A program made the translations under genes and the position numbers. Shown here piece after piece: positions 1 to 64,000 of a stretch of 64,000 nt of DNA. The notes beneath the pieces were generated by a model, which worked only from the letters and a program-made list of their open reading frames with translations, was not told the DNA's origin and searched no databases. The DNA lies in NCBI GenBank assembly GCA_027604705.1, contig JADHYV010000007.1, forward strand, positions 124,001 to 188,000, written 5' to 3'. The stretch comes from Allomyces arbusculus (Eukaryota > Blastocladiomycota > Blastocladiomycetes > Blastocladiales > Blastocladiaceae). The number at the start of each line of letters is the position of its first letter. The stretch's first letter is position 1.

Positions 1-107
1 CTGCGATCCACGAGCCTTCTCTCTCTCTCTGGATCACTCTCCACCCGACAAGCCTCTCGTCGCCGAGTTGAGCAGCCAGTTCTCTCGACTCGATTGTGAT
101 CACAATC

Positions 108-2057
108 ATGCCGGGTCCGACCAAGTACGCCAAGCTTGCGGCAGCCGACGCCGAAGCCGAAGGAGAAGTCGACAATGATGTGCTCCTCGACGGTCCGCTC
201 GTCTTCCACTCGACTATGGGTATTCCAGTTTTGAGTGATCTGTACCGTTTGCTAACACAGCCTGCTCAACCCAGATCCAATCGTTGCGCATCGCACACCA
301 AGCACACCCGCCATGCCGCACGACAAGAAACCGCTCCTGTCCCGCATTTCCTCGCACTTCGACTCGCTCGCGCAGGCCATCGTGCCCGCCGATGTAGCTC
401 CCGGCGAGCCCGCACCTAAGCGCATGCTCTTTGCAGCAGCTGCGGCTGCGACCCGGCTCAGCGCGCATCTGAGCGCAGCCGCTCTGAACGCGCCGGACCC
501 AATCGCGCCGCACTCGCCCGCGGGCGACGCCGCGTCCATGTCGCCGCCACACTCCCCACCGCCACGGCTCAAGAGCAAGCTGAGCGACTCGAGTTTCAGC
601 GAATACGCGCAGAAGTCGGGCACAGTCGCGCCCACAGCCACGGGGACCAGCCGGTCGGAGTCCTTGCAAGCGCTATTTGCGGGCGGGACGAGTCGGAGCC
701 GGCGTGGGACGGGCGCGCTCGACGCGACGATGGAACTGTCGGAAGAGCCATCTACGTCGACGCCAGAGCCCGTCGTGACTGGATGGCGCGCACGGCTCAA
801 GAGTATTAACCCGGGTTTGCCGCTGATGGTCTTGAATTCGCTGCTCGGGTCGGTGATTTCGCTTTCTGTTAAGATGCTCGCGTCCATGGCGCAGCCCTAC
901 CCGACGTTCGAGCTGGTGTTTGTGCGGTCGCTCGCCGTGTTCCTGTGCTGTATGGCGTGGAAGGCCTTTAAGGCGCCGAGTTTTGCGATGCCTGCGGGCG
1001 TGCAGGCCAAGATGGCCAGGGCGGCCGAGGTGCTCTTGGGCCCGCCTGGGGCACGGCTCGCTCTGTTTGGTCGCAGTCTGTTCGGGTTCCTGTCGGTTGT
1101 GACGTACTACGTGTCGATCCGGTACCTGTCGCTCGGCGAGGCGACGGTGATTTCGTTCACGTCACCTATTTTCGTGGGCATCTTTGCGCGTGTGTTTTTG
1201 AAGGAGAAGTGGGAGGTACGCGCACTTTGTTCTCCACTGACCCATCGGTTTGCTTTCATCGTATGAAAACACAACTGACCCCTTGTTGGTAGCGCATCGA
1301 CGCGGCTGCAGCTACCATTTCGCTCCTCGGTGTGTCGGTCATTGCGAACCCACGCATCCTTGACGTCTTCATGCAGTCGCCAACCGTCACGTTGCGCACC
1401 GTGACGCGCGCCGTCACCTACTACTCAGAAGAAACACGCCTTCTCGCCATTGTTTTCGGCCTGATCTCGGCCGTTTCTGGCGCAACGGTCTACATATTTC
1501 TGCGCCTGCCGGCCCTGCGCCCGCTCGCGCCCGTGCATATCCTTACGACCTTCTCGATCCTGTCCACTGTGTTCGCGACTTTTGGCTCGTGGATCTTCGA
1601 CGGTTCGCCCACGGCCGTCCTGCGCGTTATTCCGAGCACGCTCAAGGAACTCTTGTTTCTCGGGCCGATGCTTTCATTCACGGGCCTAATCGCGCAAGTG
1701 TGTCTAGCGACGGCGCTCAAGTTTGAAAAGGCGTCCAAGTGCACGACCATGAACTTCTTGCAGGTCGTGTTCTCGTTCTTGCTCGACTTGGGGTTCCGCG
1801 GGACCGTGCCGCATGTGTCGGATATCGTTGGTGCGTCGATTATCGTGAGCTGCGTGCTGCTCGTGTCGGTTGCGAAGCTGCGGTCCGAGGCCAAGAACGC
1901 GGCGGCCGCACGCGAAGCTGTGGCAGCGCCGACGCTGGTCGTACCTCAGGTAGAGAAGATGGAGGAGCAGCCGATGGGTGATGCTGGCGCGGTGCGGGCC
2001 CAGAAGACGGGCCAGATTGGTGTCGAGAACTCGGGATCGCTGCGGGTTGGCAAGTAA
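108..2057 (+). CDS. EamA/DMT-family transporter (SLC35G-like)
   Basis: Exons 108-219, 275-1215 and 1293-2057 join in phase to give 605 residues. The first ~180 residues are a Ser/Pro/Ala-rich cytosolic tail. About ten hydrophobic segments follow, in the two-times-five arrangement of the drug/metabolite transporter superfamily. Recognisable EamA-like segments include LGEATVISFTSPIFVG (end of the first repeat) and CTTMNFLQVVFSFLLD (second repeat). Among families I know it most resembles SLC35G1 and the fungal multi-pass EamA proteins. The substrate cannot be read from sequence; transport of a small metabolite across a plasma or organelle membrane is the likely role. The second donor is GTACGC and both acceptors are ordinary AG sites. 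The ATG at 108 is the first in frame. The N-terminal tail is longer than usual for this family. Confidence 0.85.
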
Positions 2058-2398
2058 GCGGCGTGGCAGACTGGTGTGATTGTCCTCAAATGACGAATGC
2101 AATAACATTCACGATTTTATTGGGCCTCACCTTCGCGTTCTTGAAAGCAAGAGATTGGTTTTCGCCACTCGGCATGGCTTTCGTAGAGCCCGCTCCTGGC
2201 GATGGTGCTGACACTGATGGGCTCGAGCGACTCGCACGCCAGGAGAAATGAGTAGACTCATAGGAGAAGCATGGGTAGCAAGCATCAGTCTGTTCTTTAG
2301 AGAGAGGTTCTCATGACAAAGCTGCAAGACTGATTTGACAAGAACCAACAAGCGGCAATGACCAGCAACGCCATGACAATCAAAAACCCACCAACCCA
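2058..2398. other. Convergent 3' intergenic spacer
   Basis: This holds the 3' ends of the transporter (plus strand) and the Reeler gene (minus strand). I see no gene in it; the short open frames lack coding character. Confidence 0.6.
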
Positions 2399-3497
2399 TT
2401 ACACAACCAGCGCCGCCGCGGCCGCGACAATCGCAGCCAGCGTCACCGACGTGCCAGCACGAAGCGACATACTATCCCCTGTACCATTCGTCGATGACTG
2501 GTTGAGGTTCCCGTCCTCGGACGTAGCCGCCTGCTGCCCCTGCGCCTGCGTCGACGGCGCCGGTGTCTCCGACGCATTCGTGGTCGCAGGCGCGGCCGGC
2601 GCGGGTGCGGGAGCGGGATTCGCCGGGTACCCTCCAGCGGGCGCCGTCTCCGTCGGTGCCGGCGCCGGACCCGCCGGGTACCCACCGGCGGGCATCGTCT
2701 CGGGGGGGATCGTCGACGCCGGCAGTTCCCCGGCAGGCTTGGTCTCGGCGGGGCTCGTGGGCATGGGCCATTCGGCGGGCATGGTCGTGCCGGTGCCCTT
2801 CTTGCGCCATTTCTTGCACTTGCGCGTCATCTCCCCCCCGTTGGGCGGCTGCGTACCCATGGGCGGCGCCATAGCCGTAGTCGTGGCCTGCATCCCGCCC
2901 TTGGGCTTGAGCGTGACTGGGTCGAGCACCTGCCAGTTCTTCGGTCCGGTACCGGCAACCACGGCACGGACGACGAGGTCGCCCATATCAGTCGCGGGCG
3001 CGGTCCATTCAATAGCCGCACCGAGCGGTTTGTCGGCAGGCGAGTCGTGCGTGATGATCGAGTCTGTCCCAGCCTTGATTTGCAGTGCCGCGCATTTGTC
3101 GACGTTCGACTTGAACCCGGTCGGGATTTTGAACTGGCCGATCCGTTCCTTGGCGCCCGAGGCAGGCTCGACGTAGAGGAGCAGACCCTTGTGCGTCTTG
3201 ATCGCGCCGTTGGTCGAAGTGACCATGAGCGACAGCGGCTTGCCCGGCTCGTATTCCATAGACGACGCCTGTAGTCTATCGTGGTGAGGAGTATGAGGTA
3301 AGAAGAGTCCACCCATTAGCGAGCGCTTATGTTGGCCTAGAGGAGTCGTACTTGAAGTTGCGGTCGCCCTGAGGCTCACCCATGCCGGTCGTGATTTTCT
3401 GGACGTTGATCGCGCATGCCGGCGCGCCGTTCGGGAGCGCGCTGGCGAGAGATGCCACGAGGGCGAAAATCGTGACAAAGAGGGCCTTGGAATGCAT
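2399..3497 (-). CDS. Secreted GPI-anchored Reeler-domain protein
   Basis: Exons 3497-3352 and 3275-2399 (minus strand) give 340 residues. The N-terminus MHSKALFVTIFALVASLASA is a clear signal peptide. Residues ~27-160 match the Reeler domain pattern: GAPAC at the start, YEPGKPLSLMV, HKGLLLYVEP, a Cys near residue 107, IEWTAP, DLVVRAVVAG, and a closing W (NWQVL). A basic KKWRKK patch follows, then a Pro/Ala-rich linker with a repeated PAGGYPA motif. The hydrophobic C-terminus (SVTLAAIVAAAAALVV) looks like a GPI-attachment signal. The splice at 3275 was chosen because the alternative acceptor at 3268 breaks the frame. The protein probably sits at the cell surface. Reeler domains are best known from animal extracellular proteins, and the role here is unknown. 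Confidence 0.82.
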
Positions 3498-4490
3498 AGT
3501 GGCTGCGGCTGAATTTGGAAAGAAACGAGCAACGGTGACGGCACAAAAACGGGTGGAAAACCAAGCGCAATGGTAGACGAGCAGTCAAGCGGCCAGCACT
3601 TGACACGGGCGACGAGCGGGGTGGTGGTGGTTGGAGTGTGCACGGAAAAGACCTTGTGCGCGTCGTCTCGTCGATGTTGACGGGTGGGTGTTCAAATGGC
3701 GGGGCCCCATGGGGATATATAACGGGAACGAGGACGACGCCGACCTCCTCAAGGCCGTTGGATATCATGGTCCCGTCGGCGGGCTGAACCATGAGCCAAC
3801 AAATAAATGGCAGTTGCAAGTGTGAACATGGTGGTCGATGTTTTCTGTTCATGAGCAAACCCGCACGCGCGTCCCTTCCGCTCGTTCGAAAATGGCACCC
3901 GTTCGTGCGCTGCGTTCATGACGCGGGGGTGGTGCTCATGGGTAGGGTGGTTCGACAGTGCTCATGAATCTTGATCACTGATCATGATCTGTTCAACGCG
4001 TCGCGAGAGTCTGTTGTCTCACGTCTCTGTTCTCTCTGTCGTTGCGCACCTCTCCATCCCGTGATCAAGACAATCGTTGCTCGAATTTGCAATGAATCCC
4101 GACGTGGCCGCCGCTGATCGTTGCGGAACTGCATTTGTGACTGGACGAAAATTCACCGGCAGCAACGACCGTGCTTTCTTCACGAACACGACGGGCATTT
4201 CAAACAAACGGCAATGCTTTATTCTCGCCCATGAAGTCGGGCGGTCCAGGGGGGGGGGGGGGGGGAGCAGCAAGAAACACCTCTTTGAAAATGTCAAGAC
4301 GCAACACGACCAAGGAATGCATGCAAGGGCAAGAAAGATACAGGCAAACGGGAGCGAAAGTGGTGGGCTATAGACAGCGCTCGCAACAAGAATCAGAGCA
4401 AATCAAGAATGCAAGCAGGACCGCAAACGGCTCACCATTGCGGCACACGGCAAACCCTCAGAGGGGCATGGGCACCTGCAACTGGTATCT
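3498..4490. other. Intergenic: Reeler promoter and desaturase 3' region
   Basis: About 1 kb between two minus-strand genes. It holds the putative Reeler promoter, including a TATATA at 3715-3720 roughly 220 bases upstream of the start codon, and a 17-base G run at 4249-4265. No credible gene was seen. Confidence 0.5.
4249..4265. repeat. Poly(G) homopolymer tract
   Basis: An uninterrupted run of 17 G bases lies just beyond the stop codon of the desaturase gene. It is a simple mononucleotide repeat with likely length instability and a possible assembly uncertainty. Confidence 0.9.
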
Positions 4491-6261
4491 CTACTCGTTC
4501 TTCTTGGCCTGCTGCATCTTGTACGCCAGGTCGCCAATCTCCTTAAGCCGCACGAGCACCTCGGCGGTTCCGCTCCAGAACCCGGTCGAGTGATACGGGA
4601 TCTCGTACTCGGTGCAGAGACCCTTGATGATGGGCTGCACCCGGCTGTAGCTGTGGCGCGGCATCATCGGGAACAGCTATTGTGGCGGAGGGGCCAGTCA
4701 AAACAGTCAGATCGTGTGCACAGAGGACAACATCAAGAGAGCAACGAGTACGTACATGGTGCTCAATCTGGAAGTTGAGCCCGCCGCAGAACCAGTTCAT
4801 GAAGAGCCCAGGGTTCACGTCACGACCCGTGAGAATTTGCTTGGTGTAGAAGTCGGTGCGGTCGGCCTCGTCCTGCGACAAGATGGTCATGCCGTTGTGG
4901 TTGAGCGAGAAGACGGTGGCAAGGAACAGCCCGGCAAACGCCTGCGACGCGGCAAAGTAGAGGACGGCGTGGACGGGGCTCAAGAACGTGACGAGCGCGC
5001 CAAAGTACCACAGCCAGTGCAGGGCGACCGAGAGCTGCTCGAGCATCGGGATCGGGTAGCTCGTGGGCTTGACCCACAGCGGCGTCACGTAGAGCGCCGA
5101 CTGGATCGCCCACGAGACACGCGCCACGGCCAGGATCGGGAAATAGAGGATCGCCTGTCGCGGAACAAACCAGCGCGCCACGGGCTCGCCCGTCACGGTC
5201 TCGGGCGTCACGGTGCTCCACAGGTCGAGCGCGTGCTCGGACCACGCGAGCAGCGGCATCGTGTCGATATCCGGATCCTCGCCGTGCACATTGGGCTGGG
5301 CGTGGTGCGTGTTGTGCTTGTCCTTCCACCAAGACACGGAGAAGCCCTGGAAGACGCCGCCGAGCAGGTAGCCGACGAGATTGTTCATATCGCGATTGCG
5401 GAACACGGCGTGGTGCAAAAAGTCGTGCGAGAGCCACCCGCACTGTTGCCAGAACAAGCCCATAAGCGCCGCCGAAACGAGCAGCATCGGGATGTTGGTT
5501 GGGAACAGCACCATGATCGAGAGCGAAACCGCCGCGAGCGTGAGCAGGATTCCAAACTGCGTCGCGAAGAAGAGCTTGTTGGACTCGTAGAGACCCATGG
5601 CGAGGAACTCTTCCTTGAGCTTGCGGATGCGCTTCGGGAACTCTACACTTTCGCAGCGCATGGTGAGCTCGTGGATGGGAAGCGTGATGGCAAATCTGGC
5701 TAGCCCAAGGTGAGACGCACCCTCGTTGGACTGGATAATGTCCTCGGCCGCCAAGTCGCCGACGTAGTAGTCGGCCAGCACCTCGGCCGTGCTCTCCGGG
5801 TGGAACGCATCGAAGGCATCTACAGGAGCAGGACAATCAGATGTTGGTCGACCGCGTTCGTGATCACAACAATGGCAGGCAAGCACGCGTACCCGAGCCG
5901 TCGCGACCAACGTGCGTGAGAATGACGGCGCCACCGGGGTGCTCGTCGATCAGATCCCTAGCAGCGCGAATCAAAACAACGGGTCAGCACGCAAGTCCAA
6001 TACTCTCCACCCTCTCGAACAGCGCAATGCGCACCGAATGTCGTAGACGCGGTTGTGGATGATCATGTAGGCGGGCGAGTCGCTGCCCTTGGACCACTTG
6101 AACTTCTTCATGAACGTCTCGATTTGAGCGCGACGGAAGACTTGGGGGCCTGCAAACGCATCATTCAGCGTCAAATTGCTGCTCCAACGCGCGCCGAGGT
6201 GGCAAGTCGACAGATTCGTACCACTGGCCGCAGGGCCCACGAATTCGACTGACGGCGGCAT
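4491..6261 (-). CDS. Cytochrome b5-fused front-end (delta-6/delta-8 type) fatty acid desaturase
   Basis: Exons 6261-6222, 6149-6035, 5957-5893, 5819-4756 and 4676-4491 (minus strand) give 489 residues with every junction in phase. The N-terminal cytochrome b5 domain has the haem motif HPGG at 58-61 and a second haem histidine in FHP near residue 80. The three desaturase histidine boxes are HDFLHH (205-210), HNTHH (242-246) and QIEHH (424-428). The Gln that replaces the first His of box 3 marks front-end desaturases, and the following LFPMMPRH is the usual delta-6 family continuation. It is an ER membrane enzyme of polyunsaturated fatty acid synthesis. The position it desaturates (delta-5, -6 or -8) cannot be fixed from sequence. 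The fourth intron splits box 3 from LFPMMPRH, so a model without it would lose the true C-terminus. Confidence 0.95.
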
Positions 6262-7301
6262 CGTGGCAGTGCAATCTGCGAACAAACGGTATTCTGCAGG
6301 TCAGACGCAGATTCCTGAAATGCGTGCGGCCGGTGGAAGCACGCGCGCGCTCAAGCACGCGCGCGTTCACCGGTCGCTGCATGCTTGCGGAGCGTGTTCG
6401 TACCACGCACAGATGCCGTGGATCAAGTTGTAGAGTCGAGTTGAGTCGAGTCGAGTCGAGTGAGCGTGCAGCGGGGCCGGCGACTCGAGGAGGTCGTCGT
6501 GCTGGGCTGCCAAGTCGAGCACACGCGCTGGTCCGTGCACGCTGGCGAACGGGGTGGAGAGAGTCAAGACGGGGAGAGGGAGAGAAAGCTCTCTCGACGG
6601 TCGCAGTCGCGCAGTGACCGTTGTCCGGGCGCTGCCGTCGCCAACGGGACGTGCCGCGCGCACACTCACTTGCGATCACAGGCGGCCACCATCCACACCG
6701 CGGCGCCTGGTTCTCTCCTCTCAACGTGGCCGAAGCGGCCCCCAAACTCCCCTCGTTGATCATGCCTGCGGCGCTCGGCATGTGGCGAAAGGCGGGGGAA
6801 TTTGCACCGCGCAACAAGGATCATCAGCACCGAGAACGGCGGTCGGTGCGGCCAGGCTCAGAATGGCGGGTTTTGCAGGCTGTTGGTGGGCCTTCTGGGC
6901 CTTCATCGTTGAGTTTGCCGCTCGTGTGCTCTCTTGGTGTTTGGGCCAGCAAAGGCGAGCAAAAGCAGCAAAAGAGACGCGCGTCCGCGGCGAGCCGCCA
7001 TGAATTTCGACGTTGGTGGAGGAGCTGAGCACCCCAGGCTGGCCCAACGGCGCGTGGGGGACATGGGGGACACTTCAGCCCTGATCGCCGTGGCGAAAGG
7101 AGCCGTTTTCAGTGCCAAAAACTGGTCAAGAGAGCGACGCTCCCACCGCAGCTGCGTGCTTGTCACGCGAGTGGTGCGAGACGACCAAGACAGATAACCA
7201 CGTCGCGCACCGACCGCACCAGCACGATGCCCTACTCAGCAGTTCAGAGTAGCGTTCGCGTGGACGCCAGCCGCAGGGCACAATGATGAGCGCTATATTC
7301 T
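6262..7301. other. Intergenic: desaturase promoter and E2 gene 3' region
   Basis: About 1 kb with no recognisable gene. A pentanucleotide microsatellite lies at 6433-6462. Several overlapping open frames on both strands are Arg/Ala-rich frames of GC-rich DNA without family resemblance. Confidence 0.5.
6433..6462. repeat. (GAGTC)n microsatellite
   Basis: Five to six near-perfect copies of the pentamer GAGTC lie about 170 bases upstream of the desaturase start codon. Confidence 0.85.
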
Positions 7302-8477
7302 CTAAAACAAAAGTCGGCGCGCAACAATCGCGACCATGATCCCTACAACAGCAAATATCAAGCGGTCCAAGACGTTGAGCGAAACGGGTGGTGCGAGTGA
7401 TGCAACCACATCTAACTCGGACTGCGCACGAGATGCGCGAACTGCACCGTCGACATCGCTGCCCTGCCCAGACACCTCGTGCGAACGCTCACTGAGCGGC
7501 TCCGTCTGCGGTTGCACCGTCTCTCGTGCCACAGTCGGCACAGCAGTAGCAGGTACGACGGGTTCAGGGGACAAACGCGGTGTTGGCGACGGAACAGGGG
7601 GTGACGGGGGTGGAGAAAGCGTCGAAGGCGGAACCGGAGTGGAAGAGGCAGATGCTTGTGCAGATGACGGAGAGTAGGCGAAATTAAGGTGGTGCGAGTC
7701 GGCCTCGGCGTCCTTGGCGTTGGGCGCCTTTCCATCGTCGTGCTCCTGATGCGGGAGCAAGTCGGCGTTGGACTTGTTGCATCGGCTGCAGCACCATGTG
7801 CTGGATCTACGACGGGAGTGCAGGTGGCTACGTGAGCACATGGTATTTGGAAAATGAGGAAATTGATGAGTTCAACGTACGCAAGCGCAAGTCGAGCACG
7901 CTCTTCGTCGGTCCACTTGATACTGCCGATTGCTCCTTCGCTCTCGACGCCCATGAACCCGGAAATGCCAACGAGCACGGTTCGAACTGCAAAGAGCGAA
8001 AACAGAGGGGCTGTTAGCTTCAGATACGCGAAAATGCATCAAGAGCAAAGAAAAGATACATACTCCCCCATGCCGGTTGCCACGACTCGGGATGGAAGTC
8101 CGATACAGACAAGCAAATCTTCTTTTTGACCTCGAACCGTCCATTTGGCTACCATCGAACACGCAACAGCATGAGCAACCGGGCAAAAGTCATGGCTCGC
8201 ACCGGCCTGCACGACGTGTATCGCATCGCGTACTTACCGTCAGAAACGTTATCTCGGGCGGGCGGAACGGATAGTCGTGCGGCAAGAATAGAGCGCCGTG
8301 GTAGAGACCCTTGGCGTAGGGCGTGTCGGACGGCCCACGAATCGTAAAATGCAGTTCAAACAGGTTGCCCTCTTCGGGAATGGTCACGGTACACCGCGGC
8401 GACGGCTCGCGCTCAAACTCGGCGAGCTCCTTGAGCACGCGGCGCACAGCCGAGTTCTTGTGGTTGAATTGCGTCAT
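7302..8477 (-). CDS. Tail-anchored ubiquitin-conjugating enzyme E2 (UBE2J1/Ubc6 type)
   Basis: Exons 8477-8238, 8148-8064, 7986-7881 and 7806-7302 (minus strand) give 311 residues, close to human UBE2J1 (318). The start MTQFNHKNSAVRRVLKEL aligns with the UBE2J1 start. The UBC core has LFELHFTIRGP, YHGALFLP, then PNGRFEVKKKICLSVSDFHP with the catalytic Cys in KKICLS, WQPAW, and GAIGSIKWTDEER. After a CC..C-bearing segment comes a Pro/Ser-rich linker and a C-terminal hydrophobic helix (LIFAVVGIMVAIVA), the ER tail anchor. By family it acts in ER-associated degradation. The core is spread over three exons; the 85-nt second exon carries the active site. It faces the LysM gene across a divergent spacer. 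Confidence 0.94.
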
Positions 8478-9136
8478 AACGGGCGATGCTGGTGGTTGCT
8501 CGAGAACAGTCTGCAGTGGGCGAGTACAGCAGCTGCCGCGGGGTCGTTCGGTTGCGACTGCGTTGAGCGAGTTGGCGCAGGCGGAAAGCACAGTGGCCGA
8601 GTGTAGAGTGCGGGAAGTGAACTTGCTCCCGAGGTTGGGGTAGATGGAAACAGTGGTAAAGTACAGCGGTCGCAGCTGGCCGATGGAGGGAGGAGGAGGC
8701 AAGACCAAGCTGGCGAAAATGAAGGCTCAACGGAGGCAAAACGCGTCGCTGCAGGTGCGTGTCGCGATGCACGTGGTGGATTTATGTGTTCAGGGCACTT
8801 TCATGACTAGGACGCCATTTGTTCGCTCTCTCCTCTACTGCCGTGAGTGCCCTGTGCCTCATCCTCCCTCTCTCCGAAGACGTTGATACTCCTCTGCTTG
8901 CGGCCGTCTCCACAAATTCTCAAATTTGAACCACTTCGAGTCCGGCAACGTGGTGCACGATCACTCCTGCGGCCACGGAATCGTTATCTATCGCCACTTT
9001 GCACCGTGCCGCCCACAGCTGCAACTTGAATCGCTGCGACTTGCTCAAGGATCACTATACCGGCTCGTTGCGAACCGGCTTCGGTCCTTCATTTGCGACC
9101 CGGTGCTCACGTCGACGGCGCAAAGAAACGTCCAAA
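8478..9136. other. Divergent promoter region (E2 enzyme / LysM gene)
   Basis: About 660 bases between divergent start codons. No gene or clear regulatory motif was recognised. Confidence 0.5.
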
Positions 9137-9978
9137 ATGGCCCCGTGGTTGCTTCACCCTGTCGAGACGTCGGAGACGCTGGCAGGAATCGCGCTCAAGT
9201 ACGGCGTGACGGTCAGTGCTAGCTATCCCCCGTCCAGAACCTTTAATTCGTGGCAATCACACTCACTCCGGCTCTGTTTTGCTCGTAGACTGCCACGCTG
9301 TGCAAGGCGAACCGGTTGACGCCGCACCACGTCATTTTTGCCAACCAACTGCTCGTGGTTCCACTGTGCACGGCCTGCCTCTGCCCCGCCTGCGATGCGC
9401 TATATCCAGCTGAAAAAGCCGGTCTCGCTGCACCTTCTCCACCCGCCAAATGCCCGCGGTGCGGTCAGTTCCGCGCGACCGTGCTGCACCCACACGACGT
9501 GCTCCCAGCGCATCGGCTCGCGCGATTGTCGCGTACGTCGAGCCTCGTGGCCGACCCGAGCGATGCGTCCGCACCTGCGCCACCACCACTTCGCACGGGC
9601 CCGTCCGTCGACGGACTCCTGTGTGCAATCGACGAGGAAATCGCGGCGGCCAAGGGCAAGTGGGATTCGGTCACGTCGCTCGGGAACCATCGCACGCCCA
9701 CGGCGCCACACGAACCTGCGCCCTTTTCCACCGATGGCGGTAAGGTGTCGCCTTTGGCGGGCTTGGTCACGTCGCTGGACGATCTCGCGTGGCTGTGGTC
9801 GCTGCTCAAGTCGTCGCTTGGCAAGACGGTCCCGCGGTCAATGTCGGTGCCGCCGTCGGAAAAAGCGAGTGCGCGCATGTCGCCGGAACCGGTGACAGTG
9901 CGGGCCGCGCCGATAGAGATGGCCGAGCTGCCGCTGCTGCGACGGCACGCGCGGATCGTGCGGAGCGTAAGCTCGTGA
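9137..9978 (+). CDS. Intracellular LysM-domain protein with a four-Cys zinc ribbon
   Basis: Exons 9137-9211 and 9289-9978 give 254 residues; the donor is GTCAGT, in phase 0. Residues ~7-51 form a LysM-type fold: HPVETSETLAGIALKYGVT, then TLCKANRLTPHHVIFANQLL. Immediately after comes C-x2-C (CPAC) and, about 30 residues on, CPRC, a probable zinc ribbon. The rest is low-complexity and Ser/Pro-rich with a basic tail. There is no signal peptide, so unlike secreted chitin-binding LysM effectors it is probably cytosolic, as in animal LYSMD1/2 proteins. The function is unknown. The start was chosen because the ATG directly precedes the LysM core. Confidence 0.8.
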
Positions 9979-10186
9979 CCGAGGACGAGTCGCCTTGTAT
10001 ATTTCTCTTTCGACTGTCGCCTCTCCCCTCTTCTGTCGTCGCGTGATGTAAATATCCCCCGTGTTGCGCGCTACGCTGGCGATGGATGGAACCAAACTGT
10101 TACCCGCTGTTCTCTCTGAACCACTCAGTCTATAAATTGTAAAACAACTACCAGCCCCATCTTTTCCCCACCATCTCTCCTTCTCT

Positions 10187-13100
10187 TCACCACAAGTACG
10201 CCGCCACATAGTCTGTCACGTTCCCGGTCACTCCGACCTTGACCAATCCCGACCCCGAATCCAACGTCGGCAACACCGTGACCGCCGCCGCAAATGACGT
10301 CGCGCAGTACCCCCGCACGCCCCACCCACTCTCGCCAGCATACTGGCGCATGCGCTGCTTGTAAATAAACTTACCCGCGGTCGTCCGACACTTCCACTTT
10401 TCCACAACACTCGCCGTCGCCGTTACATTGGTCGGCACTCCACCAGACGACGCGAGCGTCGCTTCGCAGCAGCAATTGGCTGTGAATTCCGCCCAGGTCG
10501 TGTACCCGGCAAATTCGTACGCGACAGGCGCGGCGATCGCAGTCCCCGTATCGACGACGCGTGCGCGGACGAGGTCGTTCGAGGATACCGCTTGCATGAG
10601 CCCGATAGCCGAAATGGCGAGGGCAAGGAATGCGCCGAGCCCGAGCCCGAGAAAGGAGTTCACGAGTGTGCGCAGCAGGCGTTGGTCGAGGTCCTGGTCG
10701 AGCGAGTCGATGAATTCGAGGTCTGCGCGAGAGAGGGTCGCGGCCAAGTCGGGTTGCTTGGTCTTAAGTTTGGTTTGCCGCGCGGTGATGGGGTCGGTGG
10801 ATGCGTCGGTTTCGGCGGCGGCGCCAGCCTCGGCTGTGGCCTCGGCTTTTTTGCGTTTCCATTCGCGGTACTGCATGTAGAACCCAAATGCGAGCACGAG
10901 CGACGGCGCGGCGATGTTGAGACCCGGAACGAGAATCGTGGCCCAGGCCGGGATCGTGGACCCGAGAGCGATGAACAGGGTCACGATCGCGTTGCCGACG
11001 TTGACGAGGAGGCAGAGCGTCGCGAGCACGTCCTACAGAAAATCAGCGGCGTCAGTGATCTACACTTATCTATTCAATATTCGGATCGAGAAATGAATGC
11101 ACCTCGTAGAGCTTGATGTACGGCCGCGAGTAGAGCGAGAGCAGGGCAAAGAGCGAGTGCGATGCCGTAAGGACGCAAATGACGGCAAACGAGTTCTTAT
11201 CGGCGAAGATGAACACGGCCACGATGATAATCTTGTGCAGCAGCAGCACGAGCTTGTAGTACTTCCTGGTTAGGTGGGCAATGGCCAAGCGAGCGTCAAG
11301 AAAAGACATGAGGGTGGGAAACTGGGGCAGCGAGCGTACCACTTGAGCTCAAACCCAAGAAACAGCGACTTGCAGCTGCTATTCGTCAGCATGCACTGCT
11401 CGCGCCACTTGAGGTCCGGGTCGTCGGTGCTGGCCGGCAGCTCGCGGATGAATTGTGCCGATACGGCGATCAACCTGTAGTAGAGCCCTGAAACGGTGCA
11501 TCGAGGGATGTCAATTTGTGAGATGCGAGTCCAATCCGAGGAAATCCTCACGTACATGGAATGCCGACGACAATGGTCACCAACGCAAAGAGTGCGCCAG
11601 GAAGGTAAAACGGGTAAATTTCCTTGAGGCACGAAAACGACACGTCGGTCGCCTAGAATGCCAAGAGTGGGTGTAGGTCAAAAACGCTGGTCCCAGCACA
11701 GCAAAGATAGTGTTCTTGCGCACCAAACGAAGATCCGTCGTTTGCGGGCACAAGTCATTGGCAATTGGGCACTCGTTGGCTCGAAAGTTGCATGCCGTGT
11801 ACGCGACACCCGTCGTTGTCGATCGGCTGAACGAACTGAGGAGCGAGGACCAATCTAAACACGGATCCGTCAGCTTTGTAACTTCATGGGAGCACCACCA
11901 CGAACTAAACGTACCCAGCGACACGGTACGCAGGACAAACTCGTTTCCAGCAGGCGCCGTGACCCAGACGCACATGAATACGCTCAAGATTGACGTGGCC
12001 ATGGGGATGTAGAGAATGCCCAGCACGAAAAGCACGACCTGTCTTCCCATTTCTTTTCAGCAACGGATTCTGGGCCAGCATGGTGGAAAGCGGGCGTACC
12101 TTGACAACATTCTTGCGGAACAGGTAGTTGACGCGCGTGTTGAATCGGCGCATCTACACATAACCGTGGCCGAGTGAGAGGAACAACTTTGCGGGCACCA
12201 ACAGGGAGGGGAGCGTGCGTACACGAGCGGAGAGACCAGAGAGCCAATTGTAGAGCAGCGCGACGCCAAAGGCGAACATGACCCACCCGACTGGTGATCC
12301 GATGCTGAGCATGGCCGACTATTGCACAGCGCGGCGTCAGTACGGTCCCTTTGAGCATGCAAAGCACAGGTGCACATACTTCGAAGGCCGAGTAGTAGTG
12401 GAACTCGTTGCTCAACCACCCGTCCTTGAAGGCACCTGTCCATCGCGAAAACGAAAGTGAGCCAAACCCCTTCCTCCGCACGCTCAATTGTTCCGCAGCA
12501 ACACGCACCCGTAATAATCAGCCCAAACGTCGTGAGCCCAAACCCGACGACAAAGTTGCGCGTCTGCCGCCAAAACGACTTTTTACCCGCGCGGTTCTTG
12601 GTCTTGATCCGGTTCACGTCCACCACTCCAGACGCCAGTGCGTCGTCATTTCCGTCGTCGCCCGCATCCTCGTCTGGGTCGGCAGCCCATGCCTTCATCG
12701 CGGGCGTCGTGCGCAATTCCTGCGAGTCCGTGATAGGCATGATCGCTTGCCGTTTCCGTTTCCGGTACCGCGCGTAGAGCTGCGGGGCAAAGTAGATGGC
12801 GGCGAGCAGCGCGAGACCGAGGAAGCCACCGATGAGAAGGTACTGTGCAATCGACACTTGCGACGAGAATTGCGAGGTCGGCAAGGCGAGGAGAACGATG
12901 CCTGCGCGAAGGCGACAGTCAGCGCGGAGTTCGACAAACACGCCAACGACGCAGTGACGACGCACCAGCGAAAATGAGCCCAATCGCGAATAGCAGTGCT
13001 GAGCACCACAAGACAATACGGAGCGACTTGAAGAAGATGAGGAGCAGGGCAGCAAACGCGAGCGGGACCACATTGGTCAAGAAAATGTGCTGCGCGCGAA

Positions 13101-13347
13101 AGTCGAGCGGCGGGATCGTGACGTTTGGAAGCGGGACAGTGAAGTCGATGCGCAAATATCGTAGCTGAACGTTGGCGGCCAAAAATGGTCATTTTCCGGC
13201 ACTCTGTCAGATAGAGCACATGTGCACGCGTCCTACGTAGTTGCCGACCCATGCGAGTTCCGGGGGCCAGTTGACCTTGACGCTGCCGACGATCCCAATG
13301 TATTGGACAAAGTTGGACAAGATCTCGAATATTGCAAACCCGCCCAT
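10187..13347 (-). CDS. Large polytopic membrane protein of a protist/zoosporic-fungal family
   Basis: Twelve exons (minus strand): 13347-13237, 13164-12966, 12901-12509, 12435-12380, 12318-12223, 12153-12100, 12038-11915, 11854-11724, 11652-11556, 11487-11340, 11265-11103 and 11032-10187. All junctions stay in phase and total 805 residues. The N-terminal pattern (LSNFVQYIGIVGSVKVNWP, then an extracellular loop and a long hydrophobic helix) resembles the membrane region of large transmembrane proteins found in chytrids, oomycetes and other protists, often below Cys-rich ectodomains. About ten further hydrophobic segments follow. A loop in exons 7-8 carries several Cys and NECP. After the last helix group comes a cytosolic Lys/Glu-rich linker, then two more helices flanking a Cys-rich loop with CCCEA. 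No ectodomain or signal peptide was found upstream, so the 5' end may be incomplete. Channel, receptor or transporter activity cannot be decided. Confidence 0.75.
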
Positions 13348-13920
13348 CTTGTTGACGTTTTTGTCGGTTCAATTGGGCTCTCGTGCTGGATTCGTGCTGA
13401 GCGCGACAGTTGGGTCCCAGTCGTTGGAGGAATGGGCTGTTGGTCTGTTGCTCGCCGCTTCGTCTATCAGAGCATTCGAGCTCCAGGTTGCGGGTAGTTT
13501 GCGGCAGCTAACGACCGTGCGAGCCCGCAAATGGCTTGTCGGCCTCCGTTGCAGCAAACCGCGGTCGACCGTCAACAGAAGCAGCGCCGCAAATGGATGC
13601 AAGCAAGACTCTTGTCGCGGTCACGTGCTGTATATTTTGATCAAACGGGTCAAAAAGCCCACAGCCCGTCTCAAGGGCAGCGCGTGCTGGCCTCCCGCGA
13701 TCGCAACCCAGCATGGCCTGGAACACGCAATCTCCGTCGCGCTGGAAGTGCTCTACGTGCTTTCCGTGCAGAGGCAAGCGGATTGCCAGCATTCGTGACC
13801 GAAGAAGCCCTGACCACACCTGCTTTATCGCCGACTCCCAAACACGAGTCCCACGTCCGAATCCAACCCCATTGGCGTACACAGTCCCCATCTCCACACA
13901 CCCAACTCTCCGTTCCACGC
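13348..13920. other. Intergenic: polytopic-gene 5' region and LIM-gene 3' region
   Basis: A frame at 13369-13602 (minus strand) resembles a signal-peptide exon but has no ATG. An in-frame stop at 13369-13371 closes the frame just upstream of Met 13347. No other gene was seen. Confidence 0.45.
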
Positions 13921-14564
<644 letters not shown>

Positions 14565-15008
14565 GGTGGTGGTGATGCGATTGCTGCGGGTTGCGACGGG
14601 CTCGTCGTGGAAACACGGTGTGTGGTGTGTGGAGGACAAGCGCGATCAAGAAGCGCGTCTGTGGATGTCTGATCCGACGCGAACATCCTGGGACCTGAAC
14701 ACTCTCCACTCCCATTCAACACAACTAAGCACAACTGGCAAGCAAGGAACCATCGACACGATTTCATAAAGAAATAAAGAACAGGATTTCCCGTCTTGTC
14801 TTGAGCTTTATCGTTTATAATGTACAGAATGAGGGACAGCCAACCACGCAAAACCTACAAGAGCCAAGAGGACGCCAGGAGGCTCCCGACTCGACGGCGC
14901 GCATCTTGGGTATCGCCGCACGCCGACGGGCACGTCCCTACCGATCATCCTCCCTCCGAGCTCACTTCCTCACTTGCGGAACCCCTACGGTGACAATCCA
15001 CCATCAAT
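14565..15008. other. Intergenic: LIM promoter and RRM gene 3' region
   Basis: About 440 bases between two minus-strand genes. No coding or RNA feature was recognised. Confidence 0.5.
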
Positions 15009-16115
15009 TTAGGCATCGGCCTCAATGATGGCGCGGGTCTCAGACGCGACCTCGAGCGCAGCCTCGCGCGCGGCATCGACGGCCTCCTTAACCTTCTGGC
15101 CCGTGGGCGTGGCCAGGGCCTTCTCGCCAAACTCGAACCCCTTGGCCAGGATCGCGTGCGCGTTCTGCGAGATCTGGTACTTCTCGTCAATCTCGCGCAG
15201 CTTCTCGACGACCTTGTACTGCTCGTCGAGTTCCTCGGCGCGCGCCTTGGCCGTGAAGAAGTAGGCCGAGAGCGTCTTGGTGACCGAGTACTTCTCGTCA
15301 ACCTCAAGACCACGCTTGACGACACCCTCCGACAGCTGGTAGCCCTCGGCGAGCAGCTCGGCAATCACGCGCGTGTAGGGCTTGGTGCCCGTCGGCGACT
15401 CGGCCTCCTTGGCAGCGTCGGCCTCGACGGCCTCCTCGACGTTCTCCTCACCAACGCCCTCGAAGAAGGACTTGACGGTGACCGACGAGTCGACAATAAC
15501 GGCGTTCTGTTAAATAGGGAGGAGGGAGGGATGTTAGAAATGCAATTGCGCGTTTAGAGCGAACAACGAGGCGACCCGAACACGGTGCCGGATCGGCCGT
15601 TGAAAAAAAATCAATGGGACGCGTACCGAGAGCAGGCGCGCCGTGTTGGCCGCGGACTCCTTCTCGAAGAGGATGAAGGCCTCCTGCGAGCCGTCGGCCT
15701 CGATCAACTCGAACTTGACGATCTTGCCGCAGAAGCTGAAGAAGTCCTGCACCGACTTGGCGGTCGCGTTGGCCGAGATGTTCCTGTTGGTGAGCAGGGC
15801 GCAAGAGTGGTCAGATCACTCGCTCGCAAAACAGCACCAGGAGCGCGTCGAGAGGCCTTGCTGCTGCTGCGTGCGCTGAATCGTGTCGAGCCGAGAACCG
15901 CGCGTCGAGCAACATCGCGACGACGCGTTTGCACCCAGACACCGCGCGAAACACTGTCCTCGCAGCACCAGAACTCGCTCGATCGAAATCCAAAAATGCG
16001 ACACAGCATCGGCATCATCAGCAGCCGCGGAGAGCAAAGATCAGGTCGATTCGTACTGGACGAGCACGGCGTTGGCGGTGGGCTCAATACCCTCAATGTC
16101 GAAAGCAGCGGTCAT
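15009..16115 (-). CDS. RRM RNA-binding protein of the Vip1 type
   Basis: Exons 16115-16057, 15783-15627 and 15506-15009 (minus strand) give 237 residues. The N-terminal RRM reads NAVLVQNISANATAKSVQDF (RNP2-like strand and helix 1), KIVKFELIEADGSQEAFILF (RNP1-like strand), then ESAANTARLL. The C-terminal half is a long amphipathic helical region with repeated D/E-E-K/Q-Y units (LEVDEKYSVTKTL, LDEQYKVVEKL, IDEKYQISQN). This layout matches fission yeast Vip1 and related fungal proteins. The molecular role of that family is poorly defined. The first intron is long for this window (273 nt) and interrupts the first RRM strand at VLVQ. Confidence 0.85.
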
Positions 16116-17624
16116 CTTGGTGGTTGAGTGAAGGGAGCGAGCAACGGTCGAGCAAAGTGGTCGTTGGTGGAGAGAAGCGACGGGCCGGGGCGGGGTGCCG
16201 GTTATAAAGGGGTGCGGGGGGACCGGGACCGGGTTCTCGGTTCACTCGAGCACAACGCGCGCGTCTGATGAGGTCGAGCACGCGAGCGCGAGCACGACGG
16301 CGGCGGCGTTTGCGGCGCTTGTGGCCGAATGCCGCCACGTTGAAGCATTTCCCTGGATGGCGCGCACTCAGACGCGTTGCGCGCGTGCTTTGAGGTCGCG
16401 ATTTTGCACGAGGGTGCGCGCCGGAACAGTGGGCCGAGTCGTGTCGCAGGTGGAAAAGTCTGTTGGCCACGCCGACCTGGACGTCGACGTGGATTGTGGT
16501 CGAGAGACCAGCCGGTTTGGCAGTCGCGGTGGTGGCGCCAAGTTGGAGTGGGCTTTTGCTTGGATTCGCTTGCATCATCCTGCGCCGCCGGTCGGCCTGA
16601 AACTTGAAGGGACCCGGGTCGGGACTTGCATCACAGGAAAGGACCCAGGCGAAACAAGTCATGGCGAACCATTGACACACACTGTTTCCGCGACAGCGCC
16701 AGATCCCTTGCGAAACGTGATCGCGTCCCCACCCCGATCGTTCGCCCTCAGCCGTTCACTGCCAGGGCCACAGCGACCCGCTCTTGCTGGTTGACGTCTC
16801 CTCGTCGTGGCCGACGTATTGCAGGCACGGGGCACCTTGCTCCCTCCTCTTTACGCGCTCGTTGAACGCTGCATTCAGGGTGCGCCGAGATCAGGCGAGC
16901 ATCACCAGCGCAAACCTCAGTGCCCATGTTATCCAGCGCCTCTCCCGCGCCGGCGCTCTTGTTTCCCCTTGTCCGCACCTGACCCGCCAAGTCGCGAAAA
17001 GACTCAACCAAGACCCCGTCGAGCAGTATTGAAATACCCGCGCCATCCGCGCCCTCTTTCCCGAGCGGCGCACCGCCACCTTGGGCGCGCGATGGGCCAC
17101 TGTTTTCGCGCGGGTCTTGTGCGACGACGCGCAAGTGTCGCCACCCCCACACCCATGTGAAACTGACGTTGCGCGTTGTTCTGGAACTGGTAGAGCGTGT
17201 AGAGGTACACGGTCCCTCGCTTCGTCCTGATCTTTGGTCAAACGTTGGGCATCAGAGAGAACGATGTGTGCGACAACGTTGGCGTTGCCGCCGTGCGGGT
17301 TGCTCGTGCAACGTGCCTTTTCTTGGTCCGTGACGTGGTTCGCGTGAAACCAGCGCGACTGATGCTGGCCTGAATGGACACGCTCAAGCATTCTCGTGGC
17401 GCGCCAACCGGGAGGCAGGCGGTGGAGAGGAAACGGTGCGTGGAGAACAAAATTGAGATGTCATGACGGACAGACACACGCATCACGACATGCAAATACA
17501 ACACCGATGCCCCTCCCCCTCATACCAAAATCGAATACCTCGTCGCTTTCTCGACGTCAATAATGCCAGTCGTAATCTTGAATGGCGCCAATGCGATAAA
17601 TCTAAGTGCGACGCGGCAAGGACG
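16116..17624. other. Intergenic spacer, no gene recognised
   Basis: About 1.5 kb between two minus-strand genes. It contains long but Arg/Ala-rich open frames on both strands (for example 16195-16794 plus and 16891-17391 minus) with no family resemblance. A short stretch near 17150-17210 on the minus strand (YLYTLYQFQNNAQRQFHM) looks protein-like but cannot be extended into a gene. Confidence 0.45.
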
Positions 17625-19108
17625 TTAACGTCCCGAATCGCCCCACAGTGACAAGGTCCAATCTGCACGTACATCATCCACATCCTGCTCCTGCGCCGCC
17701 AGCATTGCATGCTCGCGCGCCGACAGCACCGCCGCCTCGGAATCCGACACCGACATTTCGCTCGGCGCGGCAGCCCCCTTATTCCCACCGGCCCCACGCC
17801 ACCGCGTGCTCGACGCAACCGACGAGTCTGATCCGCGACGGAAATGCCGCCTGACGACCGCCGGCGGCGACGGCGGGCACTCGGGCACGGGCAGTCGCGG
17901 CGGTGGTGGGGGCGGAACCAGCGGCGGATGGCGCGGGTCGAGAAACGCGGCGACGACCAAAGGCGCGGCGGTCGTCCGCAACGCCGGTTCCGAAGACACA
18001 TTTGACGCGAGATCGTCCATGTCGGCGGCGAGCGCCATGGCCACGGCGTCCTCGGACGACGCCCACGAGTCGACGGTGCCGATGTCGGTGTCACCCGAGA
18101 TCGACCAGGCATCGGCGGTCCCGACGGCCGAAGACGCGCAGGAACAGGTGGACCGCGGTGGACGAGTGCCGCGTGGGCGTAAGGTCGGGCTGCTAGGGAC
18201 GCGGTCACGGTCGTCATCCATGTCGTCGTCGATGCCGTCGCCGTCCGACAGCTCGTCGTGGTCGGTGTCGTCGTGGTCGTCGTCCTCGTCGTCGGCGTCG
18301 CGCGCGTCGTACGGTTTGGATGCGGAGGGGCAGTTGGGAAGACACGTGCCGGACGCGCCGGTGGGGAGCGGGCCTTGGTCCTAAGGTCGTTGGAAATGAC
18401 ACAGTGAGCCACCGGTTCGTCTCGCATGATGCATTGCAAGCACGATAGCGCACCCATCGGTGCAGCTGGCGTCGCCACCGACGAAGCTGGCCGACCCAGC
18501 TACGTGTGGAGCACTCTTGGTTCTTGTCGGGCGTGTGCGGGTCGGTGCGGCGTCGCTTGTGCCTGTTCAAGTTTAGGTCCGCGTGAGCAACCGCACTCAC
18601 CGGCAGCAAACGGCCCAAGCAAAACGTACCTTGGAATCGTGGCCGTGAAATTCTGGTACCCAATCGTGTTTTTGCCATAATCAATCTGCTTTTGCCGCTG
18701 CGCGAGCCGGCGGTCCCAGGACGCGGGCGCCGACCCGAGTTTGGGTCGCTCGCGCGGCATGCGCGACGTGTCGGGTGCCGTCGCTGCAGCTGCCATGGCC
18801 GCCGTCAGCGACGACATGGGCGGCGACGACCGGCCGGCGGCAATGGGCGATGTGGCAGGCGGCGAGAGCTGTGCACCGTCGTCGCGCACAAACCCGATGC
18901 CCGGGTAGAAGGCGGGCGCCGAGAGCTTGAGCTGCGCGGCGCGGCGGCGTGCCGGGGATGATGCCAGTGGGGACGTTGGGGAGGGGCCACTCGCACGGTT
19001 GTGCGCGCTGGGCGGCGGCGGGGTCGCGGCCACGTCGATGGTGAGCGGCGAACGCGGTGGGGTGGTGGCCGCGCTCATCGCGGCAGCTTCGTCGTCGTAC
19101 TGCGGCAT
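17625..19108 (-). CDS. SLBP: Histone mRNA stem-loop-binding protein (SLBP)
   Basis: Exons 19108-18630, 18562-18454 and 18380-17625 (minus strand) give 447 residues. The RNA-binding domain spans ~130-197 across both introns. Exon 1 ends with QRQKQIDYGKNTIGYQNF. Exon 2 has HTPDKNQECSTRSW and GQLRRWRRQLHRW, and exon 3 opens with DQG. These align with the metazoan RQKQINYGKNTIAY...TPNK...SRRSWD...LWKVALHFWDPP layout, including the TPxK tetrapeptide (residues 170-173) whose Thr is phosphorylated in animals. By family it binds the 3' stem-loop of replication-dependent histone mRNAs for processing and translation. The N-terminal 128 residues and the acidic then Pro/Ser-rich C-terminus are low-complexity; animal SLBP is shorter (~270 residues). 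In-frame sequence continues upstream of 19108, so the exact start is uncertain. A model without the 109-nt middle exon would lose half of the domain. Confidence 0.92.
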
Positions 19109-19417
19109 GTTGGCGGCTGCTTGCTGGAGGGCGGGCGGTCCGCGATGTCGGCGTTGCAGGTGGTCGCGTCGTCGTCGACACGTCGAGCGAGCGGCACGAC
19201 GACGACGAGTGCCGGGGCGGTTTTCGGTGGTGCGAGGCATCGGAGCGCTCTGCGGGACACTCGGAGCGGTCACGCGCACTGCCTGCCGCACCCGTCAGTT
19301 CCGCGCGTGCCAGTCACGTTCTGGAGCGTTCCTGAGACGGAGGCGCGCTTCTCGGCCATCGCACCCCCTGCGTACCACTCCACCACGACCGCCACCGACG
19401 CGCAGCGACCGCACCAT

Positions 19418-19450
<33 letters not shown>

Positions 19451-19986
19451 CTTCCCGCGACCATCGCGAACACCCACGCGCCCAACCAACCGCACTTGCC
19501 GCACCGCGCTCCACGTGCGTCGTCCTGCTCAACCGACGCTGCACATGCTCGCCGATCCCGGTCAATCGCGCGCGCCGCACCAAGTGGCGCCCCGCATCGT
19601 GGCTGCAGAATGACCGACGCGGCATTGGATTCTGGCGCGGCACCGAATGAACCGGGTGGAGAACCTGCGTGCCCGCAATTGGCACCTGTCCAGCAAATGT
19701 CGGCATGGCGACCGAATCGTGCAGCATGTCCAGCCGTGTCGACCTCAACAGGCGGCGTGTCGCACCGATCCTGGCGTGGGATGCTGGTTGGAATGGCCAC
19801 GACGCACCAGATCAAGGCCGTGCTAGTGCCAACACGCATTTGCAATGCTCGCCGCATTCTGCACGCGAGCCGACCGGGATCGGGCAACGTCTTGCTTTTT
19901 GGAGCGCAGCATGCTCACTCGTCTCGCCGGCACTTCCATAGCCCCCTTTTTTTCTCAAATCCACCCGTCCCTGACCGCCTATCACC
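19109..19986. other. Divergent promoter region (SLBP / LC8)
   Basis: About 880 bases between divergent start codons, with a CAG/CAA repeat at 19418-19450. A plus-strand open frame of ~340 codons spans it but runs antisense through SLBP and has no coding character beyond the repeat. Confidence 0.5.
19418..19450. repeat. CAG trinucleotide repeat
   Basis: Eleven units of CAG (one CAA) lie in the spacer between SLBP and the dynein light chain gene. They probably sit in non-coding sequence. Confidence 0.9.
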
Positions 19987-20477
<491 letters not shown>

Positions 20478-21470
20478 GCGCTGTCGTTCTGCCCGTTTCG
20501 TTGTCTTTCGTTTCACTCGTGGCGGTGCCCAGTGCGAGCGTCGAGCACTGTGGTTGTTGCCGTTGTCGTTTTCGTTGGCCTGAGGCCCGAAGAATTCATT
20601 TCCATTCCCGTCGCTTCCGCGTCGTGTCGTGTCCTCGTGCTGGTCTCCCGACCGTACGCGGCTCGGTATTAAGGACAGCAAAAGAACAGCCTTCCCATTT
20701 GATCTAGATACACGACAGGCCCGCACTGGCGGCGCCGTCCTCCAGGAGCATCCAATCCATGACGCTCGCCCACATGTCAAACAAATTGAAGGGCAGAGAC
20801 GAGAGCAGAGTAGAGCGTGGGCAAAGTAGATAAACTGTAATATGTACGCGCTGTCTCGCCTCGCGCAGGGAGCACGCGCAGAGAGGTGGTGGTGGGTGTG
20901 GGCGGATTCAAGAACCAAACCAAACGAAATCGACGCCAAGGGCAGCGCGCCGTCTGCCAGCCACGAGCGGAACAGAGAGAAGCGGGAGCAAAGCAAGGGG
21001 GGACAAAAATGGCTTGAAGATAAATGGAGAACATCGGAGGCCGTCGACCCACGGCAACACAGGGCAGGAGCGATCAATCGGCAAACGCAAGGGGGCATCA
21101 TCACCAACGTCATAAAAAAGAGAAGTCAGCGCCGCGAAGGCAGAGGGGAAAGAGGTGTAATGGGGGGCCGGCCGATGGGCACTCGGGAATGCACGACGTC
21201 CAGGATGAGGTGAGCGAAAAACGAGCAAAGGCAATCAAAAACGTAAGAGACGGAGACACGACCAGCACAAACTAACAGATACGAACACAAAAAAGCAGAA
21301 AAGCGGGAAAGAAATAACACTGGAACGGAACGAAGGCGGGTGGGAACGTCAAGGTCCAAGAACGGCAAAACACGAGGGAGCGAAACAAAGCATACGGGAT
21401 CTGGGAAGTGAAAGAAATGCCGGTCACCGGCTCAAGCAACGCCGGGGCCCGGCCCGACAGGGTGCAGGGC
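20478..21470. other. Convergent intergenic spacer
   Basis: About 1 kb between the 3' ends of LC8 and the His-rich gene. No gene was recognised. The 20850-21470 part is A-rich on the plus strand compared with its surroundings. Confidence 0.5.
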
Positions 21471-22669
21471 TTAGCGACGTGACGCATGGCGCGTATTCTT
21501 GCGACCGGTCGCGTGCTCGCCGCCCTTGTTGGCCTGGTGGTGGTGGCGACGACCGTGGTGACCGTTATGGTGGTGATGGTTCCCATTCGCGTGGTGATGG
21601 TGCTGCTGCTGCGGCTGCGGGACCGGCGCATGCTGCTGGTGGTGGTGCAGGTGGTGCACGGGTGGCGATGGGTAGAAAGCCTGCGGCGGCGCGTGGTGGT
21701 GGTACGGCTGCTGGTAGAGGAAGGCGTACTGGTCGTCACCCGACGAAATCGACCAGGCGCGACCGCGGTTGCTGGCAGCAGCGGCAGCGGCAGCACGCGC
21801 AGCGTGGCTCGGCGATCCGCGGCGCGGCGGCGAGGTGCCCATGGACGACCCGTTGCGCGAGCGCGAGGGCGACGGCGTGCGAGTGGCGGGCGGGTAGAGC
21901 GTGGCGAGCAGGAGTTCGCGGCGGATCTGGACCAGGCAAGGCAAGTCATGCAAGGCAAGTGGGGAACAGTCATGCGGCGAGAGTTGGTGAGAACAACCGC
22001 TTTCGAGGCACACGGGCTGGTCGGCGAGCAGGTCGTGGGTGGGTCGCGGCCCATCACGATGGCGAGCGATTTGCGATTCATGACCGTGCATAACCGGCCA
22101 TGAGGCAACGCAACACAAGACAAAAAATAGAGACGCACCTCATCCTCCCCAACCCCATGGTCCACGGCCAGCGTGGCCAATGGCAGCGGGCAAAATGCCA
22201 CGTCCTCGGCGAGCGAAAACGGGGCCGGGTGTGGCGGCGGAATCGACGCGGGCGGTGGAGAGTGCAGCGAGCGCGCCAGGTCCAGCTCGGCGCGGTACTC
22301 GGCAGCGACGGCGAGCGCGTGGTCCATGGCCGGGTCATGGCCGGCAAGACTGTGGTGCGGGCTGGCGCGATGCTGTTGCTGCTGTTGCTGCTGCGATGGA
22401 CGAGGCGGGTAACCACCATTGCTACGGCCTTGCGTTCTGCGCGAGGCGGCCGCGGCCGACCAGGACGAGTGCAATGGAGGGTCGCTCAGGTGGTCGGCAG
22501 TCGACCCGACAAGCGACGGCGGCGGCGATGCATCGTTGCCTGTGGCCGAAGGCAGCGAAGTCGTCGAGACGGGTGTCGACAGCGCCCAAGGGCCCTCGGC
22601 GGCGGCAGCGAGGTGGTGCGCCGAGGCAAAGGGCGCCGGGCCCAAGGGTGGGTAGACAAGCGTGGCCAT
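21471..22669 (-). CDS. Hypothetical protein with Gln- and His-rich tracts
   Basis: Exons 22669-22139 and 21926-21471 (minus strand; donor GTGCGT, phase 0) give 328 residues. I do not recognise the family. The N-terminus starts MATLVYPPLGPAPF; a seven-Gln run lies near residue 95; a possible folded patch spans HALAVAAEYRAELDLARSL and DVAFCPLPLATLAVDHGVGE; exon 2 opens IRRELLLATLYPP, followed by TPSPSRSR. The C-terminal ~70 residues are very rich in His, Gln and Asn (HHHHANGNHHHHNG) and end basic. Such tails occur in regulatory proteins and in metal-binding or condensate-forming segments; nothing here decides between them. The 212-nt intron is among the longer ones in the window. Confidence 0.6.
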
Positions 22670-23301
22670 GGTCGCAATGCGGTCGTCGCCGTCGTCGTCG
22701 GCTTGGGCGGGGGTGCAGGTGCGTCACCGTGCCTCGTCGTGCCTCGTCGGTCAGGTCGTCGTCGTCGTCGCGGCCGCGCCAGCTCGTGCTTGGACAGCGC
22801 AGCGTCAGCGCGGGGTCGTTGGTGCCGGTGCGGTGCGCTGCGAAGCGAGCGGGCGCGCGAGACGGCGGGGGCGCGAGACGGCGGGGGCGGGGCGGGGAGG
22901 ATGGCCGCAGCGACGGCGAGGTGGGGCAGCGACGGCCGGTGCGGGGCGGCCAGCGCAGGCCGGGCCAAGAAGAGCGCGCGCGAGGCAAGTGCGTGCGGAA
23001 CGTGCCCCGCCATCTCTGTCGAGGTCACGCCGGCCGGCCGGCGAGGCGTCCAGCGCTTCGCGCAATCAGATTGGCAGCGTGCCCATGAATCGACATCAGA
23101 TCCTGTTGGCGCTGGTTCTGGCAATCGGCTCCTGAACGCGATTGACAAACCCCGCTCCACTGCCGGCCCGCCACGGCCCGTCGCCAAGCGGCTCTGACTG
23201 TCCCTGCCGCGGGGCGATCAGTGTCCCGCTCTCTCCCGACGCCGACCAGCTCTGGACGACATCAACATCAACCACCAACGACCTCCTCGACCAACCCCGC
23301 C
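22670..23301. other. Divergent promoter region (His-rich gene / mitoferrin)
   Basis: About 630 bases, GC-rich, with no gene recognised. Confidence 0.5.
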
Positions 23302-24572
23302 ATGCCGCTCGACCCGCTGCTGCCCGCCACCATGTCGCCTGCCACGTCGCCGCACCCGGCATGTCCGCCGCCATGCGCTGCACCAAACCGCCACGTCCCG
23401 CTCGTCGCGCACTCACCGAGCGAGGCCGGCGCCGCAACTGACCCCGACTACGAGGCCTTGCCCGAGACGGCGGGCCCCGTCGCACACATGGTCGCCGGCG
23501 CGCTCGCCGGCATTACCGAGCACACGGTCATGTACCCGGTCGACGCCATCAAGACGCGCTTGCAAATGCTTGCGCCGCAACGGGCTGTCGCTGCCGCCGT
23601 CGCGTCGGGCAACGGCGCCGCTATCCTTGCTGCCGGTCCGCCACAGTACGCGGGCACGGCCGAGGCGTTTGCGCGCATCGCATCGACTGAAGGTCTGCGC
23701 TCGCTCTGGCGCGGCGTGAGCTCTGTCGTTGTCGGCGCTGGACCGGCGCACGCGCTCTACTTTGCCACCTACGAGTACTTCAAGGGTTTGGCGCTGACGA
23801 TGCAAGCGGCCGGGTCCGGGTCGGCATCAAGCGACGTGATTGACCCAATGTGGGCTGGTACGTGGTGAATCAGATTCCCTTCCTGGTTGGCTTGATTTGC
23901 TCAGCGAACCCTTCATCATTTCCATCCGTGATTCTCCCAACAATATGGATCTAACCCTACTCCACCTCTTCTCATCCACCAGCCGGCGCGGGTGCCACAG
24001 CCACGGTCTTGCAGGACGCGCTCATGAACCCGTTCGACGTGTGCAAGCAGCGCATGCAGGCCTTTTCCGGCGCACAGTACCGGTCGCTGCTGCACTGTGC
24101 GACAACGCTCGTGCGCAACGAAGGCTTCTTCCGCGCCTTCTACACGTCCTACCCAACCACGCTCTCCATGTCGATCCCGTACCAGTCGCTGCACTTTGCC
24201 ACCTACGAGGCTGTCTCGGAAGCCCTCAACCCAGACCACGTCTACGACCCGCGCGCGCACATGGCCGCCGGTGCCACGGCTGGTGCCTTGGCCGCGGCCG
24301 TCACGACCCCGCTCGATGTCGCAAAAACGCTCTTGCAGACGCAGGGCGAGTCGCCCGATCCGGCGATTCGCGCGGCGCGCGGGATGCGCGATGCGGTCCG
24401 GCTCGTGTTTCAACGCGAAGGGTACCGCGGGTTCGCCAAGGGATTGGCGCCGCGCGTGCTCTCGCACATGCCGGCGACGGCGATCTGCTGGACGACCTAC
24501 GAGTACTTCAAGTACTTTGTCTCGTATTCGTCGGCAGCAAACGACGAGATGCCCGCACGGTCCACCTTGTAA
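23302..24572 (+). CDS. Mitochondrial iron carrier (mitoferrin / Mrs3-Mrs4 type)
   Basis: Exons 23302-23857 and 23983-24572 give 381 residues. After a ~50-residue Pro-rich N-terminus, DYEALPE and MVAGALAGITEHTVMYPVDA open the first carrier repeat in the way typical of mitoferrins. The three carrier signatures are YPVDAIKTRLQ, NPFDVCKQRMQ and TPLDVAKTLLQTQ. The motif MNPFDVCKQRMQ and the ETRxx-free second repeat also fit Mrs3/Mrs4 rather than other SLC25 branches. It is predicted to import iron across the inner mitochondrial membrane for haem and Fe-S synthesis. The intron (125 nt) separates repeats one and two. The assignment to mitoferrin within SLC25 is good but rests on motif resemblance. 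Confidence 0.9.
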
Positions 24573-24977
24573 ACTAGCTCCGTTTGTTTTGGTTTCTTTT
24601 CGTTTTGGTTGTCGTGGTTGGGGGCGAGGAGCCCGCTTTGTGGCTCGTCCCGTATGGTTTTCTAGTGCTGGTTTTCGCTAGGCGTTTGGTTTGACGATCC
24701 CCTTTGGTTATTTGTTGACGTTGATTTTGGTTTGCTGTTGTCTCGTTCTGTTGGCTCTCCATTCATTTACTATAGCACCCATTGAACCTCGCGAAAGATA
24801 GTCGTTTTCGTCGTGGTCAGCCGTGTACCCGATCGTCTACCACACCTTTGCGACATGGTGCACAATGTACAGTGCGGGGGTCGGCTCGACCCCAGCGGCC
24901 CATCAATCCAAGAACCACGAGAATGTTCGATCCAGAACCGCTCTAGAAAACCGCAAATCACACGCGCGCCTCCCTCT
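24573..24977. other. Convergent 3' intergenic spacer
   Basis: About 400 bases between the mitoferrin and LysRS stop codons, T-rich downstream of mitoferrin. No gene seen. Confidence 0.55.
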
Positions 24978-26963
24978 TTATTCCGCCGGAGCATCAGCGC
25001 CACCGGCACCGCCCTGATCCTTCTCGGGCGCAGTCGCGAGCGGTCGCACCGTCGGGAACGGCATCACCTCGCGAATATGGTGCACGCCCGTGAGCATCAT
25101 GCACAGCCGGTCGATCCCGAGGCCCCACCCGGCCGTTGGCGGGAGGCCGTACTCGAGCGCGCGGCAAAACTCGTCGTCGAGCGGTTGTGCCTCGACGTCG
25201 CCGCTGTCCTTGTCCTAGTCGACAAGGGAGAGGGTGAGCAAGCGTGAGGATCGAGGAGAGGAGGGGGGGGGGGGGGCGGGGAGGACGTACGCGCTGCTGC
25301 TGCATAAACCGGTCGCGCTGCTCGACCGGGTCGTTCAGCTCCTCGTACGCGTTGACGAGCTCCTTGCTGGCGACAAATAGCTCGATGCGGGCCGCGAGCA
25401 AGGGCTACCATTAACGACGTTAGCGTGCTCTCCACCCAGGTGTGAAACAAATTCGAAACCGTACATTCTCCTGCATCGACTTAGCGAGCGGACTCATGAT
25501 CCGCGGATGGCCGCGCACAAACGTCGGCTGCACGCACTCGGGCTCAATCACATGCGAAATGATAGCGTCCAAGAGCCGCGGCGCCGTTCGCGGGTACGCG
25601 GGCAGCGGGACGTGGTGCTGCACGCAATAGGCCTCGAGGTCGGCCTCCAAAGCTAGTACCAAACGCGACCAGATCAGAAAATGAAAACCGATGGACAAAT
25701 ACGCACAACAGCGTACTCGGCGAATCCAACCTCGGCAACGCGCCCAACCTTGCCTCGAGGAACGGCACCACATCGATCACTTTGTACGGCGCCGTGAAAT
25801 TCACCTCGTGCTTCGTCACATCGTCCACCTTCACGACCACACGCTTGGCCCCTTCCTCGCCGTGCACCTTGACCGCAATCTCGCTCAGCATCTGCTCAGT
25901 CATTTTTATCAAGTCGTCGAGGTTCGCATACGCCATGTAGAACTCGCACGTGACAAACTCTGGGTTATGCGTCGCATCAAACCCTTCGTTGCGAAACTGC
26001 TTGCCGAGCTCAAACACGCGGTCGAACCCAGCGACCACCAATTTCTTGAGCCACAGTTCGGGAGCGACGCGCAGCGCCATGTCCAAGCCGTACGCGTGCG
26101 CCGTCGTCGTGAAGGGACGCGCGTTCGCGCCACCCGCCTGGGTGGAGAGGACGGGCGTGTCGACTTCGAGAAAGTCGCGCGAGGAAAGAAAGTCGCGCAC
26201 GTGCTGGATGACCAGCGTGCGCGTGCGCAGGCGGCGCCGGAGGTCCACGTTCACGAGCAGGTCCAGGACGCGGTTGCGCGTGCGCTTTTCCTGGTCCTTG
26301 ATCCGGTGCTTGAACGGGATCTCGTGCAACGACGGCGTCAAGTGGTCCGACGCGCGCGCGAAGAGGGAGAGCTCGCCCGTGCCCGTCTTGCCGGGGAATC
26401 CGCGGAAGTCTGGAGTGCGCGGGAGTGGTCAGTCGTGGTTCGGCCCACCCACGCGTATGGCCCAAGCAACGCCACGTACAGGCAATATCCCCAACCTGAA
26501 CTTCGTGCTTCAAGCGGTCCCAGTCGCCCTCGTCGGCGAAATTCGCCCTGGACGCCATGACCTGCACAGTCTGGTCAATCTCCCCTTGAATCGTCAGGAA
26601 CACGAGTTTGGAACTCGCATCGCGTCGAGCAACCACGCGGCCGGCGAGTGCCACGTCCACGGCCGCATCGCGGCCTTTGGCCTCGAACTGCAATTCGTAT
26701 TGCTTGATGAATCGCGAAATGGGCCATGGCGACAGATGTCGGAAGTGCGGGTAGCGCAGCGCGCGCGACGTGCGCCGGTCGGCGGCGGGAACGTGTGCAT
26801 CGGGCGCGGAGTTGATGGTGGAAGAATGCATTGCGCGGTGGGGCCGGAAGATGGTGGTCGTGGTCGCGACGGGTAGTCGGTACGTGCGTGGTGCAGGCGC
26901 GGTTGCGAGCGCGCGCGGCATCCACCGCACAAATGGCGCGGCGGTCATGGTCCTGGATATCAT
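24978..26963 (-). CDS. MSK1: Lysyl-tRNA synthetase, mitochondrial (class II)
   Basis: Exons 26963-26480, 26409-25717, 25652-25465, 25404-25291 and 25214-24978 (minus strand) give 571 residues. The start [20 protein letters not shown] is Arg-rich, hydroxylated and nearly free of acidic residues, as in mitochondrial presequences. An OB-fold anticodon-binding region follows ([20 protein letters not shown]), then [12 protein letters not shown]. Catalytic motifs: [21 protein letters not shown], of which the first part is motif 1; [14 protein letters not shown] (motif 2); GWGLGIDRL (motif 3, near residue 522). [12 protein letters not shown] and [10 protein letters not shown] are LysRS-specific. It charges mitochondrial tRNA-Lys. 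The intron at 25292-25213 side carries a poly(G/C) run. The in-frame TTG upstream of 26963 was ignored. Confidence 0.93.
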
Positions 26964-27407
26964 TGCGGGCAACGAGTGCAAGTCGCGCGAGGATGGTCGT
27001 GTTAATTGGAGAGGATGAACAAGTTGCTGGGAGCGGGTGGGCCAACTTTTGATCAGGTCAGATTGCCGATCACAGGCAGTGAGATGAAAAGTGGGCGAAA
27101 CGCTGCGAAACCAACATCAAGATGAGCGTAACGTTGACTTGACCCACTTCGCTCTTTTTCCGTCCACTCGTGACGGGCCTTTGGTCCACTTTGATCCACC
27201 TTGACTAGCTATTGATGGCCTGATTCAGCCTAACGGCTCAGAGCGGCTCAGGAGGACCGAACATTTCCGGAAGCAAGCGTGCGGGTCTAGGTACTGGGAT
27301 CGCAGCCATGACAGCGCTTGAATCAATCTTTGTATCGAAAAATCCAACCTCCCGCCCTTAATATTCTCGAAGTCGTAGACATCGCAACAAGCACGCTTCG
27401 CACTCCA
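26964..27407. other. Intergenic: LysRS promoter and MIT-like gene 3' region
   Basis: About 440 bases between two minus-strand genes. No gene or motif recognised. Confidence 0.5.
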
Positions 27408-28469
27408 TTACTGTCCCGGCCCGTTCCACGTCGCACCGGCACCGCGCGGGTCTGCGCCACACGCGGGCGGCGGCACCATCCCGCCCGCCGCGTTGGAATC
27501 GTGGTACACGTACCCGGCCGGCGGCTTAGCATCTTCTCCATCCTGTCCGACCACGACCGGCGCAGTCGGCACCGGGCCCGTCGCGACTGGATCATACGCC
27601 GGCGCATTCTTGTACGCCATAGCCGCGTGTGTGACTGCCGAGACGCCCGTGAGCACCGCATCTCCGACGCGTTCGTGCACCTTGTACTCGCGGTTCAGCG
27701 CGAGCGCTTTCGTCATTCCTGCACGACCGAGCGACGCCATCCGCCCGCGCAGATTGTATTCGGCATCAAGCGACTTGAGTGACGCCATGCCGAACCCAAC
27801 CGCGTCCTTGACGACACCGGGTAGTGGGGATTGCTTGAGCGCGACCGCGCCGGCGACCGACGCCTGAATCACGGTTTCGGCGAGGGTGGGTGGTGGTAGG
27901 GTGGGGGCCGCGGCGGGAACGTATTTGGAGTTCGCGTCCGAGTACGGGTACAGAACCGTGTAGGACCCGCCGCGTTGTGTCGCAGGCCAGTCGGCGACGG
28001 CCAAACGCGTGTCGATTGGCGCGGCAGGGTGGATCGCAAAGCTGGGGGCTGTGGGCTCGGGCGCGATGGGCACGATTGCGCGCGAACCGAGCCGTTCGAC
28101 GGCTTGGAGAAGCTTGCCTTGCATTTCGACGCGGCGGTCGGCGGTCAGGGAGTCCACTAATGGGGTGGACGTTGCTTATGAGCGTGGTTTCGACATGAAT
28201 TTCGACTCAATGAGAATACCGACGCACCTGGAAGGGCCGACAAGAGCGAATCGATGCCCGTAAAGAAAAGATCAAAAGCGATTTTCTCATTCTGTGATCG
28301 CCCCAAGACGAAGCCCGTTGTCGCGTCAATTGAGGTCCGAAGTCAGTTTGTGGCCGCTGGCATGTCGACTCGTCGCGAACGAGAACACCTGAGCACGCAC
28401 GCCTTTGGCGTATTCGTCGCGCGCACGGCGCATCAGGTACATGCCCGTCTCGAGGGCTGCCGAATCCAT
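27408..28469 (-). CDS. MIT-like three-helix protein of unknown function
   Basis: Exons 28469-28389, 28291-28228 and 28156-27408 (minus strand) join in phase to 297 residues. The first ~75 residues (ALETGMYLMRRARDEYAKGV, then AFDLFFTGIDSLLSALP, then RRVEMQGKLLQAVERL) look like the three helices of a MIT domain, which in other proteins binds ESCRT-III tails. This is inference from pattern. The middle (~120-215) is a small-residue-rich amphipathic region (GAVALKQSPLPGVVKDAVGF, SLGRAGMTKALALNREYKVH) that could associate with membranes, as in spartin/senescence-type proteins. The C-terminus is Pro/Gly-rich. The acceptor at 28156 creates the internal Val codon; a model starting at the downstream exon alone has no ATG. 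Confidence 0.7.
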
Positions 28470-29136
28470 GATGAGGGCGAAAGCAGGATCAACCGCCGCG
28501 CGTCAAGTCTCGTCGCGTCGTCGAGTAGATTACACAGTGGGGTTCGAAGCGTTGTTTGGCGTGGCGCGCAATGTCGTAGGATGACCGAGAGCGCTGGTTC
28601 TGGTCGAATTCAAGGTGGCAGAATTGCGGCCAAAGCGGGGAGAACAGGCGGAGGAGGGCGGAGGGAGCTGGGGCCGGAGTCAAACCAGATCAGTGACAGT
28701 GAACGAGCAATCGGGGAGCTTCAATGGCCCGCCCTGGCCCAGAGGCCCTTCGCAACTCAGGGCTACCAAAGCGCCTACTTCCACGGCATCGGAAGCTCTC
28801 AAACAACAGTTGGCCGAAGCGTTTTGGTTGAGCGCAAACCGGATCAGGAAACGGGAGACAAAGGGAGAAGACCACGACGCGGTCACGCCACGTTCAAGGC
28901 TTCACTTGAGATTGATTTTTGCAGTAACGTCGTATCCGCGATCAGTCGGCAAGCACCACCAGCCCGTTCACGGCCGTAAAAACTTGCTGCAAAAGAACGA
29001 AACCGTTGGCTCGACAGCGTTCAACAGCACCCTGGCCAATTTGGATGCCAGTTCGTCGAGAACCACGGCGATCTCGCGCCAACTTGAGGGCTTCAACAAC
29101 GGTCACTACGCCTCGATCCCACTCGGTCCAACGAAA
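28470..29136. other. Divergent promoter region (MIT-like gene / Nap1)
   Basis: About 670 bases between divergent start codons. Open frames continue upstream of the Nap1 ATG but do not resemble the family. Confidence 0.5.
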
Positions 29137-32100
29137 ATGGTCGTCGCCGACACGTCCAAGATTGCCGAGCATCTCGTCTTGCTGACGCGATATGGCGCGC
29201 CGCTCTTGGAGTCGCTCGTGGCTGTGAAAAATGTTTCGGGCATGCCGAGCAAGTCCAACACGGTGCCTGTGACACCCGTGCTAAAGCTATTCAAGGACCC
29301 CTCGCTGCTCGTGGTCGCCAAGGCGTTTGCGAAGAAATTTCCTGATACCGAGTCGGTCAACAAGGTAACGGTCGTTGTGCTCGTCCCCACGTTGGAGAGA
29401 CTTGCTCGCTGAAATGAATTCTGGCATTGGAAATGAACGGTCCGGGATGGTTAATACGCTACGTGTCTGTCCTAGCAATCCAAAGAGTACAAAGAGTTTG
29501 TCGACGCGTTCAAGGAGGTCAAGGAGGAGCTGCGCCCTATCTACCAAGTTTTTTCGGCCCTGGTCGACTTTGTCGAGAACGCTCGCGCCGTGCTCAACGC
29601 TTGCGCACAACTGACTGCCGTGAACGTGCGTGCAGCCGCCCGTTTTTCTCCACCAGGCCCACAGCTTTTAGCTGACCTGTCGCCTATGAAACGGCCTTCC
29701 TCGAATCTAGCTCGACGTCAACCCGGACATTGCCGAGCACTTCCTTTTCCTCGCGCACTACCTCGCCACCTCGCTTCTGACCGTGTCCAAGATGGGCAAG
29801 AGCAAGAAGGCGATTGCGGCTGCGGTCATTGTCCTCGACGCTCGCACGGGTGTCGTGCTCGACTCGTCATTCTCCAAGTATGGTTGCAATGCATGCGGTT
29901 GTGTTTTCTCGATTCGTGCACTGACGAGCTGATTTCTACCTGTTCGGTAGGATTGCCGACCTGTTTGTGGCCTTGGAAAAGCCGTATCAGTTCATTTCCG
30001 AAGTGTTCGCGCCGATTGGGCCCAAGATCACCAGCTTTCTGAGCGGCCTCAAGATTGAAATGTCGCTCGGCCCGCTCGCCACGTTTGAAGTGTTGCGCAA
30101 GGCCGGCATTTTCGGAGTCGTTGGCATGGCTTGTGCGGATCCCAACCTCCCCACAGTCTACGACACGGTACGATGTCGCTGTTCTGCCGCCGTTTTTTTT
30201 CCGCCGGGTGAGCTGACCGGGCACGACTCCGCTCGACATAGCGCTTGCGCATGATTACGCATATGTCGATGTACGCGCAAAGCGTGCTCACCGTGCTCTT
30301 TGCCTGCCCGCAAGAGGTCCTAAACGACTCGAACGCCGCAACGCTGCTCAAGCTCGCCATCAGTAACGGGACGTTTACGGGCTTGTCCAACAGCGAGGTG
30401 CGGCTCATGGGCCATTTACGAGCATTGGTCCTTTGCTAACCCTTGTTGTCCGATTCATAGACGTTTCAAGTGCAGGCCGAGTTTGACGCGCTCATCAAGT
30501 CGAACGGCAAGTTGTCCAAGCTAAAGTCGATTTACACGTTTGTTCAAGCATAGCGTTGCTCGCCATTGCCCCCCCCTCCCCCCCTCCTGCTCAAACTGAC
30601 TTCCTCCGTTGATCTCTCTGTAGCGACGCCCTCACCCGGCAGCGTCAGTCGGCCCTCAAGTTCCACAAGGACCGTCGCCAGTTCATTTCGCACCAGCTCT
30701 TTCACCTCTGGAAACTGTGCCAGGACCGGCCCGCGCTGCTCGGTCCCAAATTCGCGCAGGTTCTCGGCGCCCTGAGGTTTGCCCGCGACGAGATCGTGCA
30801 CTACTTCATTTACGCTGATGAGCAAGCGTCGCGCATCGTGCAAAAGGGCGCGCCCAAGCAGCCGTCCGAGCTCGATGTGCTGAGAATGCTGCACGTCATG
30901 CTCAACGTGCGGCGGCTGGTCCGGCAGCACGAGCGCATGATTCGCACCTACACGTGCGACCTGCTCGCGACGACGTTTCTCGGCAGCGTTACCGAGGCGT
31001 TTGATGCTCTGGACGGGCTCGGGTCGGTGCCCGACGGTGTCAAGGCCGTGATCCACGATTTGCGGACTACTTATACGGCCGGGTCGATTGACAACCCTGG
31101 TGCGTTCAAGGTACGTGCATGGTTAAGCGTTCCCATGTCCCGCAACAGGAACTGACCGGACCGCTGCGCACATCACAGGCGTTCCGGCTCAATTGGGCCC
31201 GGCTGCAAGTCTTCTTTTCGCTGCCCGAGACGCTCGTCCCGATCAACTCGATCCCGCACATCACCAAGATTCTCAACGAAGTCGCCGAGAAATGTGCGTG
31301 GATCGACGACTTTGATCACGTCGTCACGGACCACAGCGACCTGCGCCAGCTTTACCAGTTCCGCGGCGCCATTCTCGCGCACATTGACGAGAGTCTCACA
31401 GACTCGACGCCGCCCGCCTGCGAGGGGATCATGGATTTTGTCCCGGCGCTCGCGCAGGATTTTTGCCTGAATGCGAGCCGGCCGCGCGAGGAGGTCGTCA
31501 AGGCCAGCATCGAGTTTTTGCAGGACTCCATGTCCAAGCTCGCGACGTATGTCGGCACGCTCATGTTCCGCATCGTGCAGCAAAAGGTCGCATTTGAGCG
31601 GAAAGCGCGGCTTGATGGAATCGCGCTCAAGACCAAGCAGGCCACGTCGGAGCCGCTGACGAGTGCCGAGAGCGCACTGAATTATACGACCAACCCCTGC
31701 CGAGGGTGCGTCCTTTGGTCAACTGCGATCGTTTGCATCACCAACACCTTCCTGATCCTCCCTGTCTATCAGGCTCGAGTATGAAAAGGCGTGTCTCGTC
31801 GCGGCACTGGCCGTGTTTTCTGACGCGGCCGAGATTGATTGCGAGCATTTTACGGCCAAGACGTGGGACTACCTCGTGCAGGTCATCACGCGGCACCTCG
31901 AGCAGTTTGTGCAGTGGGCCGTCTTTGACCACGAGGTGAATGCGCTCAAGGAGCCTCCCCTCGGCGACGACATGAGCTACGCCATTCAGTTGCCGACCAG
32001 CATCCTGACCGCGTACGAGACGGCGTTCTACGAGATCAAGGCCCTGATGGCGCCGCTGCCGGACTTCCCCGTCGAGGAGCTCTTCACGTCAGTGCTCACG

Positions 32101-33812
32101 AGCCAAAACAGCGAGACCAAGTACGGCTGGCCGTGTACAGATTGGACGATGAAGCGATCGTGATCACTGACCACATCCGCGACTGCAGCAAGTCGACGTT
32201 TAGCGAGACCATTCCCGAAAACCTGTTCTACAAGCCTTCGGGCAAGCCGCGCAAGGGCCCGCGGGCGGCGAACATGGCCGTCCCGTTCCCTGTCTCGCTT
32301 GGCAACTACTACGCCGAGCTGCTCACGTCTCGCGCGCTATCGTCGGGCCTCGTCATGTCCGAGACCATGGGAACGCTTGTCTCGCCCCTGCGGTCAGGTT
32401 ACGGCGGGTCCACGACTGGCAGGGTCATTGGTGCGGGTCCCACCAGCACAGGTGCCAATGCCGGGAAAGATGCAAGCGGAACCGGCGCGGCCAGCGCCAT
32501 GGGCCCTGAGCCGTTCCGCCCCGAAATTTACTTTGACACGCAGCAACTCGCGGCGTTGGCGCGGCTCATGGGCCCGACGGGGCTCGCGTTCATCGACACG
32601 CGCATCGTCAAGTACATTACGGCGATCGGGTCGCAGCTCGTCACGCAGATCAATTCACTCGTGGCCGCGGGGACGGTGCTTGAGACGAGCACGGGGTCGG
32701 CAGCGACCACGGGTGGGATCGTGGGGCCCGCAGGCGTTCCGGCCGCGATTATGACCAACATGGCCAAGATTAAGGCGCTCGACGATTTCATGGAGCGACT
32801 CACGGTCATGGGCGCGCTAATGGACGTGCGCACGGCCCTCTACCGTGTGCTTGCGTGCGAACTCGACGCGACGGTGCGGCCGTTTTACCGCATGGTCATG
32901 ACGTGCAGTCGCGCGGCGTGGATCAATCGCGACGGTGCCGGCCGCGGTAAGGAACGCAGCTCAACCGACGACATTGCCGACGCGGTACGTACTTCGATTG
33001 ATCAATGACTAGGCGCGTACATTCGCTGATATGTTTTGACGGCATTGACAGGCTAATCTGTACCCCAGCACATGGGGCCCGATCATTGCCGAGCTGGACA
33101 GAGATGTTGACCGCGCGTTCGAGTTTATGAGTACGTGCCCGCGTCACAGGTATGGGTGAAATCTGTTACTTCTCACCGCCCACCGCATGTAGAGCAACTC
33201 GCTCCGGGTCAAAACAGCGTCACGATCCTGACCGCCGTCTTGGCAACGAGCATGTGCGTGAACACATTCTCGGACGCTACTGCGTACAATGTGGCCCTTG
33301 AAGGTTTGTTCCGCTTTTCGGTTTTCGGTCGTGATCGAGACTCGGTTTTGACCACTTCCGAATGGTCTAGCGAGCCCCAACAACGCCCACTCTATGGCAA
33401 CGGCGATCCACGCAATGTTCACTCGCGGCCTGCCCAAGTGGGACGCGACGCTGCAAATTGACTCGGTCGAGGAGAGCCTGATCGCCATGGTGTGCGAGTG
33501 GCTCCTGCCCGTCTTCCGCACCAAGCTCACCGAGACCAAGGAACTGCGCGACCGCGATGTCGAGTCGGGGTTCCTGATTCTCCACCGGGTACGCGGCACT
33601 CAATTTGGGTATACGATGCGCAAACATACTCACTGTTGATCCTCTAGTTGACGCGCATGTCCGGCGCGGCGGGCGAGGAATGGCTCGAGCGGTACGCGGG
33701 CGTCGGGCTCGTCAAGTGGGTCCAGAGCAACACGATCCGGAGATCGGCGCATTACCGCCGCCGTCGACTGTTGGGGAGCCGCGGGAACGTGTTTGATGAC
33801 GATTCCGAGTGA
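29137..33812 (+). CDS. NCKAP1: Nap1/NCKAP1 (HEM) subunit of the SCAR/WAVE complex
   Basis: Fourteen exons: 29137-29364, 29476-29625, 29711-29877, 29951-30167, 30242-30397, 30461-30537, 30624-31110, 31179-31705, 31773-32087, 32141-32984, 33052-33130, 33193-33303, 33371-33588, 33648-33812. All phases agree, giving 1246 residues (human NCKAP1: 1128). Family landmarks: KIAEHLVLLTRYG at the start, KFPDTESVN, FHKDRRQFISHQLFHLWKL with LLGPKFAQVLGALRFARDEI (the most conserved block), FRLNWARLQVFFSLP, and YFDTQQLAALARLMGPTGLA. By family it forms the SCAR/WAVE regulatory complex with CYFIP, SCAR, Abi and Brk1, linking Rac to Arp2/3 actin branching. A Gly/Thr-rich insert (VIGAGPTSTGANAGKD) is lineage-specific. 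The intron 32088-32140 has a GTCAGT donor; skipping it shifts the frame. The start fits because the family homology begins at this Met. Confidence 0.93.
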
Positions 33813-34129
33813 TCGGTGGCTGTCGTGGAGACGGGTGGGACGAGGCGGTCGCGGCCGCCTGGCCGGCTGGCCCGCATCGGACTTGGTGGGACTTGTCGAC
33901 CTGGATGGTGAAATAATGATGAACACGGATTTGTGGGCTGTACAATGTTTTTATTGTGATGATTGTCACTTAGTGCTGCTTCCTTTCCTGCTGGGTCCTG
34001 CTGGCAACGATAGGCGTGACTTGGGAGATCGCGCAAACACTGGTGCATTCTTGCAAATTGCACTCGCCTCATGCAAGTCGGCAAACCCGCGATCACCAAC
34101 CCAGATTCGCTACCAGCCCACGATTCACG
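33813..34129. other. Short intergenic spacer
   Basis: About 320 bases between Nap1 and the THUMP gene on the same strand. Nothing recognised. Confidence 0.5.
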
Positions 34130-35330
34130 ATGCCAAAGCGCGCGCAACCTGATTCCGAACCCGTCTTGAATCGCACAAGCACGGCGGGCGCGGCTCCGCT
34201 GTCACCGAAGCGCGCCAGGTTCGCCGACCCTGAAACGATCACCAACCAAGTCGAAGCGACCCATGCAGCATCGTCCACCGACGCTGAGGCCTCCACCAGC
34301 GCCGCGCCGACTGGCAAGAAACAAAAGAAGAACAAGTCGCTGGCCAAGACGACCAATACCAACACGATCCCGATCCACCGCGGCAAATTCAAGCTGCGGT
34401 ACCTGCAAAAGCACGCGTTCCTGATCCGGCGTGCAGACCCGGCTGTGGGCCTGCTTGTGTCGTGCTCGCCCGCGACGGAAACGCGCGCAATTGGGCAATT
34501 GCGGTCATTTGCCGACGCATGGCTGCCAAAATTGTTCCCAGACGCGCACGCCGTCTATCCAGAGCTCGCACCGGCCAACGACGTCGACCTGCAGTACGTT
34601 GCCGACGCGGATGGCGATGACGACAAGAAGCCGAAGAAGCCGCGGCCAGCACCGGTGGATAAGGGCGACAAGACGGCGCTGTTCCAAATGGCCGACACGG
34701 GTAGTGCGGGGCTGCTGTTCTTGCGGTTCCGCAACAACGTTGCCCCAATCGATTTCGTGCTCAGGCTGTTCGGTACGGATTCGGGAATGCATCGAGGTAT
34801 TTCTCCACCATGAAACTGACTCCATATGGTGTCAATCTAGATTACCTTGCGGCGTCACCCGACAAGAAGCACGTCCAGGGAACCGACCTGTCGTTCTGCC
34901 ACCGCTTCCTGCCCATGTCTCATGTCGCATCGGCCGCGACCCAAACCGACATTGTCGACACGTTCGGCCCACTTCTGTCGAATGTCGACACGTTCGGCCT
35001 CGACACCAACGACGCGCCAGCACCAGACGACCGGAAACGGTCCGTAGCCATTTACGTCGAGGCGCGCAACGCGCCCGCCATCCAGCGGCAATCGCTGGCG
35101 CTCGCCCTGGGCGAGCATTTGCCTAACACAATGTGGTTCGTTACTGTCATTCCATCGGAACGAATCCGCATCGTAAACTGACGTTTTGCCTCCGTCACGT
35201 TCGCAGCGTGGACCTGAAAACGCCCGACGTCGTGATTCTCGTGAGCGTGTTCAAGTCGGTTGCGGGCATGTCGATCGTGCTCGGCCATGATTACCGGCGG
35301 CTCCACAAATTCAATATCCAACAGCTCTAA
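34130..35330 (+). CDS. THUMPD1: THUMP-domain protein (THUMPD1/Tan1), tRNA acetylation adaptor
   Basis: Exons 34130-34796, 34841-35132 and 35207-35330 give 360 residues. The N-terminal ~85 residues are basic and Ala/Thr-rich. FKLRYLQKHAFLIRR and GLLVSCSPATETRAIGQLRS match the conserved beginning. FCHRFLPMSHVA is the typical THUMPD1 CxRFxP block. The C-terminus VDLKTPDVVILVSVFKSVAG, then HKFNIQQL, is the characteristic end of the THUMP domain. In yeast and humans this protein helps the acetyltransferase Kre33/NAT10 make ac4C at tRNA position 12. The first intron is only 44 nt, the shortest in the window, and its acceptor follows a GTCAATCTAG tail. Confidence 0.92.
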
Positions 35331-35372
35331 AACATCATTGTTCATGATCCTTTTCATGGAATGTCTGTCCAC

Positions 35373-37032
35373 TCAGTGCAAATACTTCGCCAGGGCCGAT
35401 GTGGTCAGCGTGCTCGACTCGTCCTGGAGCCCACCCTCGCTCGCGCGCGCGAGCAGCGGCGTCACGTTCGGGTGCCGCTGGAACACGCCTTCGAGAGCGG
35501 CGAGAACGGGATCAGCGTCCGCACTCGGCTGCAGGTACAGGACGTAGATGGCGTCGAAACCGCCGGCTACGAAAGAGAAGCGTGGCATGTCAGAAGCACT
35601 GAGGGTGGAGTGTCAACTATCAGAAGTAAACGAACCTCCAGGCACACCAGCGCCCAACACGCCGGGCAAGTTCGCGCACTCATCAATCAGCGCTGTCTGC
35701 ACGTCCGGCTCAATCGGGACCTGGCTGCACTCGCCCATGGTCCGCATTCCCTGCCGAATCGTCTTGAGCGTGTCCTTCACATTCCCGAGTGCCTGAACCA
35801 CCTCGTCATCGGCCGCCTTGCTCCACCCCTGCCCAACAACGGCCCGCAGCGCGCGGTCGTATTCAGTGGCATTGCGCGTAGCGAGCTTGTCGAGCGTATC
35901 CAGCTGTGCGACGAGGTCCATGTTGGCCTTGTGAATGCTGTTCCACAGCTGGTCGGCCGCAGCTCGGTCGGCCTTGCGCCATGCAAGCACCTTAGACACG
36001 AGTGACGGCGTGTTACTGCCCGCGGCCACGTCGGCCAAGAGCATGGTGACACCGCGCGGGAGTCGGAAGGGGGCCACGTCCGTGTTGATCGGGCACGAGG
36101 GCGACGCCGGGTCGAGCGCGCGCACGAGCTCGTCGCCCGTCGCGTCTAGCTACATTCGTACTTGCGGGTCAGAACGTCGCCGATCCCGCTGAACGTGGTC
36201 ATTACGAAAAATGGCGCACCCCACGCTCAAGCAATGGCGTGACTCCACTCGGATCAAACCGGCGGTACCGGTGTGTGCCAAACGCGGCCGACGACACATC
36301 AAACCCGGACCCGATCTTCCCCTGTGCGAGACAATGCGCCCACTGCGCAACATGGTGCGCCCACTTGGGCTCGACCGTGCCCGTGAAGTACCGCAACACG
36401 GCACCGACCAGCGACGTGACGAGTGCCGCCGACGATCCGAGTCCCGTCTTTTGCACGTCGCGCACCGACTTGTTTTGCGGGACAAACGGCGGGAGTTGGC
36501 GCAGAGCCGCCGACGTCGCAGGTAGCTTGCGCGCATCGAGTTCGGCGCGCTGCGAGTAGAAGTCGTTGTCGGCCAGGATCGTGATGGCGAGCGTCGACCC
36601 ACGCGTCAAAGACGTGAATTGGGCGGCGCCAATGCGCGCGCGCGCGACGCGCAGGGCCGTCAGGAGCGGGCCGTCAATGAACGGGTTGGTGGTCGCGCTA
36701 CACGATCAACGCGTCGTTTCAATGAATGATCAACATGACCCTGGGTCACGCAACCGCAGAGCGTACGGTTTTTGAACAGCGTTTTCGAGCGCCGCGTCAA
36801 AGACGTAGTTCCGCGTCGGGTCCGAAAACTGTGGCGAGGTGATGGCGACTTGAACTTGACCGTCGTCGTGCGTGGCGGGCTGCGGCTGGATCATTGTGTA
36901 AAACCGCGACGTGGTCGCGACCACGACGCCCGAGTAGGCGCGGTCGAGCACGAGGTAACCCCCGGCAATCAGCGCCTTGCCGGGTGCCGACACGGCGACG
37001 GATTTATTGCGATCAGGAACCGTCGAGGACAT
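35373..37032 (-). CDS. ERG8: Phosphomevalonate kinase (ERG8)
   Basis: Exons 37032-36767, 36697-36220, 36149-35636 and 35566-35373 (minus strand) give 483 residues, near the yeast Erg8 length (451). SVAVSAPGKALIAGGYLVLD is the GHMP-kinase first motif. KTGLGSSAALVTSLVGAVL is the ATP-binding loop, and GKIGSGFDVSSAAFGTHRYR is typical of Erg8. LADVAAGSNTPSLVSKVLAW and GVPGAGGFDAIYVL (third GHMP motif, split by the last intron) complete it. It phosphorylates mevalonate 5-phosphate in the isoprenoid/sterol pathway. The second intron uses donor GTGCGC; reading through it meets a stop. It lies tail-to-tail with the THUMP gene, only ~40 bases apart. Confidence 0.95.
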
Positions 37033-37503
37033 GTTTTCGTTGCTGAGGCGTAATTTGCGGGCGTGTGCGGGTCGTGCGTGGAGCAGAGACGTGAATGATG
37101 TGCGCCAAGTAAGATTCTCGGTTGATCCAAATTGCTGCGAACTCGCTGGAATATCAGCAACGACGAGGAGGAAGTGGAGAGCAAGGACTGATGAGCGGAC
37201 GAGCAAAGGCGCCTGCAAGACGCGAAGCCGACAGAAGTCTGTTCAGCATCTTGACCTGCCTGCCCCAAGGACCTGTCCCAACGAATCGCCAACAGATCAG
37301 CAAAACCCTGTCAGCACCATGAGACATGAATAAATTCACAACCAAAGAGTACGAGCGCATAATACAGGACACCCCAAAACTAGCGAGATATAAAAATATG
37401 GTCAGCGGTCCCTAAGGCTCGAGGCCGTCCCGTCCCGCAAATAATCAACATCCCAGACAAGAAGACGATGATGAACATCATGGTGGTCGCGGTTCTGGTT
37501 CAA
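37033..37503. other. Intergenic: ERG8 promoter and aquaporin 3' region
   Basis: About 470 bases between two minus-strand genes. No gene seen. Confidence 0.5.
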
Positions 37504-38584
37504 TCAGACGACGCTGTCGTCGATCCCCCAGTCGCAGAACGCGCGCACCAAACACCCACCAAAGATTGCGCCGAGAATGGGAGCGACGATGGGAACCTGC
37601 GTTGCAAGCATCAACGTGAATTAAAACCGCGATCACAACCCCAAGCCATGATCCTAAGAAACGGACCCAGAAATAATACGAGAAATTGACAAACACGGCG
37701 CTGCCGTACCCGACCATGGCCAATGCGATCCGCGGCCCAAGGTCGCGTGCCGGGTTGATGGCAAAACTGGTCTCGGTCCCAAGCGCAACGCCAATCGCGA
37801 GCACCACCATTCCCACGGCGACGGGGGTGTAAGTCTTTGGTGCCATGGGGTTGCGCGCCTCGGTGATGGTCATGAGCCCCATGACGAGTACCATCGTCCC
37901 GAGAAACTCGGAAAAGAAGGCGCCGACCGTGTCCATGTAAGGCGCTGGGAACGTGGCAAACAGGCCGGCGGTCGCGCGGTCGTGCACCTCCTTAGACACG
38001 TCCCAGTCGGCGGTCGTGCGCTCGCCGCCATCGGCGTTGGTAATCGCGTTGATATAGTTACCGTAGACGACGAGCGCGCCGAAAAACGCGCCAATGAATT
38101 GTGCGGCAATGTACGACGGGACCTTGGACCATGGGAACCGTTTGTGCACGGCGAGGGCGATCGTCACGGCCGGGTTGATGTGCGCACCGGATTGCGAGCC
38201 AGCAGCAAAGACGGCTGGTGCACGACAGTAATCAGTTGACGCAGCGATAGGGACGCGCTCAGCGGGTCAGGCAAATTTGTACCGAGAACGACAGCCATGA
38301 AGAAGCCCATACGACTACAAACAAGTACCAAGATCAGGTCAGTTACGTCGATGCCAAAATCTGAAAATTGAGCATCGTGATCAAACGTACATGGCGAGTG
38401 GGCTACCCGACGACCCTTCCGACAGCACCGTTTGGCACACGGACCCGATCCCAATCAAGATCAATATGAAGGTGCCGAGGCACTCGGCCAGCTCCTCGCG
38501 AAAATGATGGCGCAGCGTTCGCCATCCGCGACGGCCCTTGAGCGACTTGAGGAACGCCGGGTCCAGAGACGGTTTGACGGGCAT
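37504..38584 (-). CDS. Aquaglyceroporin (MIP family)
   Basis: Exons 38584-38391, 38314-38283, 38214-37667 and 37596-37504 (minus strand) give 288 residues. Six membrane helices are evident. The two pore motifs are SGAHINPAVT and NPARDLGPR; the Asp after the second NPAR marks glycerol-conducting GlpF-like channels rather than strict water channels. The N-terminus has HHFREELAECLGTFILILIG. The C-terminus VPIVAPILGAIFGGCLVRAF is the sixth helix, then a short acidic tail ending DDSVV. It is a plasma-membrane channel for glycerol and water in osmotic adjustment. The second exon is only 32 nt. The final exon is required for helix six; reading through its intron gives an unrelated Arg-rich tail. Confidence 0.95.
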
Positions 38585-40467
38585 GGTGGGGACGCGAACG
38601 GGTGGAGAAGTGCGAGTGAACGCGTATCGACGGCGAGTGAGAGATGGAATTGGGAGAAAAGAGTGTCGGCATCGGCACCACCGCTTTATGTACGCGGAGC
38701 GAGATCAAGAGCAATCAGTCGGGCAGTTGCTCAAACAGTCGCGCTTCTCTCCTCCGAGCCACCCCCACTTGGAAGTATCGTGAGGCAGGTTGACGTGGTG
38801 ATCCGGGACACGTTCATCCGCGCGATTCGTTGGGAGCGCCAGGACAAGAGCCGCGGCGCAACGTGGCACCCACATCAATGTGTGCCGCGACTGCACCACT
38901 TGGCGCGCACTGCTGGCCCACGATGGGCGCCGGGTAGCTTCAAATAGTCGGCGTCACTTCCACAGTGGGCCTTGAGCGTGCCGTGCAACGGGATCAAGCC
39001 GACAGTGTGCATGAAGGACCGGGCTAAGCGTGCAGCAAGCTCGTCGAACAAGCAACTGCGGTTTTGCCAGGCTTGCAGGGCAAGGGAACGAGATGGCCAT
39101 GGTGCGTGGCGAGGGTGGGCGCCCTGCATCGGTCGTGTTCGCGCGCCCGACCGACCGACGAGTAGTAACCGACCCATGACGAGGAGGTGCAAATTCGTAG
39201 TGCATATGTGAATGGAGGGAGAGGGCCCCTGTTCACAAACGACTTAAGCAGGAGTTGGAAAAGGCTCGTCGGGCTGGATCAATCGCAAGCCGTGGCGGGG
39301 TCTTGAAGTGCAAGGCTGGGTTGGAAGTGAGCTGAGGGCCGCTGAGGGCAAGAGCACCATCGCGCTCATCCAGCTCAAAGATGACGCGGCGTCAAGACAC
39401 TGCGAACGTAGTGCAGCAAGTCGCGTGTGCAATAATGAATTGAAAATCGAGCTTATGTTTGGCGCGCAGCAGCCCGCAGGCAAGGCCGCGCTGCCGTGAG
39501 TACTCGTGAGCAGTCGCGCACGGTCGTGCGAGAGAACTCGCGGCAAGCAAGCAAAGAAGGAAGAGCAAAAGTATGAATGATGAGAGAACGAAAGAGGCCA
39601 GATTGGGCCCTTTTCCATTGGCTGGACGCCGTACGGGTTGACTGGAACTGCCAGCGTCCATTTCCCCCAGCTGTTCGTCTTGGCACGGTTCTGGTCTCCA
39701 CTCCGGCAGCGGTTATTGTGTGGCAGAATCATCCGCTCCATACACGGTCACGGCTGTCCAAGGAAGGGGAGCGACTAAAATTGGTCCGGATAACCTGTTG
39801 AAGCGAAGGCAGTTGGCAAGACGAATTCGAATGAGAAAGGCGCGTCTCGCGCAAGGATCGAACCGTGGTGTGCAGGCTGGCGCAGTTGTCGGGAAAAGCC
39901 GACAGGAAACGCAGGAGCCCACGTGGCAGCGGGGCAGGCGCGGCTGGGGCCGGCAACGGCGTGGGCGCGACACGTGGCGTTGCGGTTCTTCGACGCACGC
40001 ATGTGCGCATGCGTTCCACGCCGCGGCTGGTGCTCTTGCAACGAAGGCTCGCAGGCATGATGACAAACGCGGCCGCATGCGCCGAAACAAGGAGAAACCA
40101 AGGCGGAAAGCGCGGGATTCAGGCGTGGCGCATCGGAGTTTCCGATCCCGGCGAGGCGCAGAACCCGCCGACCGACACCCCAACGTCAACACAGAGCACA
40201 CGTCCCCGCTCCAGCACACGCGACGCTGGCCGGACCACCACTGAACTCCACCAACCCCACCATCGCGCCGCCCGCGGCCGACCGACCAGCCCGACGCCAG
40301 CCGACCGACCAGCGACGCGCACGACGCTCACGATCGGGACGGGCACCACACGCATCGCATCGACGCCGCCCCGCCCCGCCCTGCCCCGCCCACCCGCGCG
40401 CCAAGCTCCTCCGACCTGACCGTCCGACCCCTCCGCATCGCCGAAGCTGCGCGCCCTCCGCCCCGCC
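38585..40467. other. Intergenic: divergent promoter region (aquaporin / Tup1)
   Basis: About 1.9 kb, the longest gene-free stretch in the first 44 kb. No tRNA, repeat family or coding homology was recognised. Long upstream regulatory DNA for the Tup1 gene is a simple explanation. Confidence 0.5.
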
Positions 40468-43400
40468 ATGGCCAGCCTGCCCCCGCCGCCGGCCGGCGCG
40501 GGCGCCCCGCCCAACAACGCCGTGCCGTCACCCGCGCACGCGCACACGCACCATCACCACCACGCCGCACTCGGCCAGCACCCGCAGCACCAGCAACAGC
40601 AGCTCCACGGCATGCCGCCGCCGCCGCCGCACCACGTCCAGCAGCAACCGCCGCCGCCGCAGCACGCGGCGCACACGCACGCGCACGGCCACCAGCAGTT
40701 GCAGCACCCGCACCAGCAGCAGCAGCAGCAGCAGCAGCACGCGCAACAGCAGCAGCAGCAGGCCCCGCCGGGCAGTGTTCATGGCCACGGGCACGGGCAC
40801 GGCCACATCGCGCCCCAGCACGCGCACCACCACCATCATCTGCACCACGCGCACCATGCGGCCGCTGCGGCTACCCAGCAGCAGCAGCAGCAGCAGCAGC
40901 TTCAACAGCAGCACCAGCAGCAGGTTCCACCGCCCCACGTGCAGCAGCAGTCGCAGCAGCCGCAGCCGCAGCCGCTCCCGGGCCCGCACCACCATCATCA
41001 TCATCACCACCATGCGCACGCGCACGCGAGCGCTTCGGGTGCCGTATCGACGCCGACGGGCGCGCCGCCCACGGCCACGCCGCGCGCATTGCTCGCGTCC
41101 CCGCCGCCCGCCGTTGCGCCCCCTGCTGGTGTCGCGGCTCCGCCGGCATTGCCCGTCATCCCGCCGCCGCCCCCAGGCGCCAATCCGGCCGCGGCCGCGG
41201 CTGCAGCAGCCGCCGCCAATGCTCCTCCCGGCACGACGGCCGCGTCGCCCGCGGGCGTGCGGCTCGCGGAGCTGCTCGAGGCCTCGCGTCACGAGCTGGC
41301 CGCCGTTCTGCACGAAGCCAACATGTACCGTATGCAACGCGACGAGCTCGAGCGTCGACGTACGTTGTTCTCTCTCCCTCTCCACTTCGTCCCATTCCGT
41401 CAGCCCGTGGATCAGCCCCTTGCCGCGTCATGCAGGAATCGCGGGCGCGCCGCGCGTGTTTGTGCGCGAGCGCCATGCCATGATTTTTTTTGCTCTCGAC
41501 TTGGTGTAACGTTCCTGCCGCTGACTCGAAATCCTCCGTGGTCGTCGTCGTCTAGTGAAAATGCAGCTCGCCGACATGACGACGCTTCAGCAGCATCTCG
41601 TCGACCTCGACCGCCAGCACCACCAGTTCAAGGCCGCGTCCGAGGACGAGATCCGCTCGCTGCACGCGGAAATCGGCCGACTGCGCCAGGCCGCGCACCA
41701 CCAGTCAATGCAGCAGCAGCACCAAGCGCAGCAGCAGGCGCAGCAACAGGCGCAACAGCAAGCTCAGCAGCAGGCACACCAGCAGGCCCAGCAGCACGCG
41801 CAGCAGCAAGCGCAGCAACAGCAGCAGCAGGCTCTCCACCCGCACGCGACGCGGAAACCGTCGCTCGTGGACGCTGTGCGCCCGACGTCGGGCGGTTCGT
41901 ACCCGCCGCCCCCGCAGCACGCGACACAAGTACCGCCGCCGGGCTTGCCGCGGCCCCAGCACCCGCAGCAGCAATCGCAACCGCCGCAACAGCAAGTCTA
42001 CCCGCACCCGTCTCAGCAGCAGGCCCCGCCGCCGCACATGCAGGTGCACCCGCAGCAGCCGCAACAGCAGCAGCAGCCTCCGCATTTGCAGCGGTCACGC
42101 ACCGACCAGGGGGGTGACGCTGTCATGTCCGAGGCGCAGGATATGCCCGCCGAGCACGGCCTCCCAGGCACGCAGCTGCCGCCCGTCACGGCTCCGCCCT
42201 CTGCTGGTGCGCCGTACGGCAAGCCGCCGGCGACCAACGGCGCGCCTGCTCCTGCGACGTCGACTGCCGTCGTCCCCGCGCCCGCGCCCGTTGCGCAATT
42301 GCGTCCGATGGTCATGGGGCCGAACGGCATGTACCGCAAGGAAGGCAACGGGTGGTACGCCATGTTCCCGCCGCTCGCGCCGCACGCGGCGCCGACCGTC
42401 GACGTGAACCTGATGCACACACTCAAGCACGCATCGGTCGTGTGCTGTACGAGTTTCTCGCCCAAGGGCGAGTACCTGGCCACCGGATGCAACCGGTCGG
42501 CCATTATTTTCGATGCCGTCACAGGCCAGCGCGTTGCGACCTTGCGCGATGGTAAAGTGACCCCGGGCCCTGCGGCCAGTACTGCGGCCAAGGCCTTTGC
42601 TGAGCGGCTCCAGGCCAATGACCCGAACGCTGGTGCGCCACCTGCCACAGGCGACCTCTACATTCGGTCGGTTTGCTTCTCGCCGGACGCGCGACTGCTT
42701 GCGTCGGGTGCCGAGGATCGCATTATTCGACTGTGGGATTTCACCGAGCACCTGAAGATCGTGCACACGTTCACGGGCCACGAAAACGATATTTATTCGC
42801 TCGATTATGCGCCGTCGGGCGACTGGCTCGTCTCCGGTTCTGGCGATTGCACGGCGCGAATTTGGGACGCGCGCCATGGAGGGTGCGTGCACACGCTCAC
42901 GCACACGGACGCGCCGCCGCTCGCAGTCACCGCTGCGCCTGGACACGATGCCGTGGCTGCGGCAGCAGCAGCGAATGCGCGCGACCAGGCCGCGCAGGGT
43001 GACCCGATGGACACGGACGCGCCCGTTGACGGTGATGGCGAGAACGCGGCTGCCGCTTCGGCGCCGCCTGCCGCACAGCAGGACTCGGGCGTGACGTCAG
43101 TCGCGTTCTCTCCGTGCTCGCGGTACCTGGCCACGGGTTCGCTCGATAAGATGGTGCGCATCTACGACGTGGCGACCGGCACGTTGCTCGACCGGCTCGA
43201 GGGCCACCTCGACTCGGTCTACTCGGTCGCGTTCCGCAAGGACGGCCGGCAAGTTGCGTCCGGTTCGCTCGACCGCATGGTGCGGCTCTGGGACCTGCCC
43301 GACTACAGCGACCTTGCGCGCCTTGCAGCCGTGCGCCGCGAGACTGGCCAGGACGTGCGGTCCGACCGTGTCCCCGCGCGCGCGCACTGTGTTGCGGCGC

Positions 43401-44110
43401 TCGAGGGCCACAAGGACTTTGTCCTCTCGGTCGCGTACTCGGCCGACGGCAACTACGTGGCGTCCGGGTCCAAGGACCGCGGCATGCAGTTGTGGGACGT
43501 GCGTGCTGCCGCTCCCGTCGTTGTCCTTCAGGGCCACAAAAACTCGGTCATTTCCGTGGCACTCGCACCAGCGCCCCCCGCCCTCCCGCGCCTGCCCGGC
43601 GCCGCGTCGACCGCCGGGACCATGGTCCTCGTCACGGGATCCGGCGACCAGCGCGCGCGTGTTTGGCGGTGCGACCTGCTCCCTCCCCCGCCAGGCGCGC
43701 CCGCGGGACCTTATGCGCCGCCGCCGCCGCCGATGCCGCAACACGCGTACTATGCACCGCCAGAGTACACGGCGCCGCCGCCGCCGCCGCAACAGCAGGG
43801 GCAGCCGCCGCAGGGCTCGCAACAACCGCAGCCGCAGCAACAGCAGTACAGTTACCCGCCGCCGCCGCCGCCGGGACACCACCACCAGTCGCCGCCGTAC
43901 GGATCGCCGACGTTCCATGCGCCGCCGCCAACGGACCGCGCCTCGGTCGAACCCGCTGTGGCCGCTGCGGCCGCGGCGCTCGCGGCGGCGTCATCGGCTG
44001 CAGCGGCTGCCGCTGCAGCAGCAGCGAATCCGGATGAGCATGGGGGTGGTGGTCCTGGGCAGCCGCCGGTCTCGTCGGCGGCCGCAGGGCACGGGTCGGC
44101 GCTGGCATGA
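40468..44110 (+). CDS. TUP1: Tup1-type global transcriptional corepressor (WD40)
   Basis: Exons 40468-41359 and 41556-44110 give 1148 residues. The first ~264 are almost entirely Gln, His, Pro and Ala. The Tup1 tetramerisation helix follows (RLAELLEASRHELAAVLHEA, then after the intron KMQLADMTTLQQHLVDLDRQ and EDEIRSLHAEIGRLRQ). A second Gln/Pro-rich stretch leads to the WD40 propeller at ~583-1005, with units such as IRLWDF, ARIWDA, VRIYDV, VRLWDL and MQLWDV. An acidic Ala-rich insert of ~50 residues sits between WD units. A Pro/Gln/Ala-rich tail closes it. By family it works with Ssn6/Cyc8 as a corepressor recruited by DNA-binding proteins. The 196-nt intron splits the N-terminal helix. Yeast Tup1 is 713 residues, so low-complexity expansion is marked. 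Confidence 0.95.
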
Positions 44111-45419
44111 CACGGATCAGGGGCATAGCGTAGCGCAAAGGGTGGGCGTGAAATGGTTCGACTGATTTTTCCACGTTGGGTGCCATGTTTTGATGCTTTG
44201 GTCGCGATTGTTGCCGGACGTCCAAGTCTGGTGGGGGGTCGTGTTGATTTCGCTTGTCTTCGAGTTCTCTTGTTCCAATATATTTTTTTCTCGCTGATTG
44301 CTCTGCGCCGTCCACTTCAGATTCAAGCTTGCGGCCTCAAACTTGTTCCTGTCGGCCATACTGCAAGGAGAAAGGGAGAGGCGGAGCGGTCCCGAGTCAT
44401 CTTTGGCGAGGTTTGCGTCGTTCATTGTGGCAATGCTTCAATGAAAAATGGGAGTGCACAATATCAAGTATATATTTTCCTGTTACCCATCTGTGATCCC
44501 GCTTCCATATCTGTATTTGACCTCCTCGCTTCGTTTGATGTTCAGATGGGCGGTTTAATTGCGCCGCAACATGACACACCTGCGAAATGTGAGCTCCATT
44601 TGTTTGGCCGCCAATGGGCAAACAGACATCCTTTTCACTTCTCCAAGGCGACAAGGAAGAGGGCGCAACTAAACAACAAACTCAACTGCGCCCACACCAC
44701 GTCGTCCACCAACTGCGGTGGCAGATTTTGGCCTGCACAGTATCGCAGGTGGATCTGAAGCAGCGCCGCCACAGGGCGAGCATTCGTGCTGGCTGATACC
44801 TTTGTGCACCTTGATTACGACCGATGGAGCTTCAACAGAATGCACCACTTTTACAACAATCCGTTCCGGAAACGGGAGCCAAAGGCAATGATTAGTCTCG
44901 CAGCAAGTGCTCAAGTTGTGGATGCTTGGACATGTCTACGACCTTATCAGGAAGAGCAAAGAGCTTTCACATCGGATGAATTTCCAGTTTTCCTCAGAAT
45001 TGATTTTCTCATATTTCCCACCTTGTTGTGTGCATCTTGCGGCCCTGACCTGACAACGTTGGATTGGCAGCCGACGCTCACTCGCACACGACCTCGTGAG
45101 AGGTGCGAGTTCATGTCCTCAAGGCATGTGGCAGACGAGCCTAGTGACTCAAAGCGACGACTGCCCATGTCAGAGCATGATTCACGGCAAGGCGGTGCCG
45201 AGAATTGGCATCCACGCAACGGAAATCCTTCTTTTTTGCCTCTCTGCCCGGCCGTGCTCACTTTTCAATGCCTGATCCCAATCTTCATGGCCGTCAATTG
45301 TCCATCCCGCTCGTTCTGGTGGTCGGCATGCAAAGCTGCTCGCTTGTGTCAAAGCGGTTGAGTGCTTGTCGCAATCAAAGCGTCAGCAACCACAGATAAC
45401 TTGTCATCGCACTTCCCTG
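44111..45419. other. Intergenic spacer, boundary to the F-box cluster
   Basis: About 1.3 kb between convergent genes (Tup1 and an F-box gene). GC falls visibly from about 44,150 onwards. No gene was recognised. Confidence 0.5.
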
Positions 45420-47603
45420 CTAATAATAATCGCACCAATCCCAGACGCCGCCAACAATCTGTTGTGAAGCAAGCGCACCCAGCATCTCTTCGAACGACCG
45501 CTTGAGGCCCAGCGACACCGATTCCTCGAGAATCACGTCGACAGGCAACAGTGGTGTTGCGCCTTGAACACTCCTGGCCGCACCAAGTTGGGGGTTGCTT
45601 GTTGTGGACGCGCAAGCTGCAGCAATGGCCGCGAGTGCCTTGGTCAACTCCCTGACAGCGATGCGAACGTCGGCGACATGAACCAAGTGCACAATTAACC
45701 GCTTCGAAAGCAGGGAGCGGATCGTAATGTCGGTGCGCCCGAGCAGGAGCCAGACCGGGTGGCCTTGGCGGAATTCGAGCGTGACCACGTCCATGGGTTC
45801 ACTGCTGCCCACAATATCGCTGGCAACAAGATGAGTGATTTTGGCATTCCGCGAGAGCGCAGCGAGGTGCTCGACGTGCAGGACAGCAATCTCGACCGAT
45901 CGCGCACTTGCAGGGACTTTAAATTCACTGTAGTCGGAGGTGAACCAAGGAGACTCGACATGCATAACTTTAGGCGCATGGACGACGGAGAGAACACGCA
46001 TCGGCGCCAAGAGCGACGTGACGTGTGGCAGGACGGGGACGTGGCCATCGGCCCACTCGGAAAGCAATCGCGGGAGAGTGAGAGTAGACAAGCGTGGCAG
46101 GGCGTCAAGAGCATTCCCGGAAACAAGTACTGGGCCCACCATGGCCGAATCCGTTTCGATCGTGATAGTTGAGACAGACAGCCATGGAGCGACGGAGAGG
46201 GGCGAAAACCCATCCACCGAGAGGTGATCAAGGCGCGCCATGACCATCACTGAACCCAATCGATCTAGTTCGCTGTTTCGAGTGACCAGCTTGACGAGAG
46301 TCGGGAACCGAACCGGCGCGGCGGGCACTGGATCCGTGAACGTGCAGTCGAGAATGGAGAGGTGGACAAGATGCGGTGAAGACGCGGCAAGATGAGCCAA
46401 CTTTGCGAATGGTAGCTCAACATTGTTCATGGTTAGATGCGTGATACGCGGCAAGTCAGGAAGTGCTGGAAGATATGCCATGACGCGTCGTTTCGTGGAA
46501 CGTTGTCCCAGACAGAGGGAACGAAGCTGTGGAAAGGCGTCGCGCATGGCAGTTGCTCCTTCACTCATGTAGTTGAAAACAGCAGCCAATGCATTCAGTG
46601 TGCGCAAAACTGGCCAACTAGCGGGTGGTGTGGGCAACAACATCTGATTGCCAATCCTCGTCTCGACCACTGAAGTCGCAAGATTCAGTTCACGCAGCGT
46701 CCTAGAGATCAGGCGCAGATCGCGGGTGATGAGTGTCGACGCAACGCTCTTGAAGGCTTGAAGATGCAAGACTTGCAATCGAGGGCAGCATGGGAACCCT
46801 CGCACAAGAGTGTCGCCATTCTCTGGGTTGCCATTAGATGCCGAGACGCCAGCATACTGTTCGGTCAGATACACGGAGATCCGGAGCAAATTGGGCATCG
46901 CGAGTGTAGTGGCTAGTTTTCTCCACTCAGACCGCAAAACGTTTAAATGAATCAACGTCAACCGATCACTGAGGGGTGCAAGAGCCAATGCAATGGTCGC
47001 AGCAGGGAGTACGAGCACGGGTAGCATGAGAGCCGTGAGATTCGCAAACTGCATCGTGATGCCAGTAAGGACAGCATTGAAACACGTCTGGCCCATCAAA
47101 AGTCCATGAGCGGCTGAGCCCCCATCAAGTGTCACAGACCGGACTTGGTCTGCTGGAACGACAAACGTGCTCGCAGCACCGTTCACAACCCGAATCGCGA
47201 GGCGCGGGTGGCGTTGCCCGGCCCAGGCGTCAATCCAGTCGTTAAAGGCAAACGCGAATGCACGAGCACCAGTTTCAGAATTCCGGGCAACAACATGGAT
47301 GCGGAGAGGCCGGTCAGCAGTCTGCAAGTCCTCGGCACGGGGGAACAGCGGCAAGTGCCATCCTTGAACGACATCGTCAACTGCACGCCTCCACGCGCGA
47401 CAAGTATGGCGCAGAGCAACGAGTGTAGGTGCCGTGTTGGAAAAGACAGCGTCGAGATAGCCAAGCAGCGTCAAGTGCTGCTTGTCCGAATGGACAAGAT
47501 GTCCCACAATGATGCGTAAAATGTCGGAGGGAAGCACAACGTTGAGTTTCGGTCCAGCTTGGCCTGGTCGGGCACCGATTCTAGCGCCAAACCAGTGTTT
47601 CAT
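45420..47603 (-). CDS. F-box/leucine-rich protein, tandem paralogue A
   Basis: A single uninterrupted exon of 727 codons. Near the N-terminus LPSDILRIIVGHLV and ALRHTCRAWRRAVDD form an F-box-like motif. About 550 residues follow of irregular Leu-rich segments (LTALMLPVLVLPAATIALAL, LRELNLATSV, PHLVHLSILDCTF) resembling leucine-rich repeats. The C-terminus GGVWDWCDYY is shared exactly in its last six residues with the neighbour at 48238-50682. The whole layout is shared with that neighbour, so the two are tandem duplicates. By analogy it would be a substrate receptor of an SCF ubiquitin ligase, but the F-box is divergent and this is inference. Codon use is less GC-biased than in surrounding genes, and there are no introns. 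Confidence 0.8.
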   Translation of the reverse strand: MKHWFGARIGARPGQAGPKLNVVLPSDILRIIVGHLVHSDKQHLTLLGYLDAVFSNTAPTLVALRHTCRAWRRAVDDVVQGWHLPLFPRAEDLQTADRPLRIHVVARNSETGARAFAFAFNDWIDAWAGQRHPRLAIRVVNGAASTFVVPADQVRSVTLDGGSAAHGLLMGQTCFNAVLTGITMQFANLTALMLPVLVLPAATIALALAPLSDRLTLIHLNVLRSEWRKLATTLAMPNLLRISVYLTEQYAGVSASNGNPENGDTLVRGFPCCPRLQVLHLQAFKSVASTLITRDLRLISRTLRELNLATSVVETRIGNQMLLPTPPASWPVLRTLNALAAVFNYMSEGATAMRDAFPQLRSLCLGQRSTKRRVMAYLPALPDLPRITHLTMNNVELPFAKLAHLAASSPHLVHLSILDCTFTDPVPAAPVRFPTLVKLVTRNSELDRLGSVMVMARLDHLSVDGFSPLSVAPWLSVSTITIETDSAMVGPVLVSGNALDALPRLSTLTLPRLLSEWADGHVPVLPHVTSLLAPMRVLSVVHAPKVMHVESPWFTSDYSEFKVPASARSVEIAVLHVEHLAALSRNAKITHLVASDIVGSSEPMDVVTLEFRQGHPVWLLLGRTDITIRSLLSKRLIVHLVHVADVRIAVRELTKALAAIAAACASTTSNPQLGAARSVQGATPLLPVDVILEESVSLGLKRSFEEMLGALASQQIVGGVWDWCDYY

Positions 47604-47814
47604 TGCGTTGCTGGTTTGGGCGGCGCAAATAACAGTGCTGGAGCGTTGCTTGTTGCTAATTCAAATGCAGCGAGTCAAAGGGAGGAGGTCAGGTTGGCAA
47701 GTTTGATATCGACTCGCCGCGAAAGACTGGCAAGGCGCCGGGGGCTCTTCGCTGACAACGAACTAAGAAGTCACCCAAAACGTGAGTGAATCAAGGAGCC
47801 CTACCTTGTGTTGT

Positions 47815-48030
47815 GGGGAGAAAACGGCTTCGTCCAATCCATGCCTCCATGCACAGCAAGTTTTGTGCAAGGCAAAGAGCGCTACCGCAGTGTCAAATGA
47901 GGCAGCGTCGAGGTAGCCGAGCGAGGTATAGTCGTTCTTGACAGAACTAGCGAGGTCATTAACGATGAAGCGCTAAATCTCGGCAGGTAGCGTGGCAAGT
48001 TTCGGTACAGCGTCGTTCCGCTGAGCACGG
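47815..48030 (-). pseudogene. F-box family N-terminal remnant
   Basis: On the minus strand one frame reads PKLATLPAEI, a stop, RFIVNDLASS, then SLGYLDAASFDTAVALFALH and KTCCAWRHGLDE. This aligns with the F-box beginning of both intact paralogues (LPSDILRIIVGHLV, LLGYLDAVFSNTAPTLVALR, HTCRAWRRAVDD). Only this N-terminal portion is present and it carries an in-frame stop, so it is a truncated, decayed copy lying between the two intact genes. Confidence 0.75.
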
Positions 48031-48237
48031 TCTCACTTCACTTCGTCCGCTACACTTCGCATCCTGCCACATCTGCAGTTTCCCTCGTGAAGCTCATCTT
48101 CATCCGAACGGGAAGAGCGCCACGGGTGCTTTGTACTTGCAACGCGGACGGTGCCTGTCGCCCAGGAAATGCATGCGGAGCGATGAGCAACAGGAATGAG
48201 CATCGACGTGAATTGTATCATTACGTCAATTCGATCT

Positions 48238-50682
48238 TTAATAATAATCGCACCAATCCCAAACGCTGCCAAGAATCCCTTGAGGCCGAAGCGCTGCCAA
48301 CATCGCTTCCAGCGGCTCTTTGAGCCGCAGAGAAACGGTATCCATGAGGATCACCTCGACGCGATACGGTGATGCTGGCTTGGACTGAGGAATTAGCTCG
48401 ACCTCCTCCACCTTGTCCCCATCGACTTGGCTCACAACGTCACGCACTGCCTTGACACCAACACCAGCAATCACGCCAATCCCCTTGGCCAGCTCGTCCA
48501 CCGCCACGCGCATATCGTCAACATGCAGGACGTGAATTCTGAGTTGCGTGGCCAGCTTACCCTCCGACCAACCGTCCGTGGTGAGAAGAGTGCGCCAAAC
48601 CGGGTGCCCTTGACGGTACGGGAACACGAGCACGTCGGTATAGTCGCTCCGCCGCCCCTCAATTTCATCGGCGGTCACCGTTTCGATATTATCGCGCATG
48701 GCAAGTTCCTCGAGAACATCAATGTGAATTCGATTCACCTTGACATGCCGCGCGTTTTTCGGAATTTCCAACGCATATTCGTCGGCGTGCTCCCATAGTG
48801 TCGTTACGCGCAGCACGTTTGGCGGATCAACTTGAAAGAGCACCTGCATGGGCGCTGACAGATCCGTGACGCCGTGGAGCTTGGGCAACTGATTGGTCCA
48901 ATCAATCGACACGGGTGGCAGTTCGAGCACAGCCAGGTGTGGTAGCGCATCGAGTGCCAAGTTCGACACACCAATTTCCTCTTCAGTCGTCACAATGACG
49001 AGCGACGTGATGGTTGCCCAAGGAATAGTGTCCACGGGATCGTCCGTGACCACGTTCAAAACGAGCGATTCAAGCTGCGGTACCGCAATAACGGCGGCCA
49101 CTTCTTCAACATGGTGGTTGTCCACACCGAGCTTGGTCAGCACCGAAAACTGAATGGGGGAAGAGGGGGCTCGATCCTCGTCAATGCTGCATTCTCGAAG
49201 GACGAGATGGACGAGACGCGGTGAGGTTGTTGCCAAATGGGCAAGAAGGGCTCGTGGTACAGAGAGGTTGCAGAAGGTGACTTTCAAGAGACTGGGCAGC
49301 ACAGGAATAAGAGGCATGCTGAAGTCCAGATTCTGTGAAGTGTCTGAGCCAACCGTCTCGACGTGCAAAGTCTGCAGATCCGGCATGGCCCAATTGCGCA
49401 GAGGAACATGGCCCGCAATCATGATGCGCAATACCGAGGGCGACGCGGAGAGGTGGCGCAAGGCCGGCCAGGCGAGCACGGGCAGTGGTGCATCGTCTGC
49501 ATCGACGCTGCATTCTTTTGACAAGAGCACGAGTTCGCGCAGAGTGCCAGAGACTGCGTGGAGTCGGTGAGAGACGAGATCAATTGTGACACCCGCAGGT
49601 GAATGCAACTTTAGGACTTGAAGCAACGGAGCGTGAGGCAGCGCACAAATGGGAGTTTGTGCCGGGTTCTCGCCAGGCGCCGGCCAACAACCAATGAACC
49701 GCTCCAGCTTCACATTCAACTGGCGTAACTTTGGCAACTTGAGCATGTCGGCCAGCTGATTCCAGTCATTTTGTAGAACGCACATACTGAGCGACGTCAA
49801 ACGCTCAGCGACAGACTGCAGACCCAAAACGAGCAGATTGTGGGGCAATGTGAGTTTGGGCAGCTGCAACTCGGTCAGGTTCACAAACTGCTTGGCCAAT
49901 ACAGCAATGACAGTGAGAAAGCAGTCGGCAAACTTGAGCATTTTTTCCGTGAATGAATTGTCAGCAAGCACGACAGACCGCACTGCAGTTGCTGGAAGCA
50001 AGAGGCCAGTACCGATGTCGTTCCTGACTCGGTAGGCGACCCGAAAGGTGGAATCGATGAGATCGTCGTCGGCTGACCCGTCCTTATTGCTCACTATGTC
50101 AAAAGCGAACAGGAAAGTGCGGGTCCGGGGCGAGAAATAGTCGACCAAGGCATGTGTGCGCATGCGATGCGGTAGTGGTTGACACTTGGCGGGTCGAAGA
50201 ACAACTGGGACGTGCCATCCAGGCAAGACAGTGTCGATGATGTGCTGGAAGTCACGGCAAGTGCGACGCAGAGCAGCAAGAGGAGCCACGGACGAGGCTT
50301 GTGTCACGTCGAGGCACCCATTCGGAGTCGTATTGCGCTTGTCGGACAGGATGAGCTGCTTGACAATCAAGAGCAGAATTTCGGTGGGCAGGTCAGCCAG
50401 ACTTGGGCAATGGGTCGAGCTGGTCGATGCGGCCTTGGCAGCAAACATTTGTAGAATGGTTTTGGCGCCTTGCGGCAGCGAATGCGGCGAGTGCCCCCGC
50501 TGGGTGGATCGGTATGCCATGGTGCAAGCGAGCAACCGCCAGAGCCAAGAGAGTCCTGTTGTTAAGGATGTTTGTGGTCGGTTCGTAAAGGCTTGACTGT
50601 TCTGCCTGACCAGGCTCGGGCGAGCTGGTAAGCATGCAATCTGAAGTGCGTTCGCTCGGACGAGAACGACGTCGCGCAGCAT
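48238..50682 (-). CDS. F-box/leucine-rich protein, tandem paralogue B
   Basis: A single exon of 814 codons from the first ATG at 50682. The F-box-like part is LADLPTEILLLIVKQLI and PLAALRRTCRDFQHIIDT, then PGWHVPV as in paralogue A (QGWHLPL). The Leu-rich body matches paralogue A segment by segment, for example LTELQLPKLTLPHNLLVLGL and RLVHLVLRECSI. The end is GSVWDWCDYY. The ~100 residues before the F-box have no counterpart in paralogue A, so translation more likely begins at an internal Met such as 50520 or later. Probable SCF substrate receptor by analogy (inference). No introns. Confidence 0.78.
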   Translation of the reverse strand: MLRDVVLVRANALQIACLPARPSLVRQNSQAFTNRPQTSLTTGLSWLWRLLACTMAYRSTQRGHSPHSLPQGAKTILQMFAAKAASTSSTHCPSLADLPTEILLLIVKQLILSDKRNTTPNGCLDVTQASSVAPLAALRRTCRDFQHIIDTVLPGWHVPVVLRPAKCQPLPHRMRTHALVDYFSPRTRTFLFAFDIVSNKDGSADDDLIDSTFRVAYRVRNDIGTGLLLPATAVRSVVLADNSFTEKMLKFADCFLTVIAVLAKQFVNLTELQLPKLTLPHNLLVLGLQSVAERLTSLSMCVLQNDWNQLADMLKLPKLRQLNVKLERFIGCWPAPGENPAQTPICALPHAPLLQVLKLHSPAGVTIDLVSHRLHAVSGTLRELVLLSKECSVDADDAPLPVLAWPALRHLSASPSVLRIMIAGHVPLRNWAMPDLQTLHVETVGSDTSQNLDFSMPLIPVLPSLLKVTFCNLSVPRALLAHLATTSPRLVHLVLRECSIDEDRAPSSPIQFSVLTKLGVDNHHVEEVAAVIAVPQLESLVLNVVTDDPVDTIPWATITSLVIVTTEEEIGVSNLALDALPHLAVLELPPVSIDWTNQLPKLHGVTDLSAPMQVLFQVDPPNVLRVTTLWEHADEYALEIPKNARHVKVNRIHIDVLEELAMRDNIETVTADEIEGRRSDYTDVLVFPYRQGHPVWRTLLTTDGWSEGKLATQLRIHVLHVDDMRVAVDELAKGIGVIAGVGVKAVRDVVSQVDGDKVEEVELIPQSKPASPYRVEVILMDTVSLRLKEPLEAMLAALRPQGILGSVWDWCDYY

Positions 50683-51075
50683 AGTGGGGCGGCCGTGCTG
50701 GGTTTTGATGAATTAATGACAGATCAATTTCAAGTGGAAAACAGAATAGAGAGCAGTATGCACTGCTACAGCGCCATGACAACGCATGACGGCCACGTGT
50801 GGATAGATTGCCCTCGCATGCGAAAAAGCAGACGACGTTGCTGACACGACTGCACATTGATCACTACAGGCCGCTACGCTCTAATGAACCCAAAAAACCA
50901 ACCGTCGCAGCCACACCGCAAGAAACTTTGTCGCGCCAGCATGCGCCGGACCGGGTACGTTTGGTAAACTGCCGTTCTTGACCGTCATGATCACTTTCAT
51001 GGCCACATCTCACAGTGGCTGGGCCACTCTTGAGATCGGACAACTGTTACGCAGCAGAACGATTGCTGCGTCAGT
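50683..51075. other. Spacer upstream of paralogue B
   Basis: About 390 bases, A/T-richer than the window average. No gene seen; it presumably carries the promoter of paralogue B. Confidence 0.4.
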
Positions 51076-51480
51076 TCAGCCAAGCATGGGCAGCAGCATC
51101 ATCTGTCTGCAAATTGATAACATCTGGTAATGTCGCTCTACGCCGCTGATGCTCAGCGAAGTAAGTAGCAATTTGCGCACCAAGAATGTCGACGACTTGC
51201 AAGAGGAAAAACAATCAACGAAAACTGCTTTTCGAGAAAGGCCGACTTCATGCAAAAATCCGCACACAAGCAGCTTCAGGTTGAGCGTAGCAAAATTGAA
51301 TTGCAATACCTGCTTGAAGTCTCCCGGGACCGCAGGTTCATTGATTTTGATATCGACCAGCAACGGTACACGCTTCCGATCCCCATTTGATGCTGTCCCA
51401 GCCCCGCAAACGACGTGATTGCTTGGCCAGAACGTATCTAGCGTAACCGCGCCTTGCAATACGGAGGCCGGCACCTGGGC
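51076..51480 (-). pseudogene. F-box family C-terminal remnant
   Basis: The minus-strand frame contains KRVPLLVDIKINEPAVPGDF, then KQVLQFNFATLNLKLLVCGF. It matches the stretch KRLPLLVDVVLKEPAILLD and its continuation in the neighbouring decayed copy, and more loosely the PLLPVDVILEESVSL region near the end of the intact paralogues. Only this short 3' piece survives. Confidence 0.6.
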
Positions 51481-51719
51481 TTGGTCAGATTGATTACGGG
51501 ACTAACTGTTCGAGATTTAAAATTGGTGGTGGCCTGACTTGTTCATGTTACGTTCAAGTGACGCCGCCAGCCACGTCCAGAATTCGGAGCCCATTTTTCT
51601 GGCACATGATGCCACTGAAAATTTCCACATTTTCCAAATTGTCCAGGTATGAATGTGCGCGCACTGTTGTTACCAAAGCGAACAGGAAACAAACCAAGCA
51701 CGACATTAACAAGTGACGC

Positions 51720-53498
51720 AAGAAACAATGAGAACCACACTTCACAAGGAATCGGCCTCCTCCAAGTCTGTGCTCACAAAAAACTTCGGATCGAGGGTAG
51801 CAAGCTTAGATTCCAAGACCTGCTCTCAGTCCAACAGGATCGCAGGTTCCTTGAGTACCACATCGACCAGCAATGGCAATCGCTTCTGATCCTCGCTCAG
51901 TGCCGTCCTGGCGCCAATAAACGCCGCGATTCCTTGACCAATTCGTCCACCGCAACAGCAACTCTGTCCACCCGCACAACATGTACGACCAGCTGCTTGG
52001 CAAGCGGGAGACGAATCCTCGCGACAGGGTCCCCAAGGAGAAGCCAAATTAAGTGCGCCTGATAGAAATCAACCGTGAGTGGGTCCGAAAGGCCAAATTT
52101 ATCCACGATTGCGTGGGCCGCCACGACTTTCGTCGCGGGTCGGCGCGACAAGGCAGCAAGTAGTGTCACATGCATGCGTGTTGGACGGACTGCACAACTT
52201 CAGGAACGACGAGCACAGTTTAGTCTTGGGAGTTACATAATTGAGCGCAACCTCGTGCGTCGCCCTGGGCGCCGAAATGTCGCCAAGGTGGATGGCGGCG
52301 CCGTCAAGGACGTGACATCCTGCAGAGCCGTGACCCATCCTCCAAACAGCGCTGGGAGCACCAGTGTCGTCAATCGCAGCAAAGCGCCCACCACACGACC
52401 GGAAATCAGTATCTTGTTCTTTCCTTCATTTGGGTCTTGAACATGAGCATGGTAATCGTCGTCCATGGTATGGTGCTCACGTGCGTTCGATTCGCCGTAT
52501 AGACTGTAAGAGCGTGGAGCTGTGGGGCCATGAGAGCACCCCCAAGCCATTCAATCTTGGCAGCATGCGCGACCAGATTGAAGAGCACCGGGAATACGGC
52601 AGGGGCCGTGGGAAATGGACCAGAAAGCGAGCAGCCAAGGAGAGAAAGGCGGAGAAGACGTGGTAAAGCAGTAGCAACTTGAAGCAAGCGCGCATCCGTG
52701 ACTTAAACCCCACCCAACGTGAGACTCGTGCACAAGAGTTCAGGAAATGCAGGCAGAGTGTTGGATCCAAGACAGACAAGTACGATTCGGTGCATTTGTC
52801 GCACAGACAAGTTCCAGTTCCACATCGAGTCGTTGAAGATCTGGTCAGAAGAGGCTGGCCATAACAAGCTCATTCCATTCCGAGTTCTCGACACGGAAAG
52901 AAAGTGACGTTAGCCTCCCACGGAGGGGCACAAAGGCCTCGAGGAGCATTGCTGCACGAACCAGGTCAAGTGTGAATAGTCGGTTCAACGTGGGTCGTCA
53001 GTCAGTGCAGCCAGGTTCAGACGAGCAAAAATGTGACGGAGAACAGCGTGCACTTTGCCCTTACAATAGAAATTCATGATTTCGTGCGCGACAGAATCAA
53101 CATCTCACGCGAATAAGATGCGCGCGTGCAGTGACAACTTTGGTGATGTGAATCAAGCAATGGGGACTGGAAGAACCAGTGCTTGTGTAGTCAAATTGTG
53201 GCACACCGACGTCCATGCCCAACTTCCGAGTGCAAGTGCCAGTTCCAATGCCGACGGTCACGGCATGGAAATCAAGTTTCGATCTGGAGGAATACACTCC
53301 AAGCGGCAGATGCCAGCCGCGCACGACCAGTTCGACGGCAATGTACCATGCACGACACGTATTGCGCAGTGCTGCAAGGGTTGGCGCCACAGGAGACTGA
53401 ATCGCGTCGGGGTGACTGAGCGGCGTGAAGAACTGTTTGCCATCGTGGACGAGATGTTCGGCAACCAGGCGCAGTATATCAACGGGTAAGTTGACCAT
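51720..53498 (-). pseudogene. Decayed full-length F-box family copy
   Basis: Read on the minus strand, pieces appear in the right order in different frames. The N-terminal F-box part is at 53498-53100 (LPVDILRLVAEHLVH, ALRNTCRAWYIAVELV, GWHLPL). A middle piece at ~52690-52410 has LPRLLRLSLLGCSLSGPFPT. Then comes LLRLTTLVLPALFGGWVTAL (~52400) and a C-terminal part at ~52175-51770 (TLLAALSRRPATKVVAAHAI, HLIWLLLGDPVARIRLPLAK, VHVVRVDRVAVAVDELVKE). Each aligns with the corresponding part of paralogues A and B. Several frame changes and stops make it non-functional. It represents a third gene-length member of the array. Confidence 0.75.
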
Positions 53499-53857
53499 GT
53501 TGGGCCGCGCGTTGCAGACTGTGGCAAATGGTACTAGAGTTGCGGAAGGGCATGGCCGGTGGTACTTCTGCTGCTGTCGCGATGACGACGAGGATAGTGC
53601 GGTCGCAGGTCATAGCTCATTCGTTGGCGCGGGAAAAAAAGACGCAGAGTCCAATTCGAAGGTGGTGAGTGCTAAGAGAGCCATTTTGCGTTGGCAAGAC
53701 CACAGTATGCGGTGAGTCCTTAGAAAAACTCAAAAAAATCAGCGTGCAATCCTAGCAGCATACAGGGCTCTGCTGTCTCTACAGAAATCAAGCAAAGCGC
53801 GGCAAAATGCCAAAAACAAGAGCCCTCTGGACAAGAAAGGATGACACAACCTGATTT

Positions 53858-53903
53858 GACGCGACACGGCACAACACGACACGACGCGACACGACGCGAC
53901 CTC
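53858..53903. repeat. Pentameric satellite-like repeat (CGACA/CGACG)
   Basis: About nine imperfect units of CGACA, CGACG or a near variant lie just downstream of the stop codon of the gene at 53947-57185, between that gene and the F-box pseudogene. Confidence 0.8.
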
Positions 53904-53946
53904 ACGTCGTTTCACTCCATACTACAAACATCCTCACACCACGCCC

Positions 53947-56900
53947 TCAGCGCCACACGGGCACTGAAGACCGGTTGCGCCGCGACGCGGCCGACCCCGT
54001 CGACGACACTGATGACCGCCGGGATAGTACCGCGGCCGACGGTGGCATCGCCATACTGCTGGTGCGCGAATTGGGAGGGGTTGCGGCGCGCACGACCACG
54101 GGCCCCGTAGGCCGGAACGGCGGGTTCCCCAAGGATCCCGTCACGACCATAGACACGGGCCGGCGCACGGGGCGCACACCGATCCCGCCGGCGCGAGCCA
54201 ATGGCGGTGTATCTGGCCGCGACGTCGAAAAGGTGGGCGTGGTCGGGCGCGACCGCGCGCGCGAGTGCGGTGGTGGCACGGCGAGAGTGGACCAGGATGA
54301 GGTCGATGAGGAAGGGGATGACGGGGACGGGCGCTGAATAGACCCGGCACCCCGAGCGACGACATCGCCGTCCGCATCCGACTTGGCGCCGGTCTCTGGT
54401 GCCGGGGACGACGGCGCCGCAGGGAGCGGTTTCCCGCCGGCGACGGGCGTGACGGGCGGCGTGACCGGGTCGGTGCCGTCGGTCGCGTTCTTGTTGAGCG
54501 CGCGCGACAGCTCGGCCTCGACGCGGTCGAGCACGTGCTCAATGACGGTACGAATCGAAGTGCAGTCGCCGCGCAAAACCACGTCCGAGACGGACGCGAC
54601 CAGGTCCGTGTCGGGCAGCGATGCCATGGACGCGCGCAGCACGCGTTGACGTGATACGGCCACAGCAATCGCGGCCGTCGTGGCTGGGTCGAGGACCAGG
54701 TCAGTCGATGTCGACGACGTAGACGCGGCAGCTGTCGGCGACTTGGGCGGAAGAGGCGGCGGAACTGGTGATTGCGGGGTCGGCGGTGGGGGCGGAGGGA
54801 CAAGAGGGGACATGGGCGGCTCCGGGAAGACTGTGGCCGAGGGTGGCATGACGGGTAACGGGGGCATGGGTGGAATCGGCTCGCCGAGCGCCGACGCGGC
54901 GGGCGGCGCATACAAATGGAGCAAGTGGCCAGGGCGCAGCGTGAGAGGGGGCACGGCGCCGAGTGACCGTGCGCGGCGGTGCCGGGACACGGCCGTGGGC
55001 AACGGCGATGGCGGCGGGCGGATGGGGCGGAGCGACGGCGACGTCTGCACCGACGCTGACGGTTTCGACTCGGCGGTTACTTCGTTCGTATCGTCATCGT
55101 CCGTATCGTTCCCGTTTTCAGACCGAGTCGAGGCCGACGAGCTGTCGAACAGAACCTCCACCTTGGGCAACTCCGTTCCGACGCCGTCCTCCTTGCCATC
55201 CGCGCGTGCATGCTCGCTGCCGCCACGGCCGCGGCCCGAGACAAATGTCGACGACGACTCGGTCGGCGACGCCGGCGTCGGACTCGTGCACGACCGGTCC
55301 TCGGCCTCCTCACCAATCGTCGACAAATCGCCCTTGCCCTCCACCACCTTGCTCTTCTCGTCGTCGTCGCCCATGGCCTGCTTGAGCTCATCAGCACGCG
55401 CGCGGCCCGGCACGGGCGACGCGGCCGTGACCCGCTCCGCGGCCCCAACGGGCAACTCGGCTACGAGCGCATCCTGGAGCGCCTGCATATCGCGCATCTG
55501 GTCTAGCACGCCGCGCAACACCGCGCGCATTTGCGTGAGTTCGCGCTTGAGTTCGGCCTCTTGCGCGACCTCGGACCGCAGCAAGTCGCGCAACGTGGTC
55601 ATTTCCTCGTTGAGCGCCTGCACGTCGTGCGCAGCAAGCAGCGCGCGCGGTGGGGCCGCCGGACCCGTCCATGCACCACCATCGAAATGCACGTGCTGCT
55701 GCTGATGCCTCCGCATCGACCGGTTCGACGCACGCCGCGTAAGCTGTGGTGGCGCGCCGACCACCGACGCGACCGAGGCCCGCCGGTGCCGGCTACTGCT
55801 GCTCACCGTCTGGTCATTGCCGCCCGTAGTTGTCGTAGTCGTCGTCGTCGTCGTCGTCGTCTGCGCGGCACCGTACCCAAACGCCGAAAAGAACCCGCGC
55901 GCAAACTGCATGTAACCAGGCGGACTCGAGGGCGCGTCGCCCGTGACCGACGCGCGGCGCGAGTTTGGGCTGGACATGGGTGGCGACGACGCAGCAGCGG
56001 CTACCGGTGCGTGCCGCGACCCTTGTGCCCAGTCGGTCGGCGGGACACTGCGCGTCGGCATTTCTGGGACCCACCGGCGCGTGCGGCGCGACGTGGTGCG
56101 CCGGCGTGTCGACGGCCCAGGGGCACTAGAGCTCACGTCCGACTCGGAGCCGCTCGAGCTACTCGCCCACGCGCCACCATCATCCGACGCGGACGCGAGA
56201 TCGTCGTCGGACACGAGATAATCGTCATCGTCCGTCCTCGCGCGCGCCGGATCGTCGCCGTACGCGTGCATCCCGTACGGCAAGTGCGGCCACGGTACGG
56301 GCACCGTATGGTCGTGGTCGTACTGCGGGTGCCAGTCGCTACTATCCGTGCCTCGTTCATCCTCGTCATGTCCAAACGACGCGCGCCTCCTGGAGAACCG
56401 GAACGCCGCGTCGCGCCCACCGCGATGTCGTTTTCCATAGTGCAGTGGCGGCACACCGCGCCCGTCGCCCGGGTGCGCGGGCGCGCGGAACCGGTCGAGC
56501 GCTGGCGCGAGCGGTGGCGACGCGCGCGCGACGCGACGGACCGCGGCGGTGCGGTGCCGGTGCCGCCGCCGGTGCGCAGACCGCGCGCGCGCCTCGGCAA
56601 TCGCCACGGTCCAGACATCGCTGTCTGACTCGTCGTACGCGTGAGCGGCGCGGTGTGGCGCCACGAGGTGTGGCCGCACGCGTGAAGGGGGCGGGCCGAG
56701 CGCGGCGGCGAGAACGGTGCGCGTGACGTGCGCGAGCTCGCGGCGCAAGTGGCGACGGTAGAGCGCGTGCAAGTGCCGCGAGATCAGGAACGAGACGACG
56801 CCTGGGGTTGGCGAGGAACGGAACGGAACGACACGGTCAGCGCCTGCTCTGGGTCCAAACGAGTCCGCACGCCATGAACCGGCATAGAACAGAAGAAACT

Positions 56901-57185
56901 GGACGCACCCAGCACGGGCACCGCCGCCATGGCCAGCGCGAGTGCCACGAGCCAGTACCGCCGCTGCACGCGGTGCAGACCGTGCGCGAGCGCGGCTTGC
57001 ACGGCCGCACCGCCGCCGGCTGCCGATGCGGCAGCGCTCGCGGCAGCGGCGACGGCAGCAAGTGTCGGGTCCGTGGTGGAGCCAGCCGCGCTCGGGGTGC
57101 CAAACAGCAGCGACCATAGCAGTGCGGCTTTACTGGCGCTGCTCAGGCCGGCCGCGCCGCCAGAGCCGGCGGGCGGCGTCGCCAT
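53947..57185 (-). CDS. Large single-span membrane protein with coiled coil and low-complexity tail
   Basis: Exons 57185-56861 and 56801-53947 (minus strand) give 1059 residues. The first ~70 residues are Ala-rich, then YWLVALALAMAAVPVLGASS is one membrane helix. FLISRHLHALYRRHLRRELA follows just after. A long Arg/His/Asp-rich stretch leads to a coiled coil near residues 500-560 (ALNEEMTTLRDLLRSEVAQE, AELKRELTQMRAVLRGVLDQ). The remainder is acidic/Ser-rich, then Pro-rich (PPPPPPTPQSPVPPPLPPKS), with a short helix near NKNATDGTD. I do not recognise the family. The intron is inferred from a GTTTGG donor and a CCCCAG acceptor with matching phase; the donor is weak, so the junction is less certain than others. 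Confidence 0.6.
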
Positions 57186-58491
57186 GAGTCGTCGTCGTCA
57201 GTCGGCGCGTTCACGGCGTAGAATCGGCAGTTGGAGCGACTTGTCGGCAGCGGCCACTTTGCCGCATGGGCGGGCGGCTGGGGCGCAGCAGTGTCGTTGG
57301 CTCGTGCCGCGATGGTGCAGCGGGTCGACAGCGTGAACGGACGCGGAGAGAGCGCGGCAGCGCGCCCGAGAGTCGCGAGCAACCGTGTCGCCCTTGCTGC
57401 GGTCGTCGTGGTTGTCGTGTTCGAGGACGGAGGCAGGATGGAGCGCGCTCGTTGGAGTGGATGTTCCATTTCCACAGTCGCCACGGTCTGTGTCTGGCGT
57501 TTGGCGTTTCGGCACAAGATGAAAAAACAGAGCCCGGGATTCGTGTGCGTCATGACCGCAAATCCCGGATCGTTGACATCATCGAAGAATTCCAGACCCC
57601 AAACCCCGAACCCCTCTTGTGTCGCGGGCTCCATCATGATCCATCGTGATCCATTCAGTCCATCTGCCTCTGCCAATACAGAATCCTGAAAGTACGATCC
57701 CGTGTCCCGTCTAGCGGAATCATGGACGACAATCGTTCTTGCCAGACTGCATCCTAATCCGTTTCTCCTGTCTAACAGCGCGGTTGATTATGATTTCAAC
57801 ATTTTCAATTCGAGCATCAGTAGTGTAGTGGTTAACATTCTTCCCTTCCAAGGAAGCGGCCCGGGTTCGAACCCCGGCTGATGCACTTATTGAACGAAGC
57901 GTCTTGGGTCAGTAATGTGCGCTTTTCGCTCTAGGCCGAGTCACTTTTGCCACAGGTTCTTTTCCCTCCTTGCCGCTTTCAGTTTTCCACGCACAAAAAG
58001 CAGCCAACACCTCCCCAACGTCGCTCCTTTTTCTTCTTCTCTCTGGAAAACCGGCGCAACGTCCTGCACCCTTTGGCTCTGGCCCTGCCACGCACGCGCT
58101 GCACGCTTGACCGTCCTTTGTGTGCCTGGTCCGTGCATGCTTCTTTCACAGTGTCGTCGCCGTCGTCGTCGCGACCACGCTCTGCTTTCGACCATCGTCC
58201 CCGCAGCACGACCGCGCAGCAGCGACCACCGCATGATCTCGACGACGCCCGACGACCTCTCCCTCACCAACTGACCCGCTCACTTGTTCTGTGGCCACGA
58301 TGGATCCCCCTGGCACTGCGCCATCCAACCCGCTGCACCGTCTCTGCATCCGACCACTTCTGCCAAATATCATGGCGACGCCGATCCAGCCTGCGTGAGT
58401 CGCCACACCACCAACCAACGGCTGTGCCGCAGCTGTGCCGCACCGTCTCGCTCTCCGCTCTTGTCGCCACCAAGCACGGTCCCTGCACGCC
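57186..58491. other. Intergenic region holding the tRNA
   Basis: Apart from tRNA-Gly, no gene was seen. A good GTGAGT donor at 58395 after an open frame starting at 58300 may mark a 5'-UTR intron of the next gene; it cannot be joined in phase to that gene's coding frame. Confidence 0.5.
57814..57885 (+). tRNA. tRNA-Gly (anticodon UCC)
   Basis: A complete cloverleaf can be drawn. The acceptor stem GCATCAG pairs with CTGATGC, with discriminator A at 57885. The D arm is GTGT/ACAT with loop AGTGGTTA. The anticodon stem CTTCC/GGAAG closes the seven-base loop CTTCCAA, giving anticodon TCC. The variable loop is CGGC and the T arm is CCGGG-TTCGAAC-CCCGG. There is no intron and CCA is not encoded. 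A TTTT run near 57921 may terminate Pol III. Confidence 0.97.
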
Positions 58492-59675
58492 ATGAAGAAC
58501 GAGTTTGTCGTTTTGCAGGTAGACGCGGCGCGCGCCGTGCTTGCCAAGCCAGTGACCCCAAATGAACCCGCCGGTGCGCTCTTGGTGCCCGTCGAGGAAC
58601 TCCTGGTGGTTCTGGGCATGCCCAAGGAAAATGACCCGCCGCGTGGGCGTGCACGCAACAAGTACAAGAAGCGCGCGTCGTTTACGACGCTCGACCGCGA
58701 GATGATGAAGCGCGTGCGCGTCTACATGAAGCGGCTCGCGTACGATTGGCCTAGTTTCGTGATGTGGATGCGGCGATCGCTTGGCTCACGTTTGGATCCG
58801 GTGTATTTGGCATGTAGCGAGTACGACGGGTTCGAGACACTCGCCGACCTGCAGCCGCCGCGCAAGCAGACGCTCGATATGGTGGAGCGCGCCGATTTCT
58901 TCAAGTATGTGACCGAGGATATGGGGCTCGCCCTCGACAAGGTCCCAGCAAGCCTGCGACCTGAGGTGCGTTTCGTCTCGATCATCTCCACCACATCCAG
59001 CCGCCGATACTGATCATTGAGTGGTGCCGCTTTTAGACCGACATCACGGACCTCGTCAAGCCGCTGCCGTTCACACCGCGCACACCCAAGGCCGTGCAAG
59101 AAGCCGCCTTGGCCGCGGCCGCTGCTGCCGCCGTCGCTGCATCCGAAGCACGAGCGGCCGCACCGGCTCCCGCCGCCACGCCCACCCCGGCCGCGGCCGC
59201 ACCTGCCCCACCCACCGCCCCGGCCGCGATCAGCACCAACATGGAACAGGCGACCCTCCCACCGCCCAAGCCGCTCCCGCCCAAGCGCAAGCGCGGCAGA
59301 CCGCGCAAGGCCGACGTCGAGGCTGCGCGTGCTGCCGAGGCTGCTGCTGCTGCCGCTTCTGCTGCCGCGGCCGCGGCTGCCACCGCACCAGTGCCTGCGC
59401 CTGCACCTGCAGTTGCCCCAATGCCGATGTTGTCCGCTCCGCCGATGCCCGACTTGTCGCTGCTGCCGCCCGACCCGAAAAAGCTCAAGCTCGAGCACGT
59501 GCAGGTGGATGAGTTGGGCACGCCTGTGACGGGCCAGCCCGCGCTGTTTGTGAATGTGCCGGATGCCTGGGCAGTCGAGGCGGAGCGCACGGCGCTCGAA
59601 GTGCGGCTGCGCGAGCTGGCTGCGATGCAGCAGGCGATGCAGCTCGCGCAGGCGTTTACGACGACGCCGCAGTAG
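58492..59675 (+). CDS. AT-hook protein with Ala/Pro-rich C-terminus
   Basis: Exons 58492-58965 and 59037-59675 give 370 residues. The first ~158 residues look folded and helical (FTTLDREMMKRVRVYMKRLA, DWPSFVMWMRRSLGSRLDPV, TLDMVERADFFKYVTEDMGL), but I do not recognise the domain. Exon 2 starts TDITDLVKPLPFTPRTPKAV and becomes Ala/Pro-rich. KRKRGRPRKADVE is a classic AT-hook with its GRP core. The end returns to a helical stretch (LEVRLRELAAMQQAMQLAQA). Binding to AT-rich DNA in the nucleus is likely; the wider role is unknown. The start could lie further upstream if the GTGAGT site at 58395 belongs to a coding exon, but phases do not fit. Confidence 0.7.
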
Positions 59676-60746
59676 GGGTCTGGCGGCGCACCGGGGGCCG
59701 TGGCCGAGAAGGGGCAGGGAGGGATCGGGCGTGTGGAGAACGAGTTTTTTTGATGGGGTTTTGATGTCGACGTTGTCGAGTTGGGCCAAGGACAGGGCGC
59801 GCGTCCGCGCGCGTCTTTGTGTCGACCTGTTTTATGTGGGGGTCAGGTTAGGGTTAGGGGCTGGCTGCGGTAGGAAGCACAAGGTTCACACTGAACTGAG
59901 CCCCACCACAACCGCACACGCGCGCCGGCACGACCGCGACCGCCGCCGCGGCCGCGTGCGACTTCGACGTGGACCGCACCGGCGAACGGCCAACGGCAGC
60001 AACGACGGCGGCACCGACGCCGAGCACCGCGGGCCAAGTGCCCGCCGAACCACGCTCGCTCTGCCCGCATTCGCAAGACCTCACCACGCTGTCGGCTTCC
60101 ACGCCGTCGTCAACCACTCTCAGCAACGGCCCACACGTCGACGCTTTCAGCCCTGCCAGCTGCGTTCCTGGATCAACTGTTACTACGAGCCCGCCGCATC
60201 CAGCGCGGCACCCGGGAGCGAGCACGATCTCGCTTCTGCACCCAAGAAAGATCGCCCTCGTTGGGTCCATCTTTGCAGCATCTGCCGTTGGTGACGGCCT
60301 GCGCCGTCATTTCTCGTCACGGCCGCGGCCCCCGATTGCTCCGGCCAAGGCTCCACACGATATATTCCTCGTCCAACGGCGACCGTGTCTGCCGTCACCG
60401 CCAACTGCCCGCATAGCGCGCTTGATCGCCGCGCGCCGTCGTTGCCCGTACTCTCCAGCGTGTCGCCCGCCGCGCTCCGCAACTCGGCACGGTCGCCGTG
60501 CCGCTTGCCGTCGCCCCCACCGCCGCTCTCTCGCCGCCGCGCATTCCGCGGCCGCTGTCGCTCCCGCCACCGCGGTCCTCTGCGGTGCACCCGCACTCGC
60601 CTGCGCTCGCCGCGTCCGCGACCACGACCTTGACGACGGCGCGCCCGCGCCCGCGCCGGACGCGGCCGCCGTCGTTCCTGCGGCACTCGTGGACCCCCAC
60701 GGCCGCACCTACTAGCGCGCCGACTTCGCCCAATTCGGAATCGACC
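59676..60746. other. Intergenic spacer with telomere-like repeat
   Basis: About 1.07 kb between two plus-strand genes. It holds a short TTAGGG array at 59846-59860 and Arg/Pro-rich open frames on both strands without coding character. Confidence 0.5.
59846..59860 (+). repeat. Interstitial TTAGGG telomere-type repeat (two units)
   Basis: The sequence GGTTAGGGTTAGGGG contains two tandem TTAGGG units, the telomere repeat of most fungi and animals. It is too short to be a telomere and may be chance or a repair scar. Confidence 0.6.
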
Positions 60747-63093
60747 ATGGACCCGCCGCCAATACCCGCGCGCGAGTCGGATTCGCGGTCCCACACGCTT
60801 AATACGCTGCATACGATCTTGTCGCGGGTCGGGGTACTACAGCATGCCGGCGCCTGGTCGGCGACCTCGTCCGAGTCCGGGTCGCAGGCAGGGGATGATT
60901 CGTTTTCGGCGGTGACCGCGGATGCGCCGATGCCGCCGACGCTCGATGATTTGTTGACGGTGGCCTACTTGGGGTATGGGCTTCTGCAGGAGAAGGAGAC
61001 GGTGGAGGCGCAGTTGGCCGAGGCGTTGGCAAGGGAAGCGCAGTGGATTGCTCAGGTACGTGTTGTTGAATTTCTCCTCGTGGTGTTGCTGTAAGTCGGA
61101 GTGAATCGGGTACTGATCCACCACGTAGCTCAACGACGCGCACTCGGCGCAGTCGGTTCTCGAGCGGCAACTGTCGGTCGCGCACGAGCGCGAGTCGTCA
61201 ACCGTCGACGAGCAAGAGCAGCGCATCGACGCGCTTGCGACGACGCACCGGCGACAGGCTGACGAAGTGCGGCACTTGAAAGCCGAGCTCGACTCGCTCG
61301 TGCGGCAACACTACCACACGACCATGCAGCTCGCTGAAGCCGAGGACGCGCTCGCTACGCTCCGCCACGCCGAGCGCGACCTGGCAACCGCGCGCTTACG
61401 GCTCGCCAAATGTGACGCTGAACTCGCGCTCTTATCCGACGAGAATGCGGCGCTGAAACTCGAACTGTCGCGACACCACGACGCGCTCGAGGCCGAACGA
61501 ACCCGGCTACTCGCGGATCTGCAGAAGGAACTCGAGGCCGAAAAAACCATGGCACTCGAAAACGAAATTTTGCGGTGTAAATTGCGCGAGGGCGAGGCGC
61601 GCGAGTTTGAACTCGCGCAGCAGATTGCCGATTTGACGCGCAGTTTGGACAAGTATGTGGATTTGCTCCAGGAGGCGCGCGACGAACTGGAGTACATTGA
61701 GGAACGGTCGAGCACGCGGTCTGACCTGGGCGTCGAGGACGCGTCGTTTGTCTCAGAAATGTCGCGGCTCGGGTATGACCCGGACCAATTTGGCCCGGTG
61801 CCAGTCGTTGGGGAACTGTTGAATATTCCGCCCGTGGGGCGGGACGTCGGCACGCAGACGGTCGAGTCACGCGTCAATTCGGATTCGTCCGAGGATGAGG
61901 ACGACGAGGACGACGAGTTGGTCATGCACCGCGCGCACCCAGCCGCCGAGACCGATGTCTCGGACGTGTCGGACGACGACGAGCGCCGCAAGAGCGATAG
62001 CTCTGATGACCTCGTGTATGCCGCCGCGCGCCGGTCGGCGAGCCGCCGGTCAAGCCAGCGCCGACGCGCAAGACCGACCACAGCCATGCTGCTCGCGTCG
62101 TCGTCGGGCGACGGCGAGTCGGCGACGGCCCGCGTGCGCTACGAGGCCGATGCGGACAACCAGTTGTCGCTGTCGTTCCTGACATCGCTCTCCGCACGGC
62201 AGTACGTCCCAGGCATCGCGTCGCCCGTCTCGTCCAACGCGCCAAGCACCTGCTCCGACGACAGCCAGGCCGTATCGAGTCCCGCCGCGGCCGTAGCCGC
62301 AGCAGCAGCCGCGCGCGCGCGAAGCGCATCGACGGGCCCCTGGGCAACTCCACCGCCATCGCGCGGGTGGTCGACGCCGCCGCTGATCCCGGAAGAGGAC
62401 GAGGACGGCAATCCGCGGTGGACGCTACCACCCGACATTGTCGCCGACGCCGCCGGCACGTCGCGGTCCAAGTCGCGCAATTCCGATCCGACCAGGCCGC
62501 GGTTCAGTATGGTGCGGAGTATGCTGCGTGCGCTCAACGCATTCAAGTCGTCGGCCGACCCGCCACCGTCGGCGGCCCCGGCGAAACCGCCCCCACCTCC
62601 ACTGCCGACATCGCCGCTCCCGCCCATCACCCGCGACCTCGGGCCGTACCCGGACGAATCGATCCCCGCCAACCCGGCATTGTTACATTGGAAAACGCTC
62701 GCGTCGGCGCACGTTGCCGGTGGCGCACCACGGATGGCTGACCTGGTTGCGGCCGCCGCGCGGCACCGGGTTGCTGCGCGGTCATTATCGCGCGCGCCGA
62801 ACCGGTCGGTCTCGCGCGCGCGTACGTCGCGACCGCCCGACGCGCACCGCGAGGCACGGCGGTCACTGTCGAGGTCGATTGATGCGACGCTGAAAGTCGC
62901 GCCAAGTGCGGCGTGGCGCCGGACGGGGCAGCCGAGTGTGGTCACGCGCGCGTCGCTGCTTGGGACCGGATGGATTGGGGCGCATAGGTCGAGTCTCGCG
63001 GCGGTCGCGATCCCAGAGGAGGGAGCGGAGGGCGCAGTTGCGAGTGCGGCGGAGGTGGACGGGGTGAATAGCGCCGTGTATCATCCGGATTGA
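60747..63093 (+). CDS. Coiled-coil protein with a dynein-adaptor-like CC1 box
   Basis: Exons 60747-61055 and 61129-63093 give 757 residues. After a Ser-rich start, LDDLLTVAYLGYGLLQEKET resembles the CC1 box of dynein-activating adaptors (BICD and HAP1/TRAK have AAxxGxxLL-type sequences in the same setting, at the start of a long coiled coil). The coiled coil runs ~75-325 (EAQLAEALAREAQWIAQ, SDENAALKLELSRHHDAL, LEKELEAEK-like heptads) and ends at LQEARDELEYIEERSS. A segment EMSRLGYDPDQFGPVPVVGE follows, then acidic, Ala-rich and Pro-rich stretches and a basic Arg/Ser C-terminus. Function as a microtubule-motor adaptor is inference. The ATG at 60747 is the first in frame. Confidence 0.65.
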
Positions 63094-63511
63094 ACGATGC
63101 GTGGATGAATGGAGGGGTGTCGGGGCATGTAACAGTAATCCATCTTTTTATTGCCCGTTTTTGCAACTCTCAATTCTCTTCTTTTGTCTTGGAGTGTTTG
63201 GGGTGATAGTCCCAAGTTGCAAAGTCGCGTTCAGTTGAGTCCACCACCTTGATTGTCAACATGATTTGAATCCGCAACGACGGAACCGGATCACCTTTGT
63301 CGTGCATGATGGATTTACGGCACTCATTCTCTTTGACGATAGATGACAACGCTGGGTTCCAATCATGGCCACGGATCACGTTGATTCAACCGCATTTCTG
63401 CCCGTTTTACAGGTGCCGCATTCATGTTCCCTCTTCAGTTCCCCCTTTTTGGTTCACAACAGCGATAAAAAGCCCAACGTTATGTACAATGTCCACCCCT
63501 TCCACGCTCGC
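63094..63511. other. Convergent 3' intergenic spacer
   Basis: About 420 bases between the stop codons of convergent genes, T-rich near 63145. Nothing else seen. Confidence 0.5.
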
Positions 63512-64000
63512 TCACTGGCACCATACTTCAATCTTGTTCTCGTCCGCGGCCAAACTGCGCGCGAGCACCAAATCGTCGTCGTCGGTCATCGACACGAGCT
63601 CGCCGTCCTCGTCGCGGAACCGTACGCGGAACTGCGTCTCTTGGAACTTGTCCTCGATCTTATCTAACATTTCGTCAAACGACGCGTCGCCCGGCAACAG
63701 CAACACGCGTGTGTCGCCGTCGAAATGCACCTTGACGCGCAACTACACAAACACCTAATGTCAGCCTCGAGACCCCTCCTCACACCCGTTCATTGACGGC
63801 AGCATACCTTGCCGGCGATCACGCTCTCTTTGGAATACATTGACGGCGCATACTCGCTCCCACCTGACCCGCGCCGCGCCGGCGTCGGGTCGTACGGTGA
63901 CCGTACGCGCGCTGGTGCAGGGCTCGGCATCCGCCGTGACGGTGGCGGTGGAGTTGGCGTGCCGCGCCCACGGAGCGACGCGTCGCTTCCGCGGCGGCCG
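63512..64000 (-). CDS. PB1-domain protein, C-terminal part (gene runs off the window)
   Basis: Two exons are visible on the minus strand: 64000-63808 (incomplete at its 5' end) and 63742-63512, joined in phase 0. The upstream part is Pro/Ser/Arg-rich and low-complexity, ending SMYSKESVIAGK. The last ~75 residues are a PB1 domain. The first strand is VKVHFDGDTRVLLLP with the basic Lys of type II faces; FDEMLDKIEDKF is the helix; FRDEDGELVSMTDDDDL is the acidic OPCA motif of type I faces. It may therefore pair with PB1 partners on both faces. Fungal proteins that end this way include Cdc24, Scd2/Bem1 and NoxR; too little is visible to choose. Confidence 0.85.

Follow-up and report, generated by a model that had tools for sequence, protein, structure and literature searches.

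A gene for a histone stem-loop-binding protein and hairpins at canonical core histone genes in the fungus Allomyces arbusculus

The window, a 64,000-nt stretch of the Allomyces arbusculus genome, carries on its minus strand a gene for a histone stem-loop-binding protein (SLBP). The gene has four exons and three introns and encodes 446 residues (Table 1). A sequence-only reading of this DNA had found the RNA-binding domain complete after removal of two introns, with RQKQIDYGKNTIGY, TPDK, TRSW and LRRWRRQLHRWDQ in order, spread over three exons with a 109-nt middle exon; exons 1–3 are correct as drawn there. The 3' end had to be redrawn. That reading ended the gene at a stop at 17625, with 447 residues, but this position is intronic and the C-termini of the homologues are encoded at 17601–17557, so we rejected its last exon. 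In its place stand a third intron and a fourth exon that match two Allomyces homologues: the C-terminus, IYRIGAIQDYDWHY, is identical in the SLBP homologues of A. macrogynus and A. javanicus. The suggestion that automatic gene prediction could miss such a gene did not hold for these relatives, as both Allomyces records contain it, that of A. javanicus under an SLBP name.

Table 1. The SLBP gene (positions in the window) and the histone-fold loci of the assembly (by contig). Names of the loci without a hairpin are our assumption, judged from their sequences.
Feature	Position	Strand	Length or stop-to-hairpin distance	Remarks
SLBP exon 1	18630..19108	-	479 nt	ATG at 19108, as in the sequence-only reading; resembles the A. 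javanicus start MPQ
SLBP intron 1	18563..18629	-	67 nt	GTACGT...ACAG
SLBP exon 2	18454..18562	-	109 nt	encodes TPDK, TRSW, LRRWRRQLHRW
SLBP intron 2	18381..18453	-	73 nt	GTGCGC...TTAG
SLBP exon 3	17673..18380	-	708 nt	acidic low-complexity C-terminal region
SLBP intron 3	17602..17672	-	71 nt	GTACGT...TTAG; absent from the sequence-only reading; homologues read on to IYRIGAIQDYDWHY
SLBP exon 4	17557..17601	-		encodes IYRIGAIQDYDWHY and the stop (at 17557)
SLBP RNA-binding domain	18375..18715	-		residues 132-198, exons 1-3; PF15247
H2A	C16		94 nt	divergent pair with H2B
H2B	C16		102 nt	divergent pair with H2A
H3	C135		159 nt	divergent pair with H4
H4	C135		101 nt	divergent pair with H3
Second H3	C166		113 nt	truncated by contig end
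Second H4	C55		86 nt	
Non-canonical histone-fold locus	C46			presumably NF-YC-like; no hairpin
Non-canonical histone-fold locus	C56			presumably divergent H3-like; no hairpin
Non-canonical histone-fold locus	C4			presumably divergent H3-like; no hairpin
Non-canonical histone-fold locus	C62			presumably H2A-like, several introns; no hairpin

The divergent neighbour of the SLBP gene, at window positions 19987–20355 on the plus strand, is a gene interrupted by introns that we take to encode an LC8-like dynein light chain. Upstream of the SLBP gene, at 19418–19450 on the minus strand, eleven CTG/TTG codons form a run whose open frames read as poly-Leu or poly-Cys on one strand; the opposite strand gives poly-Gln, poly-Ser or poly-Ala.

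Judged by its sequence, the gene encodes a genuine fungal SLBP. The spliced protein belongs to a single Pfam family, SLBP_RNA_bind (PF15247), matched at 1.6e-29 over profile positions 3–70 of 70, with a score of 102.2 bits where the cut-off is 27. A genome search with PF15247, which ignores introns, returned two exon matches above the cut-off (6.4e-12 and 2.4e-9), the first ending at contig position 142715, which is window position 18715. The solved SLBP chains 4L8R and 4TUX, which we take to be human and fly, respectively, matched at 3.6e-15 to 5.8e-14. Alignment with these chains showed that the arginine equivalent to human Arg181 is kept, in TRSW; we count this number from the threonine of TPNK, presumably position 171. 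According to PMC10388802, human Arg181 makes the sole base-specific bonds to the hairpin. The closest homologues are AMAG_07792 of A. macrogynus and, from A. javanicus, a protein recorded as 'Oocyte-specific histone RNA stem-loop-binding protein 2', to which residues 120–205 are 100% and 99% identical. Allomyces belongs to Blastocladiomycota, in the kingdom Fungi.

The same genome carries hairpins that match this protein. An exact search for GGCTTTTNTCAAAGCC across the whole 25.9-Mb assembly gave six matches, and the reversed pattern gave none. All six lie 86–159 nt past the stop codons of canonical core histone genes, namely H2A, H2B, two H3 and two H4. Our census of histone genes combined the Pfam core histone fold (nine matches) with a related model that catches H4 (four matches), and neither model added another canonical core histone gene to those six in this possibly incomplete assembly. 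The sequence-only reading had proposed scanning the histone genes for 3' stem-loops; the same perfect hairpin stands at every canonical gene found (6/6) and at none of the four other histone-fold loci (0/4), taken with about 1.5 kb either side of the match. Apart from these canonical histone genes, no place in the assembly has the matching hairpin. One extra hairpin-like site with two mismatches, C6:136967, was discarded, as no histone-like frame lies within 1.5 kb upstream on the same strand and the reversed control gave two. A search of the genome for linker histones found no match, which does not establish absence because the control genomes were silent too.

The hairpins are uniform in structure and sharply bounded in sequence. 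Folding gave all six a stem of 6 bp and a 4-nt loop, with z-scores of -3.0 to -4.5, and the H2A hairpin folds with a seventh, flanking pair. A 20-nt block, GGCUUUUNUCAAAGCCACAA, is invariant across the six genes except at N; it consists of the hairpin plus ACAA, and conservation falls immediately after it. Outside the block, just two isolated columns are invariant among the six genes. All six stems share one sequence, so compensatory changes cannot test the pairing.

The Rfam model of the histone stem-loop, RF00032, scored over nine histone-fold loci (some overlapping), found the five hairpins there at 21.8–25.3 bits, none of which reached the gathering score of 34 bits, and had no match at the other four histone-fold loci; the sixth hairpin lies outside the nine loci scored. 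The model has 46 positions, about 25 of them past the stem, where these six genes are mostly unconserved. In a genome-wide search at E up to 0.001, with 75 of 1,470 candidates scored, only the C166 hairpin matched; among 14 prokaryotic control genomes, one, a bacterium, gave a weak match. A match to RF00032 does not amount to proof by itself, and more weight rests on the exact pattern and on where it stands.

SLBP relatives occur across several early-diverging fungal lineages. We scored the 7,996 best word-sharing candidates in a protein profile search and listed the best 120 of 138 matches, which include at least eight named fungal SLBPs: Entophlyctis, Boothiomyces, Polyrhizophydium, two Batrachochytrium, Hyaloraphidium, Gorgonomyces and Rozella. 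The two Allomyces proteins bring the count to at least ten. Besides Allomyces, five of these genera belong to Chytridiomycota (three), Monoblepharomycota (one) and Rozellomycota (one). As Hyaloraphidium is not known to be flagellated, the pattern is 'early-diverging' rather than strictly 'flagellated'. No named Dikarya or Mucoromycota appear among the matches listed from this capped search, many of which are nameless. A separate protein search with a fungal SLBP alignment returned two proteins only, so the distribution given here stands on the profile search. Viral contigs screened for relatives of SLBP produced 91 pattern matches, none confirmed.

The alignments and match lists hold two further observations. 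Five chytrid SLBPs (P0055, P0068, P0079, P0090, P0092) share a motif of approximately SAADSIDTGxSTEINSxVESLLTQSS upstream of the RNA-binding domain, which is missing from the Allomyces row of the same alignment and is perhaps regulatory or partner-binding. SLBP-domain proteins among the matches listed also include a Taxus record and two 'Gb' records, which we take to be Ginkgo (P0064, P0070, P0100). Plants are said in a review to lack the histone stem-loop system.

A tree of the domain favours inheritance of the gene over recent transfer, though it cannot prove it. Among 35 SLBP domains compared over 70 columns, 10 of the 11 fungal rows, with Allomyces accounting for three, group with one environmental sequence at 92/83, which is not strong support. 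Rozella sits apart from this group with weak support (44/74), and fungi form a single group in none of the bootstrap trees. If the gene were a contaminant, or a recent transfer without a matching RNA target, the small share of fungal proteins among the SLBP matches listed would be in keeping with that origin. Its three introns speak against it, as do its near-identical counterparts in two Allomyces records, of which one sits on a contig of 1.3 Mb, the 560-kb contig to which the window belongs and the grouping of the fungal rows; the matching hairpins in the same genome do so strongly. We give this origin next to no credence.

Protein and hairpins together suggest how these histone mRNAs would end. 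SLBP would bind the hairpin GGCUUUUNUCAAAGCC-ACAA located 3' of all six canonical genes found. Cleavage of the pre-mRNA would fall just past ACAA, so that a tail of 4 nt without poly(A) remains; the bound SLBP would then serve translation and S-phase-limited stability, as it does in animals. Mature histone mRNAs of animals terminate in the stem-loop and a tail of 4–5 nt, according to PMC5636114, which makes a mature end just past ACAA the natural reading here. We estimate a probability of roughly 0.8 that the canonical histone mRNAs are hairpin-ended and SLBP-bound, the binding being deduced from the pairing of protein and element. The earlier proposal that this lineage kept stem-loop-ended histone mRNAs gains support from the presence of hairpins at all canonical genes found and at no other histone-fold locus; the cell-cycle regulation that it also named is presumptive.

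The same mRNAs could instead be mainly polyadenylated downstream, with SLBP acting only in translation or stability, or with the hairpin end as one of two. C. elegans offers a precedent: in its histone genes the hairpin is followed at short distance by a poly(A) signal, as described in PMC1924863. The introns of the H4 genes also lean this way. Both H4 genes (C55 and C135) contain one intron, 84 nt long in one and 90 nt in the other, inserted at an identical codon position after MSGRGKGGKG, and the H2A, H2B and complete H3 genes are uninterrupted; replication-dependent histone pre-mRNAs of animals have no introns, by PMC5636114. The conservation profile points the other way, ending exactly 4 nt past the stem as expected of a mature end there. 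Neither AATAAA nor ATTAAA occurs within 400 nt downstream of the six hairpins, where one variant AATATA follows the H2A hairpin, but this says little because the 500 nt that follow the SLBP gene itself lack both as well. We consider predominant downstream polyadenylation improbable and retain the hairpin-ended, SLBP-bound mRNA as the preferred reading.

For that preferred reading, the least certain step is the cut itself. It would probably be made by a general CPSF73-type nuclease guided by SLBP, without the animal-style duplex between U7 and a downstream element, a proposal to which we give about even odds. The six genes, compared ungapped over 100 nt past ACAA, show no conserved block that could be a histone downstream element, and one isolated invariant column. 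The search for U7 snRNA, Lsm10 and Lsm11 that the sequence-only reading had recommended yielded nothing positive among its weak matches, at a sensitivity too low to establish absence. With the short U7 snRNA model, the best match had an E of 0.78, below the cut-off, and 12 of 14 prokaryotic controls also matched weakly at the same threshold. The human Lsm10 query led to an SmD1-like locus (6.8e-7) and weakly to an SmD3-like locus (0.13), and human Lsm11 to nothing better than E 0.34. None of the 14 LSM-domain matches, which we name by their signatures, reads as Lsm10 or Lsm11, but the expected Lsm1 and Lsm4 were unrecognised too.

These results bear on a U7-dependent cut as in animals, in which U7 snRNA, Lsm10 and Lsm11 would be highly diverged and the downstream element degenerate. 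Such a cut agrees with the preferred explanation in all but its final step. The weakness of the tests speaks in its favour, given a short U7 model and a census that passed over housekeeping Lsm1 and Lsm4. The poor U7 score shared with most prokaryotic controls, the Lsm10 query that reached only SmD1-like and SmD3-like loci, the lack of any convincing Lsm11 match and the absence of a conserved column block past ACAA all count against it, and we hold a U7-dependent cut to be unlikely. An SLBP-guided cut without U7 is the version we carry forward, and the apparently missing downstream element makes Allomyces a possible test bed for cutting of this kind.

Allomyces arbusculus is one fungus with both halves of the system, the protein and its RNA targets, the latter at every canonical core histone gene found. 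A review states that fungi lack the SLBP/histone stem-loop system. Databases already contain fungal proteins with automatic SLBP names, and a fungal member of this family is therefore nothing new. We found no precedent in print for a fungal SLBP that goes together with hairpins at every canonical core histone gene identified; the literature searched, a partial coverage with subscription journals mostly outside it, contained no study of SLBP or histone hairpins in zoosporic fungi.

This mode of histone mRNA formation may be old in fungi. We tentatively propose, at slightly less than even odds, that hairpin-ended, non-polyadenylated, SLBP-bound and U7-free histone mRNAs are ancestral in the kingdom, with Blastocladiomycota, Chytridiomycota, Monoblepharomycota and Rozella retaining them and terrestrial fungi having lost them later. 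On this view, model fungi with their polyadenylated histone mRNA would show a derived condition. If the mRNAs do lack poly(A), the change to polyadenylated histone mRNA took place among the fungi themselves, and when and why it happened becomes open to study by comparison of zoosporic with terrestrial fungi.

The Allomyces system is built from familiar parts with several departures. Like human and fly SLBP, the protein has a complete RNA-binding domain with the RQKQxxYGKNT core, a TPxK motif, the Arg181 equivalent and the WxxxLHxWD end; it differs in reading TPDK where the human protein has TPNK, and in its long low-complexity flanks. The C-terminal IYRIGAIQDYDWHY is confined to the two Allomyces rows among 14 aligned. 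The hairpins resemble RF00032 in their GGCUUU stem, 4-nt loop, following ACA and position no more than 160 nt past a canonical histone stop, and depart from it in their sub-gathering scores, in having no conserved downstream element visible and in occurring in intron-containing H4 genes. Unlike the intronless hairpin-bearing histone genes of animals, both H4 genes here combine an intron with a 3' hairpin, and set against U7-dependent processing in animals, the system differs in these introns and in showing no downstream element. Davila Lopez and Samuelsson reportedly described hairpins in protozoa and green algae in 2008, and the SLBPs of green algae, oomycetes and other protists share the same domain as the Allomyces protein.
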